From assembly GCF_022761015.1 (NCBI RefSeq), contig NZ_JAKWJQ010000004.1, positions 310,001 to 374,000 of the forward strand: a stretch of DNA of 64,000 nucleotides. The letters are read 5' to 3'. The DNA comes from Humibacter sp. RRB41 (GTDB lineage: Bacteria; Actinomycetota; Actinomycetes; Actinomycetales; Microbacteriaceae). The notes under the pieces are model-generated. The model ran no database searches. It worked only from the letters and a program-made list of their open reading frames with translations, and had not been told where the DNA came from. The translations under genes were made by a program, and so were the position numbers. This document shows, one piece after another, positions 1-64,000 of the stretch (its first letter is position 1; each line of letters starts with the position of its first letter).

Positions 1-807
1 CCGGAACGCGGTCGCCGGCTTCACGCCGAGAGTCCCGTCGTACTTCAGGTCGCCGTCCGCTTCGCCGACAACGCTTTCTTTCCCCCACCACATGTCGACG
101 CGGTCGACGGACCCGAACTCCGTCGGGAACGCGACCTGCAGCCGCGGCGGCCTAAAGCCGAGCCACATGATGCCCGCACGGCTGACAGACTCCAGCGGCG
201 TCTCGGCGGCGGCGGATGCCTGTTCCAGCGGCCACCGCGCATGGCGCCGGCCGCGTGTGCTGGCGCGCTGCGCATTCTCAATCGCAAGGTCTTCGATGCC
301 GACCTCGACGAATCGCCGCAGAGCGGCATCGGCCACGGTGAGTCCGACGACATGGTGCCGCGACCGTGCCATATCGACCACGGTCGCGGCCTTTCCTGTC
401 ACGCGGACGCCACCGAGCTCGACGATGTCCTGCCTGCGGCGCGCTGAGTGTGTGCGGATCCCGTCGTGGAGTCGTGACGTCGCTTCGGCGTCGCCCAGCA
501 GGTGCACCACGATCGGGTCGCCGAACACCGGCAGACCCCACAGCGCGACGGCTGATTCGTAGCAGAACACGGCATGTGGATGCGTGAGCGCAACCGCATG
601 CACTCTGGCCGTGTACCGATCCCACGGCTTCTGTTCAGCCCAACTCGTAGCATCCGCGTAGACGCCTCAAGAGACGCGGACCAGGACTCCCTCTCGCAGT
701 CGCCGCTCGACATGATTCAGTTCGCCGACCCGGAGCAGTGCGATCGGCGAGGAGATCAACGATGCGAGCTTCGGTCGCGTGTCCGCGGCCACATCATGAG
801 TGAGCAC
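1..807 (-). pseudogene. AbiEi-like/DUF559-type protein, interrupted by an in-frame stop and cut by the window edge
   Basis: Read leftwards, the frame from a GTG at 807 (GAAGG seven bases upstream) gives a wHTH-like start (LLRVGELNHVERRLREG, then VLVRVS). It hits TGA at 669-667 and then continues open to base 1. After the stop come GVYADATSW, FCYESAVALWGLPVFGDP and, near the edge, VDMWWGKESVVGEADGDLKY. The first part matches the N-terminal domain of AbiEi-family antitoxin-like proteins (usual form 'vRRGVYad'). The last part resembles the DUF559/Vsr-like nuclease fold found at the C-terminus of many actinobacterial relatives. The stop sits where an Arg codon is expected; CGA to TGA is one transition. 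An upstream in-frame GTG at 936 is possible. No partner toxin gene is visible. The stop is seen directly; loss of function is inferred, and a sequencing error is not excluded. Confidence 0.7.
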
Positions 808-946
808 GGCGCGCCCTTCGGTTCGGATCTGGTACGTGTGCGAGACAGCCTGCACGCCGTGGCCAGGCATCCACGGTACGTAGCGCCCTTCTGTGGACAC
901 GGGTCGAGCTGTGGACAGCGTGCCCCACGCGATCACTCAGGCGAGC

Positions 947-1003
947 CTGCACGCCCGCGGCGAGCAGGCGGGTATTACCCGCTGCCGTGGCGCGGGCGTG
1001 CAG
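947..1003. terminator. Nested inverted repeat between two leftward genes
   Basis: Perfect 13-base arms (947-959 and 991-1003, CTGCACGCCCGCG and its complement) enclose a second palindrome at about 969-983 (GCGGGTA and TACCCGC around one base). It lies just downstream of the CPBP gene and upstream of the AbiEi-like gene, both read leftwards. A transcription end for the CPBP gene is the simplest reading. There is no T-tract, so intrinsic termination is uncertain. Confidence 0.45.
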
Positions 1004-1034
1004 TCTCGCCCGAACCGGCAGGCTCGGCGGCGCA

Positions 1035-1865
1035 TCACCCCTTCGGGGCGGGGCCGAAGATGCCCGGCCAGAGGGCGGCGGCGAGCGGATAGCCCACGAA
1101 CGACACGATGTCGAGCAGGCTGTGCGCCACGACGAGTGGCGCCGTTCGACCCCAACGCCGATAGCACCAGCCGAAGACGACGCCCATGATGGCGTTCCCG
1201 AAAAACGGCCCGATGCCCTGGTAGAGGTGGTAGCTGCCGCGCACGAGCGCCGACGCGATGATGATCCACCACGAGTTCCAGCCGAGCTGCTTGAGCCGCG
1301 TGAAGAGGTAACCGATCATGATCACTTCTTCTTGCAGAGCGGCTCGCACGGCAGAGAGCACCAGCACCGGCACGGTCCACCAGTACGTGTCGAGAGGGGA
1401 TGCCTGCACATCAACCGTGATACCGACGGCCCGCCCGATCGCGTACAGCGCGAGCCCGGGAACGCCGATCACGAGGAACAGCAGCGTACCGTTGCCGAGA
1501 TCGCGCCACGGCCTGCTCCAGTCGAGCCCTATGCGGCGGAATCCGCTGCGCGCCGGCTGCCAGAGCAGGTAGATCACCAGCGCGACGGCCATGAGAGAGA
1601 ACACGACGTCGAGAAGCTGGTACGTCAGATCCAGCCACGGCGTCGAGGACTGCGACGCATTGAGTTGCGCGCTCTGGTCCTTGAGCGGCGTCGGTGCGGC
1701 GAGCCTCTGGATGATCGTCAGGATCGAATAGATCGCCGACTGCCCGAGCGAGAGCCCGAGGACGATACCGATCTCCCACCACAGGCGGGTGCGTTCTCGT
1801 TTCGGGACGGGCCGTTCCCGAGATGCGGATGCCCGAGCTGGCGTCGGCCCCGGCTCTCCCGTCAT
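1035..1865 (-). CDS. CPBP-family intramembrane protein (Abi/CAAX-protease-like), 276 aa
   Basis: A hydrophobic protein with about six to seven membrane segments (first near residues 31-50, others at about 87-103, 127-145, 163-177 and 197-260). The C-terminal half has the CPBP signature order: E179-E180 in QEEVIMIGYL, H213 in SYHLYQG and H248 in AHSLLD. In the type II CAAX-prenyl-protease family these Glu and His residues form the membrane-embedded active site. The usual Arg of the EExxxR motif is Ile here, so proteolytic activity is less certain. The ATG start has AAAGGA seven bases upstream. The gene faces away from the peptide importer, so the two probably share a promoter region. The substrate is unknown. 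Confidence 0.8.
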   Translation of the reverse strand: MTGEPGPTPARASASRERPVPKRERTRLWWEIGIVLGLSLGQSAIYSILTIIQRLAAPTPLKDQSAQLNASQSSTPWLDLTYQLLDVVFSLMAVALVIYLLWQPARSGFRRIGLDWSRPWRDLGNGTLLFLVIGVPGLALYAIGRAVGITVDVQASPLDTYWWTVPVLVLSAVRAALQEEVIMIGYLFTRLKQLGWNSWWIIIASALVRGSYHLYQGIGPFFGNAIMGVVFGWCYRRWGRTAPLVVAHSLLDIVSFVGYPLAAALWPGIFGPAPKG

Positions 1866-1951
1866 GCAGACATCCTTTCACCGATCGCCCATACGGCGGG
1901 GCCGCCGAGACGCATCATGTGTGACGCGGAAGAGGTTAAGTGAGGAATCAT

Positions 1952-1970
1952 CAACATTGCTCAAATGTTG
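1952..1970. promoter_or_regulatory. Operator-like palindrome upstream of the peptide-binding protein gene
   Basis: Perfect 7-base arms CAACATT and AATGTTG are separated by five bases. It is the only clear symmetric element in the 294-base region between the divergent CPBP and substrate-binding-protein genes; the rest of that region holds no recognisable gene. It is A+T-rich relative to the surroundings. Its role as a repressor site is inferred from position and symmetry only. Confidence 0.4.
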
Positions 1971-2159
1971 CAATGGGCGCTGGAATCACGCACGGGAGTA
2001 AATAGCCGCGCACGAATCCGTCGCGATGGTTACTAGCACGTAACGGTTTGCATCACCATTTTGCTCGCCCCCGATCAGGTGTCTATCTTCAGTGCTATCT
2101 CGTGTACATCGCGGTCCCCATTGGATCGTCGTGTGCCAAAAATCCATTCAGGAGGAAAA

Positions 2160-3920
2160 TTGAAGATCACGCGAAAGCGTCTGCGCCCCATTGTGGGTGC
2201 CGTCGCGGTCGCCGTTGCCGCGGGCCTCGTGCTCGCAGGCTGCACGACGAGCACGCCATCGAGCGAGGCGTCGTCCAGCGGCAAGACCATCACGGTGGCT
2301 CAGGTCAACGAAGCGACGTCGTTCAACTACAACACCCCTCAGGGCAACCTGGACACGAACGGCTACATCTGGCAGATGACGCAGCCGCAGTTCTTCACGC
2401 TGAACCAGAAGTATGAAGTCGTCCCGAACACGGATCTCGGCACGTACAAGAAGCTCAGCAGCGACCCGCTCAAGGTCGAGTACACGCTCAACAAGAACGC
2501 GAAGTGGTCCGACGGTGTGTCGATGACGGCGGATGACCTCGTCCTCGGCTGGGCACAGGGCGTCTGCTACTACGACTCTGCGAAGTTCGATGCGAAGGGC
2601 GATGTCACCAGCGGTACGCAGTACTTCGTGACCGCAGCCGGCTGCCCGTACGCCACTGATCTGCCGAAGGTCAGCAACGGCAACCGCACCATCACCTTCA
2701 CCTACGACCAGCCGTACGTGGACTGGAACCTGGTCAACCCGATCCAGTTCCCGGCTCACGCGGTCGCGAAGGAGATCGGCGTCTCGACGAAGGCTCTCAC
2801 CAACGCCTTCTTGACGACTCCGAAGGGCGACCCCAGCAACCCGGCAGCACCTAACGCGACCATTGAGAAGGCTGCGAAGCTGATCAACACGGGTTACGAC
2901 GCCACCGCTCTTCCGAAGGACAAGAACCTTCTGATCTCGGGCGGCCCGCTGCAGGTGTCCGCGTGGACCCCGAAGCAGTCGATGACCTTCGTGCCGAACA
3001 AGTACTACACCGGCTCGCACAAGGTGAAGTTCGGCAAGCTCATCATGCGCTTCATCGGCGACGCCAACGCTCAGGTCACCGCACTTCAGAACGGTGAGGT
3101 CGACGCGATCCAGCCGCAGGCATCTGCAGACACGGTGAAGGCGCTGAAGGCGGTCACCGGGGCCAAGGTGCTCCAGGGAGACCAGGCAGCGTATGACCAC
3201 CTCGACTTGAACTTCAAGTCAAGCGTGTTCAGCGACCCGACGGTGCGTCAGGCGTTCCTGCTCACCATCCCGCGCGAGGACATCCTCAAGGCGATCATCA
3301 CGCCGATCAACCCCAAGGCGAAGGTTCTCGACTCGCAGATCTTCCTGCCAGGACAGGAGGGCTACACCGACTCGGTCAAGGCCAACGGTTCCTCCGCGTT
3401 CGACAAGGTCGACATCGATAAGGCGAAGCAGCTTCTCGCTGGTAAGACCCCGACGGTGAAGATCCTGTACAACACCGAGAACCCGAACCGCGTGGACTCG
3501 TTCCAGGCGATCCAGGCCTCGGCTGCCAAGGCAGGCTTCAAGGTCGTCGACGGTGGTTCGCCGCAGTGGAGCTCGCTCCTCGCCGGTGGCGACTACGACG
3601 CCTCGTTGTTCGGTTGGATCAACCCCGGTGCCGGAAACGCGCAGATCCCGCAGCTGTTCCAGATCGGCAACCCGGGTAACTACAACAACTTCAACGACCA
3701 GCAGGCCAGTGACCTCGCTGTGAAGTCCCAGATCACTCTGGACCCGTCGAAGCTGTTGGACATCAAGAAGCAGATCGATGCGATCACGTTCAAGGAGGGC
3801 TACGGCCTGCCCCTGTTCCAGCTGCCCGGTCTCTTCGCCAGCAACGGCAAGGTGAAGAACATCGAATACTTCGGAGGCCAGAACGGAATCTTCTGGAACT
3901 TCTGGGAGTGGACGAAGTAA
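2160..3920 (+). CDS. Peptide ABC transporter substrate-binding lipoprotein (SBP_bac_5 family), 586 aa
   Basis: Extracytoplasmic solute receptor of an oligopeptide/dipeptide-type importer. The N-terminus MKITRKRLRP, then an Ala/Val-rich segment and LVLAGC, is a lipoprotein signal with the lipidated Cys at residue 28. The mature protein has family 5 features such as WSDGVSMTADDLVLGW, LDLNFKSSVFSDPTVRQAF and a Trp-rich C-terminus. The start is a TTG directly behind a strong AGGAGG (bases 2150-2155); an upstream ATG in the same frame would bury the signal peptide, so TTG is preferred. The two permeases and the double ATPase follow in the same direction after a strong terminator-like hairpin, so the receptor is probably made in excess over the membrane parts. 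The substrate cannot be told from sequence. Confidence 0.9.
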   Translation: MKITRKRLRPIVGAVAVAVAAGLVLAGCTTSTPSSEASSSGKTITVAQVNEATSFNYNTPQGNLDTNGYIWQMTQPQFFTLNQKYEVVPNTDLGTYKKLSSDPLKVEYTLNKNAKWSDGVSMTADDLVLGWAQGVCYYDSAKFDAKGDVTSGTQYFVTAAGCPYATDLPKVSNGNRTITFTYDQPYVDWNLVNPIQFPAHAVAKEIGVSTKALTNAFLTTPKGDPSNPAAPNATIEKAAKLINTGYDATALPKDKNLLISGGPLQVSAWTPKQSMTFVPNKYYTGSHKVKFGKLIMRFIGDANAQVTALQNGEVDAIQPQASADTVKALKAVTGAKVLQGDQAAYDHLDLNFKSSVFSDPTVRQAFLLTIPREDILKAIITPINPKAKVLDSQIFLPGQEGYTDSVKANGSSAFDKVDIDKAKQLLAGKTPTVKILYNTENPNRVDSFQAIQASAAKAGFKVVDGGSPQWSSLLAGGDYDASLFGWINPGAGNAQIPQLFQIGNPGNYNNFNDQQASDLAVKSQITLDPSKLLDIKKQIDAITFKEGYGLPLFQLPGLFASNGKVKNIEYFGGQNGIFWNFWEWTK

Positions 3921-3971
3921 AAGCGAAGATAGGAATGTCCATCGATTGATCAGCTAAGATCAGTCGGTCCC

Positions 3972-4006
3972 ACGGGGCGTCGAACCTCTAAGGTTCGGCG
4001 CCCCGT
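3972..4006 (+). terminator. Hairpin terminator (partial) after the binding-protein gene
   Basis: Arms of 16 bases (3972-3987 and 3991-4006) pair with one G-U position around a three-base loop. The stem ends in GGGGCG/CGCCCC, with no long T-run after it. Between the receptor gene and the permease genes it probably sets a high receptor-to-permease ratio, as in many binding-protein-dependent importers. A smaller palindrome, TGATC/GATCA, precedes it at 3947-3962. Confidence 0.65.
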
Positions 4007-4105
4007 CGCTGGGCAGGCTCGCTCCGGCGTACCATCTGATACGCACTCTTCGGCAATGTCGCCGTTCGATGCGGTCGCCCCCCGTTAGCAGAGGTTCCAA
4101 TCTCT

Positions 4106-5638
4106 ATGGTGAGTTATATTGCGAGACGCATCGGCGTCTCCGTTCTGATCCTGATCGCCGCGTCGTTCATCATGTACGTGCTTGCGGCAAACTCGGGAGA
4201 CCCCCTTCAAGATCTCGAAGGCAGCATCTCCCCGAACCGTCAGGCACTGATCGACGCGCGCGTTTCGACGCAGCACCTCGACCTTCCGTCGCCGGTCCGA
4301 TGGCTGCTGTGGCTGGGCGGCGTCGCCCGATGCATCGTGCCGATCGGCGGCGGATGCGACCTCGGCTCGACCTTCCAGAACCAGGAGGTCGCTCAGCTGC
4401 TTCCGCAGGCGATGGCCTCGACGTTGCAGCTGGTCACCGTGGCCTTCGTGCTGGCCATCGTTCTCGGCGTCGCGCTGGGCATGATCACGGCTCTGCGGGC
4501 CTACACCGGGTTCGACTACTCGATCACGCTCGTCAGCTTCTTCCTGTTCTCGCTGCCGTCGTTCCTCGTGGCAGTGCTGCTGAAGAGCTTCATCGCGCTC
4601 GGCTACAACAACTTCTTGGCCGACGCGAAGCTATCGCCCCTCGCGCTCGTGATCTGGGGCGTCGTGGTCGGCCTGATAGTTCAGCTGATCGTCGGCGGAT
4701 CGTGGCGCAAGCGCGGATTGACGTTCCTGATCTCTGGCGTCGTCACCGCGCTCATCCTCGGATACATGTCTCTGACCGACTGGTTCACCAACCCGTCGCT
4801 CGGCCCGGTCGTCGTCATCGTGTTCTGTGCGGCGATCGGTTTCGGCGTCGTCGCGTTGCTCGCGGGTCTGCACAACCGCAAGGCGTTGCTCACAGCCGGC
4901 ATCAACGTCGTGATCGCGATCGCCTGTTACTTCGGGCTGCAGTGGCTGCTGAACGCCTCGTCGTTCGGGACGCTGATCATCCTGGCCGTCGTGTCCATCG
5001 GTGTCGGACTCCTCGTCGGATTCTTCGTCGGCGGCTACGACCGCGGGCTGATGATGCGCATCGGCGCGTTCACGGCCTTCTTCAGCGCCGGTGTGATCGT
5101 GCTCGACCGTTTGATGCGCTCGTGGTCGGCCTACATGGACATCACGAACGATCGCCCGCTTGCGACGATCGGGTCATCGACTCCGGGCCTGCAAAGCGAC
5201 GTCTGGGTCACCAGCCTCGATTCGTTCTCGCACCTGCTGCTGCCGACCTTGAGCCTTCTTGCGATCAGCTTCGCGAGCTACACCCGGTATTCCCGTTCCG
5301 GCATGCTCGAGGTACTCGGACAGGACTACGTGCGAACCGCGCGAGCGAAGGGCCTGCCCGAGCGCACCGTGATCGTTCGGCACGCGTTCCGCAACATGCT
5401 GATCCCGATCACCACCCTCGTGGCGACCGACATCGGCGCTCTGCTCGGTGGTGCGGTGATCACGGAGAACGTGTTCGGCATCAGCGGCATGGGCCAGCTC
5501 TTCATCGCCGGCCTCTCGCGAACAGACGTGAACCCGGTCATGGGCTACTTCCTCGTGGTCGCGATCACGGCGATCGCCTTCAACTTCCTGGCCGATCTGA
5601 GCTACTCGGTCCTCGACCCACGGGTGCGTGTGCGATGA
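4106..5638 (+). CDS. Peptide ABC transporter permease (DppB/OppB type) with an inserted membrane module, 510 aa
   Basis: Inner-membrane channel subunit. The start (YIARRIGVSVLILIAASFIMY) and the end (the EAA loop YVRTARAKGLPERTVIVRHA near residues 406-425, then GGAVITENVFG) are standard DppB. The family is normally about 305-340 residues. Here residues about 175-345 hold an additional block of very hydrophobic segments, probably five or six helices, between the early helices and the EAA-containing half. The ATG start follows AGAGG at some distance; a GTG one codon later is equally possible. The stop overlaps a 16-codon reading frame that leads into the second permease. Confidence 0.88.
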   Translation: MVSYIARRIGVSVLILIAASFIMYVLAANSGDPLQDLEGSISPNRQALIDARVSTQHLDLPSPVRWLLWLGGVARCIVPIGGGCDLGSTFQNQEVAQLLPQAMASTLQLVTVAFVLAIVLGVALGMITALRAYTGFDYSITLVSFFLFSLPSFLVAVLLKSFIALGYNNFLADAKLSPLALVIWGVVVGLIVQLIVGGSWRKRGLTFLISGVVTALILGYMSLTDWFTNPSLGPVVVIVFCAAIGFGVVALLAGLHNRKALLTAGINVVIAIACYFGLQWLLNASSFGTLIILAVVSIGVGLLVGFFVGGYDRGLMMRIGAFTAFFSAGVIVLDRLMRSWSAYMDITNDRPLATIGSSTPGLQSDVWVTSLDSFSHLLLPTLSLLAISFASYTRYSRSGMLEVLGQDYVRTARAKGLPERTVIVRHAFRNMLIPITTLVATDIGALLGGAVITENVFGISGMGQLFIAGLSRTDVNPVMGYFLVVAITAIAFNFLADLSYSVLDPRVRVR

Positions 5639-5685
5639 GCGACCTGACGCGAGACGAACAAACGGCTACGGAGGTGGCCGCATGA
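5635..5685 (+). CDS. Sixteen-codon frame bridging the two permease genes
   Basis: The last bases of the first permease read ATGA. That ATG opens a 16-codon frame (MSDLTRDEQTATEVAA) whose own TGA again overlaps, as ATGA, the ATG of the second permease. Both junctions are four-base overlaps typical of translational coupling. The peptide resembles nothing known to me. It could be a coupling device, or a remnant of an N-terminal extension of the second permease. No strong ribosome-binding site of its own is seen. Confidence 0.3.
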   Translation: MSDLTRDEQTATEVAA

Positions 5686-6785
5686 GCACACTGCAAGGAA
5701 ATCTTCCCGAACCGGGCCTGAGCGGCGGCGCCGTCGACATCGTCGATCCCGACGGCGGCAAGAAGGGCGAGAGCCAGGGGCGGATCATCTTCCGCCGCTT
5801 CATGAAGAACAGGGTGGCCGTCATAGCCCTGATCCTCTACGTGCTGATCCTGGTGTTCTCCATTTCCGCGATCGGACTCGGACCGATCCCAGGCTGGTGG
5901 CACTACACGTACCAGCAGCTGAACCCGCAGGTGAACCAAGGGGCGCCGTCACTCACGCTCTGGCCGTTCAGTTTCGGCGACCACCCGTTCGGGCAGGACC
6001 GGATCGGCAAGGACTACTTCGCCCTGACGATGCGGGGAATCCAGAACTCCGTGCTGGTCATGTTGGTGATCGGCATCTTCGCCACCGTGCTCGGAGTGGT
6101 CGTCGGCGCGATCGCCGGCTACTACCGAGGGTGGGTCGACGCGGTGCTGATGCGCGTCACCGACATCTTCATCGTCATCCCAGCCCTCGTCGTCGGCGCT
6201 ATCGTCGGCCGCACGGCCAACGGCCTCGGAGCGTTCGGCCTGGCGGCGCTGCTCGCGCTCGTCTCGTGGATGGTCATCGCGAGGCTGGTGCGCTCGGAGT
6301 TCCTCGCACTGCGCGAACGGGAGTTCGTGGAAGCCGCACGGGTCGCAGGTGCCTCGGATGCCCGCATCATCTTCCGGCACATCCTTCCGAACGCGGTCGG
6401 CGTGATCATCGTCTCCGCGACACTGCTGATCGCCTCGGCGATCCTGCTCGAGACCGCGATCAGCTACCTCGGATTCGGCATCAAGCCGCCGGACTCGTCA
6501 CTCGGTCTGCTGATCAGCCAGAACCAGAGCGCGTTCACCACGCGCCCGTGGCTGTTCTGGTGGCCGGCCGTCTTCATCGTGCTGCTCGCGCTCTGCGTGA
6601 ACTTCGTCGGTGACGGTCTGCGCGAGGCATTCGACCCCAGGCAGCAGCGCTTCAGTCTGCGTCGTACCAAGGAGCCTGAGCCGGACGAGCCGGGCACCGA
6701 CGCACCGACCCGCCTCGACGTGTCGATCGCGGCGCACAAGGTGACGCCGGCGGACGGCGACTCCGGCGGCAAGGCGGAACGCTAA
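5682..6785 (+). CDS. Peptide ABC transporter permease (DppC/OppC type), 367 aa
   Basis: Second channel subunit of the importer. An N-terminal cytoplasmic tail of about 45 residues is followed by the first helix (FMKNRVAVIALILYVLILVF), the OppC_N-type periplasmic loop (HPFGQDRIGKDYFALTMRG) and the transport domain with the EAA loop (EFVEAARVAGASDARIIFRH). A polar C-terminal tail of about 40 residues rich in Glu, Pro and Asp follows. The ATG start has GAGGTGG a few bases upstream and overlaps the preceding short frame. Downstream, the ATPase gene that should complete the operon is separated by a gene on the other strand. Confidence 0.9.
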   Translation: MSTLQGNLPEPGLSGGAVDIVDPDGGKKGESQGRIIFRRFMKNRVAVIALILYVLILVFSISAIGLGPIPGWWHYTYQQLNPQVNQGAPSLTLWPFSFGDHPFGQDRIGKDYFALTMRGIQNSVLVMLVIGIFATVLGVVVGAIAGYYRGWVDAVLMRVTDIFIVIPALVVGAIVGRTANGLGAFGLAALLALVSWMVIARLVRSEFLALREREFVEAARVAGASDARIIFRHILPNAVGVIIVSATLLIASAILLETAISYLGFGIKPPDSSLGLLISQNQSAFTTRPWLFWWPAVFIVLLALCVNFVGDGLREAFDPRQQRFSLRRTKEPEPDEPGTDAPTRLDVSIAAHKVTPADGDSGGKAER

Positions 6786-6809
6786 GTGGCCGCCTCTCGA
6801 TATATGCCG

Positions 6810-7439
6810 CTACAGCGCGAAGGCCAGCACGCTGCCGGCGAGCAGCACGAGCAGCGCGCCGTTCAGCCACCAGTGCACACGGATGCCGACGGACGTCTCG
6901 TCGGCAAGTCCTGCCTCGATGCGGCCCGATTCGCGCAGTCGCGCCCAGCGCTCTCTGATCAGGTACGCCACCTGACCGGACTCGCTGGCGATCAGATCGC
7001 CGGGGCGGATGGTGCCGTCCTGGCTGACCGGCGCCATCGCGACGCGACCACGGTCCTGCTTGCGCGCCGCCATCGCGGCGCCGGTGCGGCCGGGGGCGGG
7101 CGCGGCCCACGCGCTGTAATGGTGACCCGGCGTGTAAAGCGTCACCGCGTACTTGGTATCGACGTGAATGAGCGCAGCCCACGGCACGGTCAGCGTGCGG
7201 AACACGTTGCGCACTTCGATCGCCTCGTCGTCGATGCTGACGCGCGGTCGCCACAATGCGACCCACGCGGCCAGCGCGACGAAGGCGACCGGCACGATCA
7301 TGAACGGATCACGCAGCCCGGCATGCGCCCAGATGTAGGCGACAAGCACGCCGGCATCCAGTACCCAAGCCAGAACCGCGAGTCCGCGGTTGAACCTCGA
7401 AACGAACACATCACGGTCGTCGGCCGCGGAACCCTGCAT
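6810..7439 (-). CDS. PH-like domain membrane protein, 209 aa
   Basis: Two N-terminal membrane segments (about residues 19-36 and 46-62) precede a bacterial PH-like stretch (RPRVSIDDEAIEVRNVFRT, then VPWAALIHVDTKY). A polar, Arg-rich region follows, and a last hydrophobic segment (ALLVLLAGSVLAFAL) ends the protein. This is the layout of the small actinobacterial PH-domain membrane proteins whose function is unknown. It lies between the second permease and the ATPase gene of the peptide importer, but on the opposite strand, and ends 24 bases from the permease stop. It is unlikely to be part of the transporter. The ATG start is preceded by GGAG only two bases away, so a short or absent leader is possible. 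Confidence 0.65.
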   Translation of the reverse strand: MQGSAADDRDVFVSRFNRGLAVLAWVLDAGVLVAYIWAHAGLRDPFMIVPVAFVALAAWVALWRPRVSIDDEAIEVRNVFRTLTVPWAALIHVDTKYAVTLYTPGHHYSAWAAPAPGRTGAAMAARKQDRGRVAMAPVSQDGTIRPGDLIASESGQVAYLIRERWARLRESGRIEAGLADETSVGIRVHWWLNGALLVLLAGSVLAFAL

Positions 7440-7522
7440 GACTCCATCGTGTCAGCATCCGCTCCCAGTTCCGTGCACGCACGACTCGCGGCCGAATCGC
7501 GCCGAGAAGGGGCCGCCGTCTG

Positions 7523-9436
7523 ATGGCACCGGAGAACAACACCCCAGTACTGCAGGTGACCGATCTGAGCGTCGACTTCGCCGTCGACAACTTCTGGGTT
7601 CCAGCGGTCAAGAAGCTCAACTACGCGATCAAGCGCGGCGAGGTCATGGCGCTCGTCGGCGAGTCCGGCTCCGGCAAGTCCGTGAGTTCGATGTCGGTGC
7701 TCGACCTGCTGCCGCGCAACAGTCGGGTCAGCGGCTCGATCAAGCTGAACGGCCGAGAGCTGCGCGGACTCAACTCCGCGCAGATGCGCGGCATCCGCGG
7801 CAAGGACATCGCGGTCATCTTCCAGGAACCGATGACGGCGCTGAACCCGGTGCTCACCGTCGGCTTCCAGATCGTGGAGACCCTGCGCATCCACTACGGA
7901 ATCTCGCCGCACGAGGCGAAGGACCGCGCGATCGAACTGCTGCGCCTGGTGGAGCTGCCAGACCCTGCGAAGGCCTTCAACTCCTACCCGCACCAGCTCT
8001 CAGGCGGACAGCGGCAGCGCGCCATGATCGCGCAGTCGATCTCGTGCGATCCCGGCCTCCTGATCGCCGATGAGCCGACGACGGCTCTGGATGTCACGGT
8101 GCAGGCCGAGATTCTCGACCTGATCCGCAACCTGAGCGACAAGCTCGACTCCGCGGTGCTGCTGATCACCCACGACATGGGCGTGGTCGCGGATCTCGCC
8201 GACCACGTGGCGGTCATGCGCAAGGGCGAGGTCGTCGAGGCGGGGCCGACGCTGCAGATCTTCCGTGAGCCGCAGCATCCGTACACCAAGGCGCTTCTGG
8301 ATGCCGTCCCCCACCTCGGGCAGGGAGCAGACGGCGAGGAGATCGACGTCACCGTCGCGCTCGCCGCGGCGGCACTCGACGAGGCGGACACTCCGACCGG
8401 CCTGCTCGAGCAGATCGAGGTGAACGAGCGGGCGCTCGTGGAGGCCCAGCAGGTCGCAGAGCAGAGCGAGCAGGGCGAGGCGGTGCTCCAATTCGAGAAC
8501 GTCGTCATCGAATACCCGGGCCACGGTCGCGTGAAGGCGTTCCGCGCCATCGACGGCGTCGACCTGACGGTGCACAAGGGCGAAGTCATGGGGCTGGTGG
8601 GGGAGTCGGGCTCAGGCAAGACGACCCTCGGCCGTGCCGCGATCGGACTTCTGCCGGTGACCTCCGGTGTGCTCAACGTGACGGGTGTCGACCTCTCGGA
8701 GTGGAACCGCAAGCGCGTGCGCCAGGTGCACAAGAACGCCGGCATCGTGTTCCAGGACCCCGCGTCGTCGCTGAACCCGCGCATGACCATCGCGCAGTCG
8801 ATCGGCGAGCCCCTGCTCTTGGCGAACGGAATCAAGGGAAGGGCGCTGGACAAGGAGGTCTCCGATCTGCTCGACAGCGTCGAGCTGCCGAAGTCGTACA
8901 TGACCCGTTACCCGCATGAGCTCTCCGGTGGTCAGAAGCAGCGCGTCGGCATTGCCCGCGCACTCTCGCTCCACCCCGACCTGCTCATCGCAGACGAGCC
9001 GACCTCCGCCCTCGACGTGTCGGTGCAGGCGACAGTGCTCGAGCTGATCAAGAACCTGCAGCGCGAATTCCAGTTCGCCTGCCTCTTCATCACGCACGAC
9101 CTCGCGGTCATCGACGTGCTCGCCGACCGCATCGCCGTGATGCACCTCGGGCGGCTCGCCGAGGTCGGCACGCGCGACGAGATCCTGCGCAACCCGCAGG
9201 ACCCGTACACGCAGCGGCTCATCGCCGCCGTGCCGCTGCCGGATCCGGAGATCCAGCGCGAGCGTCGCGAGATTCGGGCGCGCATCCTGGCCGCCGGCAG
9301 CGACGAGTACAACGACCCTTCGCTGCACCGGGCGTCTGGCGAGTACGCGGAACCCGAGCACTACGCGGCAGCGGAAGACTTCGACGAAGGCCGCGAGGAT
9401 CCGTCGCGCGGAAACGACGGACGACCCACCGACTGA
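7523..9436 (+). CDS. Fused dipeptide ABC transporter ATPase (DppD-DppF type), 637 aa
   Basis: Energy-coupling subunit with two complete nucleotide-binding domains in one chain. Domain 1 has Walker A GESGSGKS (residues 46-53), signature LSGGQRQRAMIAQS and Walker B LLIADEPTTALD. Domain 2 has Walker A GESGSGKT (about 360), signature LSGGQKQRVGIARAL and LLIADEPTSALD. Each domain ends in the oligopeptide-transporter C-terminal region (HPYTKALLDAVPHL; DPYTQRLIAAVPLP). Fusion of the two ATPases is common in actinobacteria. A disordered acidic tail ends the protein. The start ATG has AGAAGGGG upstream. It completes the importer begun at 2160 despite the intervening reverse gene, and probably needs its own promoter in 7440-7522. 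Confidence 0.92.
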   Translation: MAPENNTPVLQVTDLSVDFAVDNFWVPAVKKLNYAIKRGEVMALVGESGSGKSVSSMSVLDLLPRNSRVSGSIKLNGRELRGLNSAQMRGIRGKDIAVIFQEPMTALNPVLTVGFQIVETLRIHYGISPHEAKDRAIELLRLVELPDPAKAFNSYPHQLSGGQRQRAMIAQSISCDPGLLIADEPTTALDVTVQAEILDLIRNLSDKLDSAVLLITHDMGVVADLADHVAVMRKGEVVEAGPTLQIFREPQHPYTKALLDAVPHLGQGADGEEIDVTVALAAAALDEADTPTGLLEQIEVNERALVEAQQVAEQSEQGEAVLQFENVVIEYPGHGRVKAFRAIDGVDLTVHKGEVMGLVGESGSGKTTLGRAAIGLLPVTSGVLNVTGVDLSEWNRKRVRQVHKNAGIVFQDPASSLNPRMTIAQSIGEPLLLANGIKGRALDKEVSDLLDSVELPKSYMTRYPHELSGGQKQRVGIARALSLHPDLLIADEPTSALDVSVQATVLELIKNLQREFQFACLFITHDLAVIDVLADRIAVMHLGRLAEVGTRDEILRNPQDPYTQRLIAAVPLPDPEIQRERREIRARILAAGSDEYNDPSLHRASGEYAEPEHYAAAEDFDEGREDPSRGNDGRPTD

Positions 9437-9466
9437 TCGGCGCCGTACAAGCGGTCCGATTCGCTC

Positions 9467-9499
9467 GGCGGCTGCACACCCTCACGGTGTGCGGCCGCC
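9467..9499 (+). terminator. Hairpin after the fused ATPase gene
   Basis: Fourteen-base arms (9467-9480 and 9486-9499) pair with a single G-U position around a five-base loop. Thirty bases after the stop codon, it is a likely transcription end for the importer genes. No T-run follows, as is usual in this genome type. Confidence 0.6.
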
Positions 9500-9552
9500 G
9501 CTGCGCGTGCCGGCTGGCGCGACGTTCAGGCATCCTCCGGTAAGCTAGTGCG

Positions 9553-9569
9553 GGCGGGTTCTTCCCGCC
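9553..9569 (+). promoter_or_regulatory. Small hairpin in the typA leader
   Basis: GGCGGG and CCCGCC flank a five-base loop and are followed by TTT. A TANNNT element (TAAGCT, 9541-9546) lies just before it, so the hairpin would start about at the 5' end of a leader of roughly 110 bases. No good -35 was found. It may be an RNA-stability or attenuation element, or the end of a small transcript; this is inference. Confidence 0.3.
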
Positions 9570-9666
9570 TTTCGCCGTGCCCGCAATCCACTGAAGCGAG
9601 CGCCCGGCTTCCATCGCCCGCGTCGTAGCGGGTGGACTCACTTTCTTCCATTTCGAGGACTCCGCC

Positions 9667-11589
9667 ATGGCCATCCGCTCCCGCAATGATCTGCGCAATG
9701 TCGCGATCGTCGCCCACGTCGACCACGGCAAGACGACGCTCGTCGACGCCATGCTGAACCAGACCCACTCGTTCTCCGAGCATGCGCACGTCGAAGAGCG
9801 TGCCATGGACTCGAACGAGCTCGAGCGTGAGAAGGGCATCACGATCCTCGCCAAGAACACGGCGATCTCGTACAACGGCAAGCACGCGGCAGAGCACGGC
9901 AAGGGCAACCCGGTGACGATCAACGTCATCGACACGCCAGGCCACGCCGACTTCGGCGGCGAGGTGGAGCGCGGTCTGTCGATGGTCGACGGTGTCGTGC
10001 TGCTGGTGGATGCCAGCGAGGGTCCGCTGCCCCAGACCCGGTTCGTGCTGCGCAAGGCGCTCGAGGCGAAGCTGCCCGTGATCCTCGCCGTGAACAAGAC
10101 GGACCGCCCGGATGCCCGCATCCAGGAGGTCGTGCACGAGAGCCAGGACCTGCTGCTCGGCCTGGCCTCCGACCTCTCCGACGATGTGCCGGATCTCGAC
10201 CTCGATGCGATTCTCGACGTTCCCGTCGTCTATGCCTCCGGCAAGGCCGGGCGGGCATCCGCGAACGAGCCGGCGAACGGCGAACTGCCGGACAGCACCG
10301 ACCTGGAGCCGCTGTTCGACGCGATCCTCACGCACATCCCCGCTCCGACGTATGACGACGAAGCGCCGCTCCAAGCGCACGTGACCAACCTCGATGCATC
10401 GCCGTTCCTCGGCCGCCTCGCGCTGCTCCGCGTCTTCAACGGCACGATCAAGAAGGGCGAGACCGTGGCCTGGGTGCGCCACGACGGCGACGTGCACAAC
10501 GTGCGGGTCACCGAGCTCATGATCACCAAGGCTCTCGACCGCTACCCGGCCGAGAGCGCGGGCCCCGGCGACATCGTCGCCGTCGCCGGCTTCGCCGACA
10601 TCATGATCGGCGACACGCTGGCCGATCCCGAGGACATCCGACCCCTTCCCGCGATCCACGTCGACGAGCCCGCGATCTCCATGACGATCGGAACGAACAC
10701 CTCGCCGCTCGTCGGCAAGGTGAAGGGTCACAGGCTCACGGCGCGCATGGTCAAGGACCGGCTCGACCGCGAACTCGTCGGCAACGTCTCGTTGCGCGTG
10801 CTCGACATCGGGCGCCCGGATGCCTGGGAGGTGCAGGGACGCGGAGAACTCGCCCTCGCCATCCTGGTGGAGCAGATGCGCCGTGAGGGCTTCGAGCTGA
10901 CCGTCGGAAAGCCTCAGGTGGTCACCAAGCGCGTCGACGGCAAGGTGCACGAGCCGTACGAACACCTCACGATCGACGCGCCGGAGGAGTACCTCGGTGC
11001 GATCACCCAGCTGCTCGCCGCTCGCAAGGGACGCATGGACAACATGTCGAACCACGGAACGGGCTGGGTGCGCATGGAGTTCATCGTGCCGTCTCGCGGG
11101 CTCATCGGATTCCGCACCGAGTTCCTCACCATCACGCGCGGCACCGGCATCTCGAACGGCATCTCCCACGGTTACGGCGAATGGGCGGGCCAGATCGTCA
11201 CGCGTAGCAACGGTTCCATCGTCGCCGACCGCGCCGGCGTGGTCACCCCCTTCGCGATCATCGCTCTGCAGGAGCGCATGACGTTCTTCGTGAACCCGAC
11301 CGAAGAGGTCTACGAGGGCATGGTCATCGGCGAGAACTCGCGTGCCGACGACATGGACGTCAACATCACCAAGGAGAAGAAGCTCACCAACATGCGGCAG
11401 TCGACCGCCGACAACTTCGAGTCGATGACGCCGTCGCGGCAGCTGACCTTGGAGGAGTGCCTCGAGTTCGCCCGTGAAGACGAGTGCGTCGAAGTGACGC
11501 CCGAGATCGTGCGCATTCGCAAGGTGATCCTCGACCAGCAGACCCGTGGACGTCAGACCGCCCGTCTGAAGCGCGAGACTCTGGCCTGA
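9667..11589 (+). CDS. typA: Ribosome-associated GTPase TypA/BipA, 640 aa
   Basis: Translational GTPase that acts on the ribosome, important for 50S assembly and growth at low temperature or under stress in other bacteria. All G motifs are present: [10 protein letters not shown] (G1, near residue 15), the REKGITI switch, [14 protein letters not shown] (G3), NKTDRP (G4) and SGKAG (G5). They are followed by the EF-G-like domains III and V and the BipA-specific C-terminal domain ([17 protein letters not shown]). The length is that of the family. The ATG start has GAGGA seven bases upstream. It is a single-gene unit between two terminator-like regions. Confidence 0.96.
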
Positions 11590-11646
11590 GCGCCCTGGCG
11601 GTCCCTGCGGGGTTCTCCGAGACGTTCTCTTGCCTGAGAAAAGGTT

Positions 11647-11665
11647 GAGATTTCCTTAGAATCTC
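11647..11665. promoter_or_regulatory. Small inverted repeat upstream of the lipoprotein gene
   Basis: GAGATT and AATCTC flank seven bases that include TTAG. The surrounding 40 bases are unusually A+T-rich for this DNA and probably hold the promoter of the following lipoprotein gene. No unambiguous -35/-10 pair could be assigned. Confidence 0.3.
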
Positions 11666-11756
11666 TGATGACAGGAGCGCCGGAAGGCGTTACCTTACGG
11701 ATGTCGGTCCCGTCGACGACGTCCGGGCCCGGCTCTTCGATCATCGGGAGTCCATC

Positions 11757-12200
11757 ATGACCAGAGTCCGACGCGCCGCGGTCGCCGTTCCGCTGGTACT
11801 CGCCCTCGCGTTCGGTTCGGCCGCGGCTCTGACCGGTTGCAGCGTGCAGGGGATCGTCAAGAACGTGACGCACGGACACGTCGATCTGGGCGGCAAGTCC
11901 GTGCCGTCCGACTTCCCCAAGGAGGTGCCCCTCGCGAAGGGCGAAGTGATCTACGGGGCATCCGTCGGCTCGTCGAACGAGAAGGTCTGGAACGTCACGG
12001 TGAAGGTGATGGGAGCCGATGCAGGTGACGCGATCGGCGATCAGCTCGCCGGGGCGGGCTTCACGCGTGGGATGAACAGCAAGACCGATACCGGGGCGAC
12101 GGCGTCGTTCACGAAGGAGCCGTATTCGGTGCTCGTCGTCGTCGCCAAGGACAACCACAAGGGCTGGGTCGCGAATTACACGGTCACGCAGAAGAAGTAG
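11757..12200 (+). CDS. Small secreted lipoprotein of unknown function, 147 aa
   Basis: The signal peptide MTRVRRAAVAV...AAALTGC ends in a lipobox, with the lipidated Cys near residue 28. The mature part has the pattern VPSDFPKEVPLAKGEVIYGASV, cut short by a WNVTVKV strand, then GDQLAGAGF. This pattern is found in small actinobacterial lipoproteins without assigned function. The start ATG follows GGGAG. It is transcribed alone, converging on the efe operon, whose last gene ends 16 bases away; no clear hairpin separates them. Confidence 0.75.
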   Translation: MTRVRRAAVAVPLVLALAFGSAAALTGCSVQGIVKNVTHGHVDLGGKSVPSDFPKEVPLAKGEVIYGASVGSSNEKVWNVTVKVMGADAGDAIGDQLAGAGFTRGMNSKTDTGATASFTKEPYSVLVVVAKDNHKGWVANYTVTQKK

Positions 12201-12215
12201 CCACACCGCACGCGG

Positions 12216-13496
12216 TCACGCGAAGAGCTTCTCCGCGATGAAGTGCCCGCTCTCGGGAGCGGGCGGCACCGCGAAGACCGCCGATCCGATGTGCGCGATG
12301 TACTCGTTCAGCCGGTCGTAGGAGCCGAGTCGTGTCTGCAGCGTGACGAAGTGCGCCGGATCGTTCATGTAGGCGATGAACATCAGCCCGGCATCCAGCT
12401 GACCGTATTGGTTGATGCCGTCGGTGTAGTTGTAGGAGCGGCGCAGAATCTTGACACCCTTGTTGTTCTCATGGGCGGCGAGAGCGATGTGGGCATTCGG
12501 TGCTATGGCGGGTTCGCCGTGTGCCATCTTGTGGAAGTTCGGGGCATCGAACTCCTTCGTGCCACTCAGCGGTGCTCCGTCGTCCTTGTGGCGCCCGAAC
12601 ACCGTCTGTTGGTCGCCGACAGCGTCGGCATCCCAGATCTCGATGTTCATCTGAATCTTGCGCGCTACCTGGTATGTGCCGCCCGACATCCATCCGGCAT
12701 CGTCGTTCAGCCAGACGAAATCCCGGAACTCATCGTCGGAGCGGATGTTGCGGGTGCCGTCCTTGAACCCCATCAGGTTTCGGGGCGTCGTCTGGTTCTG
12801 CCCTGCCGAGGCCCTGCCGAAGCCCATCACCGTCCACCTGGTGCTCACCGTGCCGCGCCCCATGCGCGCGAGGTCGCGAATGGCGTGGTACGCCACCTGC
12901 GGATCCTCCGCGCAGGCCTGCAGGCTGAGATCGCCGCCCGTGAGGCTCTTCTGCAGCGTGTCGCTCGGCAGAGCGGGCAGATGCTTCAGCAGGGACGGCT
13001 TCTTCGAGGCGAGACCGAACCGCTCGTCGAACACGTCCGGGCCGATGCCGAGGGTGACCGTGAGCGCATTCGGTCCGAGATCGACGGCCTCGCCGGTGTC
13101 CTGCCCGACGGCGCCGGGACGGCTCGGCTGCACCTGGCCGACCGGCTTGCCCTGCATGACCTGCGCGATTCCCGCCGACCAGCGTGCGAACAGCGACTCG
13201 AGGTCGGTCAGCGTGCTGCCGGGGTCGATGTCGAACGTCATGTACACGCAGTGGCGCTGCGGTTCCGTGCGGATGCCGGCCTGGTTCCCGCCTCCGTAGA
13301 ACGGATAGCTGAGGGATGCGTCGACGGAGTCGCCCTGGTCGTCGTGTGTCAGCGCCTGTGCGGCGAACGTGCCGCCCACGCCGGCGAGGGCGCCGACGGC
13401 CAAGCCGCCGGCACCCATCGCGAAGAGGCCGCGACGGCTCAGGTGCTCCCGCTGACGGGCATCCTTCGCGTCGTCCGGCCGAGACTCGTCTGTCAT
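12216..13496 (-). CDS. efeB: Deferrochelatase/Dyp-type haem peroxidase EfeB, 426 aa
   Basis: Last gene of the ferrous-iron uptake operon. A twin-arginine signal (LSRRGLFAMGAGGLAVGAL, residues about 20-40) directs the folded haem protein across the membrane. The Dyp hallmark GxxDG appears as GFKDGTRN, and the C-terminal haem-pocket region (GLMFIAYMNDP, RLNEYI) is intact. Length matches EfeB/YcdB. In this family EfeB oxidises Fe2+ or releases iron from haem in the exported compartment and passes iron to EfeO/EfeU. Its ATG overlaps the efeO stop as ATGA. Confidence 0.93.
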   Translation of the reverse strand: MTDESRPDDAKDARQREHLSRRGLFAMGAGGLAVGALAGVGGTFAAQALTHDDQGDSVDASLSYPFYGGGNQAGIRTEPQRHCVYMTFDIDPGSTLTDLESLFARWSAGIAQVMQGKPVGQVQPSRPGAVGQDTGEAVDLGPNALTVTLGIGPDVFDERFGLASKKPSLLKHLPALPSDTLQKSLTGGDLSLQACAEDPQVAYHAIRDLARMGRGTVSTRWTVMGFGRASAGQNQTTPRNLMGFKDGTRNIRSDDEFRDFVWLNDDAGWMSGGTYQVARKIQMNIEIWDADAVGDQQTVFGRHKDDGAPLSGTKEFDAPNFHKMAHGEPAIAPNAHIALAAHENNKGVKILRRSYNYTDGINQYGQLDAGLMFIAYMNDPAHFVTLQTRLGSYDRLNEYIAHIGSAVFAVPPAPESGHFIAEKLFA

Positions 13497-14716
13497 TGAG
13501 CGGTTGCGACCTTCTCGGCGAGGCGCGACAGGGGATCCTGCAGCGCCTGCACCGCCTGGCTCAGCTTGTTCGCATCGCTCGCCTTGAGCGCCGGCGTGTA
13601 GGTGACGTAACCGCCGATCGCCGAGGGGTCGCGGTAGGTGTCGAGCAGTGCGTTCACCTTGTCGTACTGCGTGCTGATCTGCTTGGTCAGCGTCGCGTCG
13701 ATCTTGGTCAGACCGGGCTTGAGGTATTCGAAGGCCTGCTGCGAGCCCTCGACGTTGGCCGCGAAGTCGACGAGGTCGATGTGGCTGAACGCCTCTTCCT
13801 CGCCCTTGATCTTCTCCGACTGCACCTCTTCGAGGAGGCCTGCTGCGCCGTTGGCGAGGTCCTCCGGCTTGTAGTTCAGCTTCTTGGCGAGCCCGGCGAG
13901 AGTCGTGACGTTGGTCTGCAGCTCGGTGGCCAGCTGTTTCGTGCCGTCAGTGATGGCGTTCGCCTGGAACAGATCGCGTTCGATGGCGTGGAAGCCGTGC
14001 CAGCCCACTGAATCGTCGAGGTTCGACGCGCGCATGTCGATCAGGTAGTCGAGGTTGCCGGCGTTGTCGTTCGGTTTCGTGCCGGGCAGCACGAAACCGT
14101 CGACGTCGGACTCGATGCGCTCGTAGAACGGACGCGCCTGGCCGTACGCCTTCTTCGCCGCCGCGACGTCACCGGAGTCGATGGCAGCTTTCAACGTGCC
14201 GACGCCCTGCACCAGGCCGACGATCTGGTCGTCGACGTAGCCGGCGTATTGCTTCGAGCCGTCGTTCAGCAGGGTCTGCACGCTGCCGGTCTTGGGAGCG
14301 GCGGCCTTTCCTGTGACGGTGAAGGTCTGGTTCTCTTCGCCAGCGCCGGGGCAGTACACGGTGTACTTTCCGCCGCCGAGGGTGAGCGTGAAGCTCACCG
14401 GCTTGAGGCCGGGCGCGAGATTCTCTTTCTCGCCGATGATGCGCTGGTCGCTCTGCAGCTCCACCTCGGTGATCCCGGTCGCGCTCTTGTTCTCGACGGT
14501 GAAGGTGATCGGGCCGGCGGCGGCCGACGGGTGATCGATGGCGCAGACATCCTTCGATCCGTCGTTCGTCATGGTGATCTTCACCTGCGCGGCGCCCGAG
14601 GTGGATTGCTTCGCTGCTCCGGCGTCACTCGCGCATCCGGCGAGAAGGAGTGCGACGCTCAGGATTGTCGCTGCGGTCGCTGCGCCCGAAAGGCGCCTGC
14701 GGCTACTTGGCTGCAT
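13493..14716 (-). CDS. efeO: Iron uptake lipoprotein EfeO (cupredoxin-like + M75 domain), 407 aa
   Basis: Periplasm-side iron-binding component. A lipoprotein signal ends in LLLAGC (Cys28). An N-terminal cupredoxin-like domain (about residues 43-135, with CAIDHP and YTVYCPG) is followed by an alpha-helical M75/EfeM domain carrying the HxxE signature in GWHGFHAIERDLF. Translation is coupled on both sides: the start lies inside the 3' end of efeU (14-base overlap) and the stop overlaps the efeB start. It should receive and deliver Fe2+/Fe3+ to the permease. Confidence 0.93.
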   Translation of the reverse strand: MQPSSRRRLSGAATAATILSVALLLAGCASDAGAAKQSTSGAAQVKITMTNDGSKDVCAIDHPSAAAGPITFTVENKSATGITEVELQSDQRIIGEKENLAPGLKPVSFTLTLGGGKYTVYCPGAGEENQTFTVTGKAAAPKTGSVQTLLNDGSKQYAGYVDDQIVGLVQGVGTLKAAIDSGDVAAAKKAYGQARPFYERIESDVDGFVLPGTKPNDNAGNLDYLIDMRASNLDDSVGWHGFHAIERDLFQANAITDGTKQLATELQTNVTTLAGLAKKLNYKPEDLANGAAGLLEEVQSEKIKGEEEAFSHIDLVDFAANVEGSQQAFEYLKPGLTKIDATLTKQISTQYDKVNALLDTYRDPSAIGGYVTYTPALKASDANKLSQAVQALQDPLSRLAEKVATAQ

Positions 14717-16316
14717 AGGTTGTGCTCCTGGTGGGGGTCGAAGACGTCGTGGAATCGGCGACGTCGGCGGTTGCCGGGGCGGGCGGAGTGGCGACCGGCT
14801 GTGCGGTCGAAATCGAGGAGTTCAGTGCGCGGCGGGCGCGCAGTGCGCGCACCGCGAGCGCGATGGCGGCGATCGCGAAGACCAGCGGGAGCCACAGCTT
14901 CCACAGCATCGCTTCGCCGGCGGATGTCTGTGCCGCCGCGATCGCGTCGCTCACGTCGGCGACGTGTGCGGCTTTCACGGACCACGCGGCCTGTGCGTCG
15001 GGCACGGCGAACGCACGGGGCCCGTTGAGGCCGCCGGCGGAGACGGTGACGACCGTGCGAACGCGGCTTGAGGCATCCACGAGTCCGTCGCCGTGACTGT
15101 AGGCGGTGACGCGCGAGGTGCTGGTCCACGTCGTCGTGTACGGACCGGGTGCGTGCGTCGGGTCGATGCCGACGGGGATGCGGCCGCCCGTGAGTTCGAC
15201 CAGCTCATCGAGGGTGAGCGACGAGGGGCGGTCCGCCGGATGCGCAGTCACCGTGGTGCTCCAGACGCGGTCGGCGCCGGAATTCGTCGTGCTCGACGAA
15301 CCGCCGAACCGGTAATCGGCGGCGGCACCGCCGGTGACAGAGAGCTTCGCTGCCGTACCGGTAGAGGCGAAGGTCGCAGTGCCACCGTTGCTCAGCGGAG
15401 CCGATGCAGGCGCCGTGTAACCGGAGCCTGCGGGGACGGCGAGTGCGAGCACGATGGCGGCGACAGCGAGGGCGCCAGCTGCTCCCAGCATCGCCTTCGG
15501 AACGGCGGCGCCGGTCGGACGGAGTCGCTTCGGCCAGACGGTGATCGCGAGCAGTGGCACGACGTAGAGCAGCCAGCCGAGAACCTCGATCACGCGCGGG
15601 TCGGCGGGGATGCCGAGGACACCGGTGATCAACGCCGCTTGCACGGAGCCGATCGGTGCCAACCACGAGAGGTCGATGGTCGGCTGCTGGCCGATCGAGA
15701 TCCACCCGGCTTCGTGCGCCGTGCGCAGCGTGGTCACCACGAGGCCGCCGGCCACGAAAATCAGGAAGTACCCGGTGATTGTGAAGAACCTGGAGAGGTT
15801 GAGCTTGACCCCGCCCGTGTAGAGGCCGATCCCGATCCCGATCGCGAGGCCGATTCCGATCACCGCGCCGAGCGCCGCAGCACCCGCGCTGGTCGACGCC
15901 TGGAATGTGGCCAGCAAAAAGACGGAGGTCTCGAACCCCTCTTTCAGCACGGCGAGGAATGCCATGCCGGCCAGTGCCCAGGTGGTTCCGCTCCCGAGGG
16001 CGGCTGCCGCCTCGCGCTCCAGTTCCTTCTTCAAACCACGCGAGTTCTTCTTCATCCAGAGGATCATGGTGGTGACGAAGACGACGGCGACGACGCCGAT
16101 GATGGACTCCATGCCCTCCTGGGCTGCCTGGGGGAGGCCGGCTTCGATCGCCTGGAGGGTGAACCCGATCGCGACGCTGAGGGCGAGTGCGACGCCGACG
16201 CCGAGCCACATCGGCTTCAGGGATGCGCCGTTGCGCTTCAGGAACGCGGCGATGATGCCGACGATCAGCGCCGCCTCGAGCCCTTCGCGAAGGCCGATGA
16301 CGAGGGTTGCGAGCAC
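14703..16316 (-). CDS. efeU: Iron permease EfeU (FTR1 family) with extracellular extension, 537 aa
   Basis: First gene of the operon. Seven membrane segments lie in residues 1-285, and an extra region of about 180 residues outside the membrane is followed by a last helix near the C-terminus (LWLPLVFAIAAIALAVRAL). The first REXXE iron site is REGLE (residues 10-14); the second is KEGFE, with Lys for Arg. The C-terminal extension is typical of actinobacterial EfeU rather than the 276-residue E. coli form. The start is GTG with GAAGG eight bases before it. An IdeR/DtxR-type box lies about 30 bases upstream, predicting repression by iron. Confidence 0.92.
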   Translation of the reverse strand: MLATLVIGLREGLEAALIVGIIAAFLKRNGASLKPMWLGVGVALALSVAIGFTLQAIEAGLPQAAQEGMESIIGVVAVVFVTTMILWMKKNSRGLKKELEREAAAALGSGTTWALAGMAFLAVLKEGFETSVFLLATFQASTSAGAAALGAVIGIGLAIGIGIGLYTGGVKLNLSRFFTITGYFLIFVAGGLVVTTLRTAHEAGWISIGQQPTIDLSWLAPIGSVQAALITGVLGIPADPRVIEVLGWLLYVVPLLAITVWPKRLRPTGAAVPKAMLGAAGALAVAAIVLALAVPAGSGYTAPASAPLSNGGTATFASTGTAAKLSVTGGAAADYRFGGSSSTTNSGADRVWSTTVTAHPADRPSSLTLDELVELTGGRIPVGIDPTHAPGPYTTTWTSTSRVTAYSHGDGLVDASSRVRTVVTVSAGGLNGPRAFAVPDAQAAWSVKAAHVADVSDAIAAAQTSAGEAMLWKLWLPLVFAIAAIALAVRALRARRALNSSISTAQPVATPPAPATADVADSTTSSTPTRSTTYAAK

Positions 16317-16347
16317 AGCGGAGCCTTCGTGAGGATGTCGGGTGGAT

Positions 16348-16366
16348 TTCGGTAAGGCTTACCTTA
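16348..16366 (-). promoter_or_regulatory. IdeR/DtxR-type iron box of the efe operon
   Basis: Read towards efeU, the 19 bases TAAGGTAAGCCTTACCGAA match the degenerate DtxR/IdeR consensus TWAGGTWAGSCTWACCTWA at every position but one (G at position 17). The core GGTAAG/CTTACC is a perfect palindrome. It lies between efeU and the divergent small membrane-protein gene, 31 bases before the efeU start. The site is seen in the sequence; iron-dependent repression follows from knowledge of the family. Confidence 0.85.
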
Positions 16367-16464
16367 CCTAGATCGAGATTAGCCGCCATCCGCTCGACTG
16401 TCCACCTGCGCACCGGAGCTCCAAGGGTCCGCTCAGCGGGCCGCGACCGCGGCGCCCGCGCACT

Positions 16465-16470
16465 TAGGAT
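16465..16470 (+). promoter_or_regulatory. -10 element of a probable leaderless transcript
   Basis: TAGGAT lies exactly six bases before the ATG at 16477, so transcription would begin at or next to the start codon. No ribosome-binding site is present, which agrees with a leaderless mRNA. Confidence 0.6.
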
Positions 16471-16476
16471 GAGCGC

Positions 16477-16833
16477 ATGCTGGTCAGAGTGCTCGTCGCC
16501 GTGTTGCTGCTGGTTGCCGGCATCATCTTCGGCACGTTGGGCACGATGGTGCACAGCGCGACCATCGGAACCCTCGCGCTCCCGTGGGGCGTCGTCGTCG
16601 CGCTGGCGGCGCTCGGTTGCCTGCTCGCGGGCATCCGTCTGCTCTCCGGGGGGCGGCTGAACGCGGCCTGCGCCGGATTGGGCGCACTCGTGGCGATCGG
16701 TGTGCTCTCCCAGAGGAGCTTCGGAGGATCGGTGCTCATCACGAACAGCACGCTCGGCTGGGTCTGGATCGGCGGCGCAGTCGTCGTCTCGTTGCTCGTC
16801 GTCGGTTGGCCCGGGCGCCGCGTCATAGACTGA
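16477..16833 (+). CDS. Small four-helix membrane protein (DUF6113-like), 118 aa
   Basis: Nearly the whole chain is hydrophobic: four helices at about residues 4-24, 30-54, 60-80 and 90-110, with short polar turns. A small membrane protein directly upstream of the 7Fe ferredoxin gene is a recurrent actinobacterial arrangement, and the sequence resembles the DUF6113 group; I cannot verify that assignment. It is probably co-transcribed with fdxA, which begins 39 bases after its stop. The function is unknown. A leaderless start is likely. Confidence 0.7.
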
Positions 16834-16871
16834 CTAGGCGCTTTCGCGAGCTCGAAGGGAGCCAGCCGACC

Positions 16872-17192
16872 GTGACGTACGTCATCGCTTTGCCGTGTGT
16901 GGATGTCAAGGACAGGGCCTGTGTCGATGAATGCCCCGTCGACTGCATCTACGAGGGTGAACGGTCGTTGTACATCCACCCCGACGAATGCGTGGATTGC
17001 GGAGCCTGCGAGCCGGTGTGCCCGGTCGAGGCGATCTACTACGAAGACGATCTGCCCGAGGTGTGGAGCGACTACTACCGGGCGAACGTCGAGTTCTTCG
17101 ACGACCTCGGCTCGCCTGGCGGTGCGGCCAAGGTGGGCGTCATCGCGAAGGATCACCCGCTGATCGCGGCGCTGCCCCCGCAGAACCACTAG
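16872..17192 (+). CDS. fdxA: Seven-iron ferredoxin, 106 aa
   Basis: Soluble electron carrier with one [3Fe-4S] and one [4Fe-4S] cluster. The cysteine spacing C9-x7-C17-x3-C21-x3-C25 and C40-x2-C43-x2-C46-x3-C50 is that of Azotobacter FdI. By analogy C9, C17 and C50 hold the three-iron cluster, C21, C40, C43 and C46 the four-iron cluster, and C25 is free. The remaining half is the acidic C-terminal extension usual in actinobacterial FdxA/FdxC. The start is GTG with AAGGGA upstream. It is followed nine bases later by dapC, the same order as in mycobacteria. Confidence 0.95.
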
Positions 17193-17201
17193 GGGCATCA
17201 G

Positions 17202-18308
17202 GTGACCCGCCCCGACCTCCCCGACTACCCGTGGGATCTCGTCGCGCCGTACGCGGAGCGTGCCAGCAGGCATCCGAACGGCATCGTCGACCTGTCGATC
17301 GGCTCGCCCGTCGACGCCACCCCCGAGCCTGTTCGCCGTGCCCTCGCCGACGCGACTGATTCCCATGCCTACCCGCAGACGGCGGGAACGCCGGCGCTGC
17401 GCGAGGCCATCGTCGAGTGGTACGAGCGTCGCCGGGGCGTGCCGGGGCTCGACACGTCGTCCGTGCTCCCGACGATCGGCTCCAAAGAACTGGTCGCACT
17501 GCTGCCCGTTCTGCTGGGCCTCGGACCAGGCGACACGGTGGTGCATCCGCGTGCCGCGTACCCGACCTACGGGATCGGCGCCGCCATCGTGCAGGCGCGC
17601 GCCGTGGCGTGCGACGACCCGGACGAATGGCCCGATGACACCCGCCTGATCTGGCTCAACTCGCCCGGCAACCCCGACGGTCGCGTGCTCGACGAGGAGT
17701 TCCTGCGCCGAGCGGTCGGCCGTGCGAGGGACCTCGGCGCGGTGATCGCGAACGACGAGTGCTACGCCGAGCTGGGTTGGGAAGGCAGGTGGGCGAGCGA
17801 GCCCGTGCCGAGCATCCTCGACCCGAGGGTTGTCGGCGATGACCGCACAGGAGTGCTGTCGGTGTACTCGCTGAGCAAGCAGTCGAATATGGCGGGCTAT
17901 CGGGCGGCATTCCTCGCCGGCGACCGCGCGCTGATCGCCAAACTGCTGACCGTGCGCAAACACGCCGGTCTCATGCTGCCGGGCCCCCTGCAGGCGGCCA
18001 TGGTGGTGGCCCTCCGCGACGACGAACCCGTCGCCGAACAGGTGGCCAGATACCGCGCGCGACGGCAGGTGCTCAAGCCTGCGCTGGAGGCCGCCGGGTT
18101 CCGCATCGATCAGAGTGACGCGGGGCTCTATCTCTGGGCGAGTGAGGGGCAGGATGCCTGGACGACGCTCGGGAGACTGGCCGACATCGGCATCCTGGCC
18201 GGTCCAGGCGTGTTCTACGGGGAGTTCCACCCGAATCACGTTCGGCTGTCGCTGACGGCGACGGATGAGCGCATCGCCGCCGGAGCCGACCGCCTCGCCG
18301 CCCTCTGA
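17202..18308 (+). CDS. dapC: N-succinyldiaminopimelate aminotransferase DapC, 368 aa
   Basis: PLP enzyme of fold type I that makes N-succinyl-LL-2,6-diaminopimelate from the keto precursor with glutamate, in the lysine/meso-DAP (cell wall) pathway. The sequence has the class I aminotransferase frame: IDLSIGSPVD-like start, WLNSPGNPDGRV, NDECYAELGW and the PLP lysine in SLSKQSNMAGYR (near residue 226), then a conserved Arg in HVRLSLTA. The start is GTG, nine bases after fdxA. The partners dapD and dapE are 4 kb downstream. Identification as DapC rather than another class I enzyme rests on similarity and on the fdxA linkage. Confidence 0.88.
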   Translation: MTRPDLPDYPWDLVAPYAERASRHPNGIVDLSIGSPVDATPEPVRRALADATDSHAYPQTAGTPALREAIVEWYERRRGVPGLDTSSVLPTIGSKELVALLPVLLGLGPGDTVVHPRAAYPTYGIGAAIVQARAVACDDPDEWPDDTRLIWLNSPGNPDGRVLDEEFLRRAVGRARDLGAVIANDECYAELGWEGRWASEPVPSILDPRVVGDDRTGVLSVYSLSKQSNMAGYRAAFLAGDRALIAKLLTVRKHAGLMLPGPLQAAMVVALRDDEPVAEQVARYRARRQVLKPALEAAGFRIDQSDAGLYLWASEGQDAWTTLGRLADIGILAGPGVFYGEFHPNHVRLSLTATDERIAAGADRLAAL

Positions 18309-18329
18309 CGCGAGCGGCGTCTCCGAAAT

Positions 18330-18348
18330 CACCCCCGAACGTGGGGTG
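18330..18348 (+). terminator. Weak hairpin after dapC
   Basis: CACCCC and GGGGTG pair around a seven-base loop about 20 bases after the dapC stop. It may end the fdxA-dapC transcript; no T-run follows. The remaining 130 bases up to gltA hold no gene and presumably its promoter. Confidence 0.4.
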
Positions 18349-18479
18349 CCTTGTGCGCATCGCTGCGTCGACGTCGGAGTCCGTTGGCGGGAATCACAGT
18401 GGACCGGCTTTGCCCGTAGGCTGTACGGGCACGATCCGCAGTAACGGTCAGGAATGGGCGCAGGCTCGAAGGAGGCGCA

Positions 18480-19787
18480 GTGAACGCAGGTCACGACGGA
18501 GGAGACAGCGACGCGCGAGCCACTCTGACGTATCCGGGCGGTTCGGCGGAGTTCCCGATCCTTCCCAGTACGGCGGGCGCGTCGAGCATCGACTTCTCCA
18601 CGCTGACCAAGCAGACCGGGCTGACGTCGCTGGACTACGGCTTCGTGAACACGGCCGCCACCCGTTCGGAGATCACGTACATCGACGGCGATGCGGGCAT
18701 CCTGCGCTATCGCGGCTACCCGATCGAGCAGATCGCCGCGAACTCGACGTTCCTCGAGGTGGCGTGGCTGCTGATCCACGGGGAGTTGCCGACGCCGTCC
18801 GAGCTGGCCGAGTTCGACGACCGCATCCGCCGTCACACGCTGCTGCACGAAGACCTGCGCCGATTCTTCAGCGCGCTGCCGCACGACGCCCACCCGATGT
18901 CGGTGCTCTCCAGCGCCGTATCGGCGCTGAGCACGTTCTACCAGGACTCGTTGAGCATCCAGGACCCCGAGCAGGTGGAGCTCTCCACGATCCGCCTTCT
19001 CGCCAAACTGCCTGTCATCGCCGCCTACGCGCACAAGAAGAGCCTCGGCCAGGCGTTCCTCTATCCGGACAATTCGCTGAGCTTCGTCGACAATTTCTTG
19101 AGGCTCAACTTCGGCAATCTCGCCGAGCCTTACGAGGTGAACCCCGTCGTCTCGAAGGCGCTGGAGCGCCTTCTCATGCTGCACGAGGATCACGAGCAGA
19201 ACGCGTCGACATCGACAGTGCGTCTGGTCGGGTCGACGCAGGCCAACCTGTTCGCCTCGGTCTCCGCCGGCATCAACGCCCTCTACGGACCGCTGCACGG
19301 CGGCGCCAACGAGGCCGTGCTCGACATGCTGGCCGACATCCGCGATTCGGGCGAGAGCGTGCACCGCTTCGTCGAGCGCGTGAAGAACAAGGAAGACGGG
19401 GTGCGCCTGATGGGCTTCGGCCACCGGGTGTACAAGAACTACGACCCGCGCGCGAAGCTCGTCAAGGAGAGCGCGGATGCCGTGCTCGAGGCGCTCGGCG
19501 TGCATGATCCCCTGCTCGACATCGCCAAGGAGCTCGAGCAGATCGCACTCGACGACGAGTACTTCGTGCAGCGCAAGCTCTACCCGAACGTCGACTTCTA
19601 CACCGGCGTCATCTACAAGGCGATGGGCTTCCCGACACGCATGTTCACCGTGCTGTTCGCGATCGGCCGGCTGCCCGGCTGGATCGCGCATTGGCGCGAG
19701 CTCAACGCCGACCCCGCCACCAAGATCGGCCGACCGCAGCAGCTGTACGTTGGTCGCGCCGAGCGGGACTATCCCGCCGGTCGCTGA
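18480..19787 (+). CDS. gltA: Citrate synthase, 435 aa
   Basis: Condenses acetyl-CoA and oxaloacetate to citrate at the entry of the TCA cycle. The length and the N-terminal beta-rich extension (residues about 1-60, with LTYPGGSAEFPI) indicate the long, type II-like bacterial form. Catalytic regions are intact: HGGANEAVLDML, GFGHRVYKNYDPRA (His) and DFYTGVIYKAMGFP (Asp). The start is GTG with AGGAGG about five bases upstream. It stands alone; a composite palindromic repeat follows it. Confidence 0.96.
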   Translation: MNAGHDGGDSDARATLTYPGGSAEFPILPSTAGASSIDFSTLTKQTGLTSLDYGFVNTAATRSEITYIDGDAGILRYRGYPIEQIAANSTFLEVAWLLIHGELPTPSELAEFDDRIRRHTLLHEDLRRFFSALPHDAHPMSVLSSAVSALSTFYQDSLSIQDPEQVELSTIRLLAKLPVIAAYAHKKSLGQAFLYPDNSLSFVDNFLRLNFGNLAEPYEVNPVVSKALERLLMLHEDHEQNASTSTVRLVGSTQANLFASVSAGINALYGPLHGGANEAVLDMLADIRDSGESVHRFVERVKNKEDGVRLMGFGHRVYKNYDPRAKLVKESADAVLEALGVHDPLLDIAKELEQIALDDEYFVQRKLYPNVDFYTGVIYKAMGFPTRMFTVLFAIGRLPGWIAHWRELNADPATKIGRPQQLYVGRAERDYPAGR

Positions 19788-19797
19788 CCCACCGGTG

Positions 19798-19893
19798 TAT
19801 CGAGACCCGGTTGCGGATCTCGATAAGGGTCGCCTTCGGCGGCGCTGCTCGATCAGCGGGGAGTCGACTCGCTTCGCTCGCTCAGGACGCTGA
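19798..19893. repeat. Composite dispersed palindromic repeat between convergent genes
   Basis: Two elements abut here. 19798-19860 has ATCGAGA...TCTCGAT, then CTGCTCGATCAGCGGGG, related to the 'TCTCGATACGC...CTACTCGACC' repeat at 37179. 19862-19893 is the complement of the 'CCTGAGCGAGCGAAGCGAGTCGA' repeat found at 50319. The second element runs into the 3' end of the penicillin-acylase gene and supplies its TGA stop codon. It probably also works as a bidirectional transcription end. Confidence 0.7.
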
Positions 19894-22470
19894 GGGTGGC
19901 GTCAGCGTCAGCGTGTCCTGCGTCGCCTTCGTGACGGCAGCCGTACTGAACGGCCACGACCTCGTCCTGTTGGTCTGCCACAGGGGTGTCTGGTCGACGT
20001 AGTGCGGATTGAACGCGTGGCCGGATTCCCCGGTGAGATTGATCCAGGTCGAGTGATCGAAGTCCGACAGATCGACCACCTGCCTCATCGAAGGCACCCA
20101 GTTCACCTGGTAGCCGGCCGAGGCATCCCAGCCGACGGCATCCACGACGGATGAGCTGCCACCGAGCTTGTACGGGCCGCGATTGAACAGCCACTCGATC
20201 GGCGCGATGCCGGACTCGCCGAAGCTCTCGTTCGTGACCTCGAGGGTGTGGATGTCGCCCCACTTCCAGTCCGACGTCTCCGGCCCCATGAGCCTCACGG
20301 CCTCGTGATACGCCTGATCCGCCGCGTGGGCGAACATGTCGTCGCGGTTCTCGAGGCCGAGCTTGTCGTCGACCCACCACGGCGAGGTCTTCTGCGTGGC
20401 CAGTGAGTCGACGACCTGGAACCAGCGGTCGCCACCGACCGGCGCGGTTCCGGCCGGCAGCTTGCGTGCGAAGGCGTCGTGCAGCAGGTTGCGCCAGAAG
20501 ATGTTGAAGAAGGCGGCCGCGGCACTGTCGGCATCGTCGTGATAGTTCCAGTTCTTCAGCAGGTCGACAGCCGTCTGGGTGCCGGTGTCGAGGGGCGTGT
20601 CGAGCAGAATGGGCACGAGGGCCGCGGCGTTGGCGTCGTACGTGTCCGCGTCGATCTTCGACATGTCGGCCGACGTGATCTTGCGACCCGAACCGATCAG
20701 CTTCGAGATGTCGGCCGTGATGCGGTCGGCCCGGTAGCCGGCGTCCCAGTCCTTGGTCAGATTCAGCGGGGAGTTCGGGCCGACGGCCGCATTGTTGGCT
20801 GTGACGATGTATCCGCCGGGCGGGTTGTACACGCTCGGCAGCTGATCGAACGGGATGTATCCGCTCCATCCGTAGGCACTCGACCATCCAGGCGTGATCG
20901 TCGTGCCGTCGCCCTGCTTGCGGATCGGGATGCTGCCCGGCGCCTGGTAGCCGATGTTCCCCTTCGTGTCCGCGTAGACCAGATTCTGCGCCGGAACGTC
21001 GAAGAGCTCGGCCGCGCCGCGGAATCCCTGCCAATCGGTGGCACGGTCCAGCGCGAAGATGGCTTCCGCCGTGTGCCCTGGGGTCAGCGCGGTCCACTCG
21101 AGGGAAAGCGCGTACTTTCCGCCGGGGATGCCGCCCGATGCTGTGCGGTGGCTCTTCGCGATCGTGTCGTAGGCGCCGCCGGAGACGATCGGCCCGTGAT
21201 TCGTGGAGCGCACGGTGATCGTCACAGGCTTTCCGCCCGCGACATCGATGGTCTCTTTGCGGGTGGTGAAGGGAACGACCTTGCCGTCGTACGAGTAGCC
21301 CTTGTCCGACACCTTCTCGAGGTAGAGATCCGTCACGTCCGGCCCCAAGTTGGTGAAGCCCCACGCGATGCTCTGGTTGTGCCCGATGATCACGCCGGGC
21401 AGACCGGAGAAGCTGTAGCCGGCGACGTCGAACGGGCAGGATGCGTTCACGCTCGCACAGTGCAGGCCGACCTGGTACCAGATGCTCGGGGCAGCGGGCC
21501 CGAGGTGGGGGTCGTTGGAGAGCAACGGCTTGCCGGTCGCGGTGTGCGAGCCGGCGACCACCCACGAGTTCGAGCCGATGTCGTCACTGTCGATGCCGAG
21601 GAGCTGCGGCACGGAATCGACGGATGTCTGCAGCTGCGTGACCAGCGCGGAGGCGGTGACGACGGCATCCTGGCCGGCCTGCGCGATGTCTGCCGTTGAT
21701 CCGGCGTCGGTGCTCGTCGAAGCCGCGCCGGTCTCGGTGTCCCCACCGCCGGCATCCGTGATGGTGGGATGCGTGGAGTACGGATACGCCGGGTGCAGCT
21801 GCGCGATCTGGTCGGGCGTCAGTTTCGTGGCGAGCAGCGCCCTGTCGGTCTCTTCGTCGAGGTTGGAGCGAAGGTCCCACGCCATCGCCTTGAGCCACGA
21901 GACGGAGTCGACCGGCGTCCACTTCTCCGGCGTGTATCCCGGGGTCTGCAGGCCCAGCACGGCGTACTCCAGCGAGATGTCGGCGCCCTTGTGACCGGCG
22001 AGGTAGTCGTTCACGCCGTCGGCGTAGGCCTGGTAATAGGACAGCGTGGTGGCGTCCATCTGCTTCACCTCCTGCTCGGCGACGCGCCGCCAGCCGAGGG
22101 TGCGGATGAACTCGTCGGTGCCCACCTGACTCGCGCCGAACAGCTCGCTCAGACGACCGGCGGTGACGTGACGGCGAAAGTCCATCTCCCAGAACCGGTC
22201 CTGCGCGTGCACGTAGCCTTCGGCCAGGAAGAGGTCGTGGGCGCTGGATGCCGTGATCTGCGGGATGCCGGCATCGTCGCGCTGCACCTGAGCCTTCGCC
22301 TTCAACCCCGGAATGGAGATGGTGCCGCTGGTCTGCGGGAACGAGCGGGTCACAGTCCAGAAGCCGAGCACCGCGGCAACTACTGCGAGCGTCGCGACGA
22401 TGGCGATCAGGATGCCCAGAAACCGCCAGAACGGATGCCTCCTGGCCAGGCGCGGCGAATCGCTGCCCAC
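19882..22470 (-). CDS. Penicillin acylase family Ntn-hydrolase, 862 aa
   Basis: Self-processing amidase of the penicillin/acyl-homoserine-lactone acylase family. A membrane anchor (residues about 15-38) is followed by the A chain (VQRDDAGIPQITA, AEGYVHAQDRFWEMDFRRH), a linker and the B chain, which would start at Ser302 in IGSNSWVV after autocleavage. B-chain features NDPHLG, GLPGVIIGHNQSIAWG and a late-lying Asn/Arg region are present. A low-complexity Thr/Ser/Asp-rich stretch (about residues 235-270) precedes the cleavage site. The protein should act outside the cell, bound to the membrane; the substrate (acylated amide, possibly a signal molecule or antibiotic) is not predictable. GTG start with GAGGGAG. 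The stop codon lies in a dispersed repeat. Confidence 0.9.
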   Translation of the reverse strand: MGSDSPRLARRHPFWRFLGILIAIVATLAVVAAVLGFWTVTRSFPQTSGTISIPGLKAKAQVQRDDAGIPQITASSAHDLFLAEGYVHAQDRFWEMDFRRHVTAGRLSELFGASQVGTDEFIRTLGWRRVAEQEVKQMDATTLSYYQAYADGVNDYLAGHKGADISLEYAVLGLQTPGYTPEKWTPVDSVSWLKAMAWDLRSNLDEETDRALLATKLTPDQIAQLHPAYPYSTHPTITDAGGGDTETGAASTSTDAGSTADIAQAGQDAVVTASALVTQLQTSVDSVPQLLGIDSDDIGSNSWVVAGSHTATGKPLLSNDPHLGPAAPSIWYQVGLHCASVNASCPFDVAGYSFSGLPGVIIGHNQSIAWGFTNLGPDVTDLYLEKVSDKGYSYDGKVVPFTTRKETIDVAGGKPVTITVRSTNHGPIVSGGAYDTIAKSHRTASGGIPGGKYALSLEWTALTPGHTAEAIFALDRATDWQGFRGAAELFDVPAQNLVYADTKGNIGYQAPGSIPIRKQGDGTTITPGWSSAYGWSGYIPFDQLPSVYNPPGGYIVTANNAAVGPNSPLNLTKDWDAGYRADRITADISKLIGSGRKITSADMSKIDADTYDANAAALVPILLDTPLDTGTQTAVDLLKNWNYHDDADSAAAAFFNIFWRNLLHDAFARKLPAGTAPVGGDRWFQVVDSLATQKTSPWWVDDKLGLENRDDMFAHAADQAYHEAVRLMGPETSDWKWGDIHTLEVTNESFGESGIAPIEWLFNRGPYKLGGSSSVVDAVGWDASAGYQVNWVPSMRQVVDLSDFDHSTWINLTGESGHAFNPHYVDQTPLWQTNRTRSWPFSTAAVTKATQDTLTLTPPSAS

Positions 22471-22535
22471 TTCACTCCCTCGTGTCGGCCCCCGCTCGCC
22501 ATGCTATCGGGCGCCGTGTGCGCGGCAGGTCGTTC

Positions 22536-22558
22536 CGCTACTCGATCAGCGGAGGCGG
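22536..22558. repeat. Partial copy of the TCGATACGC/CTACTCGACC repeat
   Basis: CGCTACTCGATCAGCGG plus a GGCGGG tail matches one half of the palindromic repeat seen complete at 37179-37224. It lies in the 96-base gap after dapD and before the penicillin-acylase gene, both of which read leftwards. A decayed copy or a minimal form is inferred. Confidence 0.5.
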
Positions 22559-22566
22559 GTCGGCGG

Positions 22567-23571
22567 TCAGGCGTGCAGCACGGCGTTGAGCGTGATGCCC
22601 TTGCCGTTGCGCTGCAGCACCTCGACGGCACCGGTGAGCGAGTTGCGGCGGAACAGCAGGCCGGCCACGCCGGAGAGCTCGACGGCCTTGACGGTCTGCG
22701 GTCTGCCGTCTGCATCCGGCGCAGAGCCCATCAGCACGACCTTGGTGCCGGCCGTGACGTACAGCCCGGCCTCGACGACGCAGTCGTCGCCGATCGAGAT
22801 GCCGATGCCGCTGTTGGCACCGAGCAGCGAGCGCTCGCCGATGGCGATGCGCTGGGTTCCGCCTCCTGAGAGCGTGCCCATGATGGACGCCCCGCCGCCG
22901 ATGTCGGACCCGTCGCCGACCACGACGCCCTGTGAGATGCGACCCTCGACCATGGAGGAGCCCAGCGTGCCGGCGTTGTAGTTGACGAAGCCTTCGTGCA
23001 TCACCGTGGTGCCGGGGGCGAGGTGGGCGCCGAGGCGCACGCGCGAGGCATCGGCGATGCGCACCCGATCGGGCACGACGTAGTCGAGCAGGCGGGGGAA
23101 CTTGTCGATTCCGGAGGCCTGGATGCCCGCACGCTGCAGCGCCGGCCGCAGCCGCGCATAGTCGGCAGGATGCATCGGGCCCGCATTCGTCCACGCAACG
23201 ATCGGCAGATGGCCGAAGATGCCGTCGAGATTGATCGTGTTCGGCGCAACGAGAAGATGGGAGAGCAGATGGAGCCGCAGGTAGGCATCCGGAGTGCTTC
23301 GAACGGGTGCCGCGATCTCGATCTCGACAGAACGTGCGTCGATGCGCACGTTCCGCGTCGCGTCCTCGCCCGTCTGCGCCTCGAGTTCCGCCGGCACGAG
23401 CCAGGGGTCACGGCCGTGCAGCGCGCGACCGAGCCGTGGTTCGCCATACCAGGTGTCGAGTACGGTGCCGTCTCCGGCAACGGTGACGAGTCCATAGCCC
23501 CAGGCGTGCGTCGGCAGCTCAGCCCCTCTACCGGAGTCTGACAGGACGGCGTCGGGTTCGGCGGCGGGCAT
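22567..23571 (-). CDS. dapD: Tetrahydrodipicolinate N-succinyltransferase DapD, 334 aa
   Basis: Transfers succinyl from succinyl-CoA to tetrahydrodipicolinate in the lysine/meso-DAP pathway. The C-terminal half shows the left-handed beta-helix hexapeptide pattern ([20 protein letters not shown], then [20 protein letters not shown]). The N-terminal domain and the 330-residue length are those of the actinobacterial DapD type, distinct from the shorter proteobacterial enzyme. The start ATG has no ribosome-binding site; TAATCT lies six bases before it, so the mRNA is probably leaderless. dapE starts only 17 bases away in the other direction. Confidence 0.94.
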
Positions 23572-23576
23572 GCATC

Positions 23577-23583
23577 TAGATTA
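23577..23583. promoter_or_regulatory. Overlapping back-to-back -10 elements for dapD and dapE
   Basis: Seven bases (TAGATTA) contain TAGATT reading towards dapE and TAATCT reading towards dapD. Each hexamer ends exactly six bases before its start codon (GTG 23589, ATG 23571). One symmetric opening site would thus serve two leaderless genes. The -35 regions would lie inside the opposite coding sequences. Confidence 0.65.
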
Positions 23584-23588
23584 GTAGC

Positions 23589-24662
23589 GTGCCTCTGGAC
23601 CTGACGGCCGGCCCGGTCGAACTCACCCGCGTCATCTGCGACATCGAGTCCGTCTCGGGCGGCGAACAGCCGCTTGCGGATGCCATCGAGCACGCCGTAC
23701 GCGCCGTCGCCCACCTCGAGGTGACCAGGCTCGGCAACTGCGTCATCGCCAGCACGAACTTCGGTCGAGCGAAGCGGGTGGCGATCGCGGGCCACATCGA
23801 CACGGTGCCGGTCAACGACAACCTGCCGACCAGGTTCGAGACGCTCGGCGGCGTCGACTATCTGTGGGGGCGCGGGACCGTCGACATGAAGTCAGGGGTC
23901 GCCGTGCAGCTCGCGCTCGCCGCAGAACTCGACGACCCGCGCTACGACGTGACCTGGCTCTGGTACGACAACGAGGAGGTCTCCTCCGACCTGAACGGTC
24001 TGCGCAGGCTCGCCGACGAGCGCCCGGACCTGCTGGAAGCCGACTTCGCAGTGCTCGGCGAGCCCACGGGCGCCGAGGTCGAGGGCGGCTGCAACGGCAC
24101 GCTGCGGGTCGACGTGCGAACGACGGGGCTGCGGGCCCACGCGGCGAGGCCGTGGGTGGGGGACAACGCCATCCACAAGGCTGCGCCGATCCTGCAGACG
24201 CTGGCGACGTACGAGCCTCGCGAGGTCGACGTCGAGGGACTCACTTACCGCGAGGCACTGAACGCCGTGCTGATCAGGGGAGGGGTGGCGACCAATGTCA
24301 TTCCCGACGAGTGCGTGGTGCACGTCAACTACCGATTCGCTCCCTCTCGCTCGGGCGAGGAGGCGATCGAGCACCTCGAGGAGCTGTTCGGCGAGCACGA
24401 GGTGACCGTGGCAGACCTGGCAGAGGGTGCGCGTCCCGGCCTCGACACCGAGTTCGCGCAGGAGTTTCTGAGCGCGGTCGGAGCAACGGCCAAGCCCAAG
24501 TACGGCTGGACTGATGTCGCGCGGTTCGCCGCCCTCGGCATTCCGGCTGTCAACTACGGTCCCGGTGACGCCCTCAAGGCGCACGCGGACGACGAGCGCG
24601 TCGCGCTCGACGAGATCGTGGCCTGCGAGACCGGGCTGCGGCGTTGGCTCACGGCGCGGTGA
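23589..24662 (+). CDS. dapE: Succinyl-diaminopimelate desuccinylase DapE, 357 aa
   Basis: Di-zinc M20-family amidohydrolase that frees succinate from N-succinyl-LL-DAP. Metal ligands and catalytic residues are in place: H69 (GHIDTVPV), D99 (RGTVDMKSG), E129/E130 (YDNEEVSSD), a Glu in LGEPTGAEVEGG and a His near the end (KAHADDERV). The dimerisation domain sits between. The start is GTG with no ribosome-binding site and a -10-like TAGATT six bases upstream. It pairs divergently with dapD, as in other actinobacteria, and its stop overlaps the next start as GTGA. Confidence 0.95.
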   Translation: MPLDLTAGPVELTRVICDIESVSGGEQPLADAIEHAVRAVAHLEVTRLGNCVIASTNFGRAKRVAIAGHIDTVPVNDNLPTRFETLGGVDYLWGRGTVDMKSGVAVQLALAAELDDPRYDVTWLWYDNEEVSSDLNGLRRLADERPDLLEADFAVLGEPTGAEVEGGCNGTLRVDVRTTGLRAHAARPWVGDNAIHKAAPILQTLATYEPREVDVEGLTYREALNAVLIRGGVATNVIPDECVVHVNYRFAPSRSGEEAIEHLEELFGEHEVTVADLAEGARPGLDTEFAQEFLSAVGATAKPKYGWTDVARFAALGIPAVNYGPGDALKAHADDERVALDEIVACETGLRRWLTAR

Positions 24663-25912
24663 CCGGGACCGGCGTCGACCTCACGGTCACGGCCAGGCGG
24701 CGGATGCTCCCGGCCGGCCTGCGCATCCGGTACCGCCTCACGCCGTGGTGGGTGAAGGTGATCGTCGTCTACCTGCTCGCCCGAGTGCTCACCACGGTCA
24801 TGATGCTGGTGCTGGCCGGCGTGCAGGGCCAGAATCCGTGGACAGGGCCGCACCCGGATTACCTCGACTTCGCATCGATCTGGGACGGCCGCTGGTACGA
24901 CATCGTCGCAGAGGCCGGTTACCCGAAGACCCTGCCGACCGGGCAGGACGGAACGCTTCAGCAGAACGCGTGGGCTTTCCTTCCCGGGTACCCCTTCGTC
25001 GTGCGAGGGCTGATGATCGCCACCGCGCTGCCCTGGTCACCCGTCGCCGTCGCAGTGTCGTTCGGGCTCGGCCTCGGGGCGGCGCTGCTGTTCTATCGGC
25101 TGATGGCGTTGCGCCTGCCGGGTTCCGTCAGCCTCTTCGCAGTCGTGCTGTTCTGTGTCAGCCCGATTTCGCCGCTGTTCCAGGTGGCGTACGCCGAGTC
25201 GATGTACCTGTTCTTCCTGATCCTCGCGCTCTATTTGCTGCTGCGGCGACAGTACTGGTGGATGCTCCTGCCCATCGTGGTGATGGCGTTCACACGTCCC
25301 AGCGGCCTCGCGTTCGCGCTGGCGCTGGGGTTCCACGTCGTCTACCGCTGGGTGGTGCGCAAGAAGGATGCGTTCCCGATGCGCGAGCGGGTGGCATCCG
25401 TCATCGTCACGGCCGTGGCAGGGATCAGCGGCATCGCCTGGCCCGCGATCGCCGGCCTGGTCACCGGCGTGCCGAACGCCTACACCGCAACGGAGCTCAC
25501 CTGGCGCTCCGACTACATCGGAGCCAACCATCTTTTGCCGTTCGCACCGTGGTTCCAGGCTGTCGACTGGTGGTTCTCGGTGTGGCTGCGGGTTCCGGCC
25601 TGGCTGGGCTACCTCACTCTCGTGCTGATCCTCGCGCTGTTCGCGCTCTCGTTGTTCAGCCCGGCGGTGCGCCGCCTCGGCGTCGACCTGCGATTCTGGC
25701 TGGTCGCATACGCCCTCTACCTGCTGGCCGTGTTCTTTCCGCAGTCCAGCACGTTCCGCCTTCTCGCGCCGATGGCACCGCTGCTCGGCGCGATCGCACA
25801 GCCGCGCAGCAAGACGTATCGGATCGGCATGGTCGCGCTCTTCCTCGTGTTGCAATGGGGCTGGCTTCTGCTCTGCTGGGGCGTCGACGGCGCGGATTGG
25901 TCGCCGCCGTGA
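24659..25912 (+). CDS. Polytopic membrane glycosyltransferase, PIG-V-like, 417 aa
   Basis: Integral membrane protein with about nine helices. The first extracellular loop carries DFASIWDGRWYDIVAEAGYP, the WDxxWYxxIAExGY pattern of PIG-V/GT-C mannosyltransferases, and PGYPF follows. Later comes YAESMYLFFLILALYLLLRR, a helix also typical of this group. Such enzymes use polyprenyl-phosphate sugars as donors outside the membrane. The substrate in actinobacteria of this type is unknown. The GTG start overlaps the dapE stop, so translation is coupled; a functional tie to DAP synthesis is not implied. Confidence 0.78.
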   Translation: MTGTGVDLTVTARRRMLPAGLRIRYRLTPWWVKVIVVYLLARVLTTVMMLVLAGVQGQNPWTGPHPDYLDFASIWDGRWYDIVAEAGYPKTLPTGQDGTLQQNAWAFLPGYPFVVRGLMIATALPWSPVAVAVSFGLGLGAALLFYRLMALRLPGSVSLFAVVLFCVSPISPLFQVAYAESMYLFFLILALYLLLRRQYWWMLLPIVVMAFTRPSGLAFALALGFHVVYRWVVRKKDAFPMRERVASVIVTAVAGISGIAWPAIAGLVTGVPNAYTATELTWRSDYIGANHLLPFAPWFQAVDWWFSVWLRVPAWLGYLTLVLILALFALSLFSPAVRRLGVDLRFWLVAYALYLLAVFFPQSSTFRLLAPMAPLLGAIAQPRSKTYRIGMVALFLVLQWGWLLLCWGVDGADWSPP

Positions 25913-26003
25913 AGTGTCACACGGCTACGTGATCTCACCGGCGATTTCGCCGCCGTTCACAGGATGGCGGATAATGGAGAGACATCCACGAAAGGGGAGC
26001 TAC

Positions 26004-26177
26004 ATGGCGGCCATGAAGCCGAGAACCGGAGACGGACCCATGGAGGCTGTGAAGGAGGGGCGCCTCATCATCGTGCGCGTTCCCCTCGAAGGTGGAGGCC
26101 GGCTCGTCGTTTCGGTCAATGACGCCGAAGCCAAGGAGCTCCACGACGTGCTCGCTGCAGTGATCCCGAGCAGCTGA
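26004..26177 (+). CDS. DUF3117 protein, 57 aa
   Basis: A tiny, highly conserved actinobacterial protein of unknown function. MAAMKPRTGDGPMEAVKEGR is the family signature, followed by a short beta-rich segment (LIIVRVPLEGGGRLVVSV) and a helix. AAAGGGGAGC lies just before the ATG. It is followed by a very strong terminator and so is a single-gene unit; presumably well expressed. Confidence 0.92.
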   Translation: MAAMKPRTGDGPMEAVKEGRLIIVRVPLEGGGRLVVSVNDAEAKELHDVLAAVIPSS

Positions 26178-26198
26178 CACGCCAGCACTGAGAAACAT

Positions 26199-26237
26199 CG
26201 AACGAGAGCGGATGCCTGAGGCATCCGCTCTCGTTCG
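26199..26237 (+). terminator. Strong intrinsic terminator with perfect 18-bp stem
   Basis: Arms of 18 perfectly paired bases (26199-26216 and 26220-26237) flank a three-base loop, and a pyrimidine run ending in TTTT (26247-26250) follows. The stem is centred on GGATGCC/GGCATCC, the heptamer over-represented throughout this window. It separates DUF3117 from the convergent O-methyltransferase gene and probably serves both. Confidence 0.88.
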
Positions 26238-26314
26238 CTCTGTCTCTTTTGTTGAGCATATCTCGACGATCGTTTACTCTGGTGCCGGGGCAGTCGAGGC
26301 GGAAGCTGAAGTCC

Positions 26315-26947
26315 CTATTCGCCGAGCTTGGTGATCTGCAGAAGACCGTCTCCGACGGTGCTCAGTGCGCTCACCACGGCGGGGGAGGCGGCGATCTCGG
26401 TGACGAGCGTGCGGAAACCCGTGGTGATCTCGTCGCGCTGCGCCGGGTCGGCGACGCGGCCCTTCCAGAGCGCGTGCGGCACGAGAACGGTGCCGCCTGG
26501 GCGAGCAAGCCGCAGTGCGTGCTCGACGTACTCGATGACTCCAGCGGGATCGGCGTCGACCAGTACCACGTCGTAGGCGTTCTCGTTCATGCGCGGGAGC
26601 ACGTCGCGTGCTCGCCCGGTGATGAGCCGCACCCGTGACGGCTGGATGCCGGCGTCGGTGAAGTTCGATCGCGCGCCCTGCTGATGGTCGGCTTCGACAT
26701 CGATCGAGGTGAGCGTCGCCGCGGTTGCGCCGCGCAACAGCCAGAGCCCGGAGACGCCTGCCCCCGTTCCCACCTCGAGCACGCTGCGCGCTGCGGTCGC
26801 CGCGGTGACGACGGCAGACTGCGCACCGATGGCGGGCGAAATCGCGTCGATGCCCAATTCGAGCGACTGGGCTCGTGCTGCCTGGATGACCTCAGGCTCC
26901 GAGACGATGTCGGTCGCGAATCTCCAGCTCTGATCGTGATGTGACAC
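26315..26947 (-). CDS. SAM-dependent O-methyltransferase (catechol OMT-like family), 210 aa
   Basis: Class I methyltransferase of the Methyltransf_3 type. The SAM-binding loop is VLEVGTGAGVSGLWLL, and the acidic motif is VVLVDADPAGVIEYVEHA, with the metal/substrate region preceding GGTVLVPHALWKG. The length fits the family (about 215). The GTG start has AGGAAGG nine bases upstream, and a TATTGT element a little further up may be its -10. In mycobacteria the homologue (Rv1220c) sits next to sigE-rseA-htrA-tatB; here tatB is directly adjacent and divergent, and the sigE block is missing. The methyl acceptor is unknown. Confidence 0.85.
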   Translation of the reverse strand: MSHHDQSWRFATDIVSEPEVIQAARAQSLELGIDAISPAIGAQSAVVTAATAARSVLEVGTGAGVSGLWLLRGATAATLTSIDVEADHQQGARSNFTDAGIQPSRVRLITGRARDVLPRMNENAYDVVLVDADPAGVIEYVEHALRLARPGGTVLVPHALWKGRVADPAQRDEITTGFRTLVTEIAASPAVVSALSTVGDGLLQITKLGE

Positions 26948-27010
26948 TCGTTTCCTTCCTTGCCGATAACAATACGGCCGCCCGCGGCGCGGACGCGCAG
27001 GCGCACGCGT

Positions 27011-27016
27011 TACTCT
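27011..27016 (+). promoter_or_regulatory. -10 element of leaderless tatB
   Basis: TACTCT lies exactly six bases before the GTG at 27023 and no ribosome-binding site is seen, as expected for a leaderless transcript. Confidence 0.6.
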
Positions 27017-27022
27017 GTATCC

Positions 27023-27361
27023 GTGTTCGGTTTGACCATTGAGAAACTGGTGATCATCGGTGTGATCGCCGTCTTTCTCGTCGGTCCCAACCGACTACCG
27101 AAATACGCGGCCCAGCTGGGGCAGTGGGCGCGCAATCTGAGGAACCTCGCGAACAACGCGACGGACAAGATGCGCGAGGAGCTGGGGCCCGAGTTCGAAG
27201 ACGTCGATTGGCGCAAACTCGATCCGCGACAGTACGACCCGCGCCGCATCATCCGCGACGCGCTGCTCGACGACGAGCCTGCGCCGACGTTGAGTCGGCC
27301 CGCCAAGGCCACCAGGCTCGAAGCGGGGGCCTTGCCTCCGTACGACAGCGAAGCCACGTAG
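27023..27361 (+). CDS. tatB: Sec-independent translocase subunit TatB (TatA/B family), 112 aa
   Basis: Component of the twin-arginine translocation system; the window itself encodes a Tat substrate (EfeB). One N-terminal membrane helix (VFGLTIEKLVIIGVIAVFLV) is followed by the hinge GPNRLPKYAAQLGQW, an amphipathic helix (LRNLANNATDKMREELG) and a polar tail with DVDWRKLDPRQYDPRR, as in actinobacterial TatB. The GTG start at a TANNNT-plus-six position implies a leaderless mRNA; an upstream in-frame start would add an Arg-rich segment before the helix and is less likely. Confidence 0.85.
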   Translation: MFGLTIEKLVIIGVIAVFLVGPNRLPKYAAQLGQWARNLRNLANNATDKMREELGPEFEDVDWRKLDPRQYDPRRIIRDALLDDEPAPTLSRPAKATRLEAGALPPYDSEAT

Positions 27362-27388
27362 AAGCCGGCGTCCCGACGGGGTTGCCGA

Positions 27389-28120
27389 TCAGGGGACGAG
27401 CGCTGCTGCCAACACGTCACGTACCGCGGATGCGGAACCCGAGCAACGTGCATCCGTCTCATCGAGGCCGCGTCGTTTCCAGAGCAGGAGCAGCGCGTCC
27501 TCCGGTGAGATCTCGAGTGTCGCATCGATGCGGTCGGGTGAGCCGCCGATCAGCACCGTCGTCTCTTCGGCATCCGCGCGCCGCAGACGGAACTCGATCG
27601 TGACGGCGAGCGGCTCCAGCCGCCCAAGGGCGACTTGCCGGGGAGCCAGATCTTCGGCGACCTCGCGCACACCGTCGACGGCCACATCGACGGGAATCGT
27701 CGCGTTGCGTCCGACCGCGCGTGCGGCATCCCACACGTGGATCGTGGTCTCCAGCGCCTGCCGACGAGCCCAGGTGGCGGCGACGTGGGGCCGGTAGAGG
27801 GTCCAGCACGGTGCAGCGGGCGGTGTGGAACGCAGCGTCGTGACGAGGGCGGCGGCCCCTGCCAGGAGCCGCGCGGGAAGATCGTCGGCGTCGGCGTCCA
27901 CGAGGTCGTCAGATTCGTCCCTCACGGCGCTGGTCTTCTCGGGTCCGGCGACCACTTTGCTGCGTGCCCAGCGGTGGATGTCGATCACGTGCTCGCCCAG
28001 ATCGCGTAGGGTCCACCCCGGGCACGACGGCACGGCCGTGCGGGTGTCCGCTTGTTCGAGCACCGTGGCGAATGATCTCGAAGCGGCATCGATCTGGTCG
28101 ATGTGGTCGGTGTAGTCCAT
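27389..28120 (-). CDS. Maleylpyruvate isomerase family, mycothiol-dependent enzyme, 243 aa
   Basis: DinB-like four-helix bundle plus the MDMPI C-terminal domain. The metal site of the family (His, and Glu-x3-His) matches H49 in GEHVIDIHRW with E124 and H128 in ALETTIHVWDA. Members use mycothiol, the actinobacterial thiol, or belong to mycothiol-dependent detoxification; the substrate here is unknown. The second ATG (28120) is preferred because AAGGA lies nine bases before it; an ATG three codons upstream is possible. The gene shares direction with mrp and ends 27 bases from the convergent tatB. Confidence 0.82.
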   Translation of the reverse strand: MDYTDHIDQIDAASRSFATVLEQADTRTAVPSCPGWTLRDLGEHVIDIHRWARSKVVAGPEKTSAVRDESDDLVDADADDLPARLLAGAAALVTTLRSTPPAAPCWTLYRPHVAATWARRQALETTIHVWDAARAVGRNATIPVDVAVDGVREVAEDLAPRQVALGRLEPLAVTIEFRLRRADAEETTVLIGGSPDRIDATLEISPEDALLLLWKRRGLDETDARCSGSASAVRDVLAAALVP

Positions 28121-28174
28121 GTGGTTCATTCCTTGGGACCGCGTCGCGGAACGCGCCTGCACGCAGAGCGGCAG

Positions 28175-29338
28175 TCAGACGGGGGACGGGTTGAGCGAGC
28201 GACCGGCGAGCCCTCGCGGCCGGGTAGACAAGCGCTCTGCAACGGTGCGGATGACCGCCGCCGCGGGGTCGTCCGGGCGTGAGACCACGATCGGCACGCC
28301 GTCGTCGCCCCCCGCGCGAAGATCGACACTGAGAGGCACGGATGCCAGCAGCGGCACCGCGGCATCCTGGCCCACGGACAGCCGCTCGGCCGCGTCGGCA
28401 CCGCCACCTGATCCGAACAGGTCGAGCACCGTGCCGTCCGGCCCTGGCAGCCCCGCCATGTTCTCGATGACGCCGAACACCCGCTGGCCGGTCTGACGTG
28501 CGACGACTCCGCTGCGCACCGCGACGTCCGCAGCGGCGGGCTGCGGGGTGGTCACGACGATCACGTCGGCGCCGGGCAGCAGTTGTCCCACCGAGATGGC
28601 GACGTCGCCCGTGCCCGGCGGGAGGTCGAGCAGAAGCACGTCGAGGTCGCCGAAGTACACATCGGTGAGGAACTGCGAGATCGTGCGATGCAGCATCGGA
28701 CCGCGCCACGCCACTGCGGTCGACGCGCCCTGGCCGCGAGCCGGATCGAGAAACATGCCGATCGAGATCGTCTTCACGCCGTACGCGACAGGAGGCAGGA
28801 TCATCTCGTCGACCCTGGTCGGCTGCTGCGTCACACCGTCGTGCACGAGCCCCAGGATGCCCGGGATCGAGAACCCGTACACGTCGGCGTCGATGAGCCC
28901 CACTCGCAGTCCGCTCTGTGCGAGCGCCACGGCGAGGTTGGCGGTGATCGTCGACTTGCCGACACCGCCCTTGCCGCTCGTCACGGCGTAGACCCGGGTG
29001 AGGGAGTCCGGAGTGAACGGGTTCACGCGCCCGCGGCTGCCGCGCAGGCGCTCCGTGAGCGCCGCGCGCTCCTGGGGCGTCATCACGGTGATGTCGAGGT
29101 CGAGAGACGTCACGCCCGAGGCGGAGGCGACCGCCTCGCGCACATCGCGTTCGATGGTGTCCGCCGCCGGGCATCCCACGATCGTCAGCTTGATCGAGAC
29201 GGATGCCCGCCCCTCGCCGTCGACCGACACATCGCCCACCATGTCGAGCTCGGTGATCGGGCGCCTGATCTCCGGATCGGTCACCCGAGCCAGGGCCGCG
29301 CGCACCGCATCGGTGGCCGCGCTGGTCGCGTCAGCCAC
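28175..29338 (-). CDS. mrp: Mrp/ApbC-type P-loop ATPase for Fe-S cluster transfer, 387 aa
   Basis: An N-terminal DUF59/MIP18-like domain (about residues 8-100, with VTDPEIRRPITELDMVGDV) precedes a MinD/Mrp ATPase domain with the deviant Walker A SGKGGVGKST and DVLLLDLPPGTGD. Mrp proteins carry Fe-S clusters to target proteins. The CxxC of the bacterial Mrp consensus after VIENM is absent (it reads AGLPGPDGTVLDLFGSGGG); I believe mycobacterial Mrp shows the same loss, so cluster binding would differ from E. coli. It overlaps the DUF1003 gene by eight bases, making an operon mgtE-N/CBS, DUF1003, mrp. Confidence 0.9.
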   Translation of the reverse strand: MADATSAATDAVRAALARVTDPEIRRPITELDMVGDVSVDGEGRASVSIKLTIVGCPAADTIERDVREAVASASGVTSLDLDITVMTPQERAALTERLRGSRGRVNPFTPDSLTRVYAVTSGKGGVGKSTITANLAVALAQSGLRVGLIDADVYGFSIPGILGLVHDGVTQQPTRVDEMILPPVAYGVKTISIGMFLDPARGQGASTAVAWRGPMLHRTISQFLTDVYFGDLDVLLLDLPPGTGDVAISVGQLLPGADVIVVTTPQPAAADVAVRSGVVARQTGQRVFGVIENMAGLPGPDGTVLDLFGSGGGADAAERLSVGQDAAVPLLASVPLSVDLRAGGDDGVPIVVSRPDDPAAAVIRTVAERLSTRPRGLAGRSLNPSPV

Positions 29339-29867
29339 GAGCGGGCTCGTCGCTTTCCGAGCGCCTCGGCTGATCTCTGTCGCGTTCCAGCTCGTCCAGC
29401 AGGGCGCGCAATTCGGCCCTGATGAAGTCCTTCGAGGCCATGTCCTTCACTGCGAGTCGAAGGGCCACCACCTCGCGGGCCAGGTACTCCGTGTCGGCCA
29501 GGTTGCGCTCCGCGCGCTGCCTGTCCTGTTCGATCTGCACCCGGTCACGGTCATCCTGACGGTTCTGCGCAAGCAGGATGAGGGGCGCGGCGTAGGAGGC
29601 CTGCAACGACAGAATCAGAGTCAGCAGCGTGAAATTGGTGATCGAGGGGTCGAATTGCCACGCCCTGGGCGCGCTGACGTTCCAGATCAGCCAGACCACC
29701 ACGAAGCCGGTCATGCCGATCAGGAATCCGGAGGTGCCCATCGCCCGCGCGAACGCCTCGGAGAACCGGCCGAACCTGTCACGTCCGCTTCCGCCGAGGC
29801 GCAGCACGGGGGTCCTCAGGCCCTTCGGGGCATCCAGCCGTGTGACGGCCTTGTCAGCTCGTGCCAT
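29331..29867 (-). CDS. DUF1003 membrane protein, 178 aa
   Basis: Two membrane helices (about residues 49-67 and 80-98) join in the family pattern FLIGMTGFVVVWLIWN, then FDPSITNFTLLTLILS and AAPLILLAQNRQDDRDR. A charged helical C-terminus (about residues 105-178, Glu/Arg-rich) follows and is probably a coiled coil. The function of DUF1003 is unknown. It is translationally coupled by overlaps on both sides to the MgtE-N/CBS protein and mrp. That order is conserved in actinobacteria and suggests a role linked to divalent cations. Confidence 0.88.
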   Translation of the reverse strand: MARADKAVTRLDAPKGLRTPVLRLGGSGRDRFGRFSEAFARAMGTSGFLIGMTGFVVVWLIWNVSAPRAWQFDPSITNFTLLTLILSLQASYAAPLILLAQNRQDDRDRVQIEQDRQRAERNLADTEYLAREVVALRLAVKDMASKDFIRAELRALLDELERDRDQPRRSESDEPARG

Positions 29868-31176
29868 TTCTCACCCTCTTTCCCGTTCCGGTCTGCTGGG
29901 CGTTCGTGCCCTGCTCCTGCGTGTCGTCGAACACGTCGTCGTCTTCGTCGTGACTTCGCCAGTCGTCGGGCAACAAGAAGTCGAGGATGTCGTCAATGGT
30001 CACCACCCCGACGAGCCGATGGTTTTCATCCACGACGGGCAGCGACACCAGGTTGTAGCTGGCCAGGATGCGCGAGACCTCGGCCGCCGACGTGTTCGCC
30101 GTGACCGGTTCGAGTCCCTGGTCGATGATGGTGCCGAGCCGCTCGTGCGGCGGGTAGCGGAGCATCCGCTGAAAGTGGACCATCCCGAGGAACCTGCCGG
30201 TGGGCGGTTCGTAGGGCGGCAGCGTGATGCAGACCGCGGCGCCGAGTGCCGGTGCGAGCTCCTGCCTGCGGATCAGCGCGAGTCCCTCGGCCACCGTCGC
30301 GTCGGCTGAGAGGATGATCGGCTCGGTCGTCATGAGGCCGCCCGCGGTGTCCGGCGCGTAGCTGAGCAGCATGCGCACGTCTTCCGCTTCTTCGGGCTGC
30401 ATGAGCTCGAGCAGATGCTCGCCCCTGTCTTCGGGAAGCTGGGCGATCAGGTCAGCCGCGTCATCCGGCTGCATCTGATCGAGCACGTCGGCGGCGCGGT
30501 CATCGTCGAGGACGGCGAGGATGTCCACCTGGTCGCTCTCCGGCATCTCTTCGAGCACGTCGGCGAGACGCTCGTCGGGCAGTTCGCCGGCGACCTCGAG
30601 CCTGCGCTGCTCGGGCAGATCGAGCAGGGTGTTCGCCAAATCGGCCGGCTTCAGGTCCGAATACGTCGCGATCAGCTGCTCGGCGGACTGCGCCTCGCCC
30701 TTCGCTGTGCGCTCGCGCACCTGATTCCAGGTGGCGAAGACGGTGGCACCCTTGGCGAACGGCGACGGACTGGTCTTCGGCCGCCGTACGAACAACTGCG
30801 AGATGGACCAGTCGCCTGGACCGTACTGCTCGATCGCGACATCCTCGATCGTCGCGGGGCCCGAGCCGTCGCGGAAGTCGACGGTGCGGCCGAGGATTTC
30901 CGCGATCACTCGCACCTCACCGCCGCGCTGCTCGAAACGCCGAACGTTGATGAGCCCTGTCGTGATGATCTGGCCGGCACCGATGCTGGTCACGCGGCCG
31001 ATCGAGACGAACACGCGGCGCTTGCCGGGAATCTCCACCACCAGACCGACAACACGAGGCGGGTCGCTTTTGCGGTAGACCACGAGCACGTCGCGCACCT
31101 TGCCCAGGCGATCGCCCGCGGGGTCGAAGACGGTGCACCCGGCCAGCCGGGCCACGAACACGCGCACTGCACTCAC
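29854..31176 (-). CDS. PRC-barrel / MgtE-N / CBS-domain protein without membrane part, 440 aa
   Basis: Three parts are visible. An N-terminal PRC-barrel-like region covers about residues 1-110. A superhelical MgtE-N domain of repeated acidic helices follows (about 150-265: ERRLEVA-like, EEMPESDQVDILAVLDDDRA, LDQMQPDDAADLIAQLPEDR). A CBS pair (about 280-410) ends in NLVSLPVVDENHRLVGVVTI. The Mg2+-channel domain of true MgtE is missing, so this is a soluble sensor-like protein, known in actinobacteria with DUF1003 next to it. The GTG start has TAAGGT six bases upstream, pointing to a leaderless message. The mosaic repeat array lies directly behind this promoter. Confidence 0.88.
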   Translation of the reverse strand: MSAVRVFVARLAGCTVFDPAGDRLGKVRDVLVVYRKSDPPRVVGLVVEIPGKRRVFVSIGRVTSIGAGQIITTGLINVRRFEQRGGEVRVIAEILGRTVDFRDGSGPATIEDVAIEQYGPGDWSISQLFVRRPKTSPSPFAKGATVFATWNQVRERTAKGEAQSAEQLIATYSDLKPADLANTLLDLPEQRRLEVAGELPDERLADVLEEMPESDQVDILAVLDDDRAADVLDQMQPDDAADLIAQLPEDRGEHLLELMQPEEAEDVRMLLSYAPDTAGGLMTTEPIILSADATVAEGLALIRRQELAPALGAAVCITLPPYEPPTGRFLGMVHFQRMLRYPPHERLGTIIDQGLEPVTANTSAAEVSRILASYNLVSLPVVDENHRLVGVVTIDDILDFLLPDDWRSHDEDDDVFDDTQEQGTNAQQTGTGKRVRNGTS

Positions 31177-31182
31177 ACCTAA

Positions 31183-31188
31183 ACCTTA
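31183..31188 (-). promoter_or_regulatory. -10 element of the leaderless MgtE-N/CBS operon
   Basis: On the lower strand TAAGGT is followed by six bases and then GTG at 31176. The repeat array begins three bases upstream of this hexamer, so any -35 contact would fall within the first repeat unit. Confidence 0.6.
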
Positions 31189-31190
31189 CG

Positions 31191-31416
31191 GGCGATTGAG
31201 GATCGGCGATGGGAGCTTGCTCGTATCGCCGATTCGATTGAGTCCGTGAGCGGCCGAGCCGCGATAGAGGCGATTGAGGGGAGAGCGGTGGGAGCTTGCT
31301 CCCGCCGCCGACCCGATTGAGCCTCTGAGCGGCGAAGCCGCGATACGGGCGATTGAGTCCGTGAGCGACGGGCGATTGAGTCCGCGGGCGGCGGAGCCGC
31401 GATACGGGCGATTGAG
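31191..31416. repeat. Mosaic palindromic repeat array with seven CGATTGAG boundaries
   Basis: CGATTGAG occurs seven times (31193, 31235, 31271, 31314, 31350, 31373, 31409). Between the copies lie two kinds of hairpin. One carries GGGAGCTTGCTC inside longer arms (31204-31234, with ATCGGCGAT/ATCGCCGAT; 31286-31309). The other is GCGGC-nnA-GCCGC followed by GATA (31251-31265, 31330-31344, 31389-31403). One spacer is only 15 bases. Spacing is irregular and units are hairpins, so this resembles a BIME/REP mosaic, not CRISPR. It fills most of the 331-base gap between divergent genes; the rest, up to 31507, shows no gene and presumably holds the stress-protein promoter. Confidence 0.8.
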
Positions 31417-31507
31417 CGCCCAGGGTCTGCTCCGTTCCCGCTGGGGTCGCGTCGACGGCCCACCGGGCGATCGACCCAAGCTCCACCGCGCATGGGACAA
31501 TGGCCGA

Positions 31508-32200
31508 ATGAGCAGCCAAGGTCCGCTCGGCGGGCGACAGCGGCAGGTTTTTCCCAGCATTCCCCGAGGCGAGGTGGTGGCTGCCTTCGAGACCTATCCA
31601 GAAGCTCAGGGCGCCGTCGACGTGCTCGTCAAGGCCGACTTCCCTGCCGCCCAGATCTCGATCGTCGGCAGCGACCTGAAAACCGTCGAACGCGTGACGG
31701 GCAAGCTGACGTGGGGGAGGGTCGCTGCGGCGGGCGCGGCATCCGGTGTCTGGCTCGGGATCTTCTTCGGTCTGCTGATCGAGATCTTCTCGCCGGCGAC
31801 CGGTCTGGGCATCGTGATCGCCGCCGTACTGCTGGGCGCAGGCTTCGGCATGCTGTTCGGACTCGTCTCTTTCGCGATCACGAGGCGCAGACGCGATTAC
31901 ACATCCCTGACCCAGGTGCTCGCGACGAGCTACTCCATCATCGTCGACCCCGAGTTGGCCAACCGCGCACGCAACCTGCTCACCGGCATCGGCGGGGTTC
32001 AGGATGTCGCGCCCGACACCGGGCAGCGGGCAGGGCATCCGTCGGATCCGCCTGCTGCGCCGGCTGCACCGCCTGCGTCGACAGACGGCACCTCGGCAAA
32101 GCGGCCGCAGTACGGCGAGAATCCTCCCCGGTACGGCGAGAACGCGCCCCGCTACGGGGAGAACCCGCCGCCATCGGGTGGCGACGACCGCAAGGAGTAG
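31508..32200 (+). CDS. General-stress-like protein with YflT-type domain and glycine-zipper membrane segment, 230 aa
   Basis: An N-terminal domain (VVAAFETYPEAQGAVDVLVK, then DFPAAQISIVGSDLKTVERV) resembles the heat-induced stress protein YflT domain. It is followed by two Gly/Ala-rich membrane helices (about residues 78-122) and a small soluble part ending near residue 175. The C-terminal tail is disordered, with three copies of a (P/R)xYGEN repeat within a Pro/Gly-rich stretch. This layout is common in actinobacterial 'general stress protein' genes. The ATG is preceded at -12 by GACAAT, close to TANNNT, so it may also be leaderless. The function is unknown. Confidence 0.72.
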   Translation: MSSQGPLGGRQRQVFPSIPRGEVVAAFETYPEAQGAVDVLVKADFPAAQISIVGSDLKTVERVTGKLTWGRVAAAGAASGVWLGIFFGLLIEIFSPATGLGIVIAAVLLGAGFGMLFGLVSFAITRRRRDYTSLTQVLATSYSIIVDPELANRARNLLTGIGGVQDVAPDTGQRAGHPSDPPAAPAAPPASTDGTSAKRPQYGENPPRYGENAPRYGENPPPSGGDDRKE

Positions 32201-32232
32201 GCGGGCCCGAAGGCTGCTCCGAGGCGCACGGG

Positions 32233-33771
32233 TCAGGCGCGCAGGCGAGCGATCCAGGCCTCGACGTCGTCCGCGGTGCGCGGGATGGCGATCGACAGGT
32301 TCTCCGCACCGGTCGCGGTCACCACGATGTCGTCCTCGATGCGCACCCCGATACCGCGGAATTCCTTCGGCACCGTGAGGTCGTCCGGCTGGAAGTACAG
32401 GCCGGGCTCGATCGTGAACGTCATGCCCGCCTCGATCACGCCATCGATATAGAACTCCCGGCGTGCCTGGGCGCAGTCGTGAACGTCGAGGCCGAGGTGA
32501 TGGCTGGTGCCGTGCACCATGTACCGGCGGTGCTGCTGCTGGTCGGCCTGCAGCGCCTCTTCGGCCGTCACCGGCAGCATCCCCCACTCCGCGGTGCGCC
32601 GCGCGATGACCTCCATCGCCGTCGCGTGCACCTCGCGGAAGCGGATGCCGGGTCGCACAATCGCGAAGGCGGCATCCGCGGCCTCGCGCACGGTCTCATA
32701 GACCAGGCGCTGCGTCTCGGTGAAGGTTCCGCTCACCGGCAGCGTGCGTGTGATGTCAGCGGTGTACAGGCTGTCGACCTCGACGCCCGCGTCGATGAGT
32801 ACGAGATCGCCGGGGACGACGGGGCCGTTGTTGCGGGTCCAGTGCAGGATGCACGCGTGCGGTCCGGAGGCGGCGATCGTGTCGTAGCCGACAGCGTTGC
32901 CGTCCAGTCGAGCGCGGGCGTTGAAGACGCCCTCGATCACGCGTTCGCCGCGTTCGTGAGTACTGATGCCTGGCAGCTCGCGGACGATGTCGTCGAAGCC
33001 CTCGGCGGTCGCAGCGATCGCTGTGCGGAGCTCGTCGAGCTCCCAGCCGTTCTTCGTCAGACGCAGCTCGGAGAGGTCGCGGGCGAGCACGGCATCCTCG
33101 TCTTCGACGGCGGCATCGGCTGCCTGATCGTGCAGCTGGATCAGCCGGAGCGCGTCGACGCGGGAGGTGAGATCGACATCCGACTCGCGCACGATCAGGG
33201 TGGACTCGTCGACGGCATCCAGCACGGCATCGAGCTCGGCGATCGCATGCGTCGGCAGGGCAAGGTCGCCTGCGACCTGGGCGAGCGATGGGCGCGGGCC
33301 GATCCAGAATTCGCCGATCTCCGGGTTCGCGTAGAACTCGTCCGAATCGCGTCCTGCGCGCTCGCGGAAGTAGAGAGTCGCCTCGTGGCCGGCGTCCGTC
33401 GGCTCGAGCACGAGCACGCTGCCGGGCTCGGAATCCGATCCCCAGCCCGTGAGATGAGTGAAGGCGGAGTGCGCGCGGAACGGATAGTCGGTGTCGTTCG
33501 CGCGCTGCTTGAGACGCCCGGCGGGCACGACCAGGCGCTTGCCAGGATGCTTCGCCGAGATCGCGGCGCGGTTCGCGGCGGCCGGCGCTGCGGCATCCCG
33601 AGCAGGGGGAACGACCTCGGTGCGCTCGGCCCAGCCAGAGCCGATGTACTCGGCGAACGACGACGACGCGGGGGTCGTCGAGCGGTTCTGAGTCGCACGC
33701 GGCGTCGGCGTCTCCGTCACGGCGGGACGGGTTGCGGTCTGTGCGGTCTCGGGGGAGTCGATGTCGGCCAT
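32233..33771 (-). CDS. Xaa-Pro aminopeptidase (aminopeptidase P family), 512 aa
   Basis: Cytosolic di-manganese peptidase that removes N-terminal residues before proline. An N-terminal AMP_N creatinase-like domain (FRAHSAFTHLTGW) precedes the pita-bread domain with metal ligands in LVLIDAGVEVDSLYTADITR (two Asp), HGTSHHLGLDVHD (His), TFTIEPGLYF (Glu) and GVRIEDDIVVT (Glu). About 40 extra Thr/Pro-rich residues lead the chain. The ATG start at MADIDSPETAQ has GGAG; an earlier in-frame start would add an Arg-rich stretch without homology. It converges on the stress-protein gene and diverges from the PHP gene. Confidence 0.92.
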   Translation of the reverse strand: MADIDSPETAQTATRPAVTETPTPRATQNRSTTPASSSFAEYIGSGWAERTEVVPPARDAAAPAAANRAAISAKHPGKRLVVPAGRLKQRANDTDYPFRAHSAFTHLTGWGSDSEPGSVLVLEPTDAGHEATLYFRERAGRDSDEFYANPEIGEFWIGPRPSLAQVAGDLALPTHAIAELDAVLDAVDESTLIVRESDVDLTSRVDALRLIQLHDQAADAAVEDEDAVLARDLSELRLTKNGWELDELRTAIAATAEGFDDIVRELPGISTHERGERVIEGVFNARARLDGNAVGYDTIAASGPHACILHWTRNNGPVVPGDLVLIDAGVEVDSLYTADITRTLPVSGTFTETQRLVYETVREAADAAFAIVRPGIRFREVHATAMEVIARRTAEWGMLPVTAEEALQADQQQHRRYMVHGTSHHLGLDVHDCAQARREFYIDGVIEAGMTFTIEPGLYFQPDDLTVPKEFRGIGVRIEDDIVVTATGAENLSIAIPRTADDVEAWIARLRA

Positions 33772-33880
33772 GTCTCCATTCTCTCGCCGTTCGCCTGAGC
33801 ATCGTGCCGGGGTCCGACAGCGACGGACGCTACGGGCAACGGGCATGGGCAGTGGGCGCCGGGCGGTCGGCGGGCGGCAA

Positions 33881-33886
33881 TACGAT
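33881..33886 (+). promoter_or_regulatory. -10 element of the leaderless PHP gene
   Basis: TACGAT stands exactly six bases before the ATG at 33893. The intervening GGGGTG might also be read as a weak ribosome-binding site, but it touches the start codon, so leaderless initiation is more likely. Confidence 0.55.
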
Positions 33887-33892
33887 GGGGTG

Positions 33893-34759
33893 ATGGCCGA
33901 TCCCCGCGCATTCCGGGCCCCGATCGATCTGCACACGCACTCGAGCGTGTCGGATGGCACGGAGTCGCCCGCCGAACTCGTGCGCGCGGCCGCCGGTGCA
34001 GGACTCGGCACGGTAGCACTGACCGATCACGACTCCACAGGAGGGTGGGAGGATGCCGCTGCGACGGCATCCGAGGTCGGCCTCACGTTCGTCCCCGGCA
34101 TGGAGCTGTCGACCCGCTACGGCTGGAAGAGCGTGCACATGCTCGCCTACCTTTTCGACCCGGCCGACGAGCCATTGGCGGCGGAGACCCTGCGCATCAG
34201 GGACGCGCGCCGCAGCAGGGCCGAGACGATGGTGGCGAGGCTTGGACTGGACTACGACCTGTCATGGGACGACGTGCTTGCGCACACCGCGCCTGGCGCG
34301 ACGGTTGGACGGCCGCACATCGCCGACGCCCTGGTGTCGCGCGGCGTCGTGCCGGATCGATCGGCCGCCTTCGAGACGCTGCTGCATCCAAGGGGCGGCT
34401 ATTACGAGCCGATCTACGCCCCCACGCCGCTCGACGGTGTACGGCTGATCAGGGGGGCGGGAGGCGTTCCGGTGCTCGCCCATCCCGCGACGCGCGGACG
34501 CGACGGCATCATCCAGGATGTCTACCTGCAGCGCCTCGTCGACTCCGGCCTCGCGGGCCTCGAGCTCGACCACCGCGAGAACACCGAAGACGGCAAGGCT
34601 GCATTGAGGCAGCTCGCCGAGCACTTCGGGCTGATCCTCACAGGCTCGAGCGACTACCACGGGGCAGGCAAACCCAACCGGCTCGGCGAGAACACGACGC
34701 CGCCGGAGTCGCTGGAGCGCATCCTCGACGAGTCCGCCTACCTGGCGCGCACCGGCTGA
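33893..34759 (+). CDS. PHP-domain phosphoesterase (RNase AM / nucleoside-bisphosphate phosphatase type), 288 aa
   Basis: Metal-dependent phosphoesterase. Ligand motifs in order are DLHTHSSVSDGT, ALTDHDS, GMELS, a His in RPHIADAL, VLAHPAT and GSSDYHG. The length and motif spacing match E. coli YciV (RNase AM, a 5'-3' exoribonuclease that trims rRNA 5' ends) and the Chromobacterium 3',5'-nucleotide bisphosphate phosphatase. Which activity applies is not decidable from sequence. It stands alone between two divergently or convergently placed genes. Confidence 0.87.
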   Translation: MADPRAFRAPIDLHTHSSVSDGTESPAELVRAAAGAGLGTVALTDHDSTGGWEDAAATASEVGLTFVPGMELSTRYGWKSVHMLAYLFDPADEPLAAETLRIRDARRSRAETMVARLGLDYDLSWDDVLAHTAPGATVGRPHIADALVSRGVVPDRSAAFETLLHPRGGYYEPIYAPTPLDGVRLIRGAGGVPVLAHPATRGRDGIIQDVYLQRLVDSGLAGLELDHRENTEDGKAALRQLAEHFGLILTGSSDYHGAGKPNRLGENTTPPESLERILDESAYLARTG

Positions 34760-34844
34760 GCCTCTGCCGCGAAGCGGGATGACCCAGGGGACTGGGGTGC
34801 GGCGCTCGCTCAGGGGGGTGAGCGCAGCACGCTCGGCTGGAGCG

Positions 34845-36293
34845 CTACTGGGCTGCGGGAGCTCCGCCGGAGGGACGACGGCGACGGCGGCGACGCGGAG
34901 CGCTGTTGCCGTCGTGGTGCTGGTGTCCCTGGCCGTCGTGAGTACCGGCAGCCGCCTTCTCGGCCGGTGCTGCGGCATCCGGCGCCGAAGTCTGGGGAGC
35001 GGAATCCGACGCCCCTCGCGTGCGACGGCGGTTGCGGCTGTCCGCCGATCCGCCCCGGCGAGAACTGGAGCCCGGCTCGGATGCCTGACGCTCCTGCTTC
35101 ATCGGCGGGGTCGGCTTGAGCCGGCCCTTGGCATCCGTCGGGATGTTCAGGTCGCTGTAGAGGTGCGGCGACGACGAGTACGTCTCGGTCGGCTCCGGCT
35201 GGCCGAAGTCCAGCGCGCGGTTGATGAGCGCCCACTTGTGCAGGTCGTCCCAGTCCACGAACGTGACGGCCGTGCCCTGCCGGCCGGCGCGTCCGGTGCG
35301 CCCGACGCGGTGCAGGTACGCCTTCTCGTCCTCGGGGATGGTGTGGTTGATCACGTGAGTGACGTCGATGACGTCGATGCCGCGGGCCGCGACATCCGTG
35401 GCGATCAGCACGTCTCGCTTGCCTGCGCGGAACGAGGTCATCGCCCTCTCGCGCTGCTCCTGGCTGAGGTCGCCGTGCACGGCGGCGGCGTTGAAGCCGC
35501 GGTCGCTGAGCTCCTCAACCAGCTTGGCGGCAGCCCGCTTCGTGCGGGTGAAGATCACGGTCTTGCCGCGACCCTCCGCCTGGAGGATGCGCGCGATCAC
35601 TTCGTCTTTGTCGAGCGCGTGAGCCCGATAGACGACGTGGTTGATGTTGGCCTGCGTGAGGCCTTCGTCGGGCTCGGACGCGCGGATGTGGATCGGACGC
35701 GTCATGAACCGGCGAGCGAGGGCAACGATCGGCGCCGGCATGGTGGCGGAGAAGAGCATGGTGTGCCGGGTGGCCGACGTCAGCGAGAACAGCTTCTCGA
35801 CGTCGGGCAGGAAGCCGAGGTCGAGCATGCGGTCCGCCTCGTCGAGCACCATCTCGCGCACGTGCGACAGGTCGAGAATGTGCTGGCCCGCGAGGTCGAG
35901 CAGTCGGCCGGGCGTGCCGACGATGATCTGGGCGCCTGCCTTGATCTGCTCGATCTGCCCGTCGTACGACTTGCCGCCGTAGATCGACGCCACGGTCGTC
36001 GGACGGCCGGAGGTGGCCAGCTCGAGGTCCTCTGCCACCTGGATGGCGAGTTCGCGCGTCGGTGCGACCACGAGGGCCTGCACGCCCGGTGCGGGCGTCT
36101 CGCCGAGACGCTGGATCAGAGGAAGGCCGAAGCCGAAGGTCTTGCCGGTGCCCGTCTTCGCCTGACCGATGATGTCCTGGCCGCTGAGGGCGAGTGGGAT
36201 GGTCTGCTGCTGGATGGGGAACGGTTCTGTGATGCCGTGGGAGGCGAGTGCCTGCACCATGTCGGCGTCGATGTTCAATTCGGAGAACGTCAC
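34845..36293 (-). CDS. DEAD-box RNA helicase (RhlE-like), 482 aa
   Basis: ATP-dependent RNA helicase for ribosome assembly or mRNA turnover. All motifs are present: Q motif FPIQQQTIP, AKTGTGKT, PTRELAIQ, GTPGRLLDL, DEADRMLDLGF, SAT, then domain 2 with TDVAARGIDV and HRVGRTGRAG. The C-terminal tail (about residues 385-482) is basic and low in complexity (Arg runs, GQGHQHHDG) and should bind RNA. The start is GTG with a weak AGGCAG. In mycobacteria the homologue next to a ferritin-like protein and near the adn/nudC/uvrD2 block is RhlE (Rv3211). Confidence 0.93.
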   Translation of the reverse strand: MTFSELNIDADMVQALASHGITEPFPIQQQTIPLALSGQDIIGQAKTGTGKTFGFGLPLIQRLGETPAPGVQALVVAPTRELAIQVAEDLELATSGRPTTVASIYGGKSYDGQIEQIKAGAQIIVGTPGRLLDLAGQHILDLSHVREMVLDEADRMLDLGFLPDVEKLFSLTSATRHTMLFSATMPAPIVALARRFMTRPIHIRASEPDEGLTQANINHVVYRAHALDKDEVIARILQAEGRGKTVIFTRTKRAAAKLVEELSDRGFNAAAVHGDLSQEQRERAMTSFRAGKRDVLIATDVAARGIDVIDVTHVINHTIPEDEKAYLHRVGRTGRAGRQGTAVTFVDWDDLHKWALINRALDFGQPEPTETYSSSPHLYSDLNIPTDAKGRLKPTPPMKQERQASEPGSSSRRGGSADSRNRRRTRGASDSAPQTSAPDAAAPAEKAAAGTHDGQGHQHHDGNSAPRRRRRRRPSGGAPAAQ

Positions 36294-36432
36294 GTTGGTC
36301 TGCCTGTCGAAGAGAGTGATGCGGATCGGTCGGATCCGAGTGGCCGCGCCCGCACGGTCATCACGTCTTCCGGGGCGCAGGGCCGTCGATCCTGCGCCGA
36401 CGGCCAGGCCAGTCTACCGGGCCGCCCGTATG

Positions 36433-36438
36433 TAAGCT
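36433..36438 (+). promoter_or_regulatory. -10 element of the ferritin-like gene
   Basis: TAAGCT is followed by seven bases and then GTG at 36446; no ribosome-binding site is present. A leaderless or nearly leaderless mRNA is inferred. Confidence 0.5.
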
Positions 36439-36445
36439 TGCGCAC

Positions 36446-37162
36446 GTGGCATCCTGGTTCACCCGCAAGTCGACGCCCGTCGACGCGCCGAAGCTCAAGC
36501 CGCGGCGTGAACAGGCATCCACGGTGCGTGTCGATCTGCACGACATCGCGCCCGACCTCCTTCCCTACCTCGGTCAGGTCGCCTACCTGCAACTGCAGGC
36601 GTTCGAGACGCTGTCGCGTGTCGTGCAGCAGGTGCCGTCGCTTGCCAGCAAGGAGTCGGTGGCGCTCGCCGCCGGCGCGGCACTGAGCCGCCACCAGGCA
36701 GTTCTGGCAGAGATCCGCAGGCACGACGCGGAGCCGGCCGAGGTGATGGCGCCCTTCGCCCGTGCGATCGACGGATTCCAGGCGATCACGATCGGGCGCG
36801 ACTGGCAGGAGACCCTGCTCGGCATCTACGTCACTGACGGACTGCTCGGCGACTTCTTCATGCGCCTGGCCCAAGGACTGCCGGGGGATGTCGGTCCGCG
36901 CGCCGCGAGCATGCTCGGTTCGCAGACCGGCACCGAGCAGCTGGCGGGCATCCTGGCCAAGGAGATCGCCGAGGATGTCACGCTCGGCTCTCGCCTGGCC
37001 ATGTGGGGCCGCAGGCTGGTCGGCGACACGCTGCTCGTCGCTCGCTCTGCACTCAAGTTGTCGGGCAATCAGCGCTCGGATGAGGAGCGCATCGACCCGG
37101 TCTTCACCGAGATCATCGGAGCCCATACCCGGCGGATGGACGCGCTCGGCCTCACCGCCTGA
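36446..37162 (+). CDS. Ferritin-like fold protein (MiaE/hydroxylase-like), 238 aa
   Basis: Mostly helical protein related to the actinobacterial ferritin-like group linked to tRNA-(ms2io6A) hydroxylase folds. Helix-rich segments such as YLPYLGQVAYLQLQAFETLS-like start, LAAGAALSRHQAVLAEIRRH, and WQETLLGIYVTDGLLGDFFM are conserved in this group. The classical ExxH diiron pairs are not obvious, so metal binding is uncertain. It is placed beside the DEAD-box helicase, as in mycobacteria (Rv3210c). The start is GTG. The function is unknown. Confidence 0.7.
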   Translation: MASWFTRKSTPVDAPKLKPRREQASTVRVDLHDIAPDLLPYLGQVAYLQLQAFETLSRVVQQVPSLASKESVALAAGAALSRHQAVLAEIRRHDAEPAEVMAPFARAIDGFQAITIGRDWQETLLGIYVTDGLLGDFFMRLAQGLPGDVGPRAASMLGSQTGTEQLAGILAKEIAEDVTLGSRLAMWGRRLVGDTLLVARSALKLSGNQRSDEERIDPVFTEIIGAHTRRMDALGLTA

Positions 37163-37178
37163 CGGGCGATGCGGAGGG

Positions 37179-37224
37179 GGTCTCGATACGCGGGCGGCCC
37201 CGCCGCGCGCTACTCGACCGGCGG
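37179..37224. repeat. Dispersed palindromic repeat (TCTCGATACGC...CTACTCGACC type)
   Basis: GGTCTCGATACGCGGGCGG, a three-base loop, then CCGCCGCGCGCTACTCGACC form a long imperfect hairpin between convergent genes. The repeat overlaps the end of the tyrosine-phosphatase gene and provides its TAG stop (37212-37210). Similar elements in this window are at 19798 and 22536. It is a likely bidirectional transcription end. Confidence 0.72.
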
Positions 37225-38082
37225 GGCGGGTGCGGACTCGAGGAACGTGGTGCGCAGCTGCTGCTGCACATCGGCATCCAGGCTGAGTCCCTCGGAGAAG
37301 TAGCGCTCGATCGATCCGTAGTGCTCGTGCATCTCGTCCAGAGCGGCCCGGAGGTACTCCTCTTTCACGCCGAGTATCGGTCGCAGCGCCTCGGGGTCCC
37401 CGCCCTTCGCCGCGAACCCGTCGAGCACCGGCTTCAGCCCGGCCATCAGGTAGTCGTTGCTGAGCAGGTAGTCCTCGGCCACCGTCTGCTCGGGCACCCC
37501 GAGCAGGAGCAGCAGAGCCGCTGTCGCCCAACCCGTGCGGTCCTTTCCCGTCGTGCAGTGGTACAGCGCGGGAAGTGAGTCCCCATCGGCCAGCCGAAGA
37601 AAGAGGTCACGGTAGGAGGCCTTGGCGCTGGGCAAGGAGACCAGCCCGCGGTATGCGGTGCCGAACACGGCTCCGACGTCGGCGCGGGCGAGCAGTTTGC
37701 TGGCCTTCTGCGGCTGGGACGACAGCTCGCCGATTCGCGCAGGCGTCGCGCCAGGAGCGTCGGCCATCACGTCGAGGTCCACCTCGGATGCCCCGATCGG
37801 CAGCCGATCCGGGCTCGCCGCTCGCTCCGCGGCGGTGCGCAGATCGAACACCGTTCGTACGCCGCGATCCTGCAACCGGGTCAGGTCCGACTCGGTCGCC
37901 CTGTCGAGCGCGGTCGAGCGGTAGACGAGCCCGAGGCGCACGCGCTTGCCGTCCGTGGTGCGATAGCCGCCGATGTCCCGGAGGTTCGGCACGGCGTCGG
38001 CGGGCAGGAGAGTGCCGGGGACGGCATCCGCTCCATCCGGAGCGTCGTCGTCGGGTGCTTCGGACGTCTCAGCTTCAGACAA
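37210..38082 (-). CDS. Tyrosine-protein phosphatase (Y_phosphatase3 family), 290 aa
   Basis: The cysteine phosphatase P-loop is YHCTTGKDRTGWAT (C-x5-R, extended by KDR as in the MptpB/LipA group). It is preceded by the family start NLRDIGGYRTTDGKRVRLGL, then VYRSTALDRAT. Members dephosphorylate phosphotyrosine and in some cases phosphoinositides; mycobacterial PtpB is secreted, but no signal is seen here. The start is TTG with AGGG seven bases upstream. The last four residues and the stop come from a dispersed repeat, suggesting that the 3' end has been reshaped. It is probably co-transcribed with the membrane protein 18 bases upstream. Confidence 0.87.
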   Translation of the reverse strand: MSEAETSEAPDDDAPDGADAVPGTLLPADAVPNLRDIGGYRTTDGKRVRLGLVYRSTALDRATESDLTRLQDRGVRTVFDLRTAAERAASPDRLPIGASEVDLDVMADAPGATPARIGELSSQPQKASKLLARADVGAVFGTAYRGLVSLPSAKASYRDLFLRLADGDSLPALYHCTTGKDRTGWATAALLLLLGVPEQTVAEDYLLSNDYLMAGLKPVLDGFAAKGGDPEALRPILGVKEEYLRAALDEMHEHYGSIERYFSEGLSLDADVQQQLRTTFLESAPAPPVE

Positions 38083-38100
38083 CTCAGAGCCCTGTCGTTC

Positions 38101-38412
38101 TCAGGCGCCGGTCGACGGGATGCCCGTGCGCGTGAGGCGATGCAGCCTCGACGTATCGGCCCTGGTGCGCAGCGCCCCGAGAAGGAGGTCGACGCCGACC
38201 GTGAGGATCGCGGTGCCGACGATGGTGATCCACCAGATCCACCCGCCGTTCCACTTCATGCCCGCCCAGGTGAGGCCGACCCAGAGCGCGGCCGCGAGGG
38301 CGGCGCCGACTGCAGGAACCAGCACACTTCCGTGAGCGTGCCGGTACGGCAGCGTATATCGGGCGATCAGACCGATGATCGCGCCGGCGAGCGTGATGAA
38401 CAGAAGCTCCAT
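38101..38412 (-). CDS. Small membrane protein of unknown function, 103 aa
   Basis: Three helices at about residues 2-20, 27-50 and 56-78 precede a basic C-terminus (RTRADTSRLHRLTRTG). I do not recognise the family; the size and layout resemble other short actinobacterial integral membrane proteins. GAAGG stands before the ATG. It lies between DUF3107 (64 bases upstream) and the phosphatase (18 bases downstream), probably one transcript. Confidence 0.65.
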   Translation of the reverse strand: MELLFITLAGAIIGLIARYTLPYRHAHGSVLVPAVGAALAAALWVGLTWAGMKWNGGWIWWITIVGTAILTVGVDLLLGALRTRADTSRLHRLTRTGIPSTGA

Positions 38413-38475
38413 TGGCCGTGCCTTCGTAGTCCGCGTAATCTGCCGTGGCGGGCCGTGAAGGTCCGCCGGGCCAGG

Positions 38476-38700
38476 TTACGCGACGAAGCCGACTCGGCGC
38501 GATTCCTCGCTGCCGATCTGGATGTACGCGATGCCGGCCGTCGGGACGATGTAGAGGCTGCCGTGGTCGTCGCGCAGTTGAAGGGTGCTCTCTCCCCCGC
38601 CGAGCGCGGCGGTCACTGCGGCCTCGATCTCAGCGGCCGACTGGCCGGACTCGAAGGTGAGCTCACGGGGTGCGTTGACGATTCCGATGCGAATTTCCAC
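38476..38700 (-). CDS. DUF3107 protein, 74 aa
   Basis: Short conserved actinobacterial protein. The sequence VEIRIGIVNAPRELTFES, then IEAAVTAALGG, then GIAYIQIGSEESRRVGF is the family pattern: two strands, a helix, two strands. The function is unknown; in mycobacteria the homologue (Rv3208A, TB9.4) lies near the same helicase block. The GTG start is chosen because GGAAGG lies six bases upstream; a longer reading from an upstream start adds unconserved residues. It diverges from adnA. Confidence 0.88.
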   Translation of the reverse strand: MEIRIGIVNAPRELTFESGQSAAEIEAAVTAALGGGESTLQLRDDHGSLYIVPTAGIAYIQIGSEESRRVGFVA

Positions 38701-38930
38701 GAAGGGCCTTCCGTTGTGTCGTGCGAGGGATGCCCTGCCTGCGCCGATCCGCAACGTGCGGTACCCGGGCATCCGTCAGTCACACTACGGCAGGGGCTCG
38801 CATCGATCCGGGCAGTTCACTGACGGCAGAAATGCGCGCAGTTCGCGGTGCTCTGGACCCTCGTGTTGACGCTGCGGCGCCGGGTGCCGAGACGCCAGAG
38901 GGTCGCCTCGGCAATGTCGGCTGCCGCCCC

Positions 38931-38936
38931 TATCGT
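38931..38936 (+). promoter_or_regulatory. -10 element of the adnAB operon
   Basis: TATCGT is followed by seven bases and the GTG at 38944, with no ribosome-binding site. A leaderless adnAB mRNA is inferred. Confidence 0.5.
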
Positions 38937-38943
38937 GAACACC

Positions 38944-41900
38944 GTGACGCAGCAGGAGCCCGAACTCGACGCATCGCAACGTGCCGTTCTGGCGCTCGAT
39001 GCGGCGGCGTCGGCACTCGTCGTCGGAGCGCCCGGAACGGGCAAGACGACGACCCTCGTCGAGCTGGTGGCCGATCGCGTTCACCGGCTCGAGCTTCCGG
39101 CGGAGTCCGTGTTGGCGCTCGCGTTCGACCGTGCGAGCGCGACCCGGCTGCGCGACCGGCTCGGCCTTCGGGTGGGGGAGGCCGTCAACGGCCCGCTCGC
39201 CCGCACGGTGTCATCGCTTGCTTTCGACGTCGTCGCTCAGGCGGCCATCGAAGCGGGCGGTGAGCCGCCTACCCTGCTGACTGGCGCCGAACAGGATGCC
39301 GACGTCGCCGCACTGCTCGCCGGTCACGTCGAAGACGGCTCTGGCCCCGACTGGCCGGAGCCGCTGAACGAGTCGGTTCGCGGGTTGCGGTCGTTCCGCA
39401 CCGAACTGCGCGAACTCATGATGCGGGCGACGGAGCACGAGATCACGCCGCAGCGCATGCGGGAGCTCGGCGTGGGCAACGGGCATCCGGAATGGGTGGC
39501 TTCCGCCGACTTCATCGACGACTACCTGGGCGCGATCACGAGCGCCAGGCCCGATCAGCTGGACGCGGCGGAGCTCGTGCGCTACGCCGTTGCCGCGATC
39601 GAACGGGGCGACGTGAGTGATGCCGTCGACCGGCTGCGGCTGGTCGTCGTCGACGATCTGCAGGAGGCGACCGAGCTCGGCCTCGCGCTGCTGGGCGCAC
39701 TCGAGTCCCGCGGCGTTGCCGTGGTGGCGTTCGGCGATCCCGACGCCTCGACGAGCGTGTTCCGCGGTGGCTCGGCCGATGTGGTCGCTCGTTTCGGACG
39801 GAGGATGCCGGTGCACTTCCTGCGCGTCGCCCACCGTCAGCCTGGAGCGCTCCGAGACCTCACCCGTTCGCTCACCGAACGGATCGGAACTGCGGGCATC
39901 GTCGGACACCGCAGTGCGCTGCCGGCGTCGGAAGACGATCGGGGACTGCCGCCGCTGATCACGATCGAGGCGGCGACGCCCGCCAGAGAGTGGTCGGCGA
40001 TCGCCGGGCTGTTGCGCGAACGGCACCTGATCGACGGCGTCCCGTGGTCGCGGCTGGCCGTCGTGGTGCGCTCGGGGGCGCTGATCGACGGCGTCGCGCG
40101 GGCCCTTTCCGCCGGAGAGGTGCCCACCCGCAGCACGTCTGCCGGCACGGCTCTGCGCGACGATCCGGCGGCGCGGGCCCTCCTCGAGCTGATCGACCTC
40201 GCGGTCGGCAGGGCGAGTCTCGACGTCGACGCCGTCACGACTCTTCTGCTCGGTCCGTTCGGGGGACTGGACCGGCTCGCCATCCGCAGGCTGCGCGTCG
40301 CGCTGCGCACCGAAGAGGTCGCCTCCGGCGGCAACCGCGCCGCTGACGCGCTGCTCGTCGAGGTGATGGACGCACCTGGCAGGCTCGCGACGATCGACCA
40401 CCGCATCGCCCGCGACGCCGACCGACTCGCGCGCATCCTCGACGCGGTGCGCACGGCATCCGCAGCGGGCGCGGGAATCGAAGAGCTTCTGTGGATCGTG
40501 TGGGAGAAGTCCGGGGTGGGTCCGCGCTGGCGGCAAGCGGCGTCGGGAACCGGCATGGCGGCATCCGAGGCGAATCGCAATCTCGACGGAGTCGTTGCTC
40601 TGTTCACGGCGGCGAAGCGGTTCGGAGAGCGCGAGCCGGATTCGCCGCCGTCGGTGTTCCTCGCCAGGATGCTCGATGCAGACGTGCCAGAGGACACGCT
40701 GTCGCCCACCGGCACGACGGAGTCCGTGCTCGTCGCCACGCCGTCCGGCGTCGTCGGCAGGGAGTTCGACGTGATCGTCGTCGCCGGCTTGCAGGAGGGC
40801 GTCTGGCCAGACCTGCGCGTGCGTGGCACGCTGCTGAACACGGACGCACTCGTGCTGGCAGCCCTCGGCGAGCAGCCGGTGGTGCTCGATGCCCGAAAAC
40901 AGGTGCTGGCGGACGAGCTGCGGATGTTCGCGGTCGCCGTTTCCCGGGCAAGTCGACAGGTCGTGCTGGCGGCTGTCTCCGACGACGACGAGCAGCCGAG
41001 CGTGCTGTTCGGCCTCGCGCCGCGCGGAACCCCGAGCGTCAGCGCCACCGCGCCACCGATGACGCTGCGCGGACTCACGGGACTGCTGAGGCGCGAGCTG
41101 ACGAGCGACGTGGCGACGGAGGCCGGCCGCCTTGCAGCGGCATCCGGCCTCGCCGAGCTCGCCGCGGCCGGGGTTCCTGGGGCAGACCCGTCGCGCTGGC
41201 ACGGACTCGTCGCGCCGTCGAGCACCGCAGCACTGTATGACGACGACGAGACCGTCCCGGTGTCACCGTCGCGCATCGAGGCCATCGAGGAGTCGCCGCT
41301 GGACTGGTTCCTCGACGAGATCGCCGGTTCGAGCACGAGCACCGCGATGGGGGTCGGCACCATCGTGCACTGGGCGATGGAGACCGCGGACGATCCGGCG
41401 GTCGACGCGCTGTTCGCCGCCGTCGAGTCGCGCTGGAACGAACTCGTGTTCGAGGCGCCCTGGATCGCGGCTCGCGAGAAGCGAGCGGTTCGGCGCCTCG
41501 TGACGGGCGTCTCCGAATACCTCGCAGACGCCGATCGGGCAGGCGTACGCGTGGTGGCGGCCGAGCAGAGGTTCGCGCTCGACGTCGGTCGCGCTCAGGT
41601 GCACGGCATGATCGACCGCATCGAAGCCGACCCATCCGGCGGGGTGACGATCGTCGACCTCAAGACCGGGACGCCGCAGACCAACGCCGCGAAACTCGCC
41701 GCGATGCCGCAGCTCGGCGTCTATCAGCTGGCATACGCCTCGGGGCAGCTCGACGAGCTGTGCGAGCCGTTCTCACCGCACAGGGCGGCAGGCGCCAAGC
41801 TGCTGTTCGTGCGCGATGGGGTGCGTGGCAAGTCCTATCGGGAGGGTGAGCAGGCGGTGCTCGACGACGAAGGTCTCGAGGAGTTCAGGGAGCGCATCCG

Positions 41901-42018
41901 GCAGGCCGCGACGGCGATCGCCGTCGCCGAATTCGAAGGACGCGCAGAGGTCGTCGACCGAGGACCCGTTGCGGCAGTGCGACGCCTGCACCGGGTGAAA
42001 GCGGTGACCAGTGATTGA
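38944..42018 (+). CDS. adnA: AdnA-like helicase-nuclease subunit with degenerate motor, 1024 aa
   Basis: First subunit of the actinobacterial heterodimeric end-resection machine that replaces RecBCD/AddAB. A UvrD-type motor at the N-terminus has Walker A VGAPGTGKTT (about residues 27-36). Motif II reads VVVDDLQEA where an active motor has DExQ, and the next motif is GDPDASTSVFRG. A C-terminal RecB-family nuclease module follows, with IVDLKTGTP near residue 900 and QLGVYQLAY. The degenerate motor fits mycobacterial AdnA, whose ATPase is dispensable, so the A/B assignment is by motif state and gene order. The GTG start sits seven bases after a -10 hexamer. The next gene follows at once. Confidence 0.85.
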   Translation: MTQQEPELDASQRAVLALDAAASALVVGAPGTGKTTTLVELVADRVHRLELPAESVLALAFDRASATRLRDRLGLRVGEAVNGPLARTVSSLAFDVVAQAAIEAGGEPPTLLTGAEQDADVAALLAGHVEDGSGPDWPEPLNESVRGLRSFRTELRELMMRATEHEITPQRMRELGVGNGHPEWVASADFIDDYLGAITSARPDQLDAAELVRYAVAAIERGDVSDAVDRLRLVVVDDLQEATELGLALLGALESRGVAVVAFGDPDASTSVFRGGSADVVARFGRRMPVHFLRVAHRQPGALRDLTRSLTERIGTAGIVGHRSALPASEDDRGLPPLITIEAATPAREWSAIAGLLRERHLIDGVPWSRLAVVVRSGALIDGVARALSAGEVPTRSTSAGTALRDDPAARALLELIDLAVGRASLDVDAVTTLLLGPFGGLDRLAIRRLRVALRTEEVASGGNRAADALLVEVMDAPGRLATIDHRIARDADRLARILDAVRTASAAGAGIEELLWIVWEKSGVGPRWRQAASGTGMAASEANRNLDGVVALFTAAKRFGEREPDSPPSVFLARMLDADVPEDTLSPTGTTESVLVATPSGVVGREFDVIVVAGLQEGVWPDLRVRGTLLNTDALVLAALGEQPVVLDARKQVLADELRMFAVAVSRASRQVVLAAVSDDDEQPSVLFGLAPRGTPSVSATAPPMTLRGLTGLLRRELTSDVATEAGRLAAASGLAELAAAGVPGADPSRWHGLVAPSSTAALYDDDETVPVSPSRIEAIEESPLDWFLDEIAGSSTSTAMGVGTIVHWAMETADDPAVDALFAAVESRWNELVFEAPWIAAREKRAVRRLVTGVSEYLADADRAGVRVVAAEQRFALDVGRAQVHGMIDRIEADPSGGVTIVDLKTGTPQTNAAKLAAMPQLGVYQLAYASGQLDELCEPFSPHRAAGAKLLFVRDGVRGKSYREGEQAVLDDEGLEEFRERIRQAATAIAVAEFEGRAEVVDRGPVAAVRRLHRVKAVTSD

Positions 42019-42034
42019 ACGAGACGAGGGGAGC

Positions 42035-45000
42035 ATGCGTGCGACATCCGTCGCCCTCCACGTGGTCAGCGCGGATGCCATCGCCGACGCCCTCGGCAGC
42101 CACCGGCCGACCGCGCAGCAGCGTGCCGTGATCGAGTCGCCCCTCGAGCCGGCGCTCGTTGTGGCGGGGGCGGGCAGCGGCAAGACGGAGACCATGGCGT
42201 TCAGGGTGCTCTGGCTGCTCGCCAACCGCATGGTCGAGCCCGGCCAGGTGCTCGGGCTCACGTTCACGCGCAAGGCGGCCGGAGAGCTCCGGGAGCGCAT
42301 CCGGGACCGCGTCGCGCGGCTCGCCGACGCGGGCCTGATCGAGGAGCCCGACGCGTTCGATCCGCCGCAGGTGTCCACCTACAATGCCTTCGCCAACACG
42401 TTGTACCGCGACAACGCGCTGTTGCTCGGCCGCGAGAGCGACGGCGTCGTGCTCGGCGAGGCCTCGGCGTGGCAGCTCGCCAGAAGCGTGGTGATCGGCA
42501 GCGACGACGATCGCCTTCACGGCCTGGACCAGTCGGTCGACTCCGTCACACGGGCCGTGCTCGAACTTGCCCACGCGCTCGGCGAGAACACGGCGGACGC
42601 GCAGGGCGTGGCGGCGACTGCGACGGAATTCGCGCGGCTCGAGGAACTCCCGAACGGCGGAAGAGGCGCATACGAGAAGGAGGTCGTCGAGCCTGCGCGC
42701 ATGGTCGGGCACCTTCCGCTGCTGCTCGATCTCGCCCGTGAGTTCGACGACGCCAAAGTGCATCGCGGGCTCGTGGAGTATTCGGACCAGGTCGCGCTCG
42801 CCCTCGAGATCGTCGGGCGTTCCCGTGAGGTGGTGGACGGCATCCGTGCCCGGCATCGCGTCGTGCTGCTCGACGAGTACCAGGACACGTCGGTCGTGCA
42901 GACCAGGCTGCTCGCCGCCCTCTTCGCGGGGCAGGCCGTGATGGCCGTCGGCGATCCGCACCAGTCGATCTACGGCTGGCGAGGTGCGAGCGCGTCGAAC
43001 CTCGAGCACTTCGCGCCGGCGTTCGGTGCGAGCGACGTCCAGAAGTTCTCGCTGACGACCAGCTGGCGCAACGGCACGCGCATTCTGGATGCCGCCAATC
43101 TGCTGGTCGAGCCCCTCACCGCCCGTTCACGCGTCGCGGTCGCCGAACTGACGCCGTCGCCGACCGCGAGCAGCCGCGACGTCGACGCCGTCTTCGCCGA
43201 GACGCTCGCCGACGAGGCGGATGCCGCGGCACGCTGGCTGCGGGAGCGACTCGTGGAACGCGTGATCGATGCTGACGGCGAGCCGGTGACCGACGATCGT
43301 GGCCGATCCGTCCCCTCCAGCGCGGCCATGCTGTTCCGGTCCCGCTCGACGCAGGCGGCGTTCACCGCTGCCCTGCGTGAGCACGGCGTGCCGTACCACG
43401 TGCTCGGCGTCGGCGGGCTGCTCGCGGAGCCAGAGATCGCCGACCTGGTGTGCGCCCTGCGCGTCGTGGACGATCCGACCGCCGGCTCCGAACTGGTCAG
43501 GATGCTCGCGGGTTCGAGGTGGCGCATCGGTGTTCGCGACCTGCGTGGCTTGCGGCAGGCGGCCAGATGGCTGGCCGAGCACGATTACCGGCAGCAGAGG
43601 CTCGATGCCGAGGTGCGCTCCGCTCTGCGGGCGAGCGTGATCGACAGCGAGCAGGCATCCATCGTCGATGCGCTCGACGCCATCGTGCACGCGCCGGACG
43701 GCCACCGCATGCTCGAGGGCATCTCGCAGACCGGACTGAGCAGGATGCGCGAGGCCGGCCGCCTGTTCGGCCGCCTGCGCGCACGCAGCGGCCTCGGCCT
43801 GCTCGACTTCGTCACGCTCGTCGAGCACGAACTCGGGCTCGACATCGAGCTCGCGGCGAACGAGTCCCGCACCGGAGGACACGGAGCGCTCGACGCCTTC
43901 TTCGACGCACTCGCCGATTACCTGTCCGTGAGCGAGACGGCGGGACTGCCCGGCTTCCTCGGGTGGCTGCGCGAGGCCGAGCGACGCGACACGCTCGCCC
44001 CTCGAAGCGAGAAGCCGGAGCCGGGCACCGTGCAGGTCCTGACCGTGCACGGATCGAAAGGGCTCGAGTGGGACCACGTGGTGGTGCCGCGCGTGGTCGA
44101 GGCGGAGTTGCCGTCGACCCCGGTCGAGGGCATGAACGCGTGGCTGGGGTTCGGGCGACTGCCGTGGGAGTTCCGCGGAGACGCCGACGAGCTCCCGACG
44201 TTCGACTGGCGAGGCGCGACGACGCGCAAGGAAGCCAGGGACGCACGCGAGACGTTCAAGCAGGATGTCGGCGCGCACTACGAGCGCGAGGAACGCCGGC
44301 TCGCCTACGTGGCAGTGACGCGCGCACGGCACAGTCTGCTGCTGACCGGATCGTTCTGGGCCACCCAGACCCGCCCGCGTCGTCCGAGCAGATATCTCGC
44401 CGAGTTGGCCGAGGCCGGTATCGTCGCGGTGCTGCCCGAGGCATCCGCCCACGAGGAGAACCCGCTCGGCGAGAACTCGGAGACGATCACGTGGCCGCCG
44501 GATCCACTAGGCGGACGACGGGCGGCGGTGGAGCGTGCCGCCGAGCTGGTTCGCGAGGCGGAGCCAGGCCGATCGGGACGATGGGCCCGCGATCTCGAGG
44601 TGCTGCTCGCCGAACGCGAGCGGATGCTGGCGGCATACGCCACTGTCGAGTTGCCGACGCGCATCCCGGCCTCGCGTTTCAAGGACTACGTCTCACGGCC
44701 GGGCGAGGTGGCGGAGGAGCTCCGCAGGCCGATGCCGGAACGACCGTATCGAGCGACCCGCCTCGGCACCCTTTTCCACGCCTGGGTGGAGCGACGCTCG
44801 GGAATCGCAGGCAGAACCGAGGTGATCGACGCGTTCGCGGGGGAGTCGGACGACGAGCTCGGCCTCTTCGGAGGCTTCGAGTACGCAGGAGTCGAGGAGG
44901 CCGGCGACCAAGCAGGCGCAGCAGACGTATCCGGCGCGAACGATCCGACAAGCGCAGCAGACTCACCCGGCACGGCCGAACGGCTCGAGGGTGAGCGGCT

Positions 45001-45397
45001 CTCCGCACTCCAGCGCACCTTCGAGCACTCGCCGTGGGCGGATCGCAGACCCGTGGAGGTCGAGCGGGAGATCCACCTGCCGTTCGATGGACGACTGGTG
45101 ATCTGCAAGATCGACGCCGTCTATGAACGAGACGGTCGCTACGAGATCGTCGACTGGAAGACGGGTCGGCCGCCGAAGGACGCCGACGACCTCGCCAGCA
45201 AGCAGCTGCAACTCGCGCTGTACCGGGTGGCGTTCGCGCGCTGGAAGGGGATCGACCCCGATCTGGTGGATGCCGCGTTCTACTACGTCGCCGACGACCT
45301 GATCGTCCGCCCGGCCGAGCTCGTCGACGAGGGCGGCTTGCTCGAGCTGTGGAGGGCGAACACGGCCAGCTCCGGCAGCGGCTTCGTCGCCGCCTGA
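42035..45397 (+). CDS. adnB: AdnB-like helicase-nuclease subunit, 1120 aa
   Basis: Second subunit of the DNA end-resection complex, with an intact UvrD/Rep motor: Walker A VVAGAGSGKTETMA (about residue 45), FTRKAAGELRERI, motif II LLDEYQDTSVVQ, GDPHQSIYGWRGAS, TVHGSKGLEWDHVVVP and VAVTRARHSLLLTG. The RecB-type nuclease at the C-terminus has KIDAVYERDGRYEIVDWKTG with QLALYRVAF. A low-complexity acidic insert (about residues 955-985, DQAGAADVSGANDP) precedes it. The ATG at 42035 is preferred (GAGGGG just upstream); a GTG at 42011 overlapping the adnA stop is also possible. Physical coupling to adnA supports a 1:1 complex. Confidence 0.87.
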   Translation: MRATSVALHVVSADAIADALGSHRPTAQQRAVIESPLEPALVVAGAGSGKTETMAFRVLWLLANRMVEPGQVLGLTFTRKAAGELRERIRDRVARLADAGLIEEPDAFDPPQVSTYNAFANTLYRDNALLLGRESDGVVLGEASAWQLARSVVIGSDDDRLHGLDQSVDSVTRAVLELAHALGENTADAQGVAATATEFARLEELPNGGRGAYEKEVVEPARMVGHLPLLLDLAREFDDAKVHRGLVEYSDQVALALEIVGRSREVVDGIRARHRVVLLDEYQDTSVVQTRLLAALFAGQAVMAVGDPHQSIYGWRGASASNLEHFAPAFGASDVQKFSLTTSWRNGTRILDAANLLVEPLTARSRVAVAELTPSPTASSRDVDAVFAETLADEADAAARWLRERLVERVIDADGEPVTDDRGRSVPSSAAMLFRSRSTQAAFTAALREHGVPYHVLGVGGLLAEPEIADLVCALRVVDDPTAGSELVRMLAGSRWRIGVRDLRGLRQAARWLAEHDYRQQRLDAEVRSALRASVIDSEQASIVDALDAIVHAPDGHRMLEGISQTGLSRMREAGRLFGRLRARSGLGLLDFVTLVEHELGLDIELAANESRTGGHGALDAFFDALADYLSVSETAGLPGFLGWLREAERRDTLAPRSEKPEPGTVQVLTVHGSKGLEWDHVVVPRVVEAELPSTPVEGMNAWLGFGRLPWEFRGDADELPTFDWRGATTRKEARDARETFKQDVGAHYEREERRLAYVAVTRARHSLLLTGSFWATQTRPRRPSRYLAELAEAGIVAVLPEASAHEENPLGENSETITWPPDPLGGRRAAVERAAELVREAEPGRSGRWARDLEVLLAERERMLAAYATVELPTRIPASRFKDYVSRPGEVAEELRRPMPERPYRATRLGTLFHAWVERRSGIAGRTEVIDAFAGESDDELGLFGGFEYAGVEEAGDQAGAADVSGANDPTSAADSPGTAERLEGERLSALQRTFEHSPWADRRPVEVEREIHLPFDGRLVICKIDAVYERDGRYEIVDWKTGRPPKDADDLASKQLQLALYRVAFARWKGIDPDLVDAAFYYVADDLIVRPAELVDEGGLLELWRANTASSGSGFVAA

Positions 45398-45418
45398 ACT
45401 CGGCCGACCGGGCCCCAG

Positions 45419-45487
45419 TTCCCTGAGCGGGGAGGAGCGAGCCGAAGGGCACCAGCACTTCGACGGCGCCCTGCGGGCTCCGCTCAG
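45419..45487. repeat. Dispersed CCCTGAGCGG...CGAAGGGC repeat forming a bidirectional hairpin
   Basis: TTCCCTGAGCGGGGAGGAGC, then GAGCCGAAGGGC, is a copy of the repeat family at 50319 and 53143. CTGAGCGG at its start pairs with CCGCTCAG at 45480-45487, enclosing the region between convergent adnB and the phosphotransferase gene. A shared transcription end is likely. Confidence 0.6.
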
Positions 45488-45500
45488 TGACCTGGAGAGC

Positions 45501-46583
45501 TCAGTCGTCGTCGCGGTCGAAGTCGTCCTCGGCCGGCGGCCGTTCCTCGGTCACCGGCGGGAGCCCGAATGATGCGTCGCCCGGCTCGCCCTCGACAGGG
45601 GTCGCCTCGAGCAGCGCCTCCACGTCGGTGATCGCCATGATCGGGCCCGTGCGCGGCGCGAGCGGATCCGCGTCGTCGTCGTGCACCCGTTCGACCAGTC
45701 CGTCGAGCATCGAGACGGCGTCGTCGACGATCAGTTGGTCGTGCAGTTCACGTCCGTGCATGAGCCACCGTGCGAGCTCGAGTTCGGCATAGAGCGTCGC
45801 GCGGAACAGGAGGTTCGGGTCGGATGACGCCCCGCGCGAGAGCGAGTACGCCTCGATCGCGGTCTCCGCGGAATCCGCACGCATGCCGAGCACCCAGTGC
45901 AGGTCGCGGGCGGCATCGCCGACGCGAAGTGCTGACCACCCGAGCAGTCCGACGACGGACTCCTCGCGAACGATGAAGGAGTCGATCGTCAGTGCGCCGT
46001 TGATCACGGTGGGTTGGAAGCGCCAGAGGTCCTCGTCGTTGACGGCCTCCCTCCAGCGCTTCGCGAGTGCCGCCGGCACCAGGCCGGTTCCTGTCGCGGA
46101 GGCGATGAGGGTCTTCGTCGCGGCGAGACAGTCGGCGGCGCTCAATGTCGGCAGGCCGGCATCCGTCACGAACGACGTGGGCAGCGAGTGCACGGCCGCG
46201 ATGGCGCGTCCGATGGAGGCGGCCAGCCCATCGCCGGGCTGCACATTCTCGAGCGCGACCTTGTCGCCGGGCAGGAACGTGAACACGACGGCGCGCGTGC
46301 CGCCGACCGGGGTCTGACCCACGTATTCCGGTACGTCGAAGGGAAGTCTCGCCCGTACCCCGGAGGTGAGGGCGCGCAACGCGATGAGGTCGGCGCTCTG
46401 CTCGGTTTCGGCATCCTGCGACGCCGGAACGCGGATGATGAGCTCCGTGCCGTCACGACTGGTGAGCAGCGCTGACTCGAAATCGCCGTGCAGGTCGTAG
46501 CTGAAACTGCGGGTGCCTGCGATGTCCAGGTCGGGCACGGCCGACGTGGCCAGCGCGGCTAGAGTGAGGTGGGATCTGGCCAT
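45501..46583 (-). CDS. Degenerate aminoglycoside-phosphotransferase-fold protein, 360 aa
   Basis: Kinase-like fold of the APH family: N-lobe with FESALLTSRDGTELIIRVPAS, hinge FTFLPGDKVAL. The catalytic loop, normally HGDxxxxN, reads INGALTIDSFIV. The metal-binding D of the 'viDW..a..GDP..DL' block reads GLLGWSALRVGDAARDL. Catalytic His-Gly-Asp, Asn and the metal Asp are therefore replaced, so phosphotransfer is doubtful and a regulatory or binding role is more likely. An acidic tail (DDFDRDDD) ends the protein. It stands divergent to nudC inside the conserved adn-nudC-uvrD2 block. TACCCT seven bases before the ATG suggests a leaderless mRNA. Confidence 0.78.
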   Translation of the reverse strand: MARSHLTLAALATSAVPDLDIAGTRSFSYDLHGDFESALLTSRDGTELIIRVPASQDAETEQSADLIALRALTSGVRARLPFDVPEYVGQTPVGGTRAVVFTFLPGDKVALENVQPGDGLAASIGRAIAAVHSLPTSFVTDAGLPTLSAADCLAATKTLIASATGTGLVPAALAKRWREAVNDEDLWRFQPTVINGALTIDSFIVREESVVGLLGWSALRVGDAARDLHWVLGMRADSAETAIEAYSLSRGASSDPNLLFRATLYAELELARWLMHGRELHDQLIVDDAVSMLDGLVERVHDDDADPLAPRTGPIMAITDVEALLEATPVEGEPGDASFGLPPVTEERPPAEDDFDRDDD

Positions 46584-46590
46584 AACGTCA

Positions 46591-46596
46591 AGGGTA
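46591..46596 (-). promoter_or_regulatory. -10 element of the phosphotransferase-like gene
   Basis: On the lower strand TACCCT, seven bases, then ATG at 46583. No ribosome-binding site is visible between them. Confidence 0.5.
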
Positions 46597-46751
46597 GGCG
46601 TGCCCTTCGCCACCGAGGTCGTTCGCCACGCGTTCGCCGCGAGCCCGGGCGCTTACGGCGTGTCGGGCCGCCTCGACTCGCTGCGACGTGAGCTGATCAG
46701 CGCGAGCATGGTTCGCGCACCCGCCTTGTACGTCTCGTGAGGAGTCCATCG

Positions 46752-47720
46752 ATGCCGAGCCCACTCGGACCGCTTCCGCTGTCGAGATCCACCGTCGATC
46801 GGGACGGCGTCAGCCGTGGCCGAGAGGCGCTCTTCGACGAGCTGCTGTCCGACGAGACGACGCGAGTGCTCCCGCTCTGGCAGGGGCGCGTGCTGACCAC
46901 GGATGACTCCGGGCTCGATGCAGCGCTCCTCACGCTGTTCCGCACCGACGAGGTCACCTCGGCACTGACGCGTGTCTACCTCGGGCGCACGCTCGAGGCG
47001 GCCGCAGAGGAGCCGGCAGGCACGCCGGTGATCCTCACCGTGTTGACGGATGCCGCGGCAGCAGAGCTGGAGCCCGACGAGACGAAGTGGCGCGGGCTCC
47101 GCGACCTCGCGACGCGCCTCAGCGACCGCGACGCCGGTCTGGTGACGGAGTCCGTCGCGGTGGCGAACTGGCACGCATCGCACACGCACTGCCCGCGCTG
47201 CGGCACGCCGACGGTCGTTGAGCTGGGCGGCTGGATGCGCCGCTGCTTCGTGGACAACAACGAGGTGTTCCCGCGCACCGATCCCGCCGTGATCATGCGC
47301 GTGCTCGACGACGAAGACCGCATCCTGCTCGGCTCGAACGCCCTGTGGGAGACGAACCGCTGGTCGCTGCTGGCAGGGTTCGTCGAGGCGGGGGAGTCGT
47401 TCGAGTCAGCCGTGCTGCGCGAGGTGGAGGAGGAGTCGGGCGTCATCGTCGCCGATCCGGTGTACCTCGGCTCGCAGCCGTGGCCCTTCCCGGCATCCGT
47501 CATGATCGGCATGGAGGCACGAGCCGTGCCGGGTCGCACCGAGTTGCGACCGGACGGCGAGGAGATCTTGGCACTGCGCTGGTTCAGCCGGGAGGAGATC
47601 TGGCGCGAGCGCGACGACATCCTGCTGCCGGGAGGCTCGTCGATCGCCCACGCGATCGTGCGGGACTGGTACGGCGGGCCGCTGGACGAACCGCCCGTGC
47701 CCCGATCGGATGCCGCGTGA
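46752..47720 (+). CDS. nudC: NADH pyrophosphatase / RNA decapping Nudix hydrolase NudC, 322 aa
   Basis: Hydrolyses NAD(H) and NAD-capped RNA 5' ends. The Nudix box reads GFVEAGESFESAVLREVEEE, then SG, and the NudC-specific SQPWPFPAS follows. The zinc-ribbon region has CPRCGT, but the second Cys pair is reduced to one Cys (RRCFVDNN), so the ribbon may be incomplete. ATG start with GGAG seven bases upstream. The stop overlaps the uvrD2 start as GTGA, the same order as in mycobacteria but without the small glutaredoxin gene between them. Confidence 0.92.
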   Translation: MPSPLGPLPLSRSTVDRDGVSRGREALFDELLSDETTRVLPLWQGRVLTTDDSGLDAALLTLFRTDEVTSALTRVYLGRTLEAAAEEPAGTPVILTVLTDAAAAELEPDETKWRGLRDLATRLSDRDAGLVTESVAVANWHASHTHCPRCGTPTVVELGGWMRRCFVDNNEVFPRTDPAVIMRVLDDEDRILLGSNALWETNRWSLLAGFVEAGESFESAVLREVEEESGVIVADPVYLGSQPWPFPASVMIGMEARAVPGRTELRPDGEEILALRWFSREEIWRERDDILLPGGSSIAHAIVRDWYGGPLDEPPVPRSDAA

Positions 47721-49519
47721 CCGATTCCGCCCACGCCCTGCTGGACGGCCTCGACGCCGCCCAGCGAGTGGCGGCCGAAGCACTGCTCGGCCCGGTGTGC
47801 GTGCTGGCTGGAGCCGGAACGGGCAAGACGCGTGCGATCACGCACCGCATCGCCTACGGCGTCGCCACCGGCGTCTACGCGCCGAACAAGGTGATGGCGC
47901 TCACGTTCACCGCCCGATCCGCCTCGGAGCTTCGTACCAGGCTTCGTGCGCTCGGCACGGTGGGCGTCGCGGCCCGCACGTTCCACGCGTCGGCGCTCAG
48001 CCAGCTGAACTACTTCTGGCCGTTCGTGGTCGGCGGGTCGCTGCCCCGCGTGCTGGGCGGCAAGGCGAAGCTGCTCGGCCAGGCGGCGGAGCGCATCCGC
48101 GTGAAGGTCGACACCGCGACGCTGCGCGACGTCGCCGCCGAGATCGAGTGGCGCAAGGTGAGCGAGCTCAGCATCGACGATTACGAGCGGATGCTCGCAA
48201 CCGGCCCCGACGGCGGCCAGCCACGTGCGACCCCCGGTTCGCTCAGCCCCGGTCAGGCAGTCGACCTGCAACGCGCATACGAGACACTCAAGGACGACCG
48301 CCGGCAGCTGGACTTCGAGGACGTGCTGCAGGCCTGCGCAGGCATGATCGAGACCGAACCGTCGGTGGCCATGCACGTGCGTGAGCAGTACCGCTTCTTC
48401 ATCGTCGACGAGTACCAGGATGTCTCGCCGCTGCAGCAACGCCTGCTCGACCTCTGGCTCGGCGACCGTTCCGACCTGTGCGTTGTGGGCGACGCGAGCC
48501 AGACCATCTACTCGTTCGCGGGAGCCTCCAGCGATTTTCTGCTCGACTTTCCGCGACGCTATCCGGATGCCGCGCTCGTACGTCTCGAACAGAACTACCG
48601 CTCGAGCGTTCCGATCGTCGACGCGGCGAACCACCTGATGCAGGGCAGACCGGGAGCGCTGATGCTGCACGCCCTCCGGCCTGATTTCCCCCAGCTCCCT
48701 GAGCGAGGCGCAGCCGCGTCGAACGGTCGCCCCGCCCCGCCCCGCACCTCCCCGACACCCGACGACCCGACTCCCACCATCACCGGCTACGACACCGACA
48801 CCTCAGAGGCCGCGGCCGTCGCCGCATGCCTTGCCGCGAGCATCCGGCAAGGCGCGAAGCCGCAAGACCTCGCGGTGCTCTACCGCGTGAACGCGCAGGC
48901 TGTGCCTCTCGAGGCGGCGTTGACGGACGCCGGAGTCGCCTATCACGTGCGCGGCGGCGCGCGATTCTTCGAACTGCCCGAGGTGCGGCAGGCCGTGATG
49001 ACGCTGCGTGCCGCGTCGTTGACGGTCGCGAACGAACCGCTGTTCCAGTCGGTGAGCGACGTGCTGCGTTCGCTCGGCTGGACCCTCGACGCGCCGCAGG
49101 CCCGTGGGAGCGTACGCGACAGGTGGGAGGCGTTGAACGCGATCATGGGCCTGGTCGACGACGTTCCGGCCGGCACCACGTTCCGCGAGTTCACCGAAGA
49201 CCTGCTGGCCAGGCAGGCGGCGCAGCACGAGCCGCGCATCGCCGCGGTGACGCTCTGCACACTGCACGCGGCAAAGGGTCTGGAGTGGGACGACGTGCAC
49301 ATCGTGGGCCTCGGCGACGGCCTCGTCCCGATCGGCTATGCCCGCACGCCGGAGGCCGTCGAAGAGGAGCGCAGGCTGCTCTACGTCGGCGTTACGCGTG
49401 CGAGGCGCCGGCTGTCGCTGAGCTGGGCTGAGAGCGCGGTCGGCCCACGAGAGCCGTCACGTTTTCTGGCAGACCTCGGCATCCGCACAGACCGTGCTGC
49501 GAGTGCTGCAGTGCGCTGA
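47717..49519 (+). CDS. uvrD2: UvrD2-like superfamily I DNA helicase, 600 aa
   Basis: 3'-5' DNA helicase. Motifs: VLAGAGTGKTRAITHRIAYG, FTARSASELRTRL, RFFIVDEYQDVSPLQ, VVGDASQTIYSFAGAS, YRVNAQAVPLEAAL, TLHAAKGLEWDDVHIVG and YVGVTRARRRLSLSW. The chain stops soon after the last motif, so the HRDC domain and Cys cluster of the 700-residue mycobacterial UvrD2 are missing. Residues about 327-350 (SNGRPAPPRTSPTPDD) are a disordered linker encoded by a copy of a dispersed intergenic repeat. GTG start coupled to nudC. The last 128 bases overlap the convergent ThiF-like gene. Confidence 0.9.
   Translation: MTDSAHALLDGLDAAQRVAAEALLGPVCVLAGAGTGKTRAITHRIAYGVATGVYAPNKVMALTFTARSASELRTRLRALGTVGVAARTFHASALSQLNYFWPFVVGGSLPRVLGGKAKLLGQAAERIRVKVDTATLRDVAAEIEWRKVSELSIDDYERMLATGPDGGQPRATPGSLSPGQAVDLQRAYETLKDDRRQLDFEDVLQACAGMIETEPSVAMHVREQYRFFIVDEYQDVSPLQQRLLDLWLGDRSDLCVVGDASQTIYSFAGASSDFLLDFPRRYPDAALVRLEQNYRSSVPIVDAANHLMQGRPGALMLHALRPDFPQLPERGAAASNGRPAPPRTSPTPDDPTPTITGYDTDTSEAAAVAACLAASIRQGAKPQDLAVLYRVNAQAVPLEAALTDAGVAYHVRGGARFFELPEVRQAVMTLRAASLTVANEPLFQSVSDVLRSLGWTLDAPQARGSVRDRWEALNAIMGLVDDVPAGTTFREFTEDLLARQAAQHEPRIAAVTLCTLHAAKGLEWDDVHIVGLGDGLVPIGYARTPEAVEEERRLLYVGVTRARRRLSLSWAESAVGPREPSRFLADLGIRTDRAASAAVR
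48694..48732 (+). repeat. Copy of a dispersed repeat inside the uvrD2 reading frame
   Basis: CTCCCTGAGCGAGGCGCAGC, then CGCGTCGAACGGTCGC, matches the CCCTGAGCGAGCGAAGCGAGTCGAAGGGC family at 50319 with a few changes. It is translated in frame as LPERGAAASNGR between two conserved helicase domains. Confidence 0.6.
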
Positions 49520-50264
49520 CACGCCCGTCCGGTTCGATGCACATGCTCGTCGAAGCATGCGATCTGTCATTCGAGCGCACCCTGGCGTCCAGCCACCGTG
49601 CAGCGAGCGACGCGACCTGAGCGGAGAGCAGGGGCGGCTCGGATGCCGGTGCGTGCGCATCGAGCTGCGTCGCGATCGCCGGCCACGCGGGGTCGGCGTC
49701 GGTGCGGGCGAGCGACAGACACCGCAGACACGGACCGTCGGCCTCCACGAACGGTCCGACCTCGGCACCGGCGTCACCGAACACGACGGGCAGGTGCGGA
49801 ATGTCGCGGCGCAGCCACGGACCGTGCCGCCACGGCGGGATCACATGAGACCCGACGATCACCGCTGCGGCAACGGTGTCGCGTTCCTGATCGATGCGAT
49901 CGGCCGTGACCACCCGGTGCCCCGCCTCGCGCAGCAGGCGCAGCAACCGCTCCGACGTCGCACCGTCGCCGTCGATCACGATCGTCGACGGCTTCGTCTC
50001 AGGGGTCGGGGCCGGAGGCAGCAGCGCTCCCGCGACCGACGCCAGAAGCGCGTCGACCTCCGCACCCGCTGCCCGTCCGAAACCGCCGGTGGATGCCGTC
50101 ATCTCCAGCAGCGAACGCGCGGCGCCGGTGCGCAGGGCTGCGAGCATCCGCTCGAGCACAGGGGTCACCTCGGGGAAGACGCACACCACGCGATCCACAC
50201 CCAGTTGCAGCGTCTGCGGATCGCGCCAGACCAACGGGACGGCCGGATCGAGGCGAAAGATCAT
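49392..50264 (-). CDS. ThiF-like / TOMM-leader-binding-like protein, 290 aa
   Basis: Resembles the actinobacterial E1-like group near uvrD2 (Rv3196-type position). A Rossmann-like core appears as STIVIDGDGATSERLLRLLREAG, followed by VIVGSHVIPPWRHGPWLRRD. Two cysteine motifs, CLRC and CGC, could bind zinc. The nucleotide-binding Gly-rich loop of active ThiF/E1 proteins is weak (DGDGAT), so adenylation activity is doubtful. The ATG at MIFRLDP is preferred over an upstream in-frame start. The last 40 or so codons lie antisense to the 3' end of uvrD2. Confidence 0.65.
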   Translation of the reverse strand: MIFRLDPAVPLVWRDPQTLQLGVDRVVCVFPEVTPVLERMLAALRTGAARSLLEMTASTGGFGRAAGAEVDALLASVAGALLPPAPTPETKPSTIVIDGDGATSERLLRLLREAGHRVVTADRIDQERDTVAAAVIVGSHVIPPWRHGPWLRRDIPHLPVVFGDAGAEVGPFVEADGPCLRCLSLARTDADPAWPAIATQLDAHAPASEPPLLSAQVASLAARWLDARVRSNDRSHASTSMCIEPDGRVSALQHSQHGLCGCRGLPENVTALVGRPRSQPSSATAGASHA

Positions 50265-50318
50265 GCCGCCATCATGCCGAGACGCGGCCGAGCGCACAGG
50301 CGTTGTCCACAGGACCCA

Positions 50319-50352
50319 GGTCCCTGAGCGAGCGAAGCGAGTCGAAGGGCGC
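50319..50352. repeat. Reference copy of the CCCTGAGCGAGCGAAGCGAGTCGAAGGGC repeat
   Basis: GGTCCCTGAGCGAGCGAAGC, then GAGTCGAAGGGCGCC. The centre (GCGAGCGAAGCGAG) is quasi-palindromic. It lies in the 114-base gap between the zincin-like gene and the ThiF-like gene, both leftward. Related copies are at 19862, 45419, 48694 and 53143. Confidence 0.75.
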
Positions 50353-50378
50353 CCTCGCAGCCCGGATGCGGGCTGGAG

Positions 50379-51779
50379 TCAGACGGGCCGGGGCCCGTCG
50401 TCGCCGTCGACGTCCGGGGTGTCGTCGCCCGGCTCCTGCGGGGCATCGCCCTCGATCGCCTCTCCGCGCAGCAAGGCGGCGATCGCCTCGTCGAGTTCGT
50501 CGTACTCCGGCTCGACTCCGGAGGCGGATGCCGTCAGCCGCGCGACGAGAGCGCTCGGGTCGTCCACGTCCTCCGAGGTCGGCATCAGGTCGGGGTGCGA
50601 CCACAGATCGTCACGCGCGTCGTCGCCGACGGCATCCGTCACCTGCTTCCACATCGCTGCCGCCTCGCGCAGACGCCGCGGGCGCAACTCGAGGCCGACG
50701 AGCGTTCCGAAGGCCGACTCGGCAGGACCGCCTGCTGCGCGTCGGCGCCGAACCGTCTCGGCGACAGCGTCGGACTTCGGCAGCCTGCCTGTCGCCTTCG
50801 CTGTCACCACGTCGACCCAGCCCTCGATGAGAGCGAGCAACGTCTCGAGCCTGCCGAGCGCCGCCGCCTGCGCCTCGGTCTTCGGCGGAATGAGCGCACC
50901 GCTGACCATGGCCTGTCTCAGTTCCTCGGGGTTCGAGGGGTCGAAGCCCTCAGCGAGCTCCTGCATGCGGTCGATGTCGATCGTGACGCCGCGCGCGAAC
51001 TCGGTGATCGAGGTGATCAGCTGCAGACGCAGCCACTTCGCATGCCGGAACAGCCTGGCGTGCGCCAGCTCGCGAACGGCGAGATACAGCGCGATCTGGT
51101 CCGTGGGGATGTCGAGTCCCTCGCCGAACGCCGCGACGTTCTGTGGCAGCAAGGCCGCCGTGCCGTCTTTCAGCAGCGGGATGCCGACGTCGCCGCCGGA
51201 GACGACTTCGCCGGAGAGCTGCCCGACGACCTGCCCGAGCTGGATGGCGAACAGGGTGCCACCGACGGCTCGCACGATGTGGCCGGCGTTCTGCAGCATG
51301 CCCTGCATCTCCTCGGGCGCCTGCTCCTGCATCACCTGCGTGAGGGCATCCGAGATGCTGGTGGCAACGGGCTCTGCGAGCTGCGTCCACACCGGCATGG
51401 TGTCTTTCACCCACTGCCTGCGGCTGAGCAGGATCGGCGTCGACGTCAGCTCGGAGATGCTGGTCACCTCGTCGAGCCAGAGCGCAGCCACGTTGAAGGC
51501 CTGCTCGAGCTCAGCACGCTCGGCGGGAGTGGCCTCGACGGCGTCCTTCGACGCGATCGTGGTGCCCTGCTCGAGCGCGACATCCCAGTTGATCCCGTCA
51601 CCGGAGGAGTGCAGTGCGCTCTGCAACTGGCTCATCAGCGCCTGGATGCTCGCGGCGTCGCCGGGGAGCCCCGCCGCGCCCGCCAGCTGCTGGGGGTCGA
51701 ACGACCCGTTCCCCGACAGGAACTGGCGCAGCATGTCGCGGAACTCGTCGTCTGGTTCGTTCCGGTCGTCTTCGGACAC
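50379..51779 (-). CDS. Zinc-dependent metalloprotease-like protein (zincin_2/DUF2342 family), 466 aa
   Basis: Large helical protein with the family core GHIVRAVGGTLFAIQLGQVV and VRELAHARLFRHAKWLRLQL. The second stretch takes the place of HExxH, with Arg for the first His. An acidic disordered tail of about 45 residues ends the chain, and an acidic leader (SEDDRNEPDDEF) begins it. The GTG start is chosen because AGAGG lies seven bases upstream; longer readings add an unconserved Cys/Arg-rich stretch. The function is unknown. In mycobacteria the homologue (Rv3195) sits in the same place next to the PDZ protease. Confidence 0.8.
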   Translation of the reverse strand: MSEDDRNEPDDEFRDMLRQFLSGNGSFDPQQLAGAAGLPGDAASIQALMSQLQSALHSSGDGINWDVALEQGTTIASKDAVEATPAERAELEQAFNVAALWLDEVTSISELTSTPILLSRRQWVKDTMPVWTQLAEPVATSISDALTQVMQEQAPEEMQGMLQNAGHIVRAVGGTLFAIQLGQVVGQLSGEVVSGGDVGIPLLKDGTAALLPQNVAAFGEGLDIPTDQIALYLAVRELAHARLFRHAKWLRLQLITSITEFARGVTIDIDRMQELAEGFDPSNPEELRQAMVSGALIPPKTEAQAAALGRLETLLALIEGWVDVVTAKATGRLPKSDAVAETVRRRRAAGGPAESAFGTLVGLELRPRRLREAAAMWKQVTDAVGDDARDDLWSHPDLMPTSEDVDDPSALVARLTASASGVEPEYDELDEAIAALLRGEAIEGDAPQEPGDDTPDVDGDDGPRPV

Positions 51780-51954
51780 GCGATGCCTCTTCTCGTCGAT
51801 CCCCGGGTATCGGGGAAACCGGCATGGGGGAGCGCTCGTGCTTCTCGCTGCGGCGCACAATCAACGCTAGCCCCGCGCACATCGGCCGCGGGTGGGAATT
51901 CCCCTATGCTGACGTGGTCCATCGTCCGCCTGTCGCGAACACGAGGAGAGCAGC

Positions 51955-53133
51955 GTGACCCTTTTCTCCGATGATCCGCACGCGCGGGCGGCGTCGGGCG
52001 ACTCGGCGGGACCCGATCCGGACGCCGTCGACGAGTCGGAGCAATCCCCTCGACTTTCGCGGCGCGGCAGCATCGGCGCGGTGCTCGTCGTCGTCGCGTT
52101 CGTGTTGCTCATGGTCATGGCGCTGTCGCCTGCGCCCTATGTCATCGAGGCACCAGGACCCGTCTTCAACACGCTCGGCTACAACCATCCGGTCGGCCAG
52201 ACGCCGACGAACGCCGACGAGAAGAAGCCGCTGATCGTGGTCAGCGGCCACAAGACGTACCCGACGAAGGGGGCGCTCGATCTGCTCACGGTGTCGGAGA
52301 TCGGCACGCCGCAGCAGCTTCCCAACTGGGGGCAGGTCATCCAGGCCTGGTTCTCGTCGTCGCACGAGGTGATCCCGGTGGGTGTCGCGTACCCGCCGGG
52401 TGAAGACGTCACTCAGCAGAACGCCGAGAACGCGCAGGCGATGACGGACTCGCAGAAGGATGCCGTCGCAGCGGCCCTCAACCAGCTCGGTTACGACTTT
52501 CCGCAGCACGTCGTCGTACAGCAGGTCGTCGACGGGCCGGCGAAGGGCGTCGTCAAGGTCGGCGATGAGATCCTCACCGTCAACGGGGTCGCGATCAAGG
52601 GCGTCCAATCGCTGAGGGATCAGGTGAAGAAGAACGGCACGGACACGCCGGCCACGATCGTCGTGCTGCGCGATGGCAAGCAGAAGTCGCTCAGTGTGAC
52701 GCCCGAGAAGGCGTCGGGGTCGGTCGTCATCGGCATCGGCGCCACGATGAAATACGACTTTCCGTTCGAGGTGACGATTCAACTCGACAACGTCGGCGGT
52801 CCGAGCGCCGGGCAGATGTTCGCGCTCGGGATCATGGACAAGCTCACTCCCGACTCCCTGAACGGGGGCGCGCACGTGGCGGGAACCGGCACGATCGACA
52901 ACGAGGGCAACGTCGGCGCGATCGGAGGCATCAGGCAGAAGATGTACGGCGCGCGCGACGCAGGCGCCACTGTCTTCCTCGCGCCAGCGTCCAATTGCGA
53001 CGAGGTGACGGGGCACATCCCCGACGGTCTTCACGTCTACGCGGTGAAGACACTGAGCGATTCGATCAAGGTGCTGGATGCCGTGCGCACCGGCTCCAGC
53101 ACGTCCGGCCTGGCCACCTGCCCGACCTCCTGA
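51955..53133 (+). CDS. Membrane-anchored PDZ / Lon-like S16 serine protease (YlbL family), 392 aa
   Basis: One N-terminal membrane helix (about residues 41-57) with the protease outside the membrane. A PDZ domain (GPAKGVVKVGDEILTVNGVA) is followed by the Lon-type catalytic domain with Ser in GGPSAGQMFALG and Lys in IRQKMYGARDAGA, the Ser-Lys dyad of family S16. The C-terminus holds two Cys that may form a disulphide (SNCDEV and ATCP). GTG start with GAGGAG; TATGCT at 51907 is a probable -10. It diverges from the zincin-like gene, as in mycobacteria (Rv3194c). Confidence 0.92.
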   Translation: MTLFSDDPHARAASGDSAGPDPDAVDESEQSPRLSRRGSIGAVLVVVAFVLLMVMALSPAPYVIEAPGPVFNTLGYNHPVGQTPTNADEKKPLIVVSGHKTYPTKGALDLLTVSEIGTPQQLPNWGQVIQAWFSSSHEVIPVGVAYPPGEDVTQQNAENAQAMTDSQKDAVAAALNQLGYDFPQHVVVQQVVDGPAKGVVKVGDEILTVNGVAIKGVQSLRDQVKKNGTDTPATIVVLRDGKQKSLSVTPEKASGSVVIGIGATMKYDFPFEVTIQLDNVGGPSAGQMFALGIMDKLTPDSLNGGAHVAGTGTIDNEGNVGAIGGIRQKMYGARDAGATVFLAPASNCDEVTGHIPDGLHVYAVKTLSDSIKVLDAVRTGSSTSGLATCPTS

Positions 53134-53142
53134 CGCCTCGAG

Positions 53143-53178
53143 TCCCTGAGCGGAGCGCGCAGCGCGTAGTCGAAGGGC
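53143..53178. repeat. Copy of the CCCTGAGCGG...GTCGAAGGGC repeat
   Basis: GTCCCTGAGCGGAGCGCGCA, then GCGCGTAGTCGAAGGGCG, with a GCGCGCAGCGCG centre that can fold. It lies just after the PDZ-protease stop and before the UPF0182 gene, where it may attenuate or end transcription. Confidence 0.7.
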
Positions 53179-53333
53179 GTCGGCGAGCTTTTACCAGACA
53201 TCCAGGTCTCTCCCAGGCGCTCTCCCACTGTCGCCGGGCACGCTCGCCCTAGGATGGATCTCTAGCGCCCGAAGCGGGCAGTTCCTTCTTGACGGAGGGC
53301 AACTCTCCGCGAAGCCCCCGAAGAGGACTCTCA

Positions 53334-56276
53334 GTGACATCCGCAGCAGTAGGCCGCCCCCGTCGTCGTGCGGCCATCTGGATCACGCTCGGCATCGTCG
53401 TGGTGCTCGTCATCGCGTTCTTCATTTTCACGAGCCTGTACACCGACGTGCTCTGGTTCCAGCAGCTCGGCTACGTCAATGTGCTCACCACTCAGTGGTT
53501 GGCCGGCGGCGTGATGTTCGGTCTCGGTTTTCTCGGCCTGGCCGTTCCGCTCTGGTTGTGCCTCTTCCTCGCCTACCGGCTGCGCCCGGTCTACGCGAAG
53601 CTCGACTCGGGTGTCGGACGCTACCAGCAGGTCGTCGAGCCGCTGCGCAGGCTCGCGACCTACGGCATTCCGATCGTGTTCGGCCTCTTCGCGGGTGCGG
53701 CAGCCGCCGGCAACTGGAAGTCCGCAGCGCTGTGGCTGAACGGTGTTCCGGCCGGGCAGACCGATCCGCAGTTCCACCTCGACGTCTCGTTCTACATGTT
53801 CGCGCTGCCGTTCTACCGCAGCATCGTCGCCTTCCTGTCCGCCGTCGCGATCATCTCGCTGCTGGCCACGATCGCCACCAGCTACCTCTACGGCTCGGTG
53901 CGCGTCAACGGGCGCGAGGTGCGCATCTCGCGCGCGGCGCGCGTGCAGATCGCGGTGCTCGCCGCGGTCTACCTGCTGCTGCAGGCGGTGAGCATCTGGC
54001 TCGACCGCTACGCATCGGTGACGGACTCGGCCGTCGGTGCTCGTGTGAACGGCGCGGCGTACACCGACGTTCACGCCACCATCCCCGGCCGCGCCATCCT
54101 CGCGGCCATCGCCGTGGTCGTCGCGCTGCTGTTCGTGCTGACCGCCTTCATCGGTCGGTGGCGCTACCCACTGGTCGGCACGGCACTCTTGATCGTGTCG
54201 GCGATCATCGTCGGCGCCATCTATCCCTGGGGCGTGCAGAAGCTCATCGTCGCGCCGAGCGAGAAGACCCTCGAATCCAGCTACATACAACGTTCGATCG
54301 ACTCCACACGAGACGCTTACGATGTCTCCGATGTGAAGACCAGCACGTACGACGCGAAGACGGATGCCGAGCAAGGCGCCCTGCGCAAAGATGCCGACAC
54401 CACCGCGAGCATCCGCATCCTCGACCCGTCGGTCGTCTCCGGCGCGTTCTCGCAGCTGCAGCAGTTCCGGCAGTATTACGGCTTCGGCACCGACCTCGAC
54501 GTCGACCGCTACACGATCAACGGCAAGGAACAGGACACCGTCGTCGCGGTGCGCGAGCTGGAGCAATCGGGACTGGGCAACTCCGGCAAGTACAACGAGA
54601 CTTTCGTGTACACGCACGGCTACGGTCTCGTCGCCGCCTACGGCAACAAGCGCGATGCGGACGGGCAGCCGGACTTCTTGGAGTCGGGCATCCCGACCTC
54701 GGGCAAGCTCGGCACGTATCAGCCGCGCGTCTACTTCGGCGAGGGCTCTCCCAAGTACTCCATCGTCGGCGCGCCCTCAGGCTCGAAACCGGTCGAACTC
54801 GACTACCCGGCCGGCTCCGGCGGTCAACAGGCCACGTACACGACGTACGACGGCAACGGCGGTCCGAAGCTCGACAACCTCTTCACCAGACTCGCTTACG
54901 CGATCAAGTTCCAGGATGAGCAGATCGTGCTCTCCGACGCCGTGAACTCCAACTCGCAGATTCTGTACAACCGCAACCCGGCATCGCGCGTCGAGCAGGT
55001 CGCTCCGTACCTCACGCTCGACAGCGACCCTTACCCGTCAGTGGTGAACGGCCGCATCGTCTGGATGATCGACGGCTACACCACGAGCGACCAGTACCCG
55101 TACTCGCAGGAGGTGTCGTACAGCGACGCCACCGCAGACTCGCAGACGTCGGCGACCCCGAGCTACGCGATGGATGACATCAACTACATCCGCAACTCGG
55201 TCAAGGCCACTGTCGATGCGTACACCGGCAAGGTCACCCTCTACGCGTGGGATGCCTCCGACCCGGTGCTGAAGACGTGGGAGAAGGTCTTCCCGAGCAC
55301 CGTCAAGCCGATCAGCGACATGAGCGGCGCATTGATGAGCCACGTTCGCTACCCGGCTGATCTGTTCAAGGTGCAGCGCGAGATCCTCTCCCGGTACCAC
55401 GTGACCGATCCCGGCTCGTTCTTCTCGAGCACCGACGCGTGGCAGGTCCCCGATGATCCGAGCACAGCGGATGCCACGTCCCAACAGCCTCCCTACTATC
55501 TGACGATGCAGATGCCGGGACAGACGTCTCCGCAGTTCTCGCTCTATACGACGTTCATTCCGCAGTCCACGAGTGCGTCGAACCGCAGCATCCTCAAGGG
55601 ATATCTGGCGGTCGACTCGAATGCGGGGGACAAGTCCGGCACGAAGGCGTCCGATTACGGGACCTTGAGATTGCTGCGCATACCGTCGCAAGACACGATT
55701 CCGGGGCCGGGCTCTGTCCAAAACAGCTTCGATTCCGATCCCAGTGTGTCCGCCGCGTTGAACCTGTTGAGACAGGGATCGACCAAGGTGATCAACGGCA
55801 ACCTGTTGACGCTGCCGGTCGGCGGCGGGCTGTTGTACGTCGAACCGGTCTACGTGCAATCGAGCGGGTCGACCAGTTATCCGCTGTTGCAGAAGGTGCT
55901 CGTCTCGTTCGGTGACAAGATCGCATTCGAAGACACGCTCGACGGCGCGCTCGACGTGCTGTTCGGCGGCGACTCGGGAGCGACGGCAGGCGACACCGGA
56001 GCAGCGGGCTCGAGCTCCGGCTCAGGATCGGGCTCGAGCAGTGCCGGCTCCGGCAGCTCATCGACGGGATCGGGTTCGTCGGCCGACACGACTCAGAACC
56101 AGAAGCTGCAGGCCGCGCTGAACGATGCGAAGCAGGCGCTCGCGGACCGCGACGCCGCGCTCAAGTCGGGTGACTGGACGGCGTACGGCACAGCGGATGC
56201 CCGCCTCAAGAAGGACATCGCCGACGCCCTCGCAGCCGAGCAGGCGATCTCGTCCGGGTCGAGTTCCTCGAAGTAG
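53334..56276 (+). CDS. UPF0182 family membrane protein, 980 aa
   Basis: Large integral membrane protein of unknown function, nearly universal in actinobacteria. Seven helices lie in about residues 15-305 (first IWITLGIVVVLVIAFFIFTS), with the signature DVLWFQQLGYVNV in the first loop. A large extracytoplasmic domain of about 560 residues follows, and a Ser/Gly low-complexity hinge (residues about 885-925) leads to a helical, probably coiled-coil C-terminus (LQAALNDAKQALADRDAALK). GTG start with AGAGGA; TAGGAT at 53251 is a plausible -10. It follows the PDZ protease as in Rv3194c-Rv3193c. Confidence 0.93.
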   Translation: MTSAAVGRPRRRAAIWITLGIVVVLVIAFFIFTSLYTDVLWFQQLGYVNVLTTQWLAGGVMFGLGFLGLAVPLWLCLFLAYRLRPVYAKLDSGVGRYQQVVEPLRRLATYGIPIVFGLFAGAAAAGNWKSAALWLNGVPAGQTDPQFHLDVSFYMFALPFYRSIVAFLSAVAIISLLATIATSYLYGSVRVNGREVRISRAARVQIAVLAAVYLLLQAVSIWLDRYASVTDSAVGARVNGAAYTDVHATIPGRAILAAIAVVVALLFVLTAFIGRWRYPLVGTALLIVSAIIVGAIYPWGVQKLIVAPSEKTLESSYIQRSIDSTRDAYDVSDVKTSTYDAKTDAEQGALRKDADTTASIRILDPSVVSGAFSQLQQFRQYYGFGTDLDVDRYTINGKEQDTVVAVRELEQSGLGNSGKYNETFVYTHGYGLVAAYGNKRDADGQPDFLESGIPTSGKLGTYQPRVYFGEGSPKYSIVGAPSGSKPVELDYPAGSGGQQATYTTYDGNGGPKLDNLFTRLAYAIKFQDEQIVLSDAVNSNSQILYNRNPASRVEQVAPYLTLDSDPYPSVVNGRIVWMIDGYTTSDQYPYSQEVSYSDATADSQTSATPSYAMDDINYIRNSVKATVDAYTGKVTLYAWDASDPVLKTWEKVFPSTVKPISDMSGALMSHVRYPADLFKVQREILSRYHVTDPGSFFSSTDAWQVPDDPSTADATSQQPPYYLTMQMPGQTSPQFSLYTTFIPQSTSASNRSILKGYLAVDSNAGDKSGTKASDYGTLRLLRIPSQDTIPGPGSVQNSFDSDPSVSAALNLLRQGSTKVINGNLLTLPVGGGLLYVEPVYVQSSGSTSYPLLQKVLVSFGDKIAFEDTLDGALDVLFGGDSGATAGDTGAAGSSSGSGSGSSSAGSGSSSTGSGSSADTTQNQKLQAALNDAKQALADRDAALKSGDWTAYGTADARLKKDIADALAAEQAISSGSSSSK

Positions 56277-56281
56277 TCGCC

Positions 56282-57049
56282 ATGGCCGCTTCCCCATTCG
56301 ATCTCAGCGGCACCACCGTGCTCGTGACGGGTGCGCGGCGCGGGCTCGGCCGGGCCATCGCGCTGGAGTTCGCCCGTGCCGGGGCCGACGTCGCGATCGG
56401 TCTGCGTGACGTGCATGACGACGAGGGGCTGGCATCCGAGGTCGAGTCGTTCGGCCGGCGGGCACTTCCCGTGCGGCTGGACGTCACCGACCTGGCGGGT
56501 GCGCGGGCTGCCATCGACGAGACGGTACGCGAGTTCGGGCGGCTCGATGCGCTGGTCAACAACGCGGGCGGGGGCATCCTCGGCCAGGCGATCGACGTCA
56601 CAGAGGAGGACTTCGACCGGGTCTGGCAGCTCAACACGAGGTCGACGTACTTCCTCTCCCAGCACGCGGCGAAGCACATGAGGGATGCCGGTGGCGGCGC
56701 GATCGTGAACATCGCGTCGCAAGCGGGCTTGGTCGCGTTGCCGGGCGAGTCGCCGTACTGCGTTGCGAAGGCCGCCGTCGTGCACATGACGCGGTGCCAC
56801 GCCGTCGAGTGGGGCGACTACGGCATCAGGGTGAACGCGCTGGCGCCGACGTTCATCGCCACGGACGGTACCGAGGCCGCGCTGTCGGATCCGGAATTCC
56901 GTGCCGACACGGTGGAGCGCATCGCGGCGCTGCACCGTATCGGGGTGCCTGCAGAGGTCTCCGGTGCCGCGGTGTTCCTGGCATCGCCTGCCGCATCGCT
57001 GATCACCGGCCAGACGTTGGCGATCGACGGGGGCTGGACGGCGCGCTGA
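56282..57049 (+). CDS. Short-chain dehydrogenase/reductase, 255 aa
   Basis: Classical SDR. The NAD(P) loop is TGARRGLGRAIALEFARAG, followed by NNAGGG, and the catalytic tetrad includes Ser in VNIASQAG and YxxxK in YCVAKAAV. An Arg after the first Gly of the loop hints at NADPH, but Asp/Arg preference cannot be settled by eye. The substrate is unknown; the closest overall pattern is 3-oxoacyl-reductase-like. It starts five bases after the UPF0182 stop, so it is probably co-transcribed, though the link is unlikely to be functional. Confidence 0.88.
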   Translation: MAASPFDLSGTTVLVTGARRGLGRAIALEFARAGADVAIGLRDVHDDEGLASEVESFGRRALPVRLDVTDLAGARAAIDETVREFGRLDALVNNAGGGILGQAIDVTEEDFDRVWQLNTRSTYFLSQHAAKHMRDAGGGAIVNIASQAGLVALPGESPYCVAKAAVVHMTRCHAVEWGDYGIRVNALAPTFIATDGTEAALSDPEFRADTVERIAALHRIGVPAEVSGAAVFLASPAASLITGQTLAIDGGWTAR

Positions 57050-57097
57050 GTTCGCGTCTGCCAAAGCACGACGAGCCATGAGCTCACCCCGAAGCAC

Positions 57098-57856
57098 TCA
57101 CCCCACGGTGTGCACGCGAGCGAGGAAGTCGCGGGTCTGCTCGTTCTGCGGGTCGTCGAAGACCTGTTCGGGCGGACCCTGCTCCACGAGCACGCCGCCC
57201 TTGAGGAAGACCACGAGGTCCGCCGCTCGGCGGGCGAACGACATCTCGTGCGTCGCCATCACGATGGTGGATCCCGTCGCCTTGAGCTCGGCGACCAGAT
57301 CGAGCACCTCACCGACCAGCTGAGGGTCGAGGGCGCTGGTGATCTCGTCGAGCAGCAGCAGCTCCGGGTTGCTGGCGATGGCGCGCGCGATGGCGACGCG
57401 TTGCTGCTGGCCTCCGGAGAGCCGGTCGGGGTAGTCCTTCGTCTTGTTGCCGAGGCCGATGCGGCCGAGCAACTCGACGGCGATCGTCTCCGCCTGATCC
57501 TTCGGCATCTTGTGCACGCGCCGGTTCGCGATCGTGACGTTGTCGAGCACGCTCAGGTGCGGAAACAGGTTGAACTGCTGGAACACGACACCGATGCGTG
57601 CACGCGTCTCATCGACGTCGACGCGCGGGTCGCTGATGTCTTCTCCGGTGAGAAAGATCTGTCCGTCATCGATCTGCTCGAGAAGGTTCGCGGTCTTCAG
57701 CAGCGTCGACTTGCCTGAGCCGCTCGCGCCGATCAGCACGACCACCTGGTGCTTGTGCACGTCGAGATCGATGCCGCGCAGCACCGTGTTCTCGCCGAAT
57801 GCCTTGTAGACGCCGCGCATGCTGAGCACGGGAGCATCAGTCGTCGCCTCGCTCAT
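57098..57856 (-). CDS. Amino-acid ABC transporter ATPase (GlnQ/HisP type), 252 aa
   Basis: Walker A GASGSGKS, signature LSGGQQQRVAIARAI, Walker B LLLLDEITSALDP and the H-loop ATHEMSF define a polar-amino-acid importer ATPase. The Q-loop region is GVVFQQFNLFPHLSVLDNV. The usual P after DE is replaced by I (DEITSALD), a variation often seen in this group. The start overlaps the permease stop by four bases. It completes a binding protein-permease-ATPase operon transcribed leftwards. Confidence 0.94.
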   Translation of the reverse strand: MSEATTDAPVLSMRGVYKAFGENTVLRGIDLDVHKHQVVVLIGASGSGKSTLLKTANLLEQIDDGQIFLTGEDISDPRVDVDETRARIGVVFQQFNLFPHLSVLDNVTIANRRVHKMPKDQAETIAVELLGRIGLGNKTKDYPDRLSGGQQQRVAIARAIASNPELLLLDEITSALDPQLVGEVLDLVAELKATGSTIVMATHEMSFARRAADLVVFLKGGVLVEQGPPEQVFDDPQNEQTRDFLARVHTVG

Positions 57857-58752
57857 ACCACACCGCCCATCTGCTCACGGCGTTGCGCCCTGGCCGTGTA
57901 CCAGTCCGTCAGCCGGATCATCGGCCAGCTCAGCAGCACGAACAGCAGGCCGGCCACCACGTAGGCGGTGAAGTTGTAGGTCTCGGCGACGTTGATCTGG
58001 GCCGCGCGCACGGCATCCACCGCTCCGAGCACCGAGATGAGGCCGACATCCTTCTGCATCGAGACGAAGTCGTTCATCAGCGCAGGCGTCACCTTGCGGA
58101 TGCCCTGGGGGAACACGATCAACCGGAGCGTCTGCGTGTGGCTGAGCCCGAGCGATCGTGCGGCGAACCGTTGCGACGGATGCACCGCCTCCATGCCGGC
58201 GCGCAGCACCTCGGCCACGTACGACGAGTACGTCAACACGAGCGCGATCGTGCCCCAGACCTGAGGAGCGACTCTGGGGAAGATCCCCAGCCCGGGGATA
58301 CCGAAGCCGACGAGGTAGAGCACGATCAGCACGGGGAGCCCACGGAACAGGTCGGTGTAGGCGGTCGCAAGGAATCGCAGTGGAAACCACACCGGACCGC
58401 GCAACGAGCGCACCGCGGCCAGCGCCGTGGCGAAGATCGCCACACCGATCGAAGCGAAGAACAGCACCTGGATGTTCGTCCACAGGCCCAGCAGCACGCT
58501 CGGCAGGGCCTCCCACGCCGACTTCGGATCGAAGAAGGACTGCTGAACGATCGCCCAGCCCGGCGTGTTCACCACCGTGATCCACACGATCACGGCGAAG
58601 ACGACGGTGCTCACGAGCCCGATCAGGACCGAGCGCGTGGTCTGCCGTTTGCGGAAACGAGCACGGTCGAGTGCGATCGCGCTGAGCGCATGAGGCTCGG
58701 ACGCGCTCGTGCCTCGGGTAGCCGCGTCGGGTGCGGGGGAGGTGCTGGACAC
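57853..58752 (-). CDS. Amino-acid ABC transporter permease (HisMQ type), 299 aa
   Basis: His/Glu/Gln/Arg/opine family permease. An N-terminal Thr/Ser/Pro-rich tail of about 45 residues precedes the first helix. The domain with EAA-like loop AGMEAVHPSQRFAARSLGL, then TQTLRLIVFPQGIRKVTP, is typical. GTG 58752 is chosen because TACTCT lies seven bases before it, a leaderless signature; the longer frame would overlap the end of the binding-protein gene. This would give the permease and ATPase a promoter separate from that of the receptor. Confidence 0.88.
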   Translation of the reverse strand: MSSTSPAPDAATRGTSASEPHALSAIALDRARFRKRQTTRSVLIGLVSTVVFAVIVWITVVNTPGWAIVQQSFFDPKSAWEALPSVLLGLWTNIQVLFFASIGVAIFATALAAVRSLRGPVWFPLRFLATAYTDLFRGLPVLIVLYLVGFGIPGLGIFPRVAPQVWGTIALVLTYSSYVAEVLRAGMEAVHPSQRFAARSLGLSHTQTLRLIVFPQGIRKVTPALMNDFVSMQKDVGLISVLGAVDAVRAAQINVAETYNFTAYVVAGLLFVLLSWPMIRLTDWYTARAQRREQMGGVV

Positions 58753-58759
58753 AGGCGAG

Positions 58760-58765
58760 AGAGTA
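58760..58765 (-). promoter_or_regulatory. -10 element before the amino-acid permease gene
   Basis: On the lower strand TACTCT is followed by seven bases and GTG. It lies in the 29-base gap after the binding-protein gene and indicates an internal promoter for the permease and ATPase. Confidence 0.45.
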
Positions 58766-58781
58766 CCGCTTACGTTGAGGT

Positions 58782-59618
58782 CTACTTGAAGGTCGGCACG
58801 TGAACGGTGTCGGACAGCCACTTCTTCTGCAGCGCCGCGAGCGTTCCGTCTGCACGCAGCGCGTCGACGGCGGCCGTCACCTTCTTGGTCTCCGGCGAGT
58901 TCTTCGCCAGCACCAGGCCGTAGTCGTCGCCGCCGGCAGTGTCGGAGAAATGTCCGACGACGGTGGCGTTCTTCAACTGAGCGCTGGTGATGTAGAACGC
59001 TGCAGGCAGGTCGACGGCGATCGCGTCGATCTGCTTGCTCTTCAGTGCCTGCACCGCGTCATCCTCGGAGTTGTAGACGGCGGGGGTGCCGCCGACGTCT
59101 TTGATCAGAACGTCGTAGCTGGTGGTTCCCGCCGGCACGCCGATCTTGTATTTCTTCAGGTCGGCCGTCGAGGTTGCGGATGCCACCGGCGTGTCCTTGA
59201 ACGCCACGATCGCCTGGGTCGTCGTGTAGTACGCCGAGGAGAAGTCGACGGCCTTCTTCCGCTTGTCGGTGATGCTGAACTGCTGCAGGTTGAAGTCGAA
59301 GTCCTTCGGCCCAGGCGCAATGGCTGCATCGAAGCCGGTGCGAACCCATGTCACCTCGCTCTTGGAGAATCCGAGCTGCTTGGCGACGGCGTAGGCGATG
59401 GCGGCTTCGAAGCCCTTGCCGGTCTGCGGCTTGTTGTCGATGACCCACGGCGAGTAGGCCGGCTGGCCTGTCGCGATGGTGAGCTTTCCGGCCGTGACGG
59501 TTTCGAGGCCGTGCGTGGTCGTGGTGGAGGTGGAGCTGCACGCGCTGAGCGCGAAGAGCGCTGCGCTCACGGCGGCGACGATGAGGACGCGCGCACGTCG
59601 GCGGGGGCTTCGGGACAC
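58782..59618 (-). CDS. Amino-acid ABC transporter substrate-binding lipoprotein, 278 aa
   Basis: SBP_bac_3 family receptor. The signal peptide SRSPRRRARVLIVAAV... ends in a lipobox (ALSAC). Family features are KLTIATGQPAYSPWVIDN, GFEAAIAYAVAKQLGF, FNLQQFSITDKRKKAVDFS and VPAGTTSYDVL. The ligand is probably a polar amino acid or opine; a firm identity is not possible. The GTG start has AAAGG seven bases upstream, and that site can pair with an upstream CCTTTC in the leader. It heads the operon with permease and ATPase behind. Confidence 0.92.
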   Translation of the reverse strand: MSRSPRRRARVLIVAAVSAALFALSACSSTSTTTTHGLETVTAGKLTIATGQPAYSPWVIDNKPQTGKGFEAAIAYAVAKQLGFSKSEVTWVRTGFDAAIAPGPKDFDFNLQQFSITDKRKKAVDFSSAYYTTTQAIVAFKDTPVASATSTADLKKYKIGVPAGTTSYDVLIKDVGGTPAVYNSEDDAVQALKSKQIDAIAVDLPAAFYITSAQLKNATVVGHFSDTAGGDDYGLVLAKNSPETKKVTAAVDALRADGTLAALQKKWLSDTVHVPTFK

Positions 59619-59738
59619 GAGTTGACCTTTCGGAGAAGCGAAAGGAGAGGAGCTGGCTGCTGCCCGCAGTCCGGTTACGGTGGGCCGCATACGGCGTCGG
59701 GGCCGTGCATTCGGGAGTGCGCTCCCCTCTGATGCACG
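59619..59738 (-). promoter_or_regulatory. Structured leader of the amino-acid importer operon
   Basis: Two inverted repeats lie between a TAGGAT element (59744-59749, lower strand) and the start codon. At 59704-59738 CGTGCAT and ATGCACG enclose GGGAG/CTCCC. Next to the start, CCTTTC and GAAAGG pair across eight bases and include the ribosome-binding site. This could hide the site from ribosomes unless another structure forms. No known riboswitch was recognised. Bases 59739-59817 show no gene. Confidence 0.4.
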
Positions 59739-59817
59739 AATGATCCTATGTGGAAGGATTGTCGTCCGGCGAATCGATTACGCCCCGTGACCAGGGGGGA
59801 ATCGCGTTCCGGTCGCT

Positions 59818-60249
59818 TCACCTCTGACCCGTATCCAACTTCCAGTCGTCGAAGCGGAACTCGGGGGAGACGACGCAGCTCACGAGCGTCTCGCCGTCGG
59901 ATGGCAGCGTGCGTTGCCAGCTGCCGGCCGGGATGACCACCTGCGCACGTTCGCCGGCAGGGATGTCTCCTCCCAGCACGACCGTCGCACCAAGCTCGGG
60001 TGCTTCACCCTCACCGCCGAATTGCAGTGTCAGCCTGCCAGGGCCGTGCCAGAGCCAGATCTCGTCGGAGCGCACGACGTGCCACGCGGAGGCGTCCCCG
60101 TCCTCGAGCAGGTAGTGGATGAGCGAGGCCGCAGCCCGCGGTCCACGCGGCAGGTCGACGGTGAGGGGCGACGTCCACGTACGCCGGAACCATCCACCCT
60201 CAGGATGCCGCTCCAGATCGAGCCTCTCGGCTCGCGCCGGTCGTTCCAT
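59818..60249 (-). CDS. DUF985 cupin-like protein, 143 aa
   Basis: Cupin_5/DUF985 family: LDLERHPEGGWFRRTW at the start, then SLIHYLLEDGDASAWHVVRS, DEIWLWHGPGRLTLQ, and a late GSWQRTL with FRFDDW. Homologues are small beta-barrel proteins of unknown activity, some linked to epimerase-like folds. AGAGGA precedes the ATG. It is the last of three genes read leftwards, 65 bases after the amidohydrolase stop, so a link to that operon is possible but not certain. Confidence 0.85.
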   Translation of the reverse strand: MERPARAERLDLERHPEGGWFRRTWTSPLTVDLPRGPRAAASLIHYLLEDGDASAWHVVRSDEIWLWHGPGRLTLQFGGEGEAPELGATVVLGGDIPAGERAQVVIPAGSWQRTLPSDGETLVSCVVSPEFRFDDWKLDTGQR

Positions 60250-60314
60250 GTGTGTCCTCTTCCATCAAGTGCCTCGGGCATCGCGTGCGGGGGATTCGGG
60301 GTCGGATTCGCCGT

Positions 60315-61664
60315 TCACATCCCGCCGTCGCCGTCGCGGTCGGCGTCGTGCTCTTCGTCGTCCCAGCCGGCCTGCGACCAGCGCTCGCGGCCGTCGACGT
60401 ACGTCGCGGCGCAGCGGCCGGCACCGGCTTCGATGAGCTCGGCTACGGCATCCGCTGCGGACGTCACCGCGATGTCGAAGAAGGCGAGATCGGCGACGGC
60501 GCCGACGCCGAGTTGACCAAGGCGTCGTGGACCGACGTCGAGGCCCATCGCGCGGGCTCCGCCGAGCGTCGCGGCTGCCAGCAGCCTGGCGTGCAGATCG
60601 CCGCCGCGGTATCCCTGCGCCCTCGCGAGACGATGCAGGTGGGCGACATCCGCCATCAGGTCGAGCGACGGGCTTGACGAGAGCGAGTCCGTCCCGACCG
60701 CGATGTCGTTGCCCTCTCGCAGGTAGTCGGCAACGGGCGGAGGCTCGAGCCCGATCACCTCGTTCGACCGCGGACAGAGCGCGACGCTCGTGCCGCGCAG
60801 CCTGAGCAGTCGTCTGTCTTGCTCGGTCACGTACACGCCGTGCGCGATGTGGCAATCCGGCCCGAGTACGCCCAGCTGGTCGACGAACTCGGTCGCGCTC
60901 GTGCCGAAGCCGAGTTCGCGCAGCGCACGGAAGCTTTGCACGCCGGCGAATCGCCAGTTCTCGTGGCGCTCACCGCCGTCGGTGGGAACGCGCTCGCCTT
61001 CGAACTGCGACTCGCCGAGATGGATGTGCAGTCGCAGCCCACGCTCCCGCACGATGTCGGGGATCTCGTGCAGCGGCAGAGTGTCGAGCGAGTACGGTGC
61101 GTGTGGCGCCAGGCCGGCACCGGGCGTCGTCGGGATGCGGTCGAGCTCGGCGTGCACCTGCTCGCGTCCGCGTTCGCGCCACGCGGCATCCTGCCAGCTC
61201 ATCACTTCCCAGTACGCGATGCCGTGCAGGCCTGTGTCGTGCAGCACGCTCGACGCCTCGAGGTCCGTCACCACGTCGGCGACCGCCGTTGCACCCGACG
61301 CGAGGAGCTGGGCCGCGCCGTCGACCGCATCCGCTCGCCAGTCGTGTCGCTGTTCGTACCGTGCGTCGAAGGACTGCGCCCAGTCCTCGAAGCCGTGATA
61401 GCGGCCCTGGCCGACCTCGGCCATGCCGCTGTACTGCAGGTGAGTGTGCGCGTTCACGAGCCCCGGCGTCAGGATGCCGTCAGCGTGCGTCTCGTAGAAC
61501 TCCTCGCCTCGTTCGCGAAGAGCCGCGAGTACCCAGTCGCGATCTCCGACGTGCAGGATGCGTCCGTCATGCACCGCCACAGCACCATCGACGATCGGCG
61601 GTGCGGTCACGGGCAGCACGAGCGACGCGGAGAACACTCGGATGCCGGTCACCATGCCAGTCAC
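60315..61664 (-). CDS. Metal-dependent amidohydrolase, nucleoside-deaminase-like (MtaD/SsnA type), 449 aa
   Basis: Subtype III amidohydrolase. Metal ligands: HxH in LVNAHTHLQYSG, His in IHLGESQFE, His in IAHGVYV and Asp in AVGTDSLSSSPSLDLMAD. CPRSNEVIGLEPPPV is typical of 5'-methylthioadenosine/SAH deaminases, aminodeoxyfutalosine deaminase and guanine deaminase relatives. The substrate should therefore carry an amino-purine or similar ring, but this is by family resemblance only. The start overlaps the stop of the SAH-hydrolase-like gene as ATGA, so the two are made together. The C-terminus ends in an acidic Asp/Gly-rich tail. Confidence 0.85.
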   Translation of the reverse strand: MTGMVTGIRVFSASLVLPVTAPPIVDGAVAVHDGRILHVGDRDWVLAALRERGEEFYETHADGILTPGLVNAHTHLQYSGMAEVGQGRYHGFEDWAQSFDARYEQRHDWRADAVDGAAQLLASGATAVADVVTDLEASSVLHDTGLHGIAYWEVMSWQDAAWRERGREQVHAELDRIPTTPGAGLAPHAPYSLDTLPLHEIPDIVRERGLRLHIHLGESQFEGERVPTDGGERHENWRFAGVQSFRALRELGFGTSATEFVDQLGVLGPDCHIAHGVYVTEQDRRLLRLRGTSVALCPRSNEVIGLEPPPVADYLREGNDIAVGTDSLSSSPSLDLMADVAHLHRLARAQGYRGGDLHARLLAAATLGGARAMGLDVGPRRLGQLGVGAVADLAFFDIAVTSAADAVAELIEAGAGRCAATYVDGRERWSQAGWDDEEHDADRDGDGGM

Positions 61665-63415
61665 GATGCCGCTCCGCTGCAGTTACCCGCGCCACGATCG
61701 GCACCGACCCCACCCCCGCGGCCGACCGCACCCCGGTTGCCTGCGCCGGCTCGGCCGCGGAAGCCGTTGAGCGCGAGAGCTCGTCGCGCGATTTCCCGAT
61801 CAGCGTCGACGGGTAGTGGGTACAGCCCCGGTTCACGGAGGCTGCCGGAGAGCAGTGTGCTCACGGCCTGGAGCTGGGCGGCGAAGGACAGATCCATGAT
61901 CTCGATCGGATTGCCCTCGCCGGCGGTGATGTTGACGCAGCCCCCGTCGTCGACGACCCACACGGAGTGACCCTCGTCGAAGGTGAATCGCTCGAGATGC
62001 TCGTCGACGCGCTCGACCGTCGTCTCGTCGCGCAGTCGAGCGGTCTCGATCTCGTCGTCGATACCGCCCGCGACGGCGAACACCGTGCGGTCGGCGGCGG
62101 ATCGCATCAGGTCGAGGGAGATCGTGTGAGCGACTCCTGTCGCGGAGACGACCACGTCGGCGTCGGCTGTCAGAGCGTCGGCTGTTCCCGTGCGATACCC
62201 GGTGAATGCGGCTTCGAGCTCCGCGCGCGGATCCGTGTCGACCACCCGCACCTCGCTGCCGAGCGCGACCGCGAATTGCGCAACACCCTGACCCACCGGA
62301 CCGAAGCCGATCACGGTCACGGTGGCACCGCTCAGTGATGAGACGAGCCCGCCACCCGTCCCGTGCCGCTGAGACCCGGCGGCCTCCAGCACGTCGGCGA
62401 GGGCGAACACGCACGACTGACCTGTGCCGTAGCGGTTGTCGAAACGGGTCTTCGTGACGGCGTCGTTGACGGCGACGACGGGCATCCGTAGCCCGCGTCG
62501 TCCGTCGTCGTCGTGTTCTTCCAGATCGCGCAGGGCGCGCACGCCGCTCGTCGTCTCCTCTGCGGCGCCGATCATCTGCTCGGCGAGGTGCGGGCGCAGT
62601 TCCTGCGCGAGACGAATGACGTGGGCGCCGTCGTCGAGAAGCAGCTCGGGTTCCGTGTCGAGGAGTTGCAAGGCGAGTCGGCGATCGTTTTCGCTGTCGC
62701 CTGACGAGTCGGCGAAGACCGGGATGCCGCGAGACCGAAGCTCGCCGGCGACGTCGTCGTCGGTTTCGTAACGGTGGGCGAAGACGACGACGTCGGCTCC
62801 GGCGTCTCGAAGCAGAAGCGCCAGTACTGCGGTCTTCGGTTCCAGCACCATCGAGACGGCGATTCGTCGTCCGGCTATCCGGCCGCCGTTCTTCAGGTCC
62901 GCCGCGAAGGATGCCGCGAGCGGCATATGAGCTCCGGCCCACTCGAGGCGTCCTGCGGCGTCCGGTAGTTCGGCACGCATGGGGAGTTCGGGCCAGGACG
63001 GCACGAGGTCGATTTCCTCAACCGAGAGGATGCCGTCACGCACGCCGTGTCGTGCATGTCCCGAGCCCGGTCGTGCGGGCGCAGTGCCCGGTCCCACAGG
63101 CCTTGGCATGCGCTCCGTCAGCGCCCGCGTTGTCGCGCCGTTCAGGTCGACGACCACGGTGGCGCCGGCGGAGACTGCTCTTTCGGAGGCGCTCGCCGAC
63201 CCCTCTCCTTCGCTCGCGACTGCTGTGACGAACGCGTAGTCGGGCGAGTCAGAAGATTCGCGGCCGCCGCATGCGAGCATGACGGTTCGTACGGCATCCG
63301 CTGAATCGTCGTCGCCGATCACGATGAACGTGCGGCCCGACAGCATCAGGTTGGTGGCGCGTGCGAACCGGCGCAGCGCCGTACGAGCGTCGTCGAGTGC
63401 GGTGATGGTGGGCAC
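61661..63415 (-). CDS. Divergent S-adenosylhomocysteine-hydrolase-like protein with N-terminal extension, 584 aa
   Basis: Residues about 155-550 follow the SAH hydrolase fold: DDGAHVIRL (catalytic Asp), GAAEETTSGV (Glu), VNDAVTKTRFDNRYG (Lys322, Asp326), NAD loop VIGFGPVGQGVA, EGNPIEIMDLSFAAQ and LYPLPVDADREIARRAL. The ligand-holding residues differ: human His55/Thr57/Glu59 correspond to V190/E192/K194, His301 to G451, His353 to N502 and Cys195 to T331. An added N-terminal domain of about 150 residues (LSGRTFIVIGDDDSADAV) looks like another Rossmann-type unit, and the tail is Gly/Ala-rich. Chemistry at the 3'-carbon by bound NAD seems kept, but the substrate cannot be bound as SAH is. TAGTCT six bases before the GTG suggests a leaderless mRNA. 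Confidence 0.82.
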   Translation of the reverse strand: MPTITALDDARTALRRFARATNLMLSGRTFIVIGDDDSADAVRTVMLACGGRESSDSPDYAFVTAVASEGEGSASASERAVSAGATVVVDLNGATTRALTERMPRPVGPGTAPARPGSGHARHGVRDGILSVEEIDLVPSWPELPMRAELPDAAGRLEWAGAHMPLAASFAADLKNGGRIAGRRIAVSMVLEPKTAVLALLLRDAGADVVVFAHRYETDDDVAGELRSRGIPVFADSSGDSENDRRLALQLLDTEPELLLDDGAHVIRLAQELRPHLAEQMIGAAEETTSGVRALRDLEEHDDDGRRGLRMPVVAVNDAVTKTRFDNRYGTGQSCVFALADVLEAAGSQRHGTGGGLVSSLSGATVTVIGFGPVGQGVAQFAVALGSEVRVVDTDPRAELEAAFTGYRTGTADALTADADVVVSATGVAHTISLDLMRSAADRTVFAVAGGIDDEIETARLRDETTVERVDEHLERFTFDEGHSVWVVDDGGCVNITAGEGNPIEIMDLSFAAQLQAVSTLLSGSLREPGLYPLPVDADREIARRALALNGFRGRAGAGNRGAVGRGGGVGADRGAGNCSGAAS

Positions 63416-63421
63416 CGCTCA

Positions 63422-63427
63422 AGACTA
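63422..63427 (-). promoter_or_regulatory. -10 element of the SAH-hydrolase-like operon
   Basis: On the lower strand TAGTCT, six bases, then GTG at 63415. It falls in the 61-base gap after the cytochrome b gene, giving the SAHH-like/amidohydrolase pair its own leaderless promoter. Confidence 0.55.
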
Positions 63428-63476
63428 CGGAAGACGAGGAATGCCCAGTGTCATCCGGCCGCTCGGGGTTCGTGAG

Positions 63477-64000
63477 TCACCGGCGCTTGACGCTTCCGGT
63501 GAGTTCGGCGACGGCATCCAGTCGCGGTGGGCGCAGGAGTATCCACGCAACGGCGACGACGATGAGTGAGACGACGAAGACGCCGAAGCCGACCCAGCTC
63601 GTGTCGTCTCTCAGCCCGTACATGTGGTTGAGATTGCGTAGCGGTGCAGTGATGAGCACGAGCCCGACATGCACGATCGTGAACGCGACGAACCAGATCA
63701 TCACGGAGAAGTGCATGATGCGTGCCACCCCGAGCGGGAACGCCTTGTCGAGTGGGCGCCAGCGCACGGCGAGTCCGGGAGCGAGGCGGATGCCGGTGAG
63801 CACTGCAAGGGGCGCGGCGATGAACACGGTGATGAAGTAGGTGATGAGCTGCAGCGCGTTGTAGTTCATCCAGCCGTCTTCGTACGGCCAGTTCAGCGAG
63901 ACGTATTGCAGGCCTGCCGAGATCGCATTCGGGATGATGTCCCATCTCGTTGGGACGATCCGCACCCACTGTTCGGTGCTGAACAACAGAACAACATAGA
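63477..64000 (-). CDS. Cytochrome b/b6-type membrane subunit, C-terminal part (N-terminus outside window)
   Basis: The frame is open to the right edge, so only the last 173 or so residues are seen. Three membrane helices are clear: NALQLITYFITVFIAAPLAV, then ARIMHFSVMIWFVAFTIVHV (two His one turn-set apart, possible haem ligands) and a final WVGFGVFVVSLIVVAVAWIL. The pattern matches cytochrome b561/formate-dehydrogenase-gamma-like subunits that anchor an oxidoreductase and pass electrons to quinone. The catalytic partner would lie beyond the window. It ends 62 bases before the SAHH-like gene. Confidence 0.75.
   Translation of the reverse strand, partial: YVVLLFSTEQWVRIVPTRWDIIPNAISAGLQYVSLNWPYEDGWMNYNALQLITYFITVFIAAPLAVLTGIRLAPGLAVRWRPLDKAFPLGVARIMHFSVMIWFVAFTIVHVGLVLITAPLRNLNHMYGLRDDTSWVGFGVFVVSLIVVAVAWILLRPPRLDAVAELTGSVKRR

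Follow-up and report, generated by a model that had tools for sequence, protein, structure and literature searches.

A Candidate Bidirectional Promoter for Two Leaderless mRNAs between dapD and dapE in Humibacter and Other Microbacteriaceae

Introduction

The bidirectional promoters described in Escherichia coli and Salmonella by Warman, Grainger and colleagues are built from -10 elements that overlap on opposite strands. According to the relevant passages of their papers, the divergent transcription starts most often lie 18 bp apart (PMC12825309, PMC10268837), positions -7 and -11 of the two directions coincide reciprocally at the symmetric promoters (PMC10268837), and a T at -18 is most frequent in the Salmonella bidirectional promoters, those passages stating no requirement for it (PMC10268837). 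The word "leaderless" is absent from the main text of PMC12825309 and PMC10268837. Leaderless mRNAs have been characterized in Mycobacterium and Propionibacterium acnes, for which passages of the corresponding reports describe a TANNNT element that puts +1 on the ATG or GTG, together with the lack of both a -35 motif and a Shine-Dalgarno site (PMC3898074, PMC4633059, PMC3848588). In M. tuberculosis, TANNNT occurs upstream of 73% of the primary starts, without a -35 motif, and the divergent pair Rv1129c/Rv1130 is reported as leaderless on both sides (passages of PMC3898074); mycobacterial data presented in parts of PMC4633059 indicate that a 5'-terminal ATG or GTG on the mRNA suffices for translation.

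The present analysis deals with the divergent genes dapD and dapE of Humibacter sp. RRB41, located in a window of 64,000 nucleotides (the whole stretch of DNA that was analysed), in which a sequence-only reading had proposed a single symmetric -10 element serving two leaderless genes. The region between them resembles the E. coli and Salmonella promoters by the overlap of its -10 elements on opposite strands, its reciprocal -11A/-7T pairs and its predicted 18-bp spacing of starts, but differs from them in that its predicted starts are the first bases of the start codons, so that both mRNAs would be leaderless. It also resembles the leaderless genes of Mycobacterium and P. acnes, by a TANNNT that would put +1 on the ATG or GTG and by the absence of any -35 motif or Shine-Dalgarno site, whereas the passages of PMC3898074 on Rv1129c/Rv1130 do not state a common -10 element for that pair. 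Both ingredients, the bidirectional -10 and the leaderless mRNA, are already known, and their combination at dapD/dapE is a variant; the open-access papers searched yielded no report of a -10 element common to two leaderless genes or of such a layout at dapD/dapE, and none in which 5' ends had been mapped in this organism or another of the Microbacteriaceae. In a crp mutant of M. tuberculosis, dapD and dapE are mildly up together, as stated in a passage of PMC7938724, which fits a linked control of both genes in that species and is silent on the promoter considered here.

The dapD/dapE Intergenic Region of Humibacter sp. RRB41

The gene dapD, encoding the tetrahydrodipicolinate N-succinyltransferase, occupies positions 22567..23571 of the minus strand, with an ATG start codon at 23571-23569, and scores 478.5 bits with the NCBIfam model TIGR03535 (DapD_actino, cut-off 441.5). 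The gene dapE, encoding the succinyl-diaminopimelate desuccinylase, occupies positions 23589..24662 of the plus strand, with a GTG start codon at 23589-23591, and scores 499.7 bits with TIGR01900 (dapE-gram_pos, cut-off 304.2). The two genes diverge, and the distance of 17 bp given for their start codons in the sequence-only reading is exact, the gap consisting of positions 23572-23588 (GCATCTAGATTAGTAGC). A TAG stop codon lies in the dapE frame at 23577-23579, 12 bases 5' of the GTG, and a TAA stop codon in the dapD frame on the minus strand at 23583-23581, 12 bases 5' of the ATG; since these in-frame stops sit inside the two -10 hexamers, neither gene can start further upstream. At its other end, dapE finishes within the tetranucleotide GTGA (24659-24662), where its stop codon overlaps a GTG in frame with the next ORF, and dapE may therefore head an operon. 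This ORF, 422 aa long when counted from a TTG at 24644, looks by eye like a membrane protein.

The centre of the 17-bp gap is occupied by TAGATTA (23577..23583), which has the form TANNNTA on both strands. Towards dapE, the hexamer TAGATT (23577..23582, plus strand) ends six bases before the GTG, and towards dapD, the hexamer TAATCT (23578..23583, minus strand) ends six bases before the ATG; their five-base overlap and their positions are those originally claimed. TANNNT, the -10 form of actinobacterial housekeeping promoters, thus occurs in both directions, the -11A and -7T of the hexamers are reciprocally paired as the 18-bp class of bidirectional promoters requires, and ATCTAGAT is a perfect palindrome in the window. 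Because the -7T of one direction pairs with the -11A of the other, the locus offers a clean single-base test. In both genes an ATG or GTG follows about 6-7 bases after the -10 element, the arrangement of leaderless genes, and the -10 geometry predicts a transcription start at the A of the dapD ATG (23571, minus strand) and another at the G of the dapE GTG (23589, plus strand), 18 bp apart. Each of these positions is also the -18 base pair of the opposite promoter, 23571 for dapE and 23589 for dapD; a T is found there for dapE (T at 23571) but not for dapD, where a C stands opposite the G at 23589.

Taken by itself, the pattern CAY-N5-TANNNTA-N5-RTG is not significant and occurs at chance level, with 2 sites versus 1 for the reversed control in the whole genome to which the window belongs, and 109 versus 116 in 100 genomes of the family. 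Since the motif count alone does not beat chance, the locus was examined in relatives, and it is the conservation at dapD/dapE, rather than the bare pattern, that exceeds chance. No claim is made that the architecture is common, because the pattern shows no genome-wide enrichment. The shared form is present at dapD/dapE in 5/5 genomes of the genus Humibacter, whose other matches to the pattern, one each in 4/5 genomes, differ from one another in sequence.

Promoters of dapD and dapE in Related Actinobacteria

The comparison covered 241 loci including the window, reduced to 231 non-identical loci, 176 from the Microbacteriaceae and 55 from outside the family. They derive from 80 named loci, which are the best 80 of 510 candidates, from 100 family loci picked among the matches listed, closest first (dapD being found in 376/398 family genomes), and from 60 further loci picked among the matches listed (239/296 genomes of the class with dapD), 5 of which fall in the family; close relatives are over-represented by way of this selection. 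A divergent dapE was found in 167/176 family loci and in 32/55 loci outside the family, the available sequence of some of the others ending too soon.

With start codons chosen nearest to the conserved N-terminus and without reference to promoters, TANNNT precedes the family dapD by 6 bases in 116/176 loci and by 7 bases in 29/176 (145/176 together), against 2 loci in all at offsets of 0-5 bases and none at 8-11. The same peak occurs before dapE, at 6 bases in 92/167 family loci and at 7 bases in 33/167 (125/167 together), with none at offsets of 0-5 or 8-11. With as many as six candidate starts per gene and a spacing of 6-8 bases, TANNNT is found in 166/167 family loci for each of the two genes, and dapD genes beside which no dapE was found, treated with up to six starts, possess it at 6-8 bases in 9/9 family loci and 23/23 loci outside. 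Outside the family, the offsets of 6, 7 and 8 bases account for 13, 19 and 11 of 55 dapD and for 12, 4 and 5 of 32 dapE genes. Shine-Dalgarno-like motifs located 4-11 bases before the start were found in 0/29 shared family loci for dapD and likewise for dapE, and in the separate family loci in 1/135 for dapD and 7/135 for dapE. The in-frame stop at -12 recurs in 26/29 (dapD) and 28/29 (dapE) shared family loci. The offset peak and the absence of Shine-Dalgarno sites from the shared loci match, at the level of sequence, the data on mycobacterial leaderless genes. A TTG at -35 was found for neither gene in the shared (0/29) or separate (0/135) family loci, which says little because shifted control positions hold it just as seldom (1 and 0 of 29 shared, 2 and 0 of 135 separate loci); with no -35 TTG, low strength or dependence on an activator is possible for these promoters.

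Depending on the locus, the two -10 elements are either separate or shared. Among the 167 family loci with dapE, 135 are separate, 29 shared, one shows a two-base overlap and 2 are unassigned, the assignment favouring the shared form wherever the candidate starts permit; without this preference the picture is the same, the gap being 17 in 32/169 loci before removal of duplicates. The intergenic region of the separate loci extends from 26 to 1001 bp, with an individual -10 close before each start, whereas the gap of the shared loci is 17 bp in 28 and 18 bp in one. The family gaps peak at 17 bp; lengths of 19-22 and 24-25 bp do not occur, 23 bp occurs once, and from 26 bp onwards gaps are found again. 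Among the 32 loci with dapE that lie outside the family, 7 are shared, 17 separate and 8 unassigned, the shared gaps measuring 17, 17, 17, 17, 18, 18 and 20 bp and the elements reading TACCGTA or TACGGTA.

The sequence-only reading had named separate -10 elements in relatives as an observation that would speak against it. Such elements do occur, at 135/167 family loci, and the shared form nevertheless persists throughout Humibacter. Lying close before each start, the separate -10 elements in fact support leaderlessness, and they show that a locus may be in either of two states, the putative shared element being one of them and not a misreading.

Upstream of the -10, a T at -16, i.e., four bases further upstream, is found in 64/135 dapD and 47/135 dapE separate family promoters, as against 0/29 and 1/29 of the shared ones. 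This enriched T is possibly an upstream promoter element, and its near-absence from the shared family loci implies that sharing may cost promoter strength; the shared promoters outside the family, with -16 T in 4/7 for dapD and 0/7 for dapE, go against such a cost as far as dapD is concerned. The dapE start codon is GTG in 27/29 shared versus 14/135 separate family loci (Fisher 2e-18), an excess possibly due to shared ancestry. A test on independent pairs had only 4 supported pairs, too few for significance, and the separate family promoters show no enrichment of T at -18 (19 and 11 of 135); a tuning of promoters by start codons through -18 was accordingly rejected as a claim of its own.

A few loci deserve separate mention. 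In L055 (Microbacterium sp. Root53), where the gap is 23, two bases belong to both -10 elements, an arrangement close to the 23-bp class of bidirectional promoters. L013 (Cryobacterium ruanii), one of the two unassigned family loci, keeps TAATCTA and the GTG intact with dapE out of the GTG frame, unlike L143 and L154, a state attributable to an error of assembly or to a start that has changed; in the other, L078, no dapD start was found. The dapD/dapE intergenic region of L043 (Microbacterium marinilacus) contains very long runs of G and C, possibly an assembly artefact.

Interpretation of the Short Intergenic Region

The 17 bp between dapD and dapE very probably constitute one bidirectional promoter of the housekeeping sigma factor giving rise to two leaderless mRNAs, as judged from the geometry and its recurrence in relatives. 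RNA polymerase would load on TAGATTA in either orientation, reading TAGATT in one of them to start transcription from the G of the dapE GTG, and TAATCT in the opposite one to start from the A of the dapD ATG, and both messages, beginning at their start codon, would be translated as leaderless mRNAs. Since the -11A and -7T of both directions are the same base pairs, only one polymerase could be accommodated at a time. The proposal of one symmetric -10 for two leaderless genes is strengthened by the comparative evidence, transcription itself being what we infer from it. If true, hardly any region controlling two genes could be smaller, with 17 bp, no leader and one -10 element.

Three other readings have to be weighed. 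Only one of the genes might be leaderless from its hexamer, the other being transcribed with a leader from inside the opposite gene, so that the palindrome would be incidental. TANNNT is indeed short and common, and the count of the whole pattern in the genome of the window stands at chance, but both genes keep TANNNT at 6-7 bases in the separate-promoter loci too, and Shine-Dalgarno sites are missing before each gene in the shared family loci (0/29). In addition, every assigned locus whose gap measures 17-20 bp carries a central TANNNTA (36/36), including the A that completes the -10 of the second direction, an A which follows the -10 in only 11/152 (dapD) and 2/152 (dapE) of the separate loci; that the assigned loci with short gaps all have this A therefore points to a use in two directions, and this first alternative is considered unlikely. 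Still less credible is the view that the symmetric sequence represents the operator of a regulator rather than two -10 elements. The perfect palindrome of ATCTAGAT in the window would suit an operator, but other shared loci do not preserve it and show CTAGAG, CTAGGG and others in its place, which led to the rejection of this reading. The middle three bases of the shared family element vary (ATC, ACC, GCC, CTC, CCC, GGG), and only the TA...TA at -10 spacing, itself part of the definition of the shared form, is constant across the 28 shared family loci whose gap is 17 bp.

The layout might finally have arisen by chance and have no selective meaning, if short gaps tend by drift towards 17 bp and a -10 element is then seen in any AT-rich heptamer. 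That the pattern is no commoner than its reversed control in the 100 family genomes (109 versus 116) agrees with such a drift. Against it, the gaps of 17-18 bp form a separate mode (29 family loci), and the shared form persists over a group of about 20 loci and reappears in other families with TACCGTA and TACGGTA, so that pure chance seems a very improbable account of the locus.

Origin of the Shared Form

Gene trees were built from DapD plus the start of DapE, and contain many weak branches. At least 6 changes between shared and separate states are needed on a tree of 199 rows (189 with a state), and 7 on a tree of 68 rows, 3 of which are forced by well supported branches. On the 68-row set, a single clade for all 24 shared family rows is rejected (AU p = 0.017), and a single clade for the 20 rows with TAATCTA or TAACCTA is not (AU p = 0.70, the constrained tree being better), the groups having been named after the first tree was seen, though by promoter form. 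The shared-form group of about 20 loci forms one clade in one tree and is broken up in a quick tree. One origin for all the shared forms of the family is therefore weakly rejected, and the AU rejection, together with the different letters of the element in other families, suggests at least two origins. As an alternative, the shared state could be ancient and have been split repeatedly, since gene trees cannot tell gain from loss. An independent origin of the Humibacter and Leifsonia-side groups with TAATCTA/TAACCTA, which stand apart in two trees, was considered and dropped: the two groups are not counted as independent because one clade was not rejected.

A short route to sharing can be envisaged, since a TANNNT followed by A already holds a -10 on the opposite strand. 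A deletion that puts a start codon six bases beyond TANNNTA would create a second leaderless gene without the need for a new promoter. Five loci (L009, L017, L020, L057 and L162) have a 31-bp gap and a separate dapE promoter, and yet display TAACCTA or TAATCTA at dapD. With separate, two-base-overlap and fully shared forms among relatives, the locus provides a natural series for the emergence of bidirectional promoters, and the same series could show whether competition between polymerases sets the ratio of two enzymes of the same pathway.

Other Divergent Gene Pairs

Twenty sites with the same pattern were chosen by eye, 19 from the scan of 100 family genomes and one from the Humibacter genomes, and as they were picked, no rate of real pairs can be derived from them. 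Several of these sites separate two long divergent ORFs. The pair menB/menC occurs at L264, with models above cut-off, and at L265, with similar ORFs, and a pabB-like gene faces a class IV aminotransferase at L250, identified by models, and at L249, identified by a model and a similar ORF, the pabB score being below cut-off. A doubly leaderless shared geometry is predicted at these four loci, all in relatives whose genomes measure about 1.5 to 2.2 Mb. It can be proposed, quite tentatively and with the odds rather against it, that doubly leaderless shared promoters represent a recurrent actinobacterial device by which divergent genes, frequently from a single pathway, are locked together, for which dapD/dapE in at least two lineages, menB/menC and the pabB-like/aminotransferase pair would be examples. 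In such a device, a single base-pair change would alter both genes, polymerases would alternate, the start codons would double as -18 positions, and the choice between ATG and GTG could tune the partner gene.

One side is devoid of a long ORF at L251, L253, L254, L255, L259 and at L001, which lies in the genome of the window, and these sites look like chance occurrences. At L258, a prenyl synthase faces an SCO2097-family ORF whose start is doubtful, its match to the family beginning no earlier than residue 21. Other pairs consist of purD and an unnamed ORF (L257), an NRAMP-like and an MFS transporter (L260), a HAD hydrolase and a glutaredoxin-like ORF (L263), and TetR and an MFS transporter (L266). 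A weakly histidine-kinase-like gene diverges from an alpha/beta hydrolase gene at two sites, recognized by models at L248 and by similar ORFs at L247.
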